From positions 13,674,001 through 13,738,000 of the forward strand of contig NC_056538.1 in assembly GCF_910596095.1 (NCBI RefSeq): a DNA stretch of 64,000 nt, in the 5' to 3' direction. Below the pieces are notes generated by a model. It saw nothing but the letters and a program-made list of their open reading frames with translations, had not been told where the DNA came from and searched no databases. Numbering within the stretch: the stretch's first letter is position 1; every line of letters starts with the position of its first letter. The stretch is from Thunnus maccoyii (lineage: Eukaryota > Chordata > Actinopteri > Scombriformes > Scombridae). A program made the position numbers and the translations under genes. Positions 1 to 64,000 of the stretch are shown one piece after another.

Positions 1-195
1 CGGGAGGATGGCGGGCTGGAAACGAGGGGAAGAAAACATCATCACTCGTCTGAGAATAGGTCACAGGACTTTTCATTGTAAGGTCTCTTGAGAAAGACAA
101 CAGGCAAGATATACTGTGACATTATTAAGTTTTTAAAAGAAACTGATTTAACTAAAAAAATCTACAGTTTTTTTTTTTTTTTTTTTAATTTCCTG

Positions 196-292
196 CATAA
201 TCTCTTGTTCCATATTCCAGTCCAGTTGGTGGCGGTAATGTGCCTCTAAGCTGGTTTACCAATCGCCAATAAACACTAAAGAAGCAGAGGGG
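196..292 (+). repeat. short recurrent fish promoter-proximal repeat (uncertain)
   Basis: The motif CCAGTTGGTGGCGGTAATG, then GGTTTACCAATCGCCAATAA, AAACACTAAAGAAGCAG is one I recognise as a recurrent element in fish DNA. Its two GGTGGCGGT/ATCGCCAAT halves are partly complementary. It lies upstream of the mff 5' exon. Function and family are unknown. Confidence 0.45.
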
Positions 293-469
293 GGGCGAAC
301 TTCCCCCTTAAAATTAGTTGGCATTGACAACACAGAGGAGTAAGAGAGGTGGTCCCTCTCTCACATCAACACAGGGAGATGACTGACAGCTACATCATCT
401 GTAACACTTATACTTAACTGCCTCCATACGGAGAATATTTTAGAGGTTTTCATATCCTTCAGAGCATTA

Positions 470-515
470 GCCCGCGGAGAGCCAACGTTAGCTAACCTCA
501 ACAACAAACCAAACG
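470..515 (+). other. mff: probable 5' untranslated exon of mff (end supported, start not)
   Basis: A strong donor (CG|GTAAGA) ends an exon-like stretch at 515, and an acceptor (CACAG) at 1381-1385 lies four bases before the mff ATG. This fits a non-coding first exon followed by an 870-base intron. The start of the exon and the promoter cannot be fixed from the sequence. A perfect 14-base palindrome (GCTAGCGCGCTAGC) lies at 529-542, just inside the intron. Confidence 0.5.
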
Positions 516-1084
516 GTAAGAAACTGCAGCTAGCGCGCTAGCTTGAAATGGCGCTAAGCTAATGTGTTGTTGAGTTAGCAGTGATCTTTATACAGTCTTT
601 GTGTTAAACACAACTGACTTTAGGGTTTTAGTTAACGTTAGACCTCCTTACGGTCACTTGAAACACAAAACTACACTGCTACTAATAACTGTAAATACCG
701 GAAGATGTTAGTTAGGTATTATAGCTGTTGTACCAGCATCATCGTTCATATTAGCATGAACAAGTACAGTCAGGATTGCTGTCCAACTAGTTAATAGTCT
801 GCCTTTTGTCCCTCTACAAAGTCAGGAGACACTGTTACCATCATATGATAGTGTCATGAGTTTTTTCCCATTTCTTACCCTGACTACAGCTCTAAGGTTG
901 CACCAGGTCATTCTCATTATCTCTCAGTATCAGATCTGAGAAGAAAATTTTATGATGCATGTCTGGTAGCTACTTTTAAATAAAGTGTGCCTGGAGATAT
1001 GCAGCATAATAAGGTCAAAAAGAGTGAAAGTGAAACTATTATAATAGGGATCTCTCACAATGGCATGTTCTTGAAAAGTTGGTG

Positions 1085-1350
1085 AAAAATGTTGATCACT
1101 TTTTCACAAAGCGCGATATGACATCCTCAGATATCTTCTTTTATCTCAAACAACATTCCACAACCAAAAGATATTCACTTTACTATCATAGAGGACTAAA
1201 GAAACCAGGAAATATTCACATTTGAGAAGCTAGAATCAGAATTTGGACATTTTTTCCTTAAACTCAAAACGATTAATAGATTATCAAAATAGTTGGCGAT
1301 TTATTTAATAGTTTGCAACTAATTGACTAATCATTGCAGCTGTACTTCTG
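1085..1350 (+). repeat. teleost interspersed repeat, copy A
   Basis: The segment contains AAAGATATTCACTTTACTAT, CACATTTGAGAAGCTAGAA and ACGATTAATAGATTATCAAA. These are landmarks of a non-coding repeat that I recognise as common in spiny-rayed fish genomes. A partial second copy is at 22443-22640. It lies in the 5' untranslated intron of mff. Confidence 0.65.
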
Positions 1351-1389
1351 TGTTATTGACGAGCTGAACAAATAATTTTACACAGTCAA

Positions 1390-4300
1390 ATGAACGGAGC
1401 AGCATTCCCCTCCCCCACGGCAGAGATGGCGGAGATGAACCGTATCCAGTATGAGCTGGAGTACACCGAGGGAATTAGCCAGAGGATGCGCATCCCTGAG
1501 ATGCTCAAAGTGGCTCCTCAAGCCCATGAGGACCCTAGTCTTGGATCACAGGAGCTCCTCCACAGTGTCATAATGCAGGTCCCTGAGAGAATTGTGATAG
1601 CAGGTTGGTATGCCGTAAAATGTTCTGTTCATATTCTGTTTTCTGTGTTGCTCAAAGTCCTTTATGACAAACATCTAATTCTGCGTGTCATTGGTGGCTG
1701 CCAGCTGACTGTAATTTAGCTATTCTGTGGCTTTCTTACAGTCATTGACTGATACAAGATATCCTTCTGTCAGTGGCTCAGGACTTTGTCCAAGCTGCCC
1801 TAGAGGCCCATTTATTGATCAGCATTAGAATCATCTCAATTATTTATTATTTACAATTAAACAAAAATGAAGGTTCACTATACAAAATATGAAAGTTTTC
1901 ATAAGTCATGTTTCACCTTCAGCGATTAAATCACAGTATATTGTTTAAACCTGCAGTGAGGAACTTTTACATATAAATGAACGTTACATTCAAGCGTTTG
2001 CCAAACAAGTTCACACAATGCTGATTGAATTGAATTAAGCCTATCACCGCCAGATAAATCTCTCTGTATTTCAAACTACCCAAGTTTTTAACCTGGTGTC
2101 AGGTTTGACATTCCCGCGCTGGCCAGATGAATGCGCTGGCCTAGCTGGCTAACTCCCGGTTAGCTCTCTGCTAACTTGAATGGGGATAAAATCAATTAAT
2201 CATGCAGCTCTTCTAGACTTTCAAAATGTTATCAGCCCAAATGGATCAAATTCTGAAAGTGAAACGAGTCATTTTGCAGGGGTTGTGTGACACTCAAAAC
2301 AATTAATCCACCATTTTACAGCCACAACACTAGTGACAGACTAGGTTACGGCGGAGCCTATGACGTAAGCGCGTGTCGACAGTGTTTTTGTAATTACTCT
2401 CACTGCCAGAGGGGGGAGACAAAAGTCTCTCACTCCAGCTTTAAATTAAGTGAAGTAGAAATTGCATCAGTCTCTCATATGAAACTACAATTCTCACCTT
2501 CCTTTATCAGGAGACAGTAGTGACCCCCAGTTTACCAGACCCAGAGACCTGGATTTAATCCAGTCAACACCTCTAGAGACCCTGTCACTGAAGACTCCAC
2601 CCAGAGTCCTCACCCTCAGTGAGAGACCCCTAGACTTCATGGAAGAGGAGCAACGGGCAGCTCCAGAAAGTGAGGAGGTGGTAAGTGAAAAAGCAATAAA
2701 TCATGTCATACTAAGGACACTACATAAAATCCACTCATTGAGCAGAATCACTTCCTTACAGGAAACCATAGCCTGAATAAATGAGTTGCCACTATTTCTT
2801 GTAGTTGCGGCCCCAAGGACGATTGCGCCGAGAACGCTCAGCCAGTGAGAACGCAGCTGGTCGTCATAATAGTCAGCTGATGCGCAATGATTCCACGTGA
2901 GTATTGGCGTGGGCGTGCTATTGTTAGTGTGGTACTAGATCCATCTTATCTCCTGTATGCAGTATCATGTTGCATCCTTCTTCTGGTTCTATATTTTCAT
3001 CTTTCCCTTTGTCTCTGTGATAGCTTGCTGTCTGTGGTGACTGGCTTGTTAGCTGTTTTGTTGAAAGAATTTTTTCTGCTTTCAGTATTAATGCAGATTC
3101 CAGCTGTTTTTGTCACTGACACTAATCCATTAACACCATGATTTTAAACTATTAATATAGTCCCTAATCTTGATTTGATCGCAGATACTATTTAATAGCA
3201 GGATGTTTGGAAAAGAAAGGGAAAAAAATAGTTATTTATTATATGACTGCACTTCAAGACCTCCCCCCTCTCTCAACAACACTGTAAGACACAATACAAA
3301 ACACTATAGAGAACCGTTAAAGGGAAGTTGTGATGCAGGCTTTACATTTTTCATACAGAGCTGTTCAGATTTCAAGCATACTAGGATTGGCTTTACTTCT
3401 TAACTGTTTTTTTCACAAATCAAAATTTGAATCATTTGTTCGCCCATGCCTGTAGTCTGCATTTCGTTTTCCATTAGTTTTTTGTTGGGTACATTATATG
3501 TTAGTACATCCCTGTTACTGGATGGCAGGTTCAGTCTCCAGCTGTTGTTGCAACATTGCTTTCATTTACTTTCAATCGATTTGTGATTTTTACAAAGTCA
3601 GAAAAGTTGAGGATAGTTTCGTTTCCTCATTTCTCTCCCTCTCCTCATTCCTTCCCCTCTTTCCTCTTTTGTCTTTTTCCTCTTGTTTTCTCTGAATTGG
3701 CTGCTCTTAATGGTGGGCACTGAGCAGTGCGACCCTGTCCCCTTCATCCACTGTGCACCCTTGCCCCCCTCTCACCGTGGCCGAAGAAGAACACAACGTG
3801 TACAACGCTAGCGGTGTTTTATCTTTCATCCAGTCCACTACACGTCGGGCTTACCAGCAGGTCCTTGAGGTCTTGGATGAGAACCCTCGCAGGTGACCTC
3901 TCAGTCATCCATTTTGCTAGGGCTGTGAAAATAGCACTTCTGCTCTGTACATTGTTCAGAGATTTAGAGCTAGCAGGATATTTTTTACAGGTCAGTGTGT
4001 CAGTTGAAGATGAAGTAAGTCATCTTTTTATAGTTTGAACAACTTTGACTCACTAAAAATTGTTCAGAAGGGACAATACAGACTGCATCAGCTGTCCTAA
4101 CCTTTGGAGAGTCTCACTGAATCTACAGTGCTTTGATTTCTGCACTTCAGTGCCCTGTGTTTAGGGAAAGGGGGGTTTCATGCGGTGTTTCTGAAATGTT
4201 GTTAGGCCTTCAGTGATGTTAGAAGCTTGGGACTGTTCATGTAGGAGGCTCAAGCATTATGTGACCATTTTCCAACTGACTATTTCTAACCTCAGTAACA

Positions 4301-6782
4301 ATATTTATACAGTATTTATTAATCAAAGTAAAATGTAGCCAAGTTTATAAGTTTATCGTGTGTACCTTTCCAGTCTGTGGGTTTGGTCAAGGCATCACTG
4401 CTAGATACATTTCAGCTTTGTAGTAACTACTGAAGAACTGAATGACAGTGTCATGTAGTCCTTTAGTGGTGGTGGGAATTGCCTGACTAATGTAAGTTGT
4501 ACAGGGACTTGCCCAACAATCCAAATTTAGATTTTGCTGAGTTTGTTGGAAGCCAATGATTGAAAATTGTTTTTTTTTTTTTTAGGAAGAACAAAGATGC
4601 AGTGATGCTGTATAAAAAATAGGCTCAGATGAAGTGAATTAGCACTGACCGCATGTTTTTCCTGTGACTTACTCACTAAACCCTGCAGAATAGTGACGCC
4701 AGGGTGCATCCAACTTCACAAATGCCCATGGGTCAGGATAAAGTGTATAACAAACTAAACAATGACAAATTAAACTGATGGAGTGTGCAGAGCATATAAA
4801 TTAATTTCTAAGGTTTTATATCTGAGCATAAAGAACTTTAAAATACCCACATATTTCATCTTACACCTTCCTCATGGTGTCGCAACTGTTAAAACCTTTG
4901 ACTGTTTGTTCTTTTTGAGGAAGGCATGATGTGAAAGCAGACACACTTCAGAAGTTTGATTTGCAAAACCTTCCTCCACATCTGGCAGCTGGAATGTATT
5001 TTTTTGATCTGTTTCGGAAGGAAATTGGATGTTTATAAAAGATAGCATTCGAGGGATATGTCAGTTGCGTGTGCATGTATGCAACAGAGTACCGTGCATG
5101 TATGCAACACAGTACCATGTGTATGTTGTTCTATCTCTCTTATTTTTCCCTTTTCTCAACCCCGTCTTTCCCCACCTCTTTAGCAAACCATCACTGAGAG
5201 GGGGGTCGGCTTCGAGCTCCAACCCCCTGCATGAATCCAGGTAACTTCACCTGGCACTTCAATCTTGATTCTATCCCTCTTTCCTTCTCTTCATCCTTTC
5301 CTACCTCTCATTCTCATTTCAGGCCAAGAAATAGGATTTAGTTTTGGAAAAAAACAAACATTTATATAAACAGAGTGTGATTTGTGAAAAAAATCAGAGG
5401 GGGGATGTTTTTGAAACGTTTTTATTCATGAAAATGAATCAGAACCACATTGAGCCTACATAGACTATGAAGCATATTAAGCTATTGCTTGCAGCTGGTA
5501 CAGTAATATTTTTTGAATAATTATGAACTTTAATAAAACAATTAGAAAATTTGAACTTGACCACTGCATTTGCAGGAATATTTTAATCCATTTTTTAAAT
5601 TTAATTCATCGAGTAGTGTGATATTTTCACTCTCAGTGATGTGATGTCAAGTTCATGTCTTATCCTTTCCTCATCCGGACACGTAGAAGATGTGATCATA
5701 TAAAACAAAACAAAAGGTTAAATGTTAATTTAACATGCCAGAAATACCCAAACGCTCCTTTCAGTATTGTGCATAAAGCCACTCAGCCAGACGTGACAAT
5801 ACACTTAATGTCATTCTTGCAAGCCACTGTTTAACTCAGCTCTATGCACAGCACGCAACAAACTTCCATATTGAATAGAAAATAATCACAACATGCAATA
5901 GCACAACATGCTGTCATCATAAAAATAGATAGGCTACAGTATATCCCTACTTGTCTGACTAAGAAAACTTTGATGACAGAGTTCTGTCTTCTATATGCTT
6001 TCCTGTGGAGTGGTCATCCGTGATGTGTCGCCCCTCTTTTACCCACATCTCTGCAAATCTCCAAGCAGTAATGGAGACAACCTCTGGTCCACTTTCTGCA
6101 TCATCACATAGCCTAGACATGGTGTCATCTCATTGTCAAGTCCATTTCCATTTCTTGCAGTGCTTTGCTTAGATTATTTTTAAATAGCCTATTTTTATTT
6201 TAGATGGCTTATATGGTCTGTGGGTGAAGCAGCATGAATCACTATGAGGGGAATAAATTTTTGTCCCCACTGGGGATAAAAATAACTCAGATGCAGATAA
6301 CAGATGCAGGGATATATAGACCAGAGGGGGGGAAATCCCCACCATCCCCCCCAGCAAATCACACCCTGTGTATATATATGTGTATGTGTGTTAATTATAC
6401 AATCTGTTAATTGCTAAGTGAATTATTTTGTTCTTAAAAATAACTGTTCTCATTTTAAGACTTGCACTATCAACATATGAAGCCACGCTGGACGGGGGAC
6501 CTGATGACATGACTGTGGTTGATGCAGCAACACTCCGGCGTCAGGTCAGTTTTTCACATCCACAGTATCTATTTTGTGGTACGAGACCTGATCTCAGAAC
6601 CATTGTGATTAAAAAAAATTTTTTTTTTCTTTTTTTTTTATTACTTATAGCTCATCAAGCTGAACCGAAGACTCCAACTTTTGGAGGAGGAGAACAAGGA
6701 GCGAGCAAAGCGGGAGATGATCCTGTACTCAGTCACTGTAGCTTTCTGGCTCGTCAACACCTGGGTGTGGTTGCGACGTTAG
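1390..6782 (+). CDS. mff: mitochondrial fission factor (Mff), complete, 7 coding exons
   Basis: Mff is a tail-anchored protein of the outer mitochondrial and peroxisomal membranes that recruits the dynamin GTPase Drp1 to fission sites. Coding exons read as 1390-1603, 2511-2680, 2805-2896, 3728-3892, 5184-5240, 6460-6544 and 6651-6782. They join in frame to 304 residues and all junctions have GT-AG borders. The N-terminus holds the conserved Drp1-binding region (MNRIQYELEYTEGISQRMR). The middle has the TPPRVLTLSERPLDF and VLSFIQSTTRRAYQQVLEVL motifs known from Mff. The last exon encodes a coiled coil (LIKLNRRLQLLEEENKERAK) followed by a single C-terminal membrane anchor ending in two arginines. 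Mff is alternatively spliced in mammals, and the human alternative exon after RNDS was not found here. The ATG at 1390 was chosen; a second ATG 15 codons on (MNRIQYEL) corresponds to a shorter start. Orthology is near certain. Confidence 0.96.
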
Positions 6783-7204
6783 AGCCGGGTCTCTATTTCT
6801 GCCAACGCCATGGCAGGAGAACGTACTATACCTTATTATATGTGTCAAATGATAGCTACCCGCTGCACTCAGTCTGTGTGACGAAGATCCTGACGTGCAC
6901 TAGACCTGTCGCACACGGCTGATTTTTGTGATTTCATTTATTTAATACATACACAGTTTTATTTTTTTACTCTTCTGTTCATTATGTCTGTTCTGTTTTC
7001 TCATGTTTTGTTTTTATTACAAATCCTCTTGCTTGATGCTAAGCATGACTTGTAAATATTTGTTGCTTTGGGAAGAAGTCATTCAGAGATACGGTATAGC
7101 TTAGTTTATCAAAACAGAAAATGGAGCTGCATTGTGGGGGTGTAACTGAAGTTGAAAATTTAATGCAGACAGAGTAATATGTGGAACACAGAACTAGGAA
7201 ATGT

Positions 7205-7210
7205 AATAAA
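7205..7210 (+). terminator. polyadenylation signal AATAAA, candidate 3' end of mff
   Basis: A canonical AATAAA lies about 420 bases after the mff stop codon, before the convergent dnaaf1 gene. The interval 6783-7731 otherwise contains only untranslated and AT-rich sequence; I see no further gene in it. Confidence 0.5.
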
Positions 7211-7731
7211 GTTTAGTAAAACCATACATATGAACTGTTGTCCTATATTTTTATTGATGCATTAAATGAAATACACATATCACCATAAACTTGCTGCTAT
7301 GTGAAGAGGGAACACACTGTATCTTTCACACATTAGCCTAACGCTGTCTGATACTGAACTTTCCTTTTTCAGTTTTTATTTAAACTAGTTATATTTTTAT
7401 TGTTAAAAAATATTTATAATCTAGTTATTAACATTTGTGTTATCCTAATATAAAGGATTTTTCCAAAAGAAAACCTTGACCAGATCAAGTCAACTGACCA
7501 CCAAATAAAGAAAATGGTTATGAACTTCTTAAACACAACTATGCTAGACAATGAACTCAAACTATTGTATTTGTTTTCAACAGCTAAATATTAATTTTTA
7601 AAATGAAAAGCTTTGCCCTGATTGGGCCCTCTATGGTCTGACTTGGCCAGACTTTTGGCCGTCAGCATAAAGTAGTAGCATATTTGAAGCTGTCTCTGGT
7701 GAGAGACTAGGCTAATCTTACAAAACCGCTC

Positions 7732-9701
7732 TCATTCTAGTTCTTCAATCAGGCAACGTGGTGGAGAGGATATTTGGTTTGTTTTGAACTCTCCCGCTGG
7801 TTCAAAAATCAATGGCTCAAGGGTGTCCCCATGCTCTGGATACACCAATGATGAAGAACTGTTAGCAGTTGATTTGTTGCAGCCACTCATGAAGAACAGT
7901 GAATTTTTGTCTGGACCAAAATAAGGGGTGCTCTCGCCCTGATTCCCAGTTGGCTCGTCCTCATCGCTGCCTCCTGATATGACCACTATTTTCGGTTTGA
8001 ACACTTGCTGAGACGAGAACATTGCAGTGAGGTCTTCTGTGTCGACATCATCCAGATCAGGCAGATCATCAATAAGCAGTGAGCGAGGTGGTGGAAGGTG
8101 AATGGTTTCCAGCTGCTCTGCGTCTCCCAGTTCTGTCACCAGTGGCCCAGGAACATGTGCTCTTATGACCTCATCTGCTTCAGGAGGAACTGCGCTGACC
8201 GATGGACGCTGTTTCTTCTCGCGTTTCTCACTCTTTAGCTCCACCATGCTTGCCTGCGCTCTCTCTGCTTCATTGTCCACAAGCTGGATTCTACATGACT
8301 GGTTTTGTTGCTGGTTATCTTCCACTTGCTCTTTCTCTAACACCTCTCCTGCTGTGCTTTCTTCCTGTCTTGCTGTCTGCTCTGGATTCATTGTCTCATT
8401 CTCTTCCCTCACAGATTGCTTTATCTGTTTGTCATCTTCATCTAACCTCTCTCTCTCTGACCCTTCACCCAGCTGCTCTGCTTCTACATGTTCATTGTTT
8501 GGCTTCTGTTCGTCAGGTCCCTGCGTTGTCTGACTCTGTAAGAACTCCTCATGGGCGTCCAGGGTGTCCTGCACAAAAGCTCGGATTTTCTCTCCTTGCA
8601 GTTCCTCACATGGAGTCTCTGGAGTGGTGAAAGCCTCAGCATCTCCTGTAACGAAACATATCAGGCTGTTAAAAGCAGCAAATTCATATCTGTGTGCATG
8701 TGAGTGGAGAGAAGTACAAAACTATGCTCACCTTTCTCCAGTAGTTCTCTTAGGCGCCGTCTCTCCTGGGCTTCCTTTCGAATCATTGCCATGGCATCCA
8801 AGCTGTCCTGGATTTTCCTCCTCTCTCGTGTTTCCCATTGCTCCCTCTCTTTGCGCTCCTCTTCAAGCCCTCCAAGCGCCCACGCCTCTGCACATGCCCT
8901 GTCTTTGGGGAATACAGGGCGATCATCAAGGAAGGTGAGCTGCTTGAGGTGCACAATCATGGTTTTCCTGTAGTTGGGGATTTTTTTCAGCACTTCATTT
9001 CCCATTAGATTTAGGACTCGCAATTCTGGCATGGCCTCAAGTACAGAGAGAATCTCAGGGTCATTTAACAGGTTGTGAGACATATCCAGCACACTGATGG
9101 ACAGACACTGACTCAGGTGCTTTATGTCCTCAACTGTCTCCAGCTTGTTATGGGCAATCTGCAGAGTGCTCAGGTCAGGAAGGCAGGATATATTCTCTAT
9201 GGTGTGTATGTAGTTGTTGGAGACATTCAGGGTGCAGAGCTTTTGCAGAGTTTCAAGGTTTTCCAGCTTGTCTATGAGGTTCTGCTGGAGGAACAAGCAA
9301 CGCAGATCAGTTTGGGCATTCAGGTTCTCAATGCGATTAAGCCCATTGCTTTCCAGCCAAAGACACTTCAGTCCTGTGTACTCCTCTAAGTTCTCAATGG
9401 TGGAGAAACCTTTGAAATGCAGATACAATGTGTCATTCAGGCAAGGTGTTATGTAAAGTTTGTTCTGCTTACAATGGTCCTTCAAAAATTTCTTGGTCAT
9501 TCGTGGCCCTGATTGTTTTCCACTTTTCTCTTGGGGTGGGCTTTGCCGTTTTTCGTCATTTTCTGTGTTTTCTTGAGCTTCTTCCCGTATTATGACATCC
9601 ACGCCACCTTTGGGAGAAGTTCTTTCGGCGTCTCCAACTTCCATTTGAGTTGCTGTCACCTCTTCATCTCCCACTGTTTCACTGAATCCAGCAGAGGACA
9701 T
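7732..9701 (-). CDS. dnaaf1: dynein axonemal assembly factor 1 (LRRC50), complete, 2 coding exons
   Basis: DNAAF1 is a cytoplasmic leucine-rich-repeat protein needed to pre-assemble outer and inner dynein arms of motile cilia; loss causes primary ciliary dyskinesia in people and cystic kidneys in zebrafish. Exon 1 is 9701-8732 and exon 2 is 8645-7732, split by an 86-base GT-AG intron. Together they encode 627 residues. After about 70 low-complexity residues comes the conserved block [19 protein letters not shown], then six SDS22-type LRRs (for example [17 protein letters not shown]) and the LRR cap with [13 protein letters not shown] charged helical stretch ([17 protein letters not shown]) follows. 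The C-terminal third is acidic and poorly conserved. An in-frame ATG nine codons upstream (9728) is possible, but MSSAGF is the more usual-looking start. Nearly the whole LRR domain lies in one exon, whereas the human gene is split into many exons. Confidence 0.95.
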
Positions 9702-9942
9702 GGCCAAAAATGAAAAACAAATTAACAAGTAACGTTAGGAGTAAAAGAAATAACCTATACTTGGTTTGTATATGTTTATGGCAGTTTGTAAGTTGTAGCA
9801 GTCCAGTAAATTTCAGCCAGCAGTTCGCTCCTTTTGCTAACGTTAGTTACCGCTTATGTTTGTTTCCATGGTAACGCTTGTTCCGGATATTGTTTCTTGT
9901 TCCGCGTCGGACCGTTTAAGTTGTTGCACTCAGTGAGTCAAC
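9702..9942. promoter_or_regulatory. compact bidirectional promoter between dnaaf1 and mrpl44
   Basis: Only 241 bases separate the two start codons, which point away from each other. The interval must therefore carry both transcription start regions and both 5' leaders. It contains the X-box-like site at 9862-9875 and a CpG-richer stretch near 9900-9912. No TATA box was identified at a sensible position. Confidence 0.6.
9862..9875. promoter_or_regulatory. X-box-like RFX site in the dnaaf1/mrpl44 divergent promoter
   Basis: The sequence GTTTCCATGGTAAC differs at one position from the RFX X-box consensus GTNRCC-(0-3)-RGYAAC. It lies about 160 bases upstream of the dnaaf1 start codon and 68 bases upstream of the mrpl44 start codon. 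RFX factors activate motile-cilia genes through such sites, so it most likely serves dnaaf1. The match is seen directly; function is inferred. Confidence 0.65.
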
Positions 9943-12498
9943 ATGGCGTCGGGGTACATACTAAATCGTGGTGCGCTAACATTAGGGATTCACTGCCAGC
10001 GTGTTTGCAGGAATATCACGGTCACACAGGTTAGAGAGAAAAAGCGATGGATGAGAGCGTACACATTCCTCATGGCAAAGAAGTTAAAGCTTGAAGGACC
10101 TCCGCCACCGAAGCCACGGTGAGGCTAACGCTAGCTAACACAAGTTTTCTAGAGAGCACCTCAAGGCCATTCATGTTTTTGATATATAAGTCACTGTGTC
10201 TTGTAAGCTTGATATAGAAAACACTGTAGTAACATTACATATACTGTTCACACAGACCTGTTTAGCAGCGTCTGTTGTTACCATTCTCACAGCTTTTTTT
10301 TTTTACACTGAAACAAGGCGAATATCTAGAAATCACCTGCACAGACAGAAGATGTGAGTCTGGTCGCTTCTCTCCCAAATGAGCTTCTCACATCAACATA
10401 CGACGCTGAATTTAGCTTCCGATTCGGGTTTAAGGGGGGAAGTTAATGGAAGCATTAATATTGGTATTTAGCGGCTGATTCTCTGGTTTTTCACCACTTG
10501 TGAAAAAGTGAAAAACTACTATATTTAGACTTGTCAAACCTGGACACGATTACCAAGGAGACTCCAGAGACTCATTAAAACACAGTTGCAGATTTGCGAA
10601 AACTGAAAAAAGGGCGATTCCACTGCTTTTTCCCTATCCAGACCACATTAGACCAGGTCCTAGACTGGTCAAATCTGGACTAGATTATTATTATCATTAT
10701 TATTATTATTGTTGTTGTTGTTATTATTATTAAAATTTGACAAGTAGGCCTATAAATATAGTGGGATTTTTTTGGGGGGTGGGGGGTGAAGGGCAATGAA
10801 ATCGCCCTTTTTTCTGTTTTCATAAGCAAAATAAAGGTTTAAACAGCATTAAGGCTTTTGCTACGATGTCTCATACCTTTTTAAAAAAGAAACGGAGAAT
10901 CAGCTGCTACATATCAATATTTATGTTTCCCTTAACCTTCCCTGTAACCCTGAATTGGAACCTAACTTCAGCGTCTAGTGACAGAAACAAGCCATTGCAT
11001 TTGCCATTGAGTAAAATCTTGAAAATCCAGATCAGTCAGTAGAAACTTTGCTGGCTATTTGTCCAAATGTCTTCTGTACTAATTCATCATAAATAAGAAT
11101 GTCTGTGCATACCCGCTATGGTCACTGCTCAAACACAGATGTACACTTAATGTAAACAATGATTTTCATAAATGCAAAAGCCACAGCTCAGAATTTGTGG
11201 AAGACAACTGAAATGTCCCTTCTGTAAGGTGGTGACCAGGAAATAAGCACAATAAGCACTGAATTAACTCCATGTTTGAATTTATTTCAGCTCTCTACAT
11301 CCTAACTGGGATTACCATGCAGAAGTTCAGGCTTTCAGCACCCGCCTTCACGAGAACTTCTCCCTGCAGCTACTGAAAGCAGCCTTTGTTAACCCCTGTT
11401 ACCTGCAGGCGGAGCAAGAGAGGAGGAAGGCTTTGGGCGTGGACTCTGAGCTCACTGCTCTTGTTTTGGAAGATAATATTCAGCTGAGTGCAAAGGGAGC
11501 AGATTTCACCAAAAGCTTCCTGACTGATTGGTGCAGGGCCAGCTTCCCAAGCCTGCCAAGTGAGGGGGTGCAGAGTATCGTAGGGCACCTCACTAGTTCG
11601 GCAGTTGTGACCAATGTGGCGAGAAACCTTGGCATTGAAGATCTTACCATGAGTGCAGCATTCCCTGTCCCTGATGATGTGCTTCATTCTACATTCATGG
11701 CAGTGATCGGAGCTCTACAGGAGAGCAGTGGAGCAGAGCGAACAGGATTTTTCCTCAGGGTGAGAGTCTTGCTGCACATTTGCACTTGCATTAAAAAAAT
11801 TCTCATGTGTCTGTTTACTTGGCTCTATTGTCTGTACAACCCCCCACCCCCCAAAATGACTTAGTACAATATTTTTCTTCTCACTCACCTCCACCTCCCC
11901 TTCTCCCCCCAGGACTTCCTGGTCTCTCAGCTGATAGGAAAGGACTTGTTTGATATGTGGACAGTGGTTAATCCCATGGGGCTACTAATGGAGGAGCTTT
12001 CTAAGAGGAAAATAGTTCTTCCGGAGCCCCGCCTCATCAGATCTGCTGGGGCCAGCACCGTCCTCCCCCTCTACTTTGTTGGCTTGTACAGGTATGTGTG
12101 CTGTAATGATTGCTGTTATTCAAAGTAAGTATTCTTTTTTCCTAAATGAAGGTATAAATCAGAGCCCATGTGGTCTAATGATTGTGTTACATCATCAACA
12201 ACATTCTCTTTGAGGTTGTAGGGATATGCAAATCATTTGTAATACACTTCATAGTTAACTGCTTATGTGTTATTTGCCTGTTGTATTTATTTTTTGTATC
12301 TTTTCACCTATGTATGGATTCAGCGATAAGAAGCTCCTCGCTCAGGGTCCAGGAGAGACACTTCTTGCAGCAGAGGAAGAGGCAGCTCGCGTGGCCCTGC
12401 GGAAACTTTACGGCTTTTCTGAGAACCATCGACCCTTTGACTTCTCTCCACAGCAGCAGCATGAGCAGCCATTAATTCAATCAGTAAGCAGCAATTAA
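9943..12498 (+). CDS. mrpl44: mitochondrial large ribosomal subunit protein mL44, complete, 4 exons
   Basis: mL44 belongs to the 39S subunit of the mitochondrial ribosome. It carries a degenerate RNase III domain followed by a double-stranded-RNA-binding fold. Exons are 9943-10118, 11291-11759, 11913-12091 and 12324-12498, all GT-AG, joining to 332 residues, the same length I recall for the human protein. Recognisable blocks are [12 protein letters not shown]-like (here [11 protein letters not shown]), the RNase III region around [13 protein letters not shown] and [19 protein letters not shown], then [24 protein letters not shown] and the dsRBD end [20 protein letters not shown]. The N-terminus ([10 protein letters not shown]) is positively charged and fits a mitochondrial targeting peptide. 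Candidate AATAAA signals occur near 12660 and 12839. It is divergent from dnaaf1. Confidence 0.96.
10402..10975. mobile_element. fold-back element (long imperfect inverted repeat) in mrpl44 intron 1
   Basis: The stretch from about 10402 to 10625 is the imperfect reverse complement of about 10785 to 10975. Matching landmarks are GACGCTGAA (10402) with TTCAGCGTC (10967-10975), the CAGCTGATTCTC-type block near 10470 and 10900, and AAAAAAGGGCGATT (10606-10619) with AATCGCCCTTTTTT (10800-10813). The centre holds an ATT/GTT microsatellite. It has no coding capacity, so it is a MITE-like non-autonomous element of unknown superfamily. Confidence 0.7.
10684..10733 (+). repeat. ATT/GTT trinucleotide microsatellite
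   Basis: A run of ATT, GTT and ATT units occupies the loop of the fold-back element in mrpl44 intron 1. Confidence 0.9.
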
Positions 12499-14078
12499 CG
12501 AGTTGCTGCAAAGAAAGTGAAGGTCACCATCTACCTTGTTAAATATTAGTCCAGAAATGTACTTGTTTGGATCCATTCTGTTGCCCTAAATATTTAAATG
12601 TCAGTTTGACTAGACAAAGGACTGCAAAATCAGCCATATTGTCCAAACAATAAGCAATTAAATAAAGCAATCCAGGCATTCTTCATTAATTTGATAATGT
12701 GTTCAAAAGTCAACTTGTCCTGGGCACGCTGGCTAATTACCGACAGTTTCAGCAGCCCATTATATCTTGTCGTCCTTGTAAATAATACAGTTGCCATTTG
12801 GTTTACTTGGTATTCTGTTATATTATGTTGCTCATCTGTAATAAAATATTCATAAGTACGTGAACATCATGACGTTATTAATGTGTGTTTCTTTGAATCA
12901 AAGCTATTTTCTTCCATGTCATTTTGTACTCTGTATTTGAAATGACTTGCTATCTAGATGTGTTCCAGCATTCTACACCGTACATTACTCGAGCTCCATT
13001 TGTAGGTTAATAGAAGAAGTGCTTCCATTTAAATTTTTAAGTAGTTCATGTGTTTAAATGTCTAAGCAAGTACAGGTATCTTTCACACATATGACTTTAA
13101 GTGTAGTCCATGGAAATGGTTCAAGTTCTCCACCTGCTTAAGGATCTTTCTTTGAACTCAAACTCCGCAAAGGACTAAACTGATAAGCCCTCTTTGAGGC
13201 AAAAGAGAAATTTTACATTGTGTCATGATTTTCCTTTACCAGTGGCCGTTTATATGCATAGTTTTACTTGCATATATGTGTTGTTTTGTGCATAGCGTTC
13301 GAAATTAAGTGTAACACGACACCACTATTTCTACATCTTCGTTGACTGCCCGCATTAGAGTTGCAGTGATGATACTCGTCCAAATAGTGGCGCTGGTGTA
13401 TTAAAGAAAAACTAGTGTCTGCAGTGTCATGACTACAACCAAAGAGGACTCATTTAGGAGACAAGATACTTCCCATCCTTTTCTAACCTTCGCAATCCGG
13501 CTGTTTCACACGTGAGATCCCCCGGACAAGTTACCTCGTGCTCTCTCAATCTATAGTAATATTTTCCATATACCTCCACGATTCGATAACTGCAGACAAA
13601 CCCAGCATATAGTAATTGTTAATGGCAAAAATATAAATAAAAAATCGTTATAGACGCCGGTCCAAACAGCATACTACGTAATTTAGACAACACCAGAGCT
13701 ACATTATTGTTATATACAACCACCGCGGTAGTGATAACGTTAACTTGAGTATCATTATTCATTAAATAGGTTTATATACTGTATATTATATACATAGGTT
13801 TGGCCCTGACCCAAAAAGAAGCGGTGCAGTCTGCGTAAAGGGGGGGTTAAGCGAAGGCGGAAGTAGATGGAAGGAAATTTCTTGTTCCGTTTACAAACCT
13901 GCTCCAACGCCTCAAACTCCTTGTTCGAGGAGTCGCGACGAGGCCGCCCTGACAACAGAGCCACCTACCCTTTAACACGGGTCGGGCAACCGTTAAAAAG
14001 CACAAGCCTTTGTTTTAGTTGGAGCTGACTAGCCTGTCTCACCTGGGTTTTATTTAGTCCCGTTGTATATTTCTCACC
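12499..14078. other. intergenic region between mrpl44 and agfg1
   Basis: It holds the mrpl44 3' untranslated region (to about 12850) and the upstream region of agfg1. No open frame, RNA gene or recognisable element was found in it. The final 100 bases are the likely agfg1 5' leader. Confidence 0.6.
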
Positions 14079-17000
14079 ATGGCGGCGAGTGCGAAACGAA
14101 AGCAGGAGGAGAAACACCTGAAGATGCTGAGAGAAATGACGAGTTTGCCTCCCAACAGAAAGTGCTTTGACTGCGACCAGCGCGGCCCAACCTATGCCAA
14201 CATGACTGTGGGCTCCTTCGTCTGTACCTCCTGCTCTGGCATCCTGTAAGTATTAAGTTGCAGAGTGACCTTAGCTTAGACATGGCGCGCACGATGTAAC
14301 GATTTGACACCCTTCAGCTACATACGGCAGTTAACTCGCTGACTAGCCGCTAGCTAACGTTGGGGTAGTTATCCAGCAGCGACAGCGTGAGTTTAGCGGG
14401 TTTGACATTGTGTTGCAGTGTTGGGCGGGGTACACAGAGGTGTCAGCAAATTAGCAACCACTGGGGATACTGGCTAACTTTATTTTCCATTGTTAGCCAG
14501 TGAACTTATCTGACACTTGCAAGCTAGGTCTACAGATAAGCCATTAGCCTGCAGCTGCTACCACCAGTTGCTGGTAAGGTTAGGAGGCACCACCTTGTAA
14601 CTGAGCTAATTGACTTGGTCATGGTGCATCCCTTTCATACAAAGGCATATGCATACATACTGAAATTCTGCCGTGTTTGAGCTTTCATTTCATATCTGTA
14701 TATTTAAATATAAAATGTACAATACATTTAATTCACCACTGTATATTTGAACAGGCTGTATATACTGTACATAACCACCTATAGACGGGTGACAAATTAA
14801 AGGAAAAATCAACATAAAGTGTCTTAGTAAGGGGTTGGGGCCACCACGTGCCGCCAGAACAGCTTCAATGCGCCTTGGCATTGATTCTACAAGTCTCTGA
14901 ACTCTACTGGGGGCATGAACATCATTCTTCAAAAAGATATTCCCTCATTTGGTGTTATGATGATAGTGGTGGAGAGCGCTGTCTAACACGTCCGTCCAAA
15001 ATCTCCCATAGGTGTTCAATTGGGTTGAGATCTGGTGACTGTGAAGGCCTTAGCATATGAATCACATCATTTTCATATTCATCAAGGCATTCAGTGACCC
15101 CTCGTGCCCTATGGATGGGGTCATGGTCATCCTGGAAGAGGTTACTCTCATCAGGATAGAATAGTTTCATCATAGGATAAGGGTGATCACTCAGATCAAC
15201 TTTGCATTGATTTGCTATGACTCTTCCCTGTAAAGGGACAAGTGGACCCAAACCATGCCAGCAAAATGCCCCTCAAAGCATAACAGAGGGATCCACTCAC
15301 TGTAGGGGTCAAGCATTCAGACCTGTGCCAGTTTTTCTTTAATTTGTCACCCGTCTTGTATATGTACTGTATATAAAGTAACACCTTTTTTTTTTACTAT
15401 TTAATATTTATCTCATCACTCCTTGCACTCTTCACTACTTTGCACTATTTGTATCCTGTTTACAGTTCACATAAACGGTTTCACCAGTATATAGTCATTC
15501 CTTGTGTATATTTCTGAAGATTGTTGTGTTATTCTGTGTAAGTGCACTGAGAGCCACTAAACTGGAGTCAAATTCCTTGTATGTGTCAACATACTTGGCC
15601 AAAAAAGATTCTGATATCAGTGGTTTTGTATCTTGTAGCTAGCTATTTGTTTTTATACTCCATAAAACTAAGCTGAGAGTGATCAGTTTGATTTAAAAAA
15701 AAAAACAACAAACAAACAAAAAAAAAAACATAAATATTTTCGTTGCTAAATGTTAAATCCTGGTAGTCACCTTGTTGTATGAATGCTGTTATTCATGTCA
15801 TCATTTGTTCCAACTGTCTATTACAAAGCTAAAAGTATTACACTAGCCATACTCTATAGCTATAACGCTACACTGACTGAAATACAGACACTCACTTTCA
15901 CTCTTTTTACAGTCAGCTAACCTCAACCTGTTGTATGAAATCACTCGTGCCAGCAGTTAACCCTTAGCCTATAAGCTGAACTCAGCCAGATCATTGTAGG
16001 TGACTCCCACAGCTAACCTATCCACAGCACTGATATTTTCAGTGCAGTTGGATGTTTTGACTTTAGATAGCGTTTGCCTGACTTAAGCTTTGCTGTGCAG
16101 TTGTGTAACCAAGCATCTGTAGCTCGGGATTTGGGATTAGTGAAGCATTCCATTTCTTTCTATTCAGCTAAAGATATCCTACCTCTATAAAGCTTTCAAA
16201 TGTTGCATGTTAAAAAGGTTTTGTCTTGTGGGTATATGCAATGCTGGCCACATTTAATAAGATATACAAAGTGGTGAAATATGACAATTTATTGCATGAC
16301 TCTTAAAAGGTTTTTGATCAGTTGCACAATAGATAAGACTGACAAATGATTTGTAGGAAATGTCTGCCTTATATCATTTATGTTGCATGACATTTTGCAC
16401 AGATGTGGTCTCATCTTAAGTGCATCAACGTTTGGCTAGCTGGAAACCAAATTATACCTGCATGCATTCATCGCCAGAAACCACACAGCACAGTTTCTCA
16501 CCGTGTCTCAGTCTTGCAAGAAGGACTTTTGGTGCACGTGCTCCAGTCCCCCAGATCTTTCTTACAAACACGACATAAAATTGCAAATCCTGGTCCTCTC
16601 TTTGCCACCATGTCCCATCCTTGCTCACAAATACTTTACTTTGGTTTTTGTAAACATCTAAAAATATGTTTACTAATCAAAAGCCTTTGTAAATGAAAAC
16701 ATTTGAGAAAAGTAAATTATCAGAAGGCTATTAGCAGGTAACTCAGTAAGCTGTTCAGTCGTCCATCCTGTTCTGCTCATTCACAGAGTCATCAGCTTGC
16801 ACATGTCCCTCCTTAATGCTTCATGGAAATCTACCCCCCCTCCCCTCATTTGTGAATAATGATTACACTAATACTGTTGCTGGGAAAAAGGGAAATTATT
16901 TGTTACATTGCAGTTCCCTGCTGGTGACCTTTTTTAGCTTATTTAGTTGACAGTGGAACAGATTACTTCTTTGACACATTTCATACTGTTTGTCCCTCAG

Positions 17001-20000
17001 ACTGGTACAGCCCTTGTTTAACCAGGTTTGTGACCTTAATCTTTGCAAACTGTTCTCGGTGTCTGTACTTTAAATGTGAAGGTTATTTACTGTAGCGTGG
17101 AAAAGAATGAGATTAATGGCGTGTTTGGTGATGGGTGTAGTCTGCCCTCCATTTCACTTCACTAGTAGGTCTGCAGGGACTCCACTGTGAATTTTCCATC
17201 TGCTCACCCTATGGTATTAAAGTCTGTAATGTGAGTTAATTGAGTGCTTTTATAGCTTGAGATCACAATCCCCACCCACCTCTTCTCTCTCGATTTCTTG
17301 CTTCCTCGTTTTGATTAGGACAAAAAAAAATGTTATGTGGAATTTGAGCGTCAAAAATCTTTCCAGCAGAAGAACGTGGGTTTGAAAGGATTGATGTCTG
17401 CCTGATGTGTTCAGGAAGCCTGGTGTGATTGTAGGCACAGGAAGTGGTATGGCCCTGCCGTGCTGCTACATCAGCAGCATGTGATGGTATATGTGCAACA
17501 GGAAGTGGTGGAGAGGTCACTGTCTGTCTCTGTCTCCCTTTACTTCTTTCTAAAAAAGCAAAGGCATTGGCACTGTGTGAGAATGACTAAATATTCATGT
17601 TCAGACTTGATGTATTATTTTGGTTACCGTCTTGTCTTCCTACTGTGACTGTTTCTTAATAAAAGTAATATTTTGTCCTCTACAGGGGAACCAAAGCAAA
17701 ACCCCTCAGCACAGACACCCATCCAGTGTACATTTTGCAGTTAGGACAGTTGTGACATATCATGTTGATGGTTCAAACTGCAGTCTTTTAAGTCCTAAAC
17801 AGTATATTCGACATTCAAGTTGAGACATTGCGTGTGATCATAGTGGTGGTTTTGAATTTATGACCCTTTTTTCATTTGCAACTTGGGAAGTTAACAGTGT
17901 TTACTTGTTTAGAGGTGATAGAAGGGGCACGTTTACCTACCTCATAACAAACTTCTCCCCCCATAGTTGTGGTTGTTTGGGTGGAGTTGGAATCTGCTAT
18001 GTAAACACATTCCTTGTGAAGGTGGAGGCCTTCCCAGGAGGAACACCACTCACAATGTCTCTTTCTGGAGAATTGCCCATAGCAGGAAATAACCCCACTT
18101 GGCCTATGTGTTTCTGAGTAAGCAGGGCTCAAACAGTGACTAGACCATAACAGTGGTGGGGAGGTGTCACTGACACCAAATGTCCTGGATAATATTACTC
18201 AATTTCAAGTTAATACATGATTTAGAGTCTGAAACTGTGCATATTTGGTTTCCCCATCCTCCTTATTCTTGATTCCTTAAAAGGTATAGTAGAGAGGTAC
18301 CTTTTTATGGTGACAAATGTGTAACTTGGCATAAATGCTTATTAGATAATGAGCCATGAAAATTAAGAATTGGCATTTTTCTGTCAAAGTGCACACAAAA
18401 TACTATTGCGTGTTTAAAGACTGTCTTGTTGAAGAGACTTTGAACAGGAAAATGAAGGACGGTGCATAGCCTCTCCTCTCTTTTGAGACATCACGTTGCC
18501 AGTTTCTCTTACCCTGGAGCTGTGACCGTATGCAAATGAGTGGAGTTTTCCCCGGCTGAGCTGCTCTAATGTACAGTAGTGACTAGGTCATAATTATTTT
18601 ACTGTGCAATATGTGATACTATTCTCCTTGCTACCCAGCAATGGTTTGATTAAATTGTTAATCAGTGTGTTCTAAACATTGTTGCGGTATACAATGTTGT
18701 GATGTAAGAAGCTTTTTATTATCTCTTCATTTTACCTTCTTAGTAATTACTGCTGTCATATAATTCTCCCTGCAAATCCTACTGTCACTAAACTCTGTCC
18801 CACTTGTATGGCTACTTTGTTCAGCAGAAATGGGGGGTGGATGGGACTGTAAGACCATAACGCTGTGTTGTTGGGCTCAGTACCAGACTGGAATCCAGAA
18901 CAGTTGAATTGCACACCACAGATTATGAGATGATTCCCTCTTTTGCAACACCTGTTTTTGGATTAAACTTTTTCAAATTTGTGAAAGACTTTGAATGAAA
19001 CAAGGTAGGCAGAGGGGATGTATTTAAAATCTTATTCAATATATTGTCGCATTTAAATAAAATACAGTTAATTGACAAAAAAAAACTCTAACAGAATTCC
19101 TTAATAGGACAACTGGGCAGAGATGCTGCCATCACATAAAGACCTCAAGGGCTATGGAACTTTATCCCAGTGTCTGACCTAGTTTCATCTTCATGAGACC
19201 AGGATCTGATCACGCACCTACCTCAGGGCACTGAAAAACGCATAAAAGCTCACACATAGAGACTCACTCACACAATCTTCTGTTTTTTCTACAGATAAAT
19301 TTGCCACTGACATGAGTTAATTGCACCTTACTTTGGATACATTTGTTTGTAACTGAAATGTCTCTGAAAAATAAAATTATGGCAGTTATATTAAGGTTTT
19401 TTCTGTTAGGTTTGTGGTACTCTTTCAGCCTTAACTGTCTCCTCAGAAAGTGTGACCAGTATAACCTAAAGGGGCACAAGCTGATAAAGTGTAACCACTA
19501 GAAGTAGGCCCAGTAGTTCCCATGGATCCACTCCATGTTAAGGTGAGGACATATGGACAGCTTTCTCATAAGACACATCGTCTTTTTTGGCTAGTTTATT
19601 CCATGTTAGAGCTGACTGATATAAATATACCTGTTGTTTGTAACACTTTGCGGTCAGCTGATTGGGTGATGTGTAAAGAATGGGTGGAGATGAGAACAAG
19701 TTCTGTAAGGGGTAAAGCAGTAAATAATTCAACAGTCCTGTCTAGTATTTCACTGCCTCCACTATGTGTATAACATTATGTTTGTAATTGTGACACTGTG
19801 GTTCCCATTCCCTAGAGAGTTGTTATAATTACCTCACAAAAAGTTAAACAGTGTCATTGCTCCTAAAATGCACAGTAAACATTAATCTATTGTTAGTACA
19901 TATTTGGTTGATAGTTGCCTTTCAGCATTTTAACTTTCATTTGTGTTAAAATATTTTGTCAGCAAGACAATTTTTGTACAAACGTCTGTATAATCAGCAT

Positions 20001-23000
20001 CCACTAAGTTTATTTGATAAACATAAATGCAGCTTTCATTTTGTGTACTCTGCCTTTTTATGTAGACAGGTCACTTTGAAGAGATTTCCTGCCTCTCATG
20101 ATTTCAGGGCTGTTCTCACCCATTTGCCTGCAGAGCTGAATCGGGGAAAATAGAAATGACTCTTGACAGGTGGTGTGAGCAACAGCATGTAGGAAAGGGG
20201 AACGTCCCTAACACAGCTGCCTCTTCAAAGATTGGCAAAAACCTCAAATACTTCAGAGGAATTTTAAGAGAATCTTTTAGTGAAACTGTGGAGTTCTTGA
20301 TTGGCAGCAGTATGTCCATGTTCGGGGCCTTCCAAAAATCCTACCTTTAGTAAGAACACTTCTTGGGGGGTGGATCAAATATATGATGCCATACCTAAAA
20401 ATGTGTTTGAGTAAAATGTGTTGTCCTACCACACATCCTTGGAGAGTATTGGCCAGGTCAGCACAGAAAAAAAATTAAAGGTAGGAAACTAAAACATTCA
20501 AAGCCTTGCTGGGTAACACTAAGAAAACTATTAGGAAGGGGGTTAATACTGGGATGATTGCTGTCATATAACATGACATGAGTTCTCCACATATAGAAGT
20601 GCTGAGTCATCCCGGTTTAAATTTGCCTGCTAAATGTCAGCATATCTCTGTGAGTTAAAGTTTAAATTTGAGGTTGAGCTGGGTTGTTTGGTTATGTATA
20701 GTCTACTTACTTTGGAATTTACATGTGTAAATACAATGTTGTGTTGCAATGAGTGTTGTCAAAATGCTTTTCAGTACACCTTAGCACCGTGGCTGGATGA
20801 ATCCACTGCAGACACTGATGAAGGAGTGTTGCTGTTGTGCTGTTGACATGCTGCTTTTGCTACACGGCCAGTGAAGACAAGGAGTAAAAAGACGCTTTGG
20901 GTCACAGTTGCTGGACAATGTAGAGCAGGATATCTGATTGATACACTTCACAGCTCTGCAATATAGCTGCTATTTAAAAAAATGGCATTCAAAGTCACTC
21001 ATGGTGTTGTTTTTTCACAGTCCGGTGGTCTTTTTCTTGTTCTGGTGGCTTTGGTGCCCAAATACACTCCAGTTGCAGTTATAAAATTGTGCTAAGTTGT
21101 GATTGGTTAACTTCACAGGCAAAACAGGTGGCAGCATTGAAAAGCACTACAGGAGTTTTCACTTACTGGTGAGTCCAGGAAAAAATACTCTGGCAAGCAG
21201 ACTGGCAGCTTAATATAAAAGCCTACTGATGGGTCTTTTCAGGTATTACAGTGAACAAGCATTTGGGCCATTGTGGCATGAGCTGTGACCTTCTGAGCAA
21301 GGCTTGTGTGGGCTAATGGGGGTTGCTCAATAATGGAAGCTCTACATTAAGGGAGATCACTTGTTCCTTTACTGTACTGACAACCTCAGTTCAGTCAATG
21401 GCAGGAGAGTTTCACCCACTTCCTTTGTCCTATTTTACTTCCCTTCTTTTTCAGTCAGTATTTCTCTCTGTTTCGCGGTCTTCCTCGCCCCAGTTTCCCA
21501 CACCAGCCAGTCAGCTTGTTGCTAATTAAATGGCCCTGTCCTGAGAGGTGTAACCTGGAGGTTTTCATTCACAGTGTCTTCAAATTAAATTGACCCGTGT
21601 TTCCATTTCTCCACCTACAGACGAGGATTGAATCCACCCCACAGAGTTAAGTCCATCTCCATGACAACCTTCACGCAACAGGAAATCGAGGTTCTACAGA
21701 AACATGGCAATGAGGTAGGTATGGTGACTGTTTTCCCTGTCACAGCTGTTAATTAATGTTGTGATCAACATTCCCACTGCTTTGATATGTTTGATTTAAT
21801 GGCTGTCCATGTAGGTTAGCTTTTTATTGTGCCATCACTGTTCTCTCGTATGTACTCCCCATCTATTATATTTAACAGACTAAAGAGAATCATGTTTAAG
21901 GTCGATGGAATGTGGAATGATATTATGGAAGTATTTTAGTGTAATTTAGGCACATATAGCATTTTTAATTTTTAAATATCACAGTATTATGAATATTGTT
22001 ATTCAATATTCATATTTTCTAGCTGGTGAAGGAAATTGAACAAGACCCAGATATTTAGGAGCCGGTGGAGCCCAAACCAGCACTGAAAGGCTAGTTAATA
22101 TTTAACTTGTATTGATCAGGTGGCCAGACTTCATAACCTCACTGGGATGATTGTGTTGCTCTGTGTCTGCCGGATTTGGAAGGAGGCGATTATTTGCTAA
22201 CATGTTAGTCACAACTTGATGAGATGAATATGTCAGGGCCCTAAATCTGTCAACATTTACTTCTGCCATTTGAAGGTGCCGTCAATTTCAATGCCCCAGT
22301 TATTTTCTATACAAAATGTTATGCTGATGCTTCATTACACATACTTAATTCATTTTAAACAGTGCAAACAATCACCATGTCCATTTTTTGGCAGATTTGC
22401 CACAAATTTGACTCAAACTGGGGGAATCATTGGATCTTAATTAGGGATGCAACTAACAATTAAGCTCATTAAAGTTGAATCAGTTGATCATTTTCTTGAT
22501 TGAGTAATCATTTGATCTATGAAAAAAATGCCATGCACAATTTCTTAGAGCCCACAGGGATGCTTTCAGTTCGATTGTTCCGACTAATAGTCCAAAACCT
22601 TAAGATATTCAGTTGACTGTTATATACTGTAAAACATAATTATGAATACCAATACACGATGATCATTACATTTATTGTGAAAAGATTTTCCACTATTGCA
22701 AAGTACTAATAGTAGATAAATAAAATGAAAAAATATATAAATGGTTTATATAGATTGTTGGAGGTGAAAGTCTTTATGATTGTTTGTTATCATAAAGAGA
22801 CTTTCAGCTCTCACTCAGCCATCGTATTCAGAAAGTGGCACCACATATTTGTACTGCACAGATGAACCAAAGTGCATCATCATTCAAGAGCCATTTCTGG
22901 TAAACGGAGTATGAAATAGAGCAATGCCGCCTGGGAAGCAGAACCTATTAAAAGCTGTAGCAAAGTGGCAGGGCAGGCAGACATGCAGGAGGCTCAAGGT

Positions 23001-26000
23001 TGGAGCTGAGGCATATATCCTTCAAGGCTGTTATATACAGTGGTGCTTGAAAGTTTGTGAACCCTTCAGAATTTGCTCTATTTCTGCATAAAAAACCTAA
23101 AATGTGATCAGATTTTCATGCAAGTTCTAAAACTAGATAGACATCAATTAAATAGATGAGACTAAAACCTTACACTTGTTCTTTCAGTTATTGTGGAAAA
23201 TGATCCAATGTTACATATTTGTGTGTGGCAAAATAATGTGAACCTCTAGAATCATCAATTCATTTGAAGGAGAAATTAGAGTTGGGAGTAAATGGGCATG
23301 TAAACACAGTGGCTCGGAGTGAGCCACACAACATTACTCCAGCCAATCAGCGGCAGGAGGCGTTCGTCCTTATGCACAGGACAGGGGGAAGTCATCAGAG
23401 CACCTGTCCTGTCTCCAGCACCTGTTGAATGTTGGGGGAGGGCTGGTGAACTGGAGAGAGAGAGGCCGGCCGTGGCCAATTCATATAGAAAGTATTTTCT
23501 CACAGAACAGACGCGCTTTTGGTTTTTTTATTTTTATTATTTTTTATTATTTCATTGTATCAATCCACACTGAATCTGAGACAGTCTCACGGGGACCTTC
23601 GCATTTTTTTTTTACACTCCAAGTCTGTTGCATTTAGTGAAGTGTAATCTTAGCAGGCAGTTGTTTAAATCACACAAATATCCAGCTGTATATGTGTTTT
23701 CAATTTATTAACCATATCATTGAATCAATAAATACAAACACTGTTAATTTCTTCCAGTGGAGCTGACATGCAAACTATTTTGGTTCAGTTAATTTCTGCT
23801 GTCAGTCAGCCTGGTGAAAGCAGTTTGTCAAGATGCTGTCCTCACAGATTTCCAGGAGCTGCAGCTGACAGACGGCTGCTTCTGTGGACAGAGACGCTTG
23901 AACGCAAGTCGAGTGAGAAGTGGGGAGGCTGCAGAGAGGTGGAGAGTGTGGATGGACTGTTGTGTTCACAGCAGACACATTTTCTTTGCTGCTCATGATA
24001 ATGTGTGAGAAGAACAGAAGTGACTCTACAGGTGACTCATCACTCTGGGTTCCGCCATATTTCTCTTTTGGTCGTTGCCTTGGCAGTGTGCGTCCATGAA
24101 TTTTGGGGGCGCTCTGGGTGGAGCTTATGATGGATCATGAAGGAAGGGGTGTATTTGTTTGGATGTTTAGTTCAAATATCAACAGTTCTTTCTCCAGAAT
24201 GACTGACTCTACCTTTTAAAGAAGAGAAATCTGGGTTTTCACTATCAAAGTCTGAACTTCACAACACAGATTTGTGGAAGTCTGTCATGGCTCAAAAAAA
24301 GGAGATTTCTGAGGACCTTAGAAGAAGAGTTGTTGATTTCTCACCACGCTGGAAGGAGTTACAAAACCATTTGTAAAAAGTCGACTGTCAGGCAGATTGT
24401 GTACAAACGGAGGACTCCTGTCCTCCGTTTGTACACAATCCCACAGGAGACCCAGGAGTGGTCAACCAATAAAGATCACACCAAGGGCAAGGCATGTAAT
24501 AGTCCGGGAGGTCACAAGGGACCCCAGAGTAATGTCTTGGAAACTAAAGGCCTCTCTTGCAGTGGCTACAGTCAATGTTCATGAGTCCACCATCAGGAGA
24601 ACAGTGAACATCAGTGGTGTGCATGGCAGAGTTGCAAGGAGAAAGCCACTGCTCTCCAAAAAGAACATTGCTGCCCATCTAGGATTTAATCAAGACCACA
24701 TGGATAAGCCAGAAGGCTATTGGAAAAATGTTCTGTGGACAGATGAGACCAAAATCTAACTTTTTGACTTGAATGAGGCGACAAGTAAACACTATATTCC
24801 AGCATAAGAACCTTATCCCATCTTTGAAACATGGTAGTGGTAGTATCATGGTTTGGGCCTGCTCTGCTACCTGTGGACCAGGACGGCTTGAAATCATTGA
24901 TGGAATTATGAATTCTGAGCTGTACCAGAATTCATAGTATAGGAAAGTGTCATGGCATCCATCCGTGAACTGAAGCTCAACAGAAAGTGGGTCATGTAGC
25001 AAGACAACGACCCTAAACACACAAGTCGTTCAACCAAAGAATGCTTAAAGCAGAAGAAAGTTAATGTTTTGGAATGGCCGAGTCAAAGTCCTGACCTTAA
25101 TCCAATGGAAATACTGTGGGAAGGACCTGAAGCGTGCAAGGAAGCCCACTAACCTCCCTGAGTTGAGACTGTTCTGTAAGGAGGAATGGGCTAAAATTCC
25201 TTCAAGCCAATGTGCAGGGCTGGTAAATGGTTACCAGAAATGTTTAGCTGAAGTTATTGCTGCAAAAGGAGGTTACACCAGTTACTGAAAGCAAGGGTTC
25301 ACATACTTTTGCCCCACACAAATATGTAAGGTTTGATAAATTTCCTCAATAAATAAATAAGTTAAATGTTTTTGTCTCATTTGTTTAATTGAGTTCCCTT
25401 TATCTAGTTTTAGGACTTGTGTGAAAATCTGATCATGTTTTAGGTCATATTTATCCAGAAATGGGGAAAAGACCTAAAGGGTTAACAAACTTTCAAATAC
25501 CACTGTAAACACTACTGCTTTCAAGTTGCTTTTCATCTTTCCACAGAGAGCGCTTGACGCAGATACGAAACATTAAAAAGCAGATACAACAGCGTGCAGT
25601 TAATATTTGCAGTAGTTCTAGTTTCATGAAAGTAAACCTGCATGTGCTCTCTGTGCGTGTGCATGCACATCAAAGTCAGCTAAAGAAGTAACAGCAACAG
25701 AAGTGTGCATATAGCATAAGAGCCATGGTAGTTCTTGCAGCACCAATTCTGAGTGCACACATGCATGGAGCCTATAAACCTCTCTTTACTGGATTAGGCA
25801 AATACTTTTGGAATGCTGTTCAAAACCCAACACCAGAGGTGAGACTCAGACCGATTCTACACCAAATAATCATGCTCAGTCTGTGCAAACATGGGGCCAC
25901 CTTTTCTACACCAAACCACCAAACCTGGCAAAGTGTCAAGCCATTTACATAAGTAAATAAGTCCATGGGTTATGCAGTGTATTGCATCAGTCGTCTGCAA

Positions 26001-29000
26001 TTAGCCTACACCTTCAGTTGGTGACACTTGCACTGTCATTATTTTTATTTTCTGGTCCTGATCTACTCTGATTATGTTTTCAAAAGAGCATGTTCTTAAA
26101 TGATGCTCTTTTGACCATAACCTGCATTTAATGGCTTTGCGGCGATTAACTATGTCATCATCACTATTTTCCTTGTGTGTACCTTGGCTTCATGCATTTT
26201 TAATGCAGCTTATTACAAGTCTGTAAACTCATATTTTATGTTTGCTACAAAAATGTTTAACTAAAATTGGTTGTTCTGCTACTCTGTATGTTTCAGGTAT
26301 GTAAACAGATCTGGCTAGGCCTTTATGATGAAAAAACCTCCTCAATACCAGACTTCAGAGAACCACAGAAAGTTAAGGAGTTCCTTCAAGAAAAATACGA
26401 GAAGAAGAAATGGTAAGTCAGTTTTATAAGCTTGCAGAGCGCAGACATGTAGCTTTGTCTTTGTGTTTTGTTTTGTTTTTTTTCTCTCTCTGGCTTGGAA
26501 TGTTTCACAGGCAGCTCATAGCAGTTAGCCTCGAGCAAGCCAACGAATACCCTTCTTTAAATGCACAGAATTTAGGTCATTACAGTCAAGCTGCTTTTAT
26601 GTGCAAGATTTAGTTGTTCCATGAAGTTATAGGTTTTTGTGTACACTTGTATATGAGGTTTAGTATAGTTAGTATTGATGCATTGTGTTGAGTATGTTGA
26701 CTGATGAGAGCAGTTATTTCAGGCAAATAAAACTAATGACAGACCTCACCAAACAAGTGTCTGCCACACTGATTGTAAATTGGGGATTGGCCATCAAAAG
26801 TAAATATTAATTTTGTGAGAGTTAGTTTATGAAGTCAAAAAAATTGAGATAAATATATAACTATATTTTTCTGGATGTTCAAATATTAATTTAGACCATG
26901 AGCCTGATAGTCGACCATGACATTATTACATCTATTTGTTAAGTTAGTGTCTGAAGTCTGACAAAAATGTGAAAGATGAGGGGTACATGTCTCAGCATGC
27001 CCCCACTTGCTGCAGACACTCTCATGCACTCACACATGAGCCATTCTCCTGTAGCGCACAGACACACACACACCAGCAATGATACTTCACTGTTGTTAAG
27101 ATTAATCTTTAAGATTAATGACCTGCCTGCTAGCTGTGAGTCACATTTGCTCTCAAATAATATTCCCTTTTGTCACATTTGGATTTGCAGAAATAAAATG
27201 CTTATTTGGCCAAAAGGCTGCAAAATCATTATTTTGAAAACCCTAGATTGTGCTAATTTATCTCAGCTATTATTCCATTAGCCAATAGCCATTAGTATCT
27301 CGTGAATTAGGCCATGACTATGTGAAACATTTGAAATTATGTGACAAACTGAAGGCTTTTGTTTCACGGTGATACTAAGACTGGTTGATTGGTTGTGTGA
27401 ATTGCTTCCTAGGTATGTACCTCCTGAGCAGGCCAAGGTAGTGGCATCAGTCCATGCTTCCATCTCTGGCTCCTCAAATAGCAGCACCAGCAGCACCCCA
27501 GAGGTTAGACCACTCAAATCCCTGCTGGGGGAGTCTGCCCCCTCCCTACATCTCAACAAGAACACCCCACCTAATCAGGTGAGATTTATGATGTACACAC
27601 ATACATGAGTTGTAATTATTGCTTACTGGTGATACACAGCTACAATACATATGACTCTAATTTTATTATTTTATTTATATATGACACATCTTTAAGTTTC
27701 ATTATTTTTAATCACTTTTATTGTTATTAATGACAGAATCTAACCTCTGGAATAAATCTCATCTTTCCTTACTAATGCTTATATTTGCAGGATGACACAT
27801 CATATACATAGACTGACAGACACTCCCCTCAGTCTCTTTTTCAATATACCTTCCTCTTGTCTTCCTTAGTCCTAAAGGTTGTCAAGGGATTCCTAGACAT
27901 ACTAACCAACACATATACAGTATGCTGTTTTTTCAAATACTTTTCTTGTCTCCATCAGTCTCCAGTGGTGAGCCGTGGACATACCCACCAGCAGCAGTTT
28001 CATGACAAGAAGTTTGACCTCCTCAGTGACTTGGGTGGAGACATCTTTGCTGCCCCGCCCAACATGAGTGCAGGCGCCAGCTCCGGTTTTGCTAACTTTG
28101 CACATTTCAACAGCCACACAAGTAAGGAACAAATGAATAACTGATAACGAGATAAAATGAACTGTTATTACATGTCTGGCAAAAGCAGAGTGAAACATCA
28201 GTGTGATCTTTTATGTTTGCAAGTTTTAACACCGTGCAGTCAATTTGAGCAGTCGAGATGACAGAAAAATACTAAATATCTCAACATGATAAATGCACTG
28301 GAAAGTGATATAAAGCAAGAAATAAGCAATAACTCAAGTCAAGATGGGATTGTCCTTTTAAGTGTGGAAATTCTTGTCTCAGTTCGTTTTTTCCACAGGC
28401 TCTAACCAGGAGCATCAAATGGTGCATGTTTTTGTTCACCAGTTTCGGTTTCCTCTGTAGTTAAAGGTGTTTATTGGTGAAATCCCCTTAATTGTTTGAA
28501 AGAAAAAAATGTGATAAATTGTAGCTTGAATGAGTCAAAATCTTTTATGTGCATATAAGCATGTGCACACCCCTGTGCTCAAGTTTGGCTGCAGTCGACA
28601 TTTAAAATGCTTAAGGTACTTAGAGAGACAACTGTGTGCTGACTGATCTTGCATTTTAATTAACACCTTTTTATAGATTGTGGCAAACGTTCTGGATCCT
28701 TCAGAATTTGTTAAATGTCAGCAGCCTTGTACCTCCATGGTTACAAAACATGGCCATACATTATGGAATAGAATCAGATGTGCTATGGACAGACACATCT
28801 CCATGGTTACAAATGCCTGTAACATAGGACAATTAGTGTTTTCCTTCTGTGGAGGATAATTTCTTCTCATTTCCCCCTCAAAGAGCCATCAAGACACACC
28901 CTTAATGCAGTGACCAAAGTCCCATCCACACATCTCCACATAGCAAACATAAGCACAGATTCATGCCTCTGAGATTAATGTGTAATACTGAGCACACACA

Positions 29001-32000
29001 TACAGCTTTAGATGCTGTGCACCCTGCAAGGAGTCCAGCGTGCGTATCATTAGAGACGGTAAACATCAGACTATGCTCCCTACCTTTAAATCTGCTGTGC
29101 ATTTTATTGTTATGTAACATCAATTCTATGATTATCTGTCATTTTAGCACCAAATCCATTGTCTTTGTTTTGAAATCTGTCATTCATGTTCCTGGTTGTC
29201 ATATGTCCATTCTCTTATCATCTCATCCATTGTTTTCCTCCCATTGTCTTTTTTGTTCATCTGACTGTCTGAACCTCATCCTGACACCACCTCCAGCGGC
29301 ACAGAATGCCAACGCAAATGCAGACTTTGCTAATTTTGATGCATTCGGGAGCACTTCTGGGTCGACGGGTGGTTTCCCCTCTGCACCCCAAGCCCCATTC
29401 CAACCCTCAAATACAGGTAGTGCAAGTTCCCTTTGTTGGACTAATAGCACACATCCAAATCACTCTCACAAGACATTAGCTTGCTTATGTACACACACAT
29501 AGAGAATGTACATTTATTTTGTTTTTGTTTTAGTATTTATATCAGTGGTTCTCAACATTTTTTGGGTACAGGATCAGGATGTGGTACAGGATCTTTTTAA
29601 AATATATATTTTATTGCAGTTACACCACGGACCACTAGCAGTTCGTGGACTCCCAGTTGAAAAACAGTGGTTTATATAACAGGGACAAGGAACAATACAT
29701 TTATTGCACCAGTTATAGTAAAAACTAATTTCCATCTGTAGTCCCTGGGTCGAGACCATAATACAGATATGGGCTAAATACCAACACCTATTCTGCCCTA
29801 CAAAGGCAAACTATGCTAACAATGAAACTGAGAAAAATGGCTTCAAAGTTTTTTGATTGTCCAGCTAGCTGTGTTATAGGTAGAACAGCTGTTATGTGCT
29901 TATTAAATATGCATCTCTTAAGTAATTTTCATGGCTTAAAAATCATGACCAATTATTTGACCTATGACCCCAAAAATACAGATAGTTCACTCTGCCTTTG
30001 TTTTACCTTAAACAGATACAGTATGTAGGTATTGCAAAGACAAAGTGCGGTAACTACAATCTAAATCTAATTTGATTTCTTATTCCATTATATCTGTGTT
30101 TAAGTGTTTCATTGTTTGCATGTTTAAAAAGTTGAAATAGATGAGTAATTAAGACAAATTTAAGCAATCCTCAAATATTATTTTGTGTGGTTTAACCTAT
30201 TAAGATGGCTTGATGTATTTATTTTAATTGTAAAATTTATATAAACCTATTTTTAGAAATACATATATGGTTTCATAGAATATAATCAAGTCCTAATATA
30301 AATAAATTATATCAATCAAATCTAGCTTAATAAACTTGCTTGCTGTTGTTGTTGTATAGATTATTAGTTGAAGTTATTTAAATTATGACTTGGCTACATA
30401 GTGTGCAGTGTAACATCTGATGAGGGTTGTATGAGACAGAGAGAGGAGGGGGAGGGGGCTGTCAGTCTGTAAACTAATGTTGGTGCACTCTCTTGTCCTG
30501 TCTAGCTAGCTAGCGCTACAGTGATATCCAAGCTATCATTACTATCTACTACGATCAGGTTAGCTGATAATACCCAGCGGAGAACACGAAGATTCCCCTC
30601 TTTGGATTGTCATGAAACTGGCTAGAATATGGGATTCACAGACACTGAAGCCTCATTCATTAACATTTGAAGGGCTGTCGCAGACCACAGTAACTGCAGC
30701 CAAAGCTCAGAGAAACCAAGATTTGCCTTGGTTTTTGGTTGGATTTTATAGTTACTGCAGTTTGATTGTTTTTTCTCTAAGGTAGAGCAAGACCCAACTT
30801 AGACAATTTGTCACAAGAGAAAACAGACATTTAAAAGTTCAATTTCAGTCATAATTCAGTTTTGACCAAAATTGTAATTAGTGCGGTTTGACTTTGTAGG
30901 GCAGTATTCACATGCAGTACATTGTCAGCCATGTTTCATGTCAAATCATCAATTTTGTTGTCATTTGTCTTTTAACTGTTGCATTACATATCCTCTGCTT
31001 CCCAAACCCTCTCATATGTGCATTGTGCATTGATCTGGTCAAGTTTGGAAGACCTCTGTGCACCAGTAGTCCAAAGGAAGTTTTATAACCAAGAAATTTG
31101 GCAAAGTCTGCAGGTTAGACTCACAAAATTTCCTTAAGGCAAGAAAATGCTAATACTTATTTCTGTTTTCAAAAACAATTCAACAAATTGTCCTTGGCTG
31201 CAGCTGTACCCATGACCTCATGTTTACATGGTTTGTGCCTGAGGCCAGAAACTCACAGGACATGGAGCATGAAATTGATTGATTGATTTTTATTCGACAA
31301 TAAATAAATAAATAATAAATAAATACAGGGCTCCATGTACAATTTTTCAAAAACTGTCAAGGATGACACAATAAAGCTAGTATGCTTATTTCCATTGTGG
31401 TCCTTGATGGAAGGGGGTACAAGGATAGTCATCAGCAAATGACCAACTTGACAGCTCATATATTCAATCACACTAAATACTATACAACAGAGATACTACA
31501 TAGAACAAGGAAAAAATACATTAGGCAATAAATGTGTGGATCCTGCCACAACACACCTCAGTATTATGGTGTGTTTACAAAGGTTTTGAAGCTGCCCACT
31601 TCATGACTTCATGACTTTGGCTAGCTTAAAACGGCTGCTGAAAAGGTTTTCTTGCCAGTAAGTGTTATAAATTTGTAGTGTACAAAGTCGAGCTCCTCCT
31701 AGTGGCATAACTATATGTGTCTCCAACCCAAAAATGAAAAAAAAAAGTTAATCTGGGCACGTCCACCCAAACAATCTTCAGTACTGTACACAATTTAATC
31801 AGGTCCACCCTGTCCTGCACCGTAAACCAATTAACCCTCTCAAAATGAGAGGGAAGGAAGTGAGTGGCTACTGGTAACCTCAGGACAATTCTGACAAGCT
31901 TGTTCTGTGATGCCTGAAGTTTGATTGTCTTTGAAATACCATCATACCAAGCACAACAGGTCTAGTCAAGGTGACACTGAATTAGAGCACCAGCCAGTAT

Positions 32001-33419
32001 TTTCAAAGCCCCAAAGTCCAAAAATGTTGAGATCTTAGCCAAAAAAATGTATCCTATGTTAACCTTTGTAAGTACCTTCAAAGCCATGTCCTCTCAGATG
32101 GTTAAATTGTAATCCAATATATATCCAAGATAATTAACCGGGGATTTCTCTACTATTGTGGTATCCTTAACCATGATTTTAAAGCCACCAGACTTCTTTA
32201 AATTACATCAAGATCCAAATAAAATGGATTCAGTTTTGCCAAGATAGAGAGATAGCTTATTGTCACTTAGCCATTTACCAACCAATGTACGCTCTGAACT
32301 TAAGGTTTTTTCAATTACACTTATCTTTGTGCAGTATAAGTAAGGCAGAATTGTCTGCGTAGAGAAAGAGATCACATGAACATGTGGATTTTAAATCATT
32401 TACAAAGAGCAGGAAAAAAAGAGGCCCAGGACGCTTCCCTAGGGAACTCTGCACTCTAGTATTTTAAGGCTGGATAGTAATCCAATTAACATCCACCATT
32501 TGTACTCTGTCTTTGAGATAAGAATCCACCCATTTGATTACTGACTCACCCCGAAGCTTTTGGTTTCATCAGTAGTATAGAGTGATCAACAGTGTCAAAT
32601 GCCTTTTGAAAGTCTAATGTCACCATGCCAGTGTTTTCCTCCATCAGTTTATTTTCTAATGTAATCAGTCAGATAGAGCAAACATGAATCAGTGGAGTGA
32701 GAGTTCCTAAATCTGGACTGAAACTCATAGAGAAGGTTATGTGAGGAGATATTACAATCAATTTGCTCAAACACTATCTTCTGTATGATCTTAGATAAAA
32801 TACATAAAATGGACACTGGTCTGTAGTTACTGTGTTCTAATTTATTTCATTTCTTGAATATTGGAATAACTGTAGCAGCCTTCATTACATTTGGAAATGT
32901 ACCTTGTACCAGAGATAGGTTGATGATGTGTGTGACATAGGATGTTACAATTTCAGCTTCATCCTTCAAAAATATTGCTGAAATATTGCCTAAACCTGTT
33001 GCTTTAACATAACATTTTAAACAAACATTCTTTTGGACAGAGGACAGAGGTTATACTACGTTCTTAAATGAGAAGGAATTTGGTTTAACCCACTTTTGGG
33101 AATAAAACTGCTACACCGGTCTCTCTCCAAATTTACCAGAGAAGATAGGAAGTTTATAAACCAGGGTTCTGGCAATGGTAGTAAAATAATTATTCAGACT
33201 GTCAGCAATCTCTCTTCTGTCTGATGAGACATGACCATTTATGTTCAGGCTTAAGATACTGTGCACTATGCAAATACTGTGCACCAGAGGATAAGGTGCA
33301 CACCAGTGCAAACACACCAGAAGCATTCAATCTAAACACCACCTTCAGCATATCTCTATTTTAATTAACCTTGAAAGCTTCATTTTACCATGATAACCTG
33401 CTAAGTTTACAAAGGTCAC

Positions 33420-33460
<41 letters not shown>

Positions 33461-36400
33461 TGGTGGTTGTACAGCACAAAAGTGTACAGAGTTTAAGATT
33501 CAACTTTAATTTCAATGTTGGGATATAGGAGCAATATATCTTTCAATGTGCTGAATCCATTTTAGTTTTTACGAGATAAAAAGTATATCACTGTGCAGTA
33601 ATTAGGCAGACATTTATAGTGATACAGGATATGCAAAACACCAGGTGTGTTACTGCTGTAGTACAGTACCCACATTTTTGTGGTGGTGAAATATTACTGT
33701 GTCACTTATCCGGTCTGTACTTCTCCCAAAGAAGCAAACCATGACTTCAACATGCAGATATCTACTGTTGTCCTAATCTTGCCTGTCTTTGTCATTCTGG
33801 CCCATATTTCACTCCAAACCCTTTATCTAGTTATACTGTACGTGTTATGTAAGATTTTTAAAGAGCATTTGCTCAACACAAACTGTCACTTAACCATACA
33901 CAAAACAGTGACTTTTATACAAAAAGACACACTTAAACTTCCTTCCCCCTAGTCTCAGGAAAATGTCATGCACTACAGTGCCCTCTGCTGGATGTTCTAC
34001 ATTGATAATTATCTTTATGTGGAGGTACACAGTGATCTCTTGATGTCTATTGCTTGATGGATAAAGCTCTACTCTCTCATGGCTTTATAAGATAATCCTT
34101 CTCTCACAGACACTGACTGTGCTATCTGCCTGGCCTTAGCTGTCCATTCTGTCTCCTGTGTTTTTCATCCTTTGCTTCAGCAGCAGTTGATTTTTCTTTG
34201 ACTTTACGTTTTTTAATTTTTACCTTTGATTTAGTTGATATTTCTTTCTTTTGTTTCTCCATCCCTGTCTTACATTGCTCATTGCCCCATTTCTCCCTCC
34301 TTCTCTTATTTTATTTTATTTTATTTTATTTTTATTTTTTTGGCTGCCAGCGTTCACTGTGCTCTCATCCAGCCGCAGTATGGGTGAGTTTGCCACTGCT
34401 CTGCCTCTCCAGGCTGCACACAGTAAGTCTCTCTCTGGGCTTGCCCTCTTAACAGCTTTCACCCTTTCCACTGTCTCTAATGTGTAGTCACTCTGATCCT
34501 CCTCTCTCTGGATGTAATGTGTGTCTCAGCATGTAGTTCTTTTTGTGTCTGTAACTCTGATTCAATGGTTGAAAACAGAGGTAACAAGCTTCAATTATTG
34601 CTGTCACTGCTGAGAACCACTGTGGATAACAGACTAAAAAGAATTTTAAAAAAACAAGGTAGAATCAGACACTCACTATACTGTGTTCTCAACCCACCAT
34701 TTCCCCTCCCTTTTTTAGCAGTAACATGGGAGCAAAAAAGCATCATACCCTTCAGGTCTATTTCATCAATTTAAAAATGTCTGAGTTAAAATTAAAAATT
34801 TTCGATAATCCATTATGCCTTATAAGAATACAAATTGCTTTGCTTCAACTGAGTTCTTAATTATGTTTGACAAACTCATGAAACCCAGCCTGGAATTGAT
34901 CACAGAATCTACTAGACCTGAAATGGAGGGAAGTGCCTACATTATCATGGTTTTCAAACACAGACATATAGTGTGAAACAAATTTAACCAACAGCCATTG
35001 GCAGTTGTAAACTTATGAACAGTTCTTGAAGGATTTGTGTCTTGCAGAAAAGAAGTGAACTACTTCCCCAGTAACAATCCTAGATCTGGTTGAAATGATG
35101 GTCTACTCTTTACAGAGCTCAGTAATGGCTACAGGGTGATTAGTAGGCTGCAGTTCTTTTAAATTGAATTATCAGTTGTTTCCCATGCCACAGTTAATAC
35201 ATTTTGGTTGATTTTGTCTGTAATACTCTGATGTTGATTCACAGTATGGTGCTGAACTCGGATGTAGCTCAGAGCTAAAGAATGGTGCTGTTCTACACTT
35301 CATTTGTCTCGAACATAAATAAATGCTAATTTTTATGACTTCCCTAGAGGTTCATTGGCTAATGACGAGCCAGCATAGTGCAGTGTTGCAGAGGACTTGT
35401 TTTTGTAGTGTTGTTAAGTGTACTATAGAGCCTGACTCCAACCCAACTTTACCAATCATGCAGCTTCTCTCCCTCCCCTCCTGTTTATGCTGTCACCCAG
35501 AACCAACAATGAAGATCCCCCTTATGACTCTCTAATCTCTTTTCTTTCATGCAGGTAGCGCCTCAGGGGGACTAGCAAATGCCAGTTTTGCAAATTTTGA
35601 CAACTTCCCCAAATCGTGTAGTGCTGACTTTGGATCCTTCAGTTCCTCCTCCCAGAGTAACTCCACAGGAGCTGGCAAAGATGCTGTACAGAGTACTAGT
35701 GTCCCTGCCGATAGATACGCAGCCTTCGCTGACCTGGATAACATGTTTAGCTCTGCCACAACAGAGCAAGGTAAACTTCTCTTGCCTAGCCTGTTTCATA
35801 GATCTCAGTTGTATGGATAGAGGTTGACTCAAAAAAGAAGATGACATAACAAAAAATATAATCATGCGCATAGATCTAAGTCCCTATGAGTGTTATTCCC
35901 AGTGCAGGGAAGGAATCGTCTCTCTCAAAGAAGGGCTGATATGCATTTGCTAGCAGACGTGTACTTCCGTATCGCTACATTTTTGGCTAAGCTCAGGCTT
36001 GGTTGTATTTTGAGATGGCCCTACCATTGTACCTTACCTTTTTTTCAAAATCTGTTCCCTGGCCTCAACGCTACTGAACCAGCCTGTATACGGACAACAA
36101 GCCCACTGCACGTGGTACTTTAAAGAATATGCACTAGTTTCATTGGAGAGTTTTAGTGTCACATGGGCAGAAATTTGGCACTCAAGCATCTGTGAATTGT
36201 ACTGGGCTGGTACTAGTTTATTTTGTTCATATAACAAACTGGATTTTGGTGCAAGAAAATGCAAATTTCCTAATGACTGAACATTTATTCCCCATTATTT
36301 TTAATAGGTTGAGTATGGCAGCTATCTCCGGACCTTTTGCTTCTGTCTTTGAAATTTGAAGACAATGTTGTCCTGGACTGGTTGAGATGAGGTGGATTGA

Positions 36401-39400
36401 ACCCAGCTCTGCTGTTATGTGCTTCTATTCCAGGAGGTGGTGTTCCTGGCGGGGTGAGCTCAGCCACGGCTGCAGCAGGAGTGAGTGGTTTGCCTCAGAA
36501 CCAGCCAGCAGTGGGGGACCGCTATGCTGCTTTAGCTGAGCTTGATACAGTCTTCAGCCCCTCGGCCCCTGCTACAAGTGTTTACAACACCACCAGCACC
36601 TCACAAGTGTGAGACACTATGCTTAACACACACTCACACACACACACATACACACACAACACGAGGAGTAAGTCCCCTGCTATTGTGGGGTCCAAAAGTC
36701 TAAGTCTACTACTAAATATTGTTTATTTTTATAATTTATTAAAATAAATTGGTTCATCTGATTCAAGAATAAGTCAAGATTGTTATTTTTAGGTCTCACT
36801 GAAATGCTAGTATGAATTTGAAATACACAGTGTATAATATTGGGTTTTAATGCACATTTTTCCAGTTATTCAATGTGGCAAAGATGTTTTAGGCCAAATT
36901 ATTCACCTGATTGTTGAAACATAGGAGTGTGATAGTTGATGGATCTAAACCATCTGAATAAATACTGTTAAAATATAGTTAAACTATCTGACAACTTTAC
37001 AAACAAAGCAACTTAACCTACAAACCTACAGTTACCACTCCATCATACAGTATTGCATAGAGTCTCTAGTTTTATTTTTCTGGCTTCCCTGAAGAGACTG
37101 TGTGTCAATTTTGTTTCACTGCAGAGGTGTGTTTGGCCCAGAGACTGGGGTGTCAACAGCCCAAGGACAGCAGGCCCTGCCTGGCATGGCTCAAGGTTTT
37201 GGAGGTGAGTGAACCTATAGGCAATTTTTTTCTGTGTATTGTGGCAATAATGTACCCAAATTGAAATCAGTTAAGATTAAGGGACAATCCCAGGGTAAGG
37301 GTTGGGTACCGTGTACTGTAGGTAATAGCTGAATTTGGCATTGAGCATTGTTATCATTAAGCAGAGAGCCTCTGTACCCTTGTTGGACATTGAGAACTTT
37401 GCTGGTTGAGTTCTTGGGATTAGGTTGTAGATATGATGACAAAATGGGAGTGTTGAGTCAGTCAGTACCATTCAGTGATAAGCTGTGCTACTTCTCAGGA
37501 GGACTCTATGCAGATCTTAATTTCTCAGCAGGGAATCAGCCATGATCAGTTTATTTGAAGGATACTGTTAGTGAAAAGGTCAGCAATAGGAGGTATTTGT
37601 GCCAGTGATTTGAATTGAGAGTGAGGAAAATCACTGATCGTGTACATTAACACGTTGAAATGGGATACCATGTATATATCAATGCTTTTGCTTTTAACAT
37701 GTTTATGTCATGCAGTTTATTTATCTGTTTCTTACTACTTGCTCATGTTGGCTGACTTTATACCTCTCCCAACAGCTCAGTCAACTAATCCGTTTGTAGC
37801 TGCTGGTGTTGCCCCAGCAGCAGCACCCACCAACCCATTCCAGAGCAACGGCAGAACAGCAAATGCGGCAGCAGCAGCAGCAGCAGCAGGTTTGTTTATG
37901 TGTATGTTTGTGTGTGTCTGTGAATGTGTAGCACTTAGAGCACACCATTAAATCAGCTTAATGAATTAATGCAACATAACATAGTAAAATCCTTTATATA
38001 AGATTATGGGCAAGGTGCAGGTGTGTTACATTGTACAGTAAGTGTATTATGTTTGATTTCCTTGCACACAGTTAGCAATGAATATGCCTCAGATCACAGT
38101 GTCAAACACCGAGGCAACCAATCAGGCAACTAGAGGAGAAAATTATCAAAATGTCTGAATACCAAATATACTCACCATTTAAAAGTAATCTAAACCGACT
38201 TTATTGAAATTGGTAGCAGAACTAGTGTTGCCATTTACTGATGTGCACGGGAGATGCGCAGTAAGGTTTTGAAAGTGAGATTTAGTTGTCTGTCTGATTG
38301 CTCTTGCCATGCTGGACAGGCTTGATGAGGGTACTTCATGGGCAGGGTTTCCCTCCCACCATTGGTAGGTTCCCTTCTGCTCTCTGCTTCACTTTTGCTC
38401 TCTTGTGCCTTGCTCTGCCAGTCCCTTCCTGTTCCTGTAGCAAATCTTATCAGGAAAATGTGGTGAGGTAAGCATAGCCACAAGATTCAGAAACCTGTGT
38501 GTGATAAACTAGGTACAACTAGGTGCATTTCACCACAAGGGAGCAAGGATTTAAGATAAGTTTAAAGTGAGCCGCTTTTTGGGAAATCCTGTTATCATTT
38601 CCCTGAATCAGTGATGGAAGAAGTACATGTGGAGATAGTCATTTGAGCTACAGTATATAACAAAACTATTTTTAAGTGGAGGGTGGAGCAACAAAACATG
38701 ATCTGGCAAATCCAGCTGCCTTGCAAAGTAAATCATCCATGCCCAGGAGGATCAAATCTGTCATCAAAAATAAAGGTGGGCATACAAAATACAAAAAAAT
38801 AAAAGAATGGAGTCTCACTAATGAAGCATTCTGTTTTTTCAAATAATTGACTGAATTCTTCTTGCGTATTGCTTTAAAAACAAATAAAATTGTATTAAAA
38901 GGAAATAATTTGCAATTACTTAACATTTTAGTGATATTAACCAGGGATGTACTCAGTTTTGTTATTTACTGTAATTGTCCTCATACTGATTGACTGTCAC
39001 CAAATCAAGCTTTACTCTGCAGGTATCATCATTCTAAAGAAATACCAACACAAACAGTTCTTCAGTCCCCTAGGATGATTTAATAATAAAATCTAAAGAG
39101 GTGTCAGAAAGCGAGTCTGTGACAGATGAATACTGGATAGAATGACACCGAGATTTTGAGAAAATCAACCAACTAGAAATTCAAACAGACTTAAATTCAC
39201 TTTTTCCTGCAGGCAGTCTACTGTTATTTTGTTTGATAGTAAATAGTTATAATGGCAGTCTAGGCTGTGCTTACCTCTATCTTGTGGTAAGTTGATAATG
39301 TCAAAGAATGCCAAATAGAATTAAATATTATTAATAATATTTTTTTTTTTAGGAATGAAATATACCTTTTTATTCTGTGGTTGAAATGGTAAAAAAGTGC

Positions 39401-41335
39401 TCATCTTACCCTACTGTCTATCATATCTGTATCTGGAGTCCAGGGTTCCTGTGGATTCAGTGATAATGGCTTCCTCAACATTTTCCTTTTTATCAGTTGG
39501 ATCTCTAATGTTTTTAAGAAGAAACTAAATTATTAAATCTAACTATGCACTGTAATGTACATAATGAATCAGCTAGTAATTCATTATCTTGGTAGTGTTG
39601 TAATACGCTTCATTCAGTGAATAAACCCAGTAAGTCTTCCAGACTATCCTCAATATCAATTGCATTTGCTTTCAATATTTATTGAACAGGCACTGGATGT
39701 AGCATTTGCACAGGATATTGGATTGCTCAATTCCCAGCTTTCTGTCTTACCACAGTTTGATTCCACTTTGCTCCCTTGTGCTCATCAGAGGTCAGACACT
39801 GGTACACTTACTGCAAATGTTGTAGCCTGATGTCGGACTTTTGTTCACACAATCCCTCCCTTTTTCTAAGGCTTGTCTGGGGACAATTTTTAATCTAAAT
39901 TTGCATTTTTTAAACTCTGCAAATACGTACACTGAGATTCTCAGCAGGAAAAAGATGAATGGACAGTTTTACTGTAGAGTGCAACACTATGGATTACAGA
40001 ATCCCCTGTGCAGTTATTTGCCTGCTAAAAGGACAATGACCAAACCTCCTGCATGGTGTAATTGTTATATTTATAATTCCTAATTTTTTGTATCAATACT
40101 TTTCTTGTTGACTGTTCTGTAAACCCTATTTGTTCATCTTCTCACTCATTTAAGTTTACTTTCAGTATATCACTTTCCAACAAATTGCTTCCTAACAAAT
40201 CTGTTTGTTTTCTCTCGTGTTTTTCTGCTGTTGTGTGCTGGATCCTGTGTGTGTGTGTGTCTGTTAGTGTTTGTGCTGTAAAAATGTCATGACATAATCT
40301 TGTAAATTAAATAAAGAAGCAATGGGTGCAATTTTTTAAAAAACCTTTTTGTATGCATGTAATTTTGTCATATACCTATAGATTTTAATTTAACTTTAAT
40401 CAACTGCTCTCCTGGTGTGTTGCAGCCACATTTGGCACAGGCTCCATGAGTATGCCAGCTGGATTTGGGAATGCTGCAGCCTACAACCTCCCCACCAGTT
40501 TTAGTGGAACCTTCCAGCAACCCTTTCCTGGCCAGGCTCCCTTCCCTCAGGCACCAGCATATCCCCAGCAACCCAACGGTGTGTATAAATGTAGATATAT
40601 CTGCACTGATAACTTACTATACTTAAATTCAAGTTTAGATTTGTTTCTGGCTCAGTAGTCAAATTGTTGCACTTGATTATCTGTGAATAACTGAAAGAAA
40701 CTCCAAATCCCTTCAAAAATGTCTGTGTTGAGTCAGAATATTCTATTCCAGTATTGCTTTTGGTTTGCTTACTTTGACATGAGCAAAGAAGCCCTGTTTG
40801 GGTTGTTGTTGCTATGATGAATTTGTTGAGTGGGAATTCAAACATCAGTTCTTTAAATGTCAATGTACATGTCTTTCAGGTGGAGGATTTTCAGCCTTTG
40901 GCCAGGCCAAGCCTGTTGTGACTCCTTTTGGGCAGGCGATGGCTGGACCTATGGTCTCTAGCAACCCTTTCCTGGTTGGTATTATTTCCTCTAGTAGAAG
41001 TATGTTTTACACAGATGAATGGGGGGGACTTTGGGCCAATGAGCCAAGAAAGATAATTGTTGATAGGCACGTTGTCCTCTTGTTGGGTGCTAATCTGTAT
41101 GAGGCTTTACAACAGAGATGATGATGATGAATAGATTTCATTGCTGCTATAGTGTCAGTTCCAGTAAAAATCCACCAGTGGTTGAATTATTTTATAATAG
41201 ATTGTGAATTTTAATCAACCCTCCTCTCAATAGTAAATATGTATTCTGACTGTGTGTTTTGTGTATCCTTTCCAGGGTGCAGCTCCACCTGCACAGTATC
41301 CAGCGGGAGGCTCTTCAACGAATCCTTTCTTATAG
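14079..41335 (+). CDS. agfg1: ArfGAP with FG repeats 1 (Hrb/RIP), complete, 13 constitutive coding exons plus one cassette exon
   Basis: AGFG1 (Hrb) is an ArfGAP-domain protein with FG and NPF motifs. It binds EH-domain endocytic proteins and is needed for acrosome formation; it is also a cofactor for HIV Rev RNA export. Exons: 14079-14245, 21621-21714, 26297-26412, 27413-27578, 27959-28121, 29297-29416, (34351-34422), 35555-35770, 36434-36608, 37125-37204, 37776-37889, 40426-40578, 40880-40974, 41276-41335. Phases agree throughout; the product is 572 residues without the cassette exon or 596 with it. The ArfGAP zinc finger (CFDC...CTSC) and its arginine region ([14 protein letters not shown]) lie in exons 1-2. 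Exons 4-5 carry [19 protein letters not shown] and [13 protein letters not shown]. Later exons hold repeated NFAHF/NFDAF/NFDNF motifs, two [10 protein letters not shown]-type repeats, and NPF motifs in TNPFVAA, TNPFQSN, SNPFL and the C-terminal TNPFL. Orthology is near certain. Confidence 0.96.
14757..15376 (-). mobile_element. internally deleted Tc1/mariner element with terminal inverted repeats
   Basis: The left end (14757-14804) and right end (15337-15376) are inverted copies; both include GACGGGTGACAAATTAAAG or its complement and an outer TACTGTACATA-type motif. The interior on the minus strand encodes the C-terminal end of a Tc1 transposase. It shows [12 protein letters not shown] and [14 protein letters not shown], the second aspartate/glutamate region of the DDE catalytic fold. 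The N-terminal DNA-binding domains are missing, so it is a dead, about 0.6 kb relic. It resembles a family abundant in salmonids and other teleosts. Confidence 0.85.
14955..15251 (-). pseudogene. Tc1 transposase C-terminal fragment
   Basis: This open frame is the transposase remnant of the element at 14757-15376. It keeps the [14 protein letters not shown] block, in which the catalytic glutamate lies. It starts in the middle of the catalytic domain and lacks both helix-turn-helix domains. It is not expected to be functional. Confidence 0.8.
15390..15612 (+). repeat. LINE 3' tail fragment
   Basis: The stretch with GTGCACTGAGAGCCACTAAA and TCAAATTCCTTGTATGTGT, followed by a degenerate CTGATTCTGAT-like end near 15610, resembles the 3' tail of a common fish non-LTR retrotransposon. 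The identification is from memory of the tail motif. No coding part is present. Confidence 0.6.
22443..22640 (+). repeat. teleost interspersed repeat, copy B (5' part)
   Basis: It begins with AGGGATGCAACTAACAATTA and continues through TTGATTGAGTAATCATTTGA and AAGATATTCAGTTGACTGTT, the last shared with copy A (near 1170). It is the front half of the same repeat family, in agfg1 intron 2. No target duplication was resolved. Confidence 0.65.
23285..24200. other. insert of unknown origin inside the Tc1-like element
   Basis: Between the left flank (to about 23283) and the transposase region (from about 24230) lies roughly 0.9 kb that does not look like Tc1. It is less AT-rich at its edges and has several short open frames, none recognised. 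Clear terminal repeats or a target duplication were not found, so the borders are approximate. Confidence 0.45.
24286..25290 (+). pseudogene. Tc1-like transposase, inactivated
   Basis: Fragments in several frames match a Tc1 transposase: [19 protein letters not shown] near 24286, then [32 protein letters not shown] (first catalytic aspartate block, ending at 24759 in a stop), QDNDPKHTS near 25004, and [14 protein letters not shown] near 25081. Multiple stops and frame changes break it. A perfect inverted duplication at 24395-24440 also interrupts the DNA-binding part. It cannot make a working enzyme. Confidence 0.9.
24395..24440. repeat. perfect hairpin, 21-base arms and 4-base loop
   Basis: Positions 24395-24415 are the exact reverse complement of 24420-24440; the loop is TCCT. 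The arm begins GATTGTGTACAAACGG. It lies inside the transposase relic and is not part of the Tc1 terminal repeats. Confidence 0.95.
29543..29669. mobile_element. hAT-type MITE, 127 bases
   Basis: It starts CAGTGGTTCTCAAC and ends with the complement of CACTGTTTTTCAAC, a typical hAT terminal repeat. It is flanked by ATTTATAT (29535-29542) and GTTTATAT (29670-29677), an 8-base target duplication with one mismatch, the length expected for hAT. It has no coding capacity and lies in an agfg1 intron. Confidence 0.75.
31260..33420 (-). mobile_element. degenerate non-LTR retrotransposon (LINE) with reverse transcriptase remnants
   Basis: On the minus strand, broken reading frames give [19 protein letters not shown] near 33200 and [18 protein letters not shown] near 32600, the latter being the conserved LINE reverse-transcriptase block 2a/A. 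A further block [12 protein letters not shown] and a YADN-like catalytic box occur near 32370-32430. The 3' end carries a simple AT-rich tail (31285-31325), and a run of A bases is at 33427-33455 beyond the 5' side. Many stops make it inactive. It is L2- or Rex-like, but the clade cannot be fixed here. Confidence 0.8.
33427..33455 (+). repeat. poly(A) tract, 29 bases
   Basis: An uninterrupted run of A at the border of the LINE remnant. It may be the tail of another inserted retroelement on the plus strand or a simple repeat. Confidence 0.9.
34351..34422 (+). other. agfg1: probable cassette exon of agfg1 (72 bases, phase 1-1)
   Basis: A long pyrimidine tract (34300-34345) and TGCCAG acceptor precede an open 72-base stretch ending at a GTAAGT donor. 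It starts and ends in phase 1, exactly like its neighbours at 29416 and 35555, so it can be included or skipped without changing frame. It would add 24 residues containing [15 protein letters not shown]. It is not in the canonical human sequence I recall, hence the call as alternative. Confidence 0.65.
37865..37889 (+). repeat. agfg1: GCA triplet repeat encoding polyalanine at an agfg1 exon end
   Basis: About eight GCA/GCG triplets run to the very end of the exon, so the last repeat unit abuts the donor (GCAG|GTTTGT). It encodes alanines between the NPF motif TNPFQSN and the next exon. Length is likely polymorphic. Confidence 0.85.
37890..40425 (+). other. agfg1: agfg1 intron between exons ending 37889 and starting 40426
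   Basis: I see no gene, conserved motif or recognised transposon in this 2.5 kb. Short AT-rich runs (39340 region) and a TG run near 40248 are the only structure. Confidence 0.6.
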
Positions 41336-42331
41336 CGATCCATCCAATCCGCTCTACTACAGGGTCAACAACTGGCACGCTTGCACCTATTGCACTGTTT
41401 TGTTTCACAAGTAGCTTTAAAAACACAATGTTTGTAAGGATTTGTATTTTCTATCGCAGTTTGTCACAAATGGGACATTATGACAGACAGTCATGCTGAC
41501 ACAGTCTATGGCAACAAAACAAAGTGATGGTGTGTGCAGAGGGAGAGGTTGATCCCCTCTTCTCTATTTAACCTGTGAACTGGCCTGGCCTCTACTGAGC
41601 CGCAATGTATAATCAAACTGGCTGAAAACTAAGTTATTGCAAACTATATTTCATTCATTATGCTGCAATTCTGTACATATTTTTCTTCTAGGAAATTAGC
41701 TCTTTGTTGCATATCAGTATTTGTATCTAACACACACGATTTGTTAAGACAGAACTATTGCTTTGAAAAGCTAATGGGTACTGCCAGTTACTGTATGTGT
41801 AAAGAACCAAACTGTTTATTTGTGCAGGATACTTTTAGGTAAACTGTTCTCACTAAAGACAAGAATGCATGCTTTGTCGGCAAGAGATGAAAGAAGGCGT
41901 GAATGCTGCATCGGGGACGGGCAGGAGACTAATTTCTCTGTCATCCTTCGCCCTTCTGACAGGGGCCTGGGTCGCAACGCTTTTGAACTTCAGTCATCCA
42001 CATCCATGTGGGTAACAGGAATGACTGGTGAACTGAAAACCACTTACATTGGGTATTAAGAGAATTTTAATTTAATGTGTAAATATATACAGTATATATA
42101 TTAAAATGAATTTTAAGTAAGAAGAAATGACCAAACCATTCATTTATATTGATGTATGAAAAACTTGTACATTTGTTTTGTATAAAAAAAAAAGAAAGGA
42201 TTCATATTCATGGTGTTGCATTCAGTAATTTGAAGCTCTTCTGCTTTTTAACTGGCATTTGGCCACTTGGACACAGCAGGAACCTAAAGCACAAGTAATT
42301 GTCTCAGTTGGTAATGCTCAATTCCTTGTAT

Positions 42332-44851
42332 TCAGAATCTGTGTCCGTCAGAACCTGATTCATCATTCTCTGGAGGGGGTGACTCTTCGTTGCTTCTTCG
42401 TGCTCTCCAAATGGTAAACAGTCCCCGCAGTGAAAAAAGAACAGCAATGACTGAGAAGTAGCTGGCGTATATGGTGAACTACAAAAGAGCAAACAATTTT
42501 AAGAGTTTACAACTGATGAGTGGACATACGAACAAATCTGCTACACCCACAGAAGACCTGATTTTATGATCAGACGACTCACCTGAGGAATGATGGCCAG
42601 ACCCAGTCCTCCACTGTCCACCACAACAGAGGTGATGATCGTCTGTAGGGTCAGTGCTCCAAAGTTGTTTGCGCCAAACACCAGTGCATATCTTTCCATT
42701 GACAGGTCAGCTGCAATTTGGTACCTAAGAGAAGTAGTGTGTTTTGTTAATTTGCATATACATATATGATTTAGTGTTTTTTTTTTCTTGTTCTGTCTGA
42801 ATTATAGGGTAAAACATAACCCATTTTATATGAACATAACACACTCACATGGCTATTGTTATCAGCAGCATGTACAGGCACTTGAAAAGGATGTAACCAG
42901 TATAGCAGACCCAGATGTTTCCAATAAAGGTCATGAGGAAGAGTGCTGCTGCTCCGAGTCCAGAGAAACCACCCAGGGCCAGCTCTCCCCACAGTTCCCA
43001 TTTCACCTCAGTGAAGCCTATACCATAGGCTGTTGCTGCACCTACAAAACACATCAATTATGGACTATTTTAGTGGAGATCACAAATGAATAAGCATTTA
43101 GATCATATGTTTTATGTATATTAATATATTTTAGTACAGTATAACAGTTATATTCTATGAAGTGTCCACAACAACAGGACATGTCACACAATAGGTTCCC
43201 ATTTCCATTACAGCCCAGTGTAGAAATGATCTTATAGGAAAATTTTAACTCAATCATGGCTTTGCGGGGGGCATCCTTTTCTAGTCCTGGAAATGTTTAT
43301 CTGATGCTTCTTACTCAACAGGTTGGACACTGCCTCCACCCCGCCATTGTAAATGCTGAAGTTCTGAGAAGGCTGCACATGCTCCCACAGCACCTGCAGA
43401 GAATATTGCATTTATTGAAGATTTGGAGATGCTGATCACACACACAGGCTTAATTTTCACTTTTTTTTTTGTTTATGTTGCCTTTGTAACTGACCTGCAC
43501 GTAGTTGACAGTCTGGTTATAGCCACAGGTGGCCATTGCCCACCACACCGACCAGTACAGCAGCTTTCTGGAGGAGTAGCACTGAAGAAAGTCCTTCCAC
43601 AGCCGGAGGAGAACTCCGCAGCAGCTCTCTGCACCAACAGCCTCCTCAATGTCCTCCGCCTTTGGCCCTTTTTCTTCCTGTCCGTTTCCTGTATCATCCT
43701 GTGTTTCTCCTCCTTTCTCTCCCTTTTCGTCTCCTCTTCCCACAGTCTCATTTGCATGCCTCTTTGTTCCCTCTGTTACTGTTTTCTGTCTAGTATGAAT
43801 GCGGTGAAAGAACATACTCTGCTGTGGCATTGGTAGGAGGCAGGAAGCGAGGAGAGCGATGGCAGTGAGAACCATAGTAAACACCAGGATGTTGTTGTAG
43901 GACATGAGGTTGAAGCTGATGAGCAGCTGGCCCAGCACAGAGCCCACTGTGTACCCCAGGAGCTGCACACTGCGGCTGTAAGAAGTGGCCTTCCGGTACC
44001 TCTTCAGATCTATCACACTGTAATAAACAACATATTCAAAATGTCATGTCAGCACCATTTTTAAACCCTCTGACCCCTGGCAGTAATGGTGCCTTGCTTT
44101 TTCCCTTTGAGCTACATGACCTGTAGATGTAGGAGAAATAGGCCACCTCGCTGGCTGTCACCATCCCGTAGAAGCACTGCATGGCCTGCATGGCGGGTAC
44201 ACTATCTGTCCAGAGCAGCATTGCTGTGGTGATGAAGAGTGTGACACACTGGAACACCACCACAGGCTTGTATCGCAGCCAGTCGGTCAGCAGGAATACT
44301 GGCACCAGCACACATAGGTAGGAATACGTCCACACTGGGAAAATTTGATTGTTAACCTGTTAAGGTAACACGAGTGTGAAAGATGCCTTGCACGTTTAAC
44401 AGGAACTGTATTGCTTCACGGCAATAAATCAAAGGTTTTATAATCCTGATTGGATTTTTATCACTCAAGTAATAAAGACTGTATTTAACTCTTTGCTGTG
44501 ATTCACCAGCTTGGTTATTTTGTCATGATTTAACATGTAAAAGTACAATAAAGCAAATACAGGAATTTTAAGTTTTGGTGTGAACACCACAAAACTTACA
44601 ATATAGACTGAAACTCCTGTTATCCCATGATTACTCTTTTTACTTTCTGAATTAGATTCTCGTGATCTGTGGTTTACTTAAGTCATTTGTTTTGGTTTTC
44701 ATACCTGTTCTGTTGTCAAATTCTTGTCTGGTCCTGTCAAGAATGGTATGAGGAAGGGCTCCAGGGGTTTAACTGTGCTGAAGAATCCGTACACGCACAA
44801 CAGGGTAGTGGGATACCTCCAATCTGATCTCCACCTCCGCACTGCTTCCAT
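42332..44851 (-). CDS. slc19a3: thiamine transporter SLC19A3-like, gene 1 (downstream copy), complete, 7 exons
   Basis: SLC19A3 (ThTr2) is a 12-helix plasma-membrane importer of thiamine in the reduced-folate-carrier family. Exons on the minus strand: 44851-44705, 44356-44121, 44017-43495, 43393-43315, 43041-42849, 42724-42583, 42478-42332. They join to 488 residues (human about 496). The start is MEAVRRWR; an in-frame ATG at 44893 would add 14 residues. Family blocks are [16 protein letters not shown] in helix 1, the glycosylation site in [30 protein letters not shown] and [12 protein letters not shown] long charged loop with [13 protein letters not shown] separates helices 6 and 7, then [29 protein letters not shown], and [17 protein letters not shown]. 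The specific substrate (thiamine rather than another vitamin) is inferred from similarity. It is convergent with agfg1. Confidence 0.93.
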
Positions 44852-44893
44852 CTTCAACTGTTCTTCTACCTGTTTCAAGCTTATGTGTTCCAC

Positions 44894-45300
44894 TGTGTGC
44901 TACTCTTTCTGTCTTGCCTCCATGTATGAAACACCTGAGGTTGTCTAAAGTGTTGAGCTCGGTTTGTCAATAAACAACCCGGTCAAAGATCAGCACAACC
45001 TTGGGTATGGTCCAGCTCAAGCCGAGTCACACGTGTTACAAATTAAACAGTCAGCAACACAAATTTCAGGGCTTTATCTTTAATATATCACACTAATCAG
45101 TGCTAATTTCGGTTTGACCTCCTCCTACAAATTGCGGAGATAATATTTAAAAAAACAAAACAAAACACTGAGTCACTGAGTTTACAATCATTAGTGAACA
45201 ATAATGCTGTTAATATGTGATTATTTTATTTCCCCATAAACAAATGGAACAATCACCTTCACTCTTAGTATTATCAAAACTGACAGTTTGTTGACCTTGG
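44894..45300 (-). promoter_or_regulatory. short spacer between the tandem slc19a3 genes
   Basis: Only 407 bases separate the gene 2 stop codon from the earliest gene 1 ATG. The space must hold the gene 2 3' end (AATAAA complement at 45225-45230) and the gene 1 promoter and leader, unless gene 1 is also read from an upstream start. Confidence 0.55.
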
Positions 45301-48300
45301 TCAGAAATGTGCAGCAGAGATCACCTCCACGCTGGTTTCTTGTTCCTTGACATCTGCTTGCTCAAGACGGTGTCGATTTACACAGGCGGTGTAGGTCCCC
45401 CGAATCAGAAAGAGCACAGAGATGACAGCGTAGTAGCTCCCGTAGAGGATGAACTGCGGAGAGAGTCTTCTGTCATCCTCAGCATTATTATTTCAGTCAT
45501 GCCAAGGATTTAGCTACATCACCATTATATCCACCAGGTGTCACTCTGTCCTCACATTTCAGTGTTAGCAAACAGAGCACTTATGCTGCTTCCAGTATTG
45601 ATCCAGCTAGAGTTCACCCAGAGAATGGGTAATACATTGTTGAACTCTACTTTATTATGCATGCTTCGTCTTTTTTTTTGGGATCATCTGTAAGCATACT
45701 GTCACTTCTGCCTACTTGAGCCTGCGTACAAACATACCTGTGTCACAATGTCCAATCCCAGTGCAGCTTCATCAATAAAAATGCCCGTCATGATGGTCTG
45801 CAGTGAAAGGGCAACAAAAGTGTTGATGCCGAATGTCAAAGCATAGCACTCCATGGAGAGATTGGCTGCGATCTGAAATCTAAAAAGACAAAGTGGCTAT
45901 AATGTCTGAGAAAACTACACCTATAAAACTTGTTTCACAGATAAAACCACTGTATTATCCTCCTGACAATTCATTTCCAGGCTTGCAGACTAATAGTTTA
46001 TTTGAAGGAATCACAGTGGCCTCTGTTGTACATCTGTTGTCACTGCTGTGAACTTACGTCGTGATGGTAATGAGAAGCATGTAGCAGGATTTGAATATGA
46101 TATATCCAGCATAGCATGCCCAGATACTGCTGGTAAACGCCATCAGGAACACAGCACCTGCCCCTACAGATGAGAACAACCCTAATGCCAGCTCTCCCCA
46201 CACGTTCCAGGTCACCTTGATGTAACCCACAGAGAAGGCTGCTGCAGCACCTGACCCACATAAGAAGAAAAATGAAGTTATTCATTTGTTTTTCCCAGCG
46301 GACAACACCTCCACTGTGCCTGTGCATCCTTGCTGTGATTTCCTGATTCATTCATTAATAGTTGCACCAGCATGTCTTTCCTTGAACGTTGGTATAAAAG
46401 GGAATGTGGCCTCTGAACAAAACCTTATGCACACACACGGCTTTACAGCACCTGTCTGTTATGATGAACTGCTTTCACCCGGCTCTTAGATTCAACTATC
46501 AGTAATAATCAGAGAATCCATTACCCGTCTAACTCTATCTCCTTAATTGAAGCAATTACTCTTCTTCTTTTCATGCTGAGCCAGGTTGAGTGTGAAGGAG
46601 CAGGACCACTATTCCCTCTCGCAATCAATACACATTTTCCATTTAATCAGTTATCCCATATAACCAAGAATGGCATGGTTGTTTTCTTTTAATTGCAAGT
46701 TTTTATATGTGCCATCAGACATGGCTGCTTTAATAACATTGTTAAATTTTATCTTGGCTCTATATAATGTGGTTGTGCTGCAGTTTCTCCGCTCCCTTTG
46801 TGTCGCTTCAATTCCTAATGCCCGTCCTCAATGTGATGACATTCTGTGACCTCCTGTTTCTATGAATCCTCTGCTCTGCTGTGAGATTACAGTGTCCAAA
46901 AAATATACACTGTCTGTTACTACATGTGTGTTTGTGCATTTTTTTTCTGCTGTTCTTTAGAAAATCCAAATCTTCATTTTGAGTAGTTTGTCCTCTTTCT
47001 ATTTTAAAGCTTTTCAAAGGTTCAGCATTACACATTCTATTATTAGATGTTCTACTTTTTTTGCTTATTTTACTCCAGAAAATAGTTTTTTCTCTTTTTC
47101 TCCTTGTATGATTCTCTCTCTTACACTCATCCCAACACACACACACACACACACATATTGCTACAACCAGGCTTACCTACAAGAGAGCACGCAGCTTCTA
47201 CACCTCCGTTATAGATGGATGATGTAGCAGATGGTTCTATATGGTCCCACATTAGCTGGATGTAGTTGAAGACCTGCACATATCCAGCTGTAGCCAAAGC
47301 CCACCACAGGGACCAGTAGATTAAATGCCTGCATGGGGAGATAATAATTGAGATGATAATGATGATAATTAGTAGGCCACTCCTACAAGAAAAATACTAC
47401 CCTATGAATAAATTGTAGAAAACACCACAAAGAATATTCAAGCAAATACATATATACATGTAGTTGCTCATTTGATGCAGTGATCATACATGAAACTATG
47501 ATACAGGACAGAATGTGCAAAAAGTGTGACGTGTATCTATAGAAAAAAAAATTAAAAAAGAAAATGCCTGGAAGAGTATGACTCTTTGAAGCTTTGCCAA
47601 AGTAGATGACCCGCCATAGCCACATTTTCCCCGCTGCACCAGCCAGCGCTGCCATTCAGCTCCATCTTCTCTTTCCCTGAGCCAGCTTCCTCTTTATCCA
47701 TCACAGGTTCCTCAGGCCTGTCTTCTCCCACTGGCCTCTCCTGCTGGGACTGGCAGCCCAGAGCTGTAGCCTTTTTCCCTTTGAAGAACATGCTCCTCTC
47801 GGGCATTGGCAACCAGAAGGATATGAGAAAAGCTACGCTTACAATCCCCAGAGTGATAGCATTGATGTAGAAGTAGTCCACCCCTGTTGATTAGAGATCA
47901 TACTTCATTAGTGCTTGCTGAAACATTGTTCAGTGTAGTTAATGTAGTTTTGCATGCTGGCAAAGGCAGATTTCAAGATAACAATAACAATAAAAAATAT
48001 TGTTTTTAGTTGTTCAGTATTTATCACAGGCTGGGAGGCCCTACCTGCCAGGGAGATGAGCACTTGACCCAGGCCGGCACCAAATGTATATCCAGCAAGC
48101 ATGGCACTGCGAAGGTAACCAGTGGCTCTTTGGTAATTCTCAACTGGAATCACGCTGTAAATGTAGGAAAAGTAGGCCACCTCTGTGGAAGTCACAACAG
48201 CATAGTTGATCTGTTGATTGGATGGGAACAGTTTTAAAATGATTGCAGTCTTTGATGAAATTCCTTATATCAGTAATGCATAACATAATGCATTATATCT

Positions 48301-49921
48301 GTAGGAGTTAATCTTGAGTAAGGGGCAAAAGTGCAGCAATACAGTAATATGCCTGTGAACAGCAGGATTAGAGTGATTTGTATTATCTAAATAAGATATT
48401 TTTTGTTTTTTGTCAAGAAACAGTTTTTTTCCTGAAATATACATGACATACAACAATTGTTACAGAAGGAATATAATTTACTATCCAACTATGTTCAGTA
48501 ATTGTTATCAATCTTTCAGTGGACCTGAAGGAAGATCATGGCAGGCAGTCCCGGGGCAAAGCAGAGGAGGACATAGTTGGTGACCAGGAAGAGCCCCTGT
48601 ACCATAATGAGGGGCTTGTATCTCAGAAAGTCAGTCAGCAGGAATACAGGGAAAAGGAAGGCCAGGTAGGAATAAGTCCAGATGGGGAATAAGTAGTTGG
48701 TCACCTGTGGGAAAAAAACAAGTAATGGGAAATATGAATGTTGATGTAGGCACAGTGTTCTTTTCCCATTTATATCTCACTGTTAATCAAAACTGAAGAG
48801 CGATTGGTTTCAGATGAGTTCTCCTAATAGAAGTACTAGATGACTAAAGGCTGTGTGCGTATATGTTTGCACATAACAGCATGTGTTTGTCTGCTGTTCT
48901 TAACTTATAAAAGACCTGGATGAAATGGACAAATCAATTGATGAGAAAAAACTGTCTCTATCCCAAGCAATCAGAAATGAAGAAAAATTCAATGACCTTC
49001 TCAAGGCTAATCAAGACATGCAGGAAAAGCTTTCTAGAGCGATAGAAGAAATGAAAATTAAAAAATTCAACAGAGACAAAAAGGATGCAAGTGAGGGCAA
49101 CATCTATTACTGGAGGAACCCCAAATGGAGCACCAAAAGACGTTAGAATGTCAACAAACTGATTGGCTTTCCTCTGACCAGCTCTCAGCAGCCTAAGTTT
49201 CCATTTTTTTTATCTAAATAAGCCATAGATGGGACAGGCATGACAGTCAGAAGAAGGGACTGAGGCCAAGGAAAGGCCATATACAACATGGAAAAAAGAG
49301 AAAGACTTTGGACCCGCTCCTGGGCCCATCAATGGAGGAAATCACTGTCATTAATCTGTCTAGTAAATCTTTAAATGGATCTCATCTCTCTATCTTAAAC
49401 AAGGGACACTCTTTTGTGCCTACTAACCACGCCAAAGACTTTGATGTCAAAGCAGACCTGTTCAAGTCTTTCAGAAACCTACGTTTAAAGGAATTTTTCA
49501 AACAAAATAGATCCACCTCAGAGCAACTAGAAAATAAATGCTCTCAACAACCCAGTTCTTCTCTTAAAAAAATAAAGCTACAGTGACATAAAATGATAGT
49601 ATAATATTTACAACAAAGTGTTCTAAGGGTTCAGAATAGATAAAAGGAATAATAACAAAATATTGGCATATACTTGAATCTGATCATCATCTCAATATCT
49701 AATTAAAGGAGACATGCATATGGAGCCAGAGTGTGCAACACTTTTCCAACTCTCATGTCTGCTGTTCTTACCACTTCTTCAGAGATGTTCTTGTGTGGTC
49801 CAATTAGGTATGGTGTGAGGAAGGGCTCTGCTACTCTGCAGTTAGCAAAAAACCCATAGAAGGAAAGGACTGCAGTGGGATAAGCCCAGCTGGAGGACTT
49901 CAGCTTGTCCCAACAGCCCAT
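45301..49921 (-). CDS. slc19a3: thiamine transporter SLC19A3-like, gene 2 (upstream copy), complete, 8 exons
   Basis: This is the tandem paralog of the gene at 42332-44851. Exons: 49921-49772, 48704-48525, 48210-48045, 47883-47568, 47328-47177, 46250-46058, 45879-45738, 45453-45301, giving 483 residues. Features are [20 protein letters not shown] in helix 1, the sequon in [45 protein letters not shown], a charged central loop, [13 protein letters not shown], and [17 protein letters not shown]. The last three exons have the same length class as gene 1 (193 and 142 bases, then the terminal exon). The first large exon is split at different places. The junction 47568/47328 requires a GC-AG intron; all others are GT-AG. 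An in-frame ATG at 49990 would lengthen the N-terminus by 23 residues. An AATAAA (complement at 45225-45230) follows the stop by about 70 bases. Confidence 0.9.
47134..47155 (+). repeat. AC dinucleotide microsatellite
   Basis: A short CA run in the intron of slc19a3 gene 2 between the exons at 47177 and 46250. Confidence 0.9.
47329..47567 (-). other. slc19a3: candidate recently gained GC-AG intron of slc19a3 gene 2
   Basis: On the minus strand the sequence CAGGCATTT occurs at both borders (47570-47562 and 47331-47323), exactly 239 bases apart. Splicing at CAG|GC...CAG|GC restores the codons for SSR-H-LIYW, which match gene 1 (SSRKLLYW). A pyrimidine-rich TCTCCCCATGCAG acceptor is present. 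No intron exists here in gene 1. Confidence 0.7.
48920..49590 (+). mobile_element. fragments resembling a Penelope-like retroelement N-terminal region
   Basis: Two open frames at 48925-49146 and 49308-49586 lie antisense in intron 1 of slc19a3 gene 2. The first is lysine-rich and coiled-coil-like ([18 protein letters not shown]). The second has [20 protein letters not shown] followed by [19 protein letters not shown] and [10 protein letters not shown]. That pattern resembles the stretch just before the reverse transcriptase of Penelope-like elements. No catalytic RT or GIY-YIG domain follows, so it is a 5' fragment. The assignment rests on motif memory. Confidence 0.5.
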
Positions 49922-50786
49922 GCTTTTACCCCTGCAGAACTTCCCAGAGATCGTCTTTGGTTTTTGTTTCCAGGGGCACAACCCGAGCACCTTGGTCTGA
50001 CTGCCTGAGCTATCTCTTAAATGCTTTGAGCTTTCTTGAAGCTATCAGTACTCATCAGTAGCTTGAACATAAACATACGATGATTATGATCTGCACGTGC
50101 CACAGTTTATGAGCAATAGACTTTGACCTGTTAGGAAACAGCCGAGAGGTTATGAAACGAGACTTTGGGTTTGCCTGTCAGTAGATTATATCAGACAGGA
50201 GACAATTTAATAGACAGAAATTAAACTTCCTGTTTGTTAGACGAACAGGCAAATTAAGGCCTGGGAAGACTCCTCTTCTGCAGCATAGCAAAGTCAGAGT
50301 TATTAATAAGAAGTTATTAGTGAGCTATCAGTTCTCTAAATCTATAAAAATAGTTAAAAGCAGTACAAAACAGTAATATAACATTGAAGTACAAAATATC
50401 ATTGTCATAGGCATTTTGCCTTTTCCTCCATTTGTTGTTTACATCACCACTGGTTAAAACCTAGACCCAAGTCTTAATGGAGTTCATGAGTGGCCTGGAG
50501 TCAAAGCACTGAGCAGCTGTTGGACTGACCTTGTCGTGAGAAATTCATGGCAACATGTTGTATATTCTCTCCATTGTCTCTGTGCATACCTAGAGCACGA
50601 AAAACATAACTTACTAATAGCAGGAAAACCCTGTAACACTCAGAATTTAGTCAAGACTAACATTTTTGTTTATGTTCGTACGACGCATGCGTAGAGAGTG
50701 CACGCGAGCGTGCGCAGCGAGTCTGTCGCCGTGGCAACGGTTTGTTGTTAGGTGATGTGAGGCGAGCTGAATATATTAACTTCAAT
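49922..50786. promoter_or_regulatory. divergent region between slc19a3 gene 2 and daw1
   Basis: The two genes point away from each other with 865 bases between start codons. The CpG-rich core near 50680-50740 lies close to daw1 and carries its X-box. The part near slc19a3 (49990-50600) is AT-rich with no recognised site. Confidence 0.5.
50725..50738. promoter_or_regulatory. daw1: RFX X-box upstream of daw1
   Basis: GTCGCCGTGGCAAC fits the X-box consensus GTNRCC-NN-RGYAAC with no mismatch. It lies 49 bases before the daw1 ATG, inside a CpG-rich stretch, a typical place for RFX-driven cilia genes. NRF1-like motifs (ACGCATGCGT at 50683-50692 and GCGTGCGCA at 50708-50716) lie just upstream. Confidence 0.8.
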
Positions 50787-53700
50787 ATGAAACTCAAGCG
50801 GTTCCTTCTCAGATATTATCCACCAGGTAATACAGATACTTTAATTCTTCCCAACTGTAACTATGTTTTACCTCTATTTGATTAATACTTGCATATGTTT
50901 TACTTGCAATTGTTTACTTCTGTTTGATTAGTTGTTCTTTTTTGTTGTCGTTGTCCCCTAAACTCCTTCCCCCTTTCACGTGTCTTCTGGTGCTTGCCAG
51001 GCCGTCACTGTAAATAAGAAACTGTTGATGTCTTGCCTGGTAAAATAAAGGTTAAAAAAAATAAAATAAAACGTTGGTTTCTTTCAAGGGAAGATGCTGT
51101 CGAGGAAACTGTGATATCAACAACAGCCTAACGTTAGCTCTAGCTTTAGCGCTAGCTCCAAATCTATAATGTGGGTTAACTGACTTAACACAAGCGTTGT
51201 TTCCCACTCTTCTATCCATGAGTTTGCCAGGTTATAACATCAGGCTCAATTCTGTGTCCTTTCCCGGTTCAATGCGTTTCTCTGCTTCCAGGTATAATTC
51301 TGGAGTATGAGAAAGGAGGATATCTGAGGACCAAATCAATCGACCTTTTGGATTTGACCCCAGAGTGCGTGAGTTGTATCCTATTCGCTAACATCTGTGA
51401 AGTTAGCAACAGCTGGCAAATGTTAAACAAATGATATTTATAAACTTTGTGGTTTCATAATAACTTTAAAAGGTGTTACTTTAAATCGTAATACTGTCAT
51501 GTTATTATTACTAAACTAGTAAAACATATCTCCAAATAGCCTCATCTCAGACCTCAGCAGTCCATATGAGATCTCTGACAGGGTTAAAGGATAGGTTCAC
51601 ATTTTTAAAATCTGTCTTAATACAATACTCACATGTACACATGTACTTGAAAGTGTTGTAGGTTGCTGTAATCATTCCTCCTGTTTATGTTAGCTGTGAA
51701 GAGATCCCATCTTAACATGACATCCTCATTCTGTGCAAAAAGTAATTGAATATCAAGGGATCTCTTCATGGCCAATGTGGACAGCAGAAACAATTACTGC
51801 AACCAGAAACTGTATGTAACTATAATACACACAGGGCATGTGGATATTGTTTTATGAAATACTTGAAAAATATGACCCTTTAATCTCCACACTAACCTAC
51901 TAACCTTTATGTCCATTGTTCTGAATGTGATACATACAGCATAAACACTAAACTTCACTAGTGCTTACTCAAATAACACTACAAAGTCAATCAGTTCAAC
52001 TCAGCTAATATTGGAACTCATAATTTTTCTTGACTCTAACAAGAGGAGGAGCAGTGTTTTATGTGCATGTTCACTATATTTGTGTATAGGGCTGAATTTA
52101 ATACCTGGTAAACTGTATTTCTCTATCAGTGCCTCATTCACATAGTTTGCACTTTTGAGATTTGCTTAGAGATTTGGTGTTTGTGAGATTTGTGTTTGGT
52201 GTTTTTTAAAATTTTTATAATCACCATCAGGTCATCTGAAGTTTAAAAAATTGTAAAAAAAAAAAAAAAAAAAAAAGCATTTTCCCACCATGCAGATCAA
52301 ACCCAGATGAGCTGGTGACAGAGATCAGGCAATCAGAGCCTCTGATCACAGAGTCCCGGGCTGATCAGGTCAAACAGCTGATTATCCGACTTCAGCAGAA
52401 ACAGGGCCAGCAGGACCACCACCGCTTCTGCTTCTTCAAGGTTAGGTGCAGGAGTCACACTTACACTGCTGACTCATAAAAATTAAATTAAGAAATTACA
52501 TTACATCTAAATTAATAAAAATGTCTCCTGTTGGTGTAGACATTCATTTTATTCAATTTCTATGTCCATGAATTGCTGTTCAGAGTCATTACTATCATAA
52601 GACCTGCTGTAACCCTTTGTCTTTGGTGTCAGTCCAAACTTTTTGGGGACATGTATTTAGTATCAGATTGAAGGAATAAAACATCAGCTAAGTACAGCAG
52701 TTAAGCAGTTACATTTATTCCTTGTTAAAAGATTCACATTTGTTCTCTTTGTTAGTATTATTTTTACATCTGTGACAATTTGGGAGTTTGAGTATATTAG
52801 CAGTCAGTGCTCCAAAGAGGCACTAGAGAGCAGCAGCGGATAGGTTACTAAGTCTCAGAATTAGAAGCCAAATAAGTATGCCAACAGTCTAATAACATAA
52901 TAACAACAGGTGCTTCATTTGTGTCTTATTAGTGTATGAAGGAATAGACAAGATAAAACTGTTTCAGGTAAGAGGTTATGGTTGGTTAGATGGCTGAAGA
53001 TCAGAGGATATTAATGTTAAAACTGGGGAGAGGCTGTGCTGTTGAGCAAAGAGAGGTCTTCCCATCACATCAAAATCAGATGATATATATATATATATAT
53101 ATATGGACATTACATGTTCAATCTTAAAGATGAATGAAGTCAATAATTATACTGCCTTGGAGGTTATATTTTCATATCTTTCTCTCTTTTGTGCCTTTAC
53201 AGGAGCTTAAGGCACACATACTCCCACTGACAAATGTTGCCTTTGACAAATCAGGGTCAAGGTGAGTTTATCTGCAACACACAAAAGTCTAGCACTCCAC
53301 AGTTCAGGAAAAGTTATGTTTATTTGTTTGTTGTTTTGTTACTCTTCTCTTTCACTCTGCAGGTTTATTACCGGGAGCTATGACAGAACATGTAGGATTT
53401 GGGACACAGCCTCAGGCACCGAGCTGCACACACTAGAGGGTCACAGAAACGTGGTGTATGCAATTGCGTTCAACAACCCCTTTGGGTAATGAGCTGTTTT
53501 AGCAAAAGTTTCATAGCGTCTGAGAGCTACAGTGCTCTTTTTGACATTCAGGTTAAGTGTTCAGCTGTTCAAAAGAGTTTTTCATCTTAAAGTGTTATTT
53601 TCTCTCTCTGAAATATAGAGACAAGATTGCCACTGGTTCTTTTGATAAGACCTGCAAACTGTGGTGTGCTGACACGGGCAAATGCTTTCATACATTTCGG

Positions 53701-56700
53701 GGTCACATGGCAGAAATAGTAAGTATGACATCTTCAGGGTTCCCACAGTCATGGAAAACCTGGAAAAGTCATAAAATTTTGAAATCTCATTTTCCAGGCC
53801 TGGAAAAGTCATAAAATTAAGGAAAATTGAAAGTTTTGGAGAAGTCATGAAATTTCACTTTGTTGTCTGTAAAGAAAAGGTCATGAATGGTCATGGAAAT
53901 TATATTATGGGTCCTTGAAAAGTTATGGAAAAGTTTTGCAATTTTATCTGTGAAAATGTGTGGGAACCTGCATCCTGTTTTAACTGAGAATTATCATTTT
54001 ATTTGTTTTTAGTGCAGTGGTTGCTTGATATGTTATAGAATATTGCACATTGTCTATGTTTATACACTTTTAAACTCACTATGTATCCCTATTACTGATA
54101 CAATCTAAAAAAATCACAGTTTTTTCTTTGGTGTTACATTCAGTGCCAGATAATATACGTCCCTGCCAAATGTTTGGCTTTGAAGCAGGATCCAACTCTA
54201 GTAACTTTAAAAGTGTTTGGTGTAGGTGTGCCTGGCGTTCAACCCCCAGAGTACACTGCTGGCCACGGGCAGCATGGACGCCACTGCCAAGCTGTGGGAT
54301 GTGGAGACTGGGGAGGAGGTGGCCACTCTGACTGTGAGTTCTCTTTTCTTTACTCCCTACATTCCTCTGCCTCTCTTGTTTTTCTGTCATTGAGGCTCAC
54401 ATCCATTCATTAGTGATGCACTGGTTAACTTTTTCATTTACTTCTAAGTGCAGTTATTCCTAAATTGAGCGTTGTTACCCCTGCTGATAACCAGCTCCTT
54501 TTCCACCTCACATATCCACACGATCTGACGGGGTATGTGACTGTAACACTTTAATAAGGCACTGATAACCCACTCTGAGGGGAGTAGTGAGTCTTCTTTG
54601 ATGTACAGACTGCACGTGGGTCTGTGGTGTGACTGGTTGGTTGGCTGGCTCTGTCTCAGTGCGGAGCAACTCTCTGCATCTAGCTCTGTTCTTTGAATGC
54701 TCCACACCATGAAGAATCAATCATGCGGACTGCAGTCAATTGAGAATCTTGAGTGCATGTTTTTTTTTTTTTTACAATTTATTTATTTCAAGTAGAATAA
54801 TCTGCCTTTAAGGCTCTGTATGTTTATTTTAATAAATAATATTTCTTTGATGTACATTTTCATCCATAAGAAGAGATAGAGGGAGTGAACAAGAGGGAGT
54901 ATGAGAGAGATCAGAAATGAGACAGTTAGGGATAATATTTTCTCTTTGATTCCATTCAGGGTCACACCGCAGAGATCCTCTCTCTGTGCTTTGACACGGT
55001 GGGCAATCAACTTGTCACTGGCTCCTTTGACCACACTGTTGCTATATGGGACGTTGCTTCAGGAAGGTCAGACATTCATTATTGCTGCGCTGTATGCATC
55101 CATTTGTGCATGTCTGTAGCTTGTGCATATGTGTCATCATTTACAGCACGTGCATTACACGTGTAGGCTCTGCACTCGGGCGTGCACAGCGGACTCATTT
55201 TTTTTGCTTTCTGTTTTTCTCAGACGTGTTCACACTTTAATGGGTCACAGAGGGGAAATCAGCAATGTTCAGTTTAACTGGGATTGCTCCCTCATAGTCA
55301 CAGGCTCCATGGACAAAACCTGCAAGGTGAGCTGTCATCAGCCTGACTGAATATATATGTAAAGCAGCTGCAACACTTTTGGATTTTTAAAAAATGAACT
55401 CCCCAGACTAAACCTGTAATATTACCTATAAGCTCTCTGTAGGTCAGACTTGTTTGTACATTTTCATTCAGTTACAATTTTAAACTATTGCACAGACACA
55501 CCGTACATATTTGATGGATGACCCTCCTTTTCACATTCACTCTCCTCCATCTCTCCCCACCTCCTGCCTCTAAGGTCTTCATCATTTAAAAGAGAAAAAT
55601 TAAATCCTAATTCCTTAATTATGCTGAGATGAGTCATGCTCACAAGTAAGAATTATCCACATCACCGCCTTCCTCTAGGGGGGATGGTTAAAACAAAGCC
55701 ACTTAAGACAACTAGCAGCTACACACAAGCATATTTTATTGTGTATGTTTGTTCACATGTATGTGTGTCCTAGTTTTTGTGTGGATGTGTTTCCTGCCTG
55801 AGAGTATGGATAGTTATGTGACAGAGTATTTTTTTTGTTCCATGCATATGTGTTTGCAGTTGTGGGAGGCTGACAGTGGAAAGTGTGTGGCCACCCTAGT
55901 TGGACACCAAGAAGAGGTGCTGGATGTGTGTTTTGATTTAAGTGGTCAGCTCATTGCTACGGCCTCCGCTGATGGTGAGACTAACAACTAATTTACCAAA
56001 AGTTTACATACTATTATAGTATTATATTATAGTAATTGTATAGTATAGTATAGATTTTTGAATACATTCCCACTTATTCCTCACCCTGTCCAGCATTTTT
56101 ATCTTGTTTTGATCACATATTTTAAAATTAATAAATGAATATGGTTTTAAATTGACAAGAAATACTACAGATTTTTACTATTTCTGTATATTCTGGTTTA
56201 TGCAACAAAGTGGTGCAAACATTTTGTCCAGTAAAAAAAAAGCACAGTGCATGTACACTAACAACCCTTCCTGTCTTTGTCTCTGCCAGGTACAGCCCGA
56301 GTGTTCGCTGCAAACACACACCAGTGTCTCGCAACACTAAAGGGGCATGACGGGGAGATCTCAAAGGTTAGTCACTGGACCCAAAATGGCCTCTCTGCCA
56401 CAGCCTGTGAGGAATTAATGTCACTATAGAGATCACCTAATTTCTGGGCAAACTTTTATTTTCTATATCTTTGGCTAAATGGGAATCTACTATTTGAACA
56501 CCTCACAATAATTCTTTACTTAGCATTTCACAACTACATATACATTTTTGTTAGTGCACCTGTGTCCAAAGCTCACGAGGGCTGTATAGTAACAGTTGTA
56601 AGATACTTTTGTTTCAGCTTTCCAGAAAGATCAGTGACAGAAATCTTCAATGCAAAAAGGCACTGTGTAAGCAAGGCTATTGGAACAAAGAGTAGCACAA

Positions 56701-57941
56701 GTGGGTCCGGCTCTCTATACACTCTATACCAAAACCAACAATGTATTAGTTGGTTTCAGTCTTTTCTGAATTCCCTACACTGTCTGTGGCACTGTGCCCC
56801 AAACCCTTTCATTCCTACTGAGAATGTAAATTTTAAAAACAGGTCACAAATACAGTGTATATATCTTCATTTCATTGAATAGGATATTTTATAGAATATT
56901 GCCAGCCTCTTTACCAAACACTACAACAGGACATAAAATGTGACCTATTTACAATGCCCTTATGTGTGCTTGAAATTTTAAAAATGGCCAGTTTACTTGG
57001 GAGTGTGGGTGGGTGATATAAACAAAATGAATATTGCATAAATGATTAGAGCATGATCTAAAACTTCATATGATACAGTGCTTCATAAAATATTCAAAAT
57101 CACATATTAAATATTGAATAATCCTCCAGTCCTGTTTGGGAATATGTTTAAACGATTATAAATGGCATTACAACTAGCAGATGTGAATGAGCTTGTACAT
57201 TTGTGTAACATTAACCCTTAATCTCTGGCTACAGCTGTCCTGGACAGCGTTGTAAATAGGACATTACCTCTACTGTGTTAACATGGGATAAAGCATGATA
57301 CTGAGGTAGAAGGACAGGAGTCCAGGCTTCAGGCTGTTTTGTATTTACTATGTCACATGGTGTAGTTCAGCTAGTCTGGATAGTAAGGCTTTATAATTTT
57401 TTTTCACTCTACTGTAGTGACGCTTCTGTTGATCTGACTAATTGAAAGTTTTCGTTCCAAACTAGATTTTCAACGTCCAATCTCCATGAGAGATGACAAA
57501 TACGATCCATGTCATCTCTGACCATCAGTGAACATGGTCTGACCTTGTCTTTTTTTATCATTAGTTACACCTGTGCTTTTTATTTTTGTATTTGTTTATT
57601 GTGCAATATACTATACTCAAACCGAAACAAAGGAGAGAAAAAAGGCAAAACAGCAGTAATAATAGCAACAACAACAACAATGGAAAAGCAAACAAACAAA
57701 CAAAAGCAGACATGATGTTCTCTTGGGCTCTTTGGTCTGATCAAGCTTTGAACTCAGAGCACCAAATGTTGCACCCATGCATATAATCACATATAATCAC
57801 ACATCCCCCAAAATAAACCTTTAACCCTGTGTAACATGGCCTGTCATTACCTGTGTCAAACCAACACACACTTTGGCACTTTGACATCCTTGTACTTTAA
57901 TGGGGGCAATTTTATCCATTTACCACTTTGCAGGTTTCTTG

Positions 57942-57977
<36 letters not shown>

Positions 57978-59920
57978 TGCAGGTTGTGGCTCAGAGGGTT
58001 GCTGTGTATGAGTGCATGTGTTGCTGAGAAGCTACCTCTGTTTGCTGAAACACATCAGGCAGTCAGTAATAAATAGGCTGAATGGAGGATGAATTCCGAG
58101 GATTATGGCGCTAATCTCTCTCTCTTACAGGACATCTCTCCCACTCCCCGCCATGCTTCTTAACCACAACATCCTTTTTTTTTTTAAAGTTTTGTGTATC
58201 TACCCATTTTTTGCTTTTATTTTCATTATTCCTCAATCTCTCGAGTTACTTCACCTTGCTCCCTTTTCCTGCTATAAATCTGGGAAATATAGATGATAAA
58301 CTGTACTGAATTAACTGATGCGCAGGCTTGGATGCATGTTTCTTTGTGGATTCTACTGTGTATGGCATTCAGAAGCCCTTTTTTCCTAAATGTTTTGTTC
58401 CTGCTGGTGAGAGAAATCCTTCCTATTTTGAACAGTCCATTAGCTTTACTCTTGCGCTTAGCTCAGGACAAAATTACAACTTTGCAAACAAGATATTTCA
58501 TAATCCAAATGTCACATTGTTATGAAATTTGTAAAACACATTCACAGTACAGTCCTGTAAGGTGTGAGGGGAAGAAATAATCGCAGGGCCTGGCAGAGAG
58601 CAATTTTTTCTCCACACCTCACCCATTACAGGATCTATTAAAATTGGTCTTGCAAATATTCTACTTTTACTGTTACTTTTTTCTACAAACTAGTAGCAGT
58701 AGTCGTCTGAAAGAGAAATTGAAGGCAGCATATTGCTCGTTCACCTCAGTGGTGCAAAGCGTTGTGGAACAGCTGTGTCCATCAAGAGCACACTCACAAA
58801 TCAAGCACATTTAGCATGCATTCTGGCAACTTTTCTAGTATGAATGCACTGGTTAGGAAACCAGGTTAGAATTAGTATCCAGTATGGAACTGGGACACAG
58901 TCTTGTTTATTTTTACCTGTTTCTTGTCGTTTCCTCTTTCCTGATGTTTTTTTTTTCTTCTCTGTCCATTTTAAATCACACCACACTGTTTTCTCTCTGT
59001 TTCTGCACTTGTCTTAGCTTCCACTCATCTTCTCCCTCCGGTCTTCTATCTTTGTCAGCTTCCTCTATAGTCAGTTTCCATTTCCTGTCCTGGGGTCGCT
59101 CCTTGGTGCTCAGTTTAGATTTTTAATAAAAACATACTTTACTTTCATGGCCATCTAGAGCCAGTGTCATTTAATCATCTCTTCCTTTACCTCACTGTGG
59201 GGATATAAAACCATTCAGGGAACGATAAACCCGGGCTCTATAACACATTCAGCTTCAGCCATGATTTTCATAATACTCTACTGGAAAAGCTCCTCACTAA
59301 GTAGACCCACCATTGCCTTTATCCTCCTTAAGTATTTAAGGTTGAATGCCCTCTGAGGCATAATGCTGCTGACGTGGTGAAAGTGTTCTAACCTCACTAA
59401 TTTTCCCCTCTCTTTGTCATTTCGACCACTTCCTGTATAATCTCTTATTCAGCACTCTCTCTTGCTCACTCTATCGCTCATGTAGCACACACACCCCTGA
59501 ATAAGACTAACTCTCCTGACTCTGCCTCTCTTGGTAGATCTGTTTCAGTCCCCAGGGCAGCAGGGTCCTGACTGCCAGCTCAGACAAGACAGCTCGTCTG
59601 TGGGATGTTCAGTCTGGAGTCTGCCTACAAGTCCTGGAGGGGCACACCGACGAGATCTTCTCCTGCGTCTTTAACTATGAGGGTGACACCATCATTACAG
59701 GTATACGCTAACCCACACACACATTCACCACATCTGACAGCCACACACTACTGCAAATTGAAGCCTTGAACTTGAGCAGTGAATAAACTGCTCCTTGTGA
59801 GCCCAACACAAATGCATTTTAGATTAAAAACATGCAGCTGTGTCTTTCTGTGCAACTACCTTTTCATGTTTGTGCTCTCCTGTAGGCAGCAAGGATAACA
59901 CATGCCGGATCTGGTTTTGA
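50787..59920 (+). CDS. daw1: dynein assembly factor with WD repeats 1 (WDR69/ODA16), complete, 13 exons
   Basis: DAW1 is the vertebrate homolog of Chlamydomonas ODA16, a WD40 cargo adaptor that links outer dynein arms to intraflagellar transport. Exons: 50787-50826, 51292-51364, 52296-52440, 53203-53261, 53363-53485, 53619-53718, 54226-54333, 54960-55066, 55224-55326, 55860-55974, 56290-56366, 59538-59700, 59886-59920. They sum to 1,248 bases, 415 residues, the length I recall for the human protein. The start [15 protein letters not shown] is conserved. The N-terminal helical domain is followed by eight WD repeats, with signatures such as [75 protein letters not shown] and the terminal [11 protein letters not shown]. 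Exon 2 uses a GTGCGT donor; the stronger-looking GTGAGT four bases on would break the frame. Confidence 0.96.
50985..51068 (+). repeat. LINE/SINE 3' tail in daw1 intron 1
   Basis: GCCGTCACTGTAAATAAGAA, then TTGCCTGGTAAAATAAAGGT and an A-rich end form a tail shared by common fish L2-type LINEs and their SINE partners. Only the tail is recognisable. Confidence 0.65.
51585..51890 (+). repeat. teleost interspersed repeat in daw1 intron 2
   Basis: Landmarks GGTTAAAGGATAGGTTCACA, CTGTCTTAATACAATACTCA, GCTGTAATCATTCCTCCTGT and GAGATCCCATCTT occur in an abundant non-coding fish repeat I recognise. Family name and ends are not certain. Confidence 0.6.
53083..53104. repeat. AT dinucleotide microsatellite
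   Basis: A run of alternating T and A in daw1 intron 3. Confidence 0.85.
53735..53970. mobile_element. 236-base MITE with CAGGGTTCCCACA termini, 16 bases after a daw1 exon
   Basis: The left end CAGGGTTCCCACA (53735-53747) is matched by TGTGGGAACCTG (53959-53970) in inverse orientation. The interior is built from repeated CTGGAAAAGTCATAAAATT-type units (near 53769 and 53802) and related degenerate copies. This repeat type is widespread in animals. It starts only 16 bases after the donor of the exon 53619-53718. Confidence 0.75.
56367..59537 (+). other. daw1: daw1 intron 11 (3.2 kb)
   Basis: No coding exon, RNA gene or clear transposon was recognised. It contains the TG microsatellite and a CAA/AAAC-rich stretch near 57660-57705. 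Confidence 0.6.
57944..57975 (+). repeat. TG dinucleotide microsatellite
   Basis: About 15 TG units in the long daw1 intron 11. Confidence 0.9.
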
Positions 59921-60090
59921 CCCTTCCCATGACCCATTAGATGCTCAGGCAGGCCAAGACATGGACATAAGAAGGATTTTGTGTTTAACTTGTTTATCTT
60001 TCTAATTATGGGTACCAAATTGAAAGATCTGCAGTCGCATCAAAGTTTTGTTGGATGAACACAAAGTTTGGTTGACAGAATCTGTGTAAG

Positions 60091-60096
60091 ATTAAA
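60091..60096 (+). terminator. candidate daw1 polyadenylation signal ATTAAA
   Basis: The common variant ATTAAA lies about 170 bases after the daw1 stop codon. Alternative signals further on cannot be excluded. Confidence 0.4.
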
Positions 60097-60289
60097 GTGG
60101 TATTGTACAAGTATCGTTGCTGATAACATTATTTGTCTCTCTAATGTTCCCTCCTGTCACTGAATCTATTTGAAGCATCACTTGTTCCCTAACTGTACTA
60201 ACCTTTTAGCTTTTAGTTTACTATTCTATCTTTAATAAGATGATACATTTGCTTATAAAATGTCATTACAAGTAGTTTTAATTTTGTAG

Positions 60290-60760
60290 TTAGGTTTAAA
60301 TGAATAGTTCAGTATTATAATACAAATATTTCTTTCTTGCTTAGTGTTAGGTACAAAGATGAATATCACTCTGATGTTTGTGCATCAACTGGCCTGGCTC
60401 CATCAAAAGTTCACTCATACCTACCAGTACCTGTAACTAACATGCTACATAGTTGCAGCATGTAATTCCCCATAAAACGACAACTTTCATTTTTACATTT
60501 TTGTTTGTGTACAAATTAAACAAAAGAGGTACAGTGTGTTAAATATTGAGCTTTCTTAGTGCTGCTACTGTAGACAGATTTCTGACATTTGGACAGAGCA
60601 AGGCTAGCCATTTCCCCCTACTTCTTGTTTTCATGCTAAGCTAAGCTAATCACCGCCTGGCTCTAGCTCCATATGCGACGCGCAGACATCAGAGTGATAT
60701 CTAACTCACAAAAAGAAAATTGTATTTCCCAGAATGCTGAGTTATTCCTTTATAGCTAGT
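60290..60760 (+). repeat. teleost interspersed repeat downstream of daw1
   Basis: Landmarks are GATGAATATCACTCTGATGT, a CATGCTAAGCTAAGCTAAT stretch, CCTGGCTCTAGCTCCATAT, and AGAATGCTGAGTTATTCCTT at the end. They belong to a very common spiny-rayed-fish repeat that I recognise by these phrases. The copy looks rearranged and decayed. Confidence 0.65.
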
Positions 60761-60983
60761 TGTTGAAGTATGGTTCCAGCATGATTTATAAAGTTGAGGA
60801 GAGACTTTAAATTTTGAGGAGGTGTATCTAAGCACATTCCAAATTACTTGCTATAGTTTTTCTTCAATACAACATGTTGCGGTACAAAAAAGAGTAATGA
60901 GTCCATTGTCAGCTAACAGAGTTAATCTTCTGATATTTTGTTCCCACTGCCTTGCCTTCATGTTTCTGTGATGTATATGGTGC

Positions 60984-61455
60984 CATGCCATTGGTCCGAT
61001 GGCCCATTATTCCAAAACCCCAACAGTTCAAAAAACCTCCCATTGGATGGAAAGCCCATTAGTCAAGCGGCCCATTAACCTGAAAACAAAAGCCCACTGC
61101 TCCGAAGGCCCATTGCTTCGAAAATACACGCTCTGGAGATTTTTGCCCTAAGTGTATTTTGACATGCATATATGAAGATATCGTTTACAAAATGCCTGCT
61201 TTTTAGTGCATTTAGTGTATACTAACCCTAACCCAAAAGACTAAGAGGTAGCCTAATTGGAACGCCTAACAATAAATAATGGTGCATTTATCACAACCCC
61301 ACCACCACCCCTATTTTTGGAGCAATGGGCCTTCAGAGCAACAGGCGTTTGTTCTCGGGATAATGGACCATCAGACTAATGGGCTTTCGATCCAATGGGA
61401 TATTTTTTGAACTATTGGGTTTCGGAATAATAGGTCTTTGGGCAAATGGGCAGTC
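60984..61455. mobile_element. fold-back element built from GGCCCATT-type units
   Basis: About 145 bases at the left (60984-61130) are the imperfect reverse complement of the right arm (61312-61455). Each arm is made of repeated short phrases containing GCCCATT followed by a TCCGAA/TCCAAA-like part, spaced roughly 17-21 bases apart at 61053-61115. The centre (61131-61311) is unrelated AT-rich sequence with TAACCCTAACCC. It has no coding capacity. It lies between the convergent daw1 and sphkap. Confidence 0.8.
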
Positions 61456-62450
61456 CCCATGTGTACTAAGTAGTATTTTCTGAAAGTGCAATGTAATTAT
61501 GAATGTCTGTTTGGTAGTTTCCCAGCTTGTATTTAAGTGTGATAAACTTGCACAAAGATCATGTGTCTGTTTGTTAGTCTCGCTGCTTCTGTGACATGCT
61601 TTTGGGAAAACTATGCAAACAGTATAATACTAATGATGATAAATGTGCTACTAAGCAGTGTTCAGTTGCCTTTCTGTTGGATATTATGAATGATCAAGGC
61701 TGCTTGTATTTCACATGACAGAAATTTATTGATGTCAAAAGATAAATACATTCAGTTCTACAGTGACAGAGTTTACAGCTGATGCTGCCGAATGCTGATG
61801 TAACACTAGAGTACCACTAAGTAGAGAAATAAACACACCAAATTCACATACAAATTCAACATTACAAACCTTACTCTGTCTTCCTGACATAGTAAAAGCT
61901 AAAGAGAGCAGTCCACTACTCCAAGGTGCAGCAGTTCCAAATCTACAGTATATACAGTACAGCTATCCAAAATAATCAGTTCTCAAGTAACATTAACAAG
62001 ATAACATACTTACTTAGAACTGAGTTTCAAGGTCACAACAGAGGTGGAGTGTTTGCCAATGAATACAACAAATATATGGACAATTTTGCTTACTTTAAGC
62101 AAATGTGCACTCCTAAGTGGCTATGAAACAAAAGTGACAGAGATTTTTCTGGGCTTACATTTTAACCGCCTCTTTTACACAGTAATTTTGATATAAAAGG
62201 TTTGAGCATGTTGAGCTGCAGGGAGAATCGAACCTGATTTTCCTATCGTGTGTTCATTTGGAATAAATAAATAAACACATAATTTGGTTGTGAGAGTCTG
62301 CAAATATATCTGGAGCAGTTAAAACCTGCTGACTATAACCTCTTGAAGGCTAGTTCATTCCTATTAGGAATGTCCAACCCATATACCTACAGTTTGCTCT
62401 ATACGTGTGTCTCACAAGCTAGAGTGGTGAATCTGAAAACAAAACATGCT

Positions 62451-62456
62451 TTTATT
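62451..62456 (-). terminator. candidate sphkap polyadenylation signal
   Basis: TTTATT on the plus strand gives AATAAA on the minus strand about 225 bases after the sphkap stop codon. Other candidates exist further down, for example near 61725. Confidence 0.4.
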
Positions 62457-62680
62457 AAAGGGAAACTGGTCCATTCATGATTGCAGACAGACATAAAAGA
62501 CAACTTCCATGTACAGGGTGAGAGGGCACCGGGGAGGGCTCATGGCGTTGTGCTCTCAGCTTGCAGCAGGAGACACTTGGTGTGATGAGACAGGATGGGG
62601 CAAATAGTTAGGAACACGTTAGAAGTGTGAGTGAGGGAGCATGTGTGTTTTTGTTTGCAGGATTAGGTAACTAATCCACT

Positions 62681-63532
62681 TTACAGGGTCTCCAAAAGCC
62701 AATCAAACAGGCTGGACAGGGACCTGCCCTCCTCTTCCTCTTTCTCATGTAGCTTACAGAACTGAACCACAGCGCTGAACAAGTCCGCAATCCGCCACGC
62801 CTTCTGAGACATCAGATGGACCACCCTCTGGAACTGAGAGAACACACACACATGATGAATCCAGCAATAAATACATGCTCATTCACATCACCATGCTGGC
62901 TGATGGAGAAATCTACAGTATATATAATTCCAACTTTTAAAGAAATTCCCAGTGTATGAGCCATGATGTAGTTCATTTATTAATTCATTTGTCATATAAA
63001 TGATTCCTAAAATATTACCTGTCGTAAAGGCAGTCACAGATCAAATCATACACTTTTTGTCAAGTGCATTATTTAAAAAACATAAGCAAAGAAGACCCAA
63101 CCTGCCATTTTGTGCTACAGGCCGTAGCTACCTTTGAAGTCACTGAGGTCAGTGTTATATATGGTGGGTATCTTATAGGAAGATATCAGTTATTTTAGAC
63201 TTGATATATTTAAATTGTACAACTTTCAGGACAGTAAATGAATTTTATTCATGGCAGTGTGGAGAAGGGCTATAATAATCAAAGAAAACTATGCAATCAG
63301 TTCAGTCAGTCTCCCTGCTGTTTTATTTTTGATTTGACTGTGCCCACCTTTGCGATCCTCTTCTCTTTGGACTTCCTGAAGCAGAGAGCAGGAAGGCCCA
63401 GCTCAGAGGCAGCAATCCACTGCAGAGCCACTCTCAGCTCTGAGTCCACACACTCCGGTTCAAGGTCACAGTTTACTACCAACAGTTCCCCGAGGTTGCT
63501 ACTGCTGCTCGCTGTCCTCACTGAACTGCTCT
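62681..63532 (-). CDS. sphkap: SPHK1 interactor, AKAP domain containing: last two coding exons (partial)
   Basis: SPHKAP (SKIP) is an A-kinase anchoring protein that binds the RI regulatory subunit of PKA and sphingosine kinase 1. Only its C-terminus is in the window. The penultimate exon is 63532-63348 and encodes NLGELLVVNCDLEPECVDSE then LRVALQWIAASELGLPALCF. The last exon is 62833-62681 and encodes FQRVVHLMSQKAWRIADLFS, then VVQFCKLHEK and the end SLFDWLLETL. The two join in phase 0 through a GT-AG intron. The rest of the gene lies beyond base 64000; its order next to daw1, tail to tail, matches human chromosome 2. Closely related AKAP11 also has an AKAP-110-type C-terminus, but synteny and the end motif favour sphkap. 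Confidence 0.88.
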
Positions 63533-64000
63533 CTGAAAGTACAAAGATGTGCTGTGTTAGGGGGGTATAACTATTATAAAAATACTATCATACCTGAGAG
63601 AGTTTTCTTCAAATCAATTCTCTTTTTCAGGGCTTCTATACTTATTTCAATGCACAGTATGTATCAAATGCAAACGTGCCAAATCTTTGCACACAATCAT
63701 ACAATATGTTCAACTTCATAAAATAAAAAATATCCCGGGCCCAGTTATGCTTTGAGACAATCTTTGATCAAGTGTAAGTGATTAAATAAAGATGACCTTT
63801 GTGTTGAGATACCTCTGGAGGTGCACACCCTTTTAAATTATTGATGACCATCCTTAATGCAGAGCAGAGCATCACCTTTATTCAAGTACATCCATTTGAG
63901 GGATTATTCACACAGACAGAGCACATACTGTACCTCAAGTCACTCAAAAGCTCTTGGTGAGTGGAGAGATGTCAAAGCTGAAGAAGGAGGTGAATAATTA
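63533..64000 (-). other. sphkap: sphkap intron, window edge
   Basis: No further coding exon was recognised between the acceptor at 63533 and the window end. Confidence 0.6.

Follow-up and report, generated by a model that had tools for sequence, protein, structure and literature searches.

A predicted private GC-AG intron in an SLC19 gene of Thunnus maccoyii and its possible origin by antisense LINE-type retroposition

Introduction

How does a coding exon of a vertebrate gene come to be interrupted by an intron that its relatives lack, and can the event still be read from the DNA? The sources of gained introns are often unreadable. Here, we describe a case in a 64,000-nucleotide stretch of the Thunnus maccoyii genome (contig NC_056538.1, positions 13,674,001 to 13,738,000; hereafter 'the window', with positions counted from its first letter), where a member of the SLC19 family carries a short interruption bordered by an exact direct repeat. 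If the route that we propose is confirmed, one intron gain would be linked to a named molecular route. A sequence-only reading of the window had presented the interruption as a recent, paralogue-specific intron with a GC donor, gained by insertion with target-site duplication, and we examine below which parts of that description hold.

Gene 2 and its genomic surroundings

The gene concerned, which we call gene 2, lies on the minus strand, with a coding region from start to stop at 45301–49921. It comprises eight exons: exons 1–3 at 49921–49772, 48704–48525 and 48210–48045, exon 4 at 47568–47883, exon 5 at 47177–47328, and exons 6–8 at 46250–46058, 45879–45738 and 45453–45301. With 483 codons and no stop among them, it reads as an intact SLC19 (thiamine/folate carrier) gene. 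The gene model, Pfam and the PDB match support this assignment: the product matches PF01770 (Folate_carrier) over residues 11–435 with an E-value of 3.6e-163, and its best PDB match is human thiamine transporter 2 (509 bits, against 473 for transporter 1).

Gene 1 (42332–44851), named slc19a3 gene 1 in the sequence-only reading, scores slightly higher against human thiamine transporter 1 (501.1 bits) than against transporter 2 (493.5 bits). The two genes are 49% identical, which makes them distant paralogues. Intron 1 of gene 2 contains a decayed retroelement-like fragment (48890–49600), for which 15 other stretches of the genome were matched at 71–92% identity; its two open frames gave no Pfam family at the Pfam cut-off. 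The flanking genes on the plus strand, at about 37600–41100 and 53330–59700, we take from their open frames to be AGFG1- and DAW1 (WD-repeat)-like.

Anatomy of the repeat and the intron

The repeat is nine bases long, AAATGCCTG on the plus strand and CAGGCATTT on the sense strand of gene 2, and its two exact copies lie at 47323–47331 and 47562–47570, 239 bases from start to start. It is the only direct-repeat family found in this interrupting stretch, at exactly 9 nt, and the 9-mer occurs four times in the 64-kb window on both strands, the two intron-border copies included. On the plus strand, the site reads GATT, AAATGCCTG, a 230-bp insert (47332–47561) ending in AGAAAAAAAAATTAAAAAAGA, and again AAATGCCTG. 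The A-rich end of the insert is thus at the right on the plus strand, antisense to gene 2, and the tail, 20 A in 24 bases (47541–47564), runs into the second copy of the repeat. At the left edge of the duplication, on the plus strand at 47321–47326, stands TT|AAAT, which agrees at five of six bases with the L1-endonuclease target TT|AAAA.

In the gene model, exon 4 ends at 47568 and exon 5 begins at 47328, so that the predicted intron 4 would occupy 47567–47329 on the minus strand, 239 nt in phase 2, between SSR and HLIYW. Reading frame and conservation point to splicing at GC...AG borders, in agreement with the border table and with the paralogue and human alignments. In gene sense, repeat copy 2 spans the junction of exon 4 with the intron, three bases on the exon side and six on the intron side, giving the donor CAG|GCATTT, and copy 1 spans the other junction, with the acceptor CAG followed by six bases of exon 5; the match at the borders is therefore 3 + 6 = 9 bases, extending beyond the CAG as had been noted. 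A branch-point-like TACTAAT (47368–47374, minus strand) puts a candidate branch-point adenosine at 47369, 40 nt upstream of the 3' end of the intron. When 47567–47329 is removed, the junction aligns without a gap to the segment KECYSSKRLFYW of human thiamine transporter 2.

The description of the locus on which the sequence-only reading was built is accurate. The repeat is correct base for base at both borders of the 239-base stretch, the GC-AG borders are supported by sequence and gene model, and removal of one repeat copy with the insert does restore the coding sequence.

A private position in the SLC19 family

At least five SLC19-family genes were found in the genome, a count that, as for any large family, is a lower bound. 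We aligned five of them with introns marked; the models of genes A, B and C are incomplete at their 3' ends. One N-terminal and three C-terminal introns are common in position and phase, three of them in all five genes and the last in four of five (the model of gene A ends before it). A further six introns occur in a single gene each, all at different sites: three in gene 2, two in gene 1 and one in gene C. None of the other four SLC19 genes found, all of which have the common introns flanking the site, carries intron 4 of gene 2, and gene 1 is continuous there, so the claim that the intron is paralogue-specific stands.

The human gene agrees. A published table places the SLC19A3 variants of codons 51–320 in a single exon, among them those at codons 205 and 289, which bracket the site, and assigns the variants at codons 44 and 385 to the exons adjacent to that one (PMC6801173, Table 1); that table numbers coding exons, and the same exon is exon 3 in PMC3022826. 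The next human exon begins at c.980, codon 327 (PMC8281341), which in the protein alignment corresponds to the common intron after exon 5 of gene 2. By the published variant table, then, human SLC19A3 has no intron at the intron 4 site. Because the intron is absent from four of four paralogues and from human SLC19A3, a gain in the gene 2 lineage is the simple and, on the alignments, well-supported reading. Its private position says little about age, because genes 1 and 2 are only 49% identical. The tree of the five genes, in which neither of the two inner branches is supported, does not single out the paralogue nearest to gene 2.

Two further private introns of gene 2, both missed in the sequence-only reading, interrupt the same ancestral large exon. 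One (48211–48524, minus strand; FLQ|INYA, phase 0) is GT-AG with a border repeat of 3 and matched nothing else in the genome at E ≤ 10; the other (47884–48044, minus strand; SLAG|VDYF, phase 1) is GT-AG with a border repeat of 4. The private introns of gene 1 lie at 44120–44018 (103 nt; YIY|SVI) and 43494–43394 (101 nt; NYVQ|VLW), the latter with a 7-base border repeat. Gene C (C24:19.38 Mb) has a single private intron of 104 nt in a variable loop, upstream of the studied site. Comparison of the six with one another returned short, weak matches only (best E 0.038); a separate match of 22 nt at 86% identity (E 0.001) links the gene 1 private intron g1i2 to exon 4 of gene 2. With three of the five paralogues found carrying private introns, six in all, the family lends itself well to the timing of intron gains in fishes.

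Is the repeat beyond chance?

We surveyed border repeats in 30 modelled introns, a set without intron Ci3 of gene C, the final intron of gene A, the two outermost introns of the DAW1-like gene or any intron of the AGFG1-like gene. The nine bases of intron 4 are the longest border repeat; two introns reach 7 and the others at most 5. For the other five private introns, the values are 3, 4, 5, 7 and 4. When the donors and acceptors of the remaining 29 introns were re-paired, 2 of 812 pairs had nine or more matching bases, and none of the 812 had six or more on the intron-start/exon-start side. Under a column-frequency null, the probability of nine or more per intron is 0.0018 with GT donors and 0.0003 with GC donors, or about 5% and 1%, respectively, once 30 introns are allowed for. 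Because that many introns were examined, the repeat alone is only suggestive, modest evidence that does not decide the matter.

The tail and the target site

The A-rich tail and the endonuclease-like target, neither of which had been noticed in the sequence-only reading, suggest a route for the insertion. Nine A or T tracts comparable to the 20/24 tail occur in the 64-kb window, the tail itself included, and 1.2% of window positions reach the level of the TT|AAAT match. We also scanned the window and three other gene loci for exact repeat pairs of at least nine bases lying 60–500 apart; after a low-complexity filter had removed those in which any of the four letters was missing or made up more than 60%, 155 remained (102 in the window and 23, 16 and 14 at loci A, B and C, respectively). 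The AAATGCCTG pair alone has a tract of at least 19 A in 24 (or the mirrored T) at the expected edge (1 of 155), and the same pair also has the endonuclease-like site. Both tests were devised after the sequence had been seen, and their strength is lower than the raw figures.

Judged as a LINE-type insertion, the locus has an A-rich tail adjoining the duplication at its 3' edge, though an impure one, and a target close to TT|AAAA. No polyadenylation signal was seen by eye close before the tail, and the genome search described below found no source element or transcript at E ≤ 10, so the insert is not a proven retrocopy. For L1, a preference for the target TT/AAAA is reported, also in 5'-truncated copies whose duplications are 9 bp or shorter; L1-type duplications peak at 14–16, against which nine bases is short, and mRNA retrocopies rarely have 9 or fewer (PMC2912911). 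Since duplications this short are rare for mRNA retrocopies, a truncated element would be favoured over a retrocopied transcript.

Source and age of the insert

Three queries, namely the complete stretch, a 214-base part of the insert and a core of 101 bases, were run against the genome, and each returned only itself at E ≤ 10; no sibling copies, which the sequence-only reading had suggested looking for, appeared. Mutated control queries were recovered at 88% and 80% identity and a query at 72% was not, and the same search, given the retroelement fragment of intron 1, returned the 15 other stretches mentioned above, which shows that it detects repeats. The source of the insert is therefore probably gone, unassembled or diverged by more than about 20%. 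Rfam gave five hits on the insert, all below threshold, and hence no known RNA family. The best match of the insert within the window (43 bp, 79%, E 0.005) was rejected, as 12 of 100 shuffled sequences reached an E-value of 0.005 or lower.

Together, the lack of a source in the genome search and the impure A tail speak for an old insertion and against a recent one. The description of the gain as recent therefore loses its footing, with no genomic relative of the insert and only 49% identity to gene 1, and 'rarely documented' is too strong for ray-finned fish, in which gains have been reported (PMC12357937, PMC2746811). The observation that the insert has no terminal inverted repeat was confirmed: there are three weak internal inverted repeats, none of which joins the insert ends.

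This anatomy also bears on three sources that we considered and set aside. A DNA-transposon intron is not indicated, given only weak internal and no terminal inverted repeats; neither is an introner, as the genome search found a single copy and the six private introns gave only weak matches to one another. For tandem exon duplication, the best match between intron 4 and the exons of gene 2 was 10 nt (E 0.47).

Splice sites and the consequence of retention

In a simple matrix, the intron 4 donor has the lowest score of the 30, mainly through its C; with the C column left out it is not the weakest. It lacks +4A and +5G, both of which are present in 21 of the 29 other donors. A donor that was recruited by chance would be expected to score low. 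In the pre-mRNA, the antisense tail reads UUUUCUUUUUUAAUUUUUUUUU from intron base 4 onward, a U-rich tract just downstream of the donor, and TIA-1 is known to bind U-rich stretches downstream of 5' splice sites and to recruit U1 (PMC9311317). If intron 4 were retained, the reading frame would stop at codon 276, at an in-frame TAA (47552–47554, minus strand).

Alternative donors, the best 14 and one scored apart, offered no better junction. An in-frame site 15 nt upstream, AGA|GTCATA, has a score of 0.6, and its use would lose the conserved SYSSR; CGG|GTCATC at -43 scores 5.1 and breaks the frame; CTG|GTGCAG at -72 is in frame and removes 24 residues. CAG|GCCTGA at -150, also in frame, would remove 50 residues; with the C left out it scores 6.0, against 4.5 for the intron 4 donor on the same scale. 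Donors inside the insert all lie after the in-frame TAA.

Weighing the explanations

An insertion with target-site duplication is likely, and it is the best reading of the nine-base repeat, the A tail and the endonuclease-like target taken together. Target-primed retroposition is in turn the best account of how the insertion arose, because the tail and the target stand at the repeat edges. We put the chance that an old LINE-type retroposition antisense to gene 2 became the intron, with donor and acceptor both inside the target-site duplication, at about even. The private position and the repeat would equally follow from repair of a staggered double-strand break, in which filler DNA was joined and the copied ends left the nine-base repeat with its splice sites, the A tract and TT|AAAT being coincidence. 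That no related copy of the insert was found in the genome suits such repair, as do the direct repeats of at least 8 bp over the splice sites of novel Drosophila introns, mostly of unknown source (PMC2809761), and the short repeats at gained Daphnia introns (PMC3488318). Break repair does not, however, predict an A tail at the edge (1 of 155 pairs) or an endonuclease-like site (1.2% of positions), and we regard it as a credible but unlikely origin.

The tail and the target also count against an ordinary old gained intron whose GT donor later became GC and whose nine-base identity is chance added to splice consensus, four of the nine bases being explained by CAG|G. In its favour, the remaining five private introns are GT-AG with border repeats of 3, 4, 5, 7 and 4, some teleost gains date to the ancestor of Eurypterygii (PMC12357937), and the failure to detect a source in the genome search fits as well. 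Against it stand the per-intron probability of 0.0003–0.0018 and the 0 of 812 re-paired borders with six or more matches on the right side, and we consider it unlikely too, marginally more so than break repair. Far less probable is that there is no functional intron at all, only a disabling insertion or an assembly error in a dying paralogue: the weak GC donor and the stop at codon 276 on retention would suit such a gene, whereas the remaining exons and their splice sites appear undamaged, the 483 codons contain no stop, and the branch-point-like sequence at 40 nt is followed by an AG acceptor. Nor does the insertion look young, and a dead gene should by now have decayed.

On the retroposition account, target-primed reverse transcription would have copied an A-tailed RNA, either a 5'-truncated LINE-type element or a retrocopied transcript, into the coding exon. 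A nick in the sense strand at GCATTT|AATC would have allowed the A tail to prime there, and repair would have duplicated nine bases, leaving the insert antisense to gene 2. The upstream copy of the duplication would then have become the donor CAG|GCATTT and the downstream copy the acceptor AG, with the insert supplying the branch-point-like TACTAAT. The antisense tail would form a U-rich tract beside the weak GC donor, where TIA-1-type proteins could help U1, and any intron-retaining transcript, stopping at codon 276 upstream of three later introns, would be expected to undergo nonsense-mediated decay. This fuller version, in which the duplicated target (ATTT|AA next to CAGGC) gave both splice sites, GC donor included, and the A tail acts as a U-rich helper of the weak donor, we hold more tentatively, at somewhat below an even chance.

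The route is not general in this family, because the other five private introns have no comparable border repeat. If confirmed, it would demonstrate that both splice sites, even a GC donor, can come from the target-site duplication itself, and it would predict that antisense retroinsertions at CAG-G sites are over-represented among gained vertebrate introns.

Comparison with known systems

Intron gain in teleosts is as such an already known kind of event. In the open-licence literature on intron gain, the search turned up no vertebrate intron reported to have arisen by LINE-type retroposition and to use a GC donor, which is weak evidence of absence. Gains have been documented in teleost slc26a1 and slc26a2, with transposon-like introns in notothenioids (PMC12357937). 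The notothenioid slc26a2 introns are described there as putative transposable elements that are present in many copies in the genome and carry inverted repeats as well as direct repeats of 4 nt, whereas for intron 4 of gene 2 we found no copies and no terminal inverted repeat, and it has a 9-nt repeat, an A tail and a GC donor. The serpins of ray-finned fish are alike in having several non-standard introns per gene, MAG|N proto-splice sites and no similarity to known repeats; they differ in that DNA breakage and repair was proposed for them, with no insertion anatomy noted (PMC2746811).

Some novel Drosophila introns share with intron 4 direct repeats of at least 8 bp over the splice sites, weak splice sites, a mostly unknown source and premature stops if retained; they come from an insect, with end-joining of breaks considered as their origin, and the A tail of the insert is a feature of the gene 2 intron (PMC2809761). 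Introners likewise insert with target-site duplication, and in some families the surrounding target sequence contributes both splice sites (PMC9860276), but the gene 2 insert was found as a single copy. L1-type retrocopies share with it a TT|AAAA-like target, an A tail and a target-site duplication, and differ in being human and chimpanzee insertions in which the duplications of full-length L1 peak at 14–16 bp (PMC2912911).
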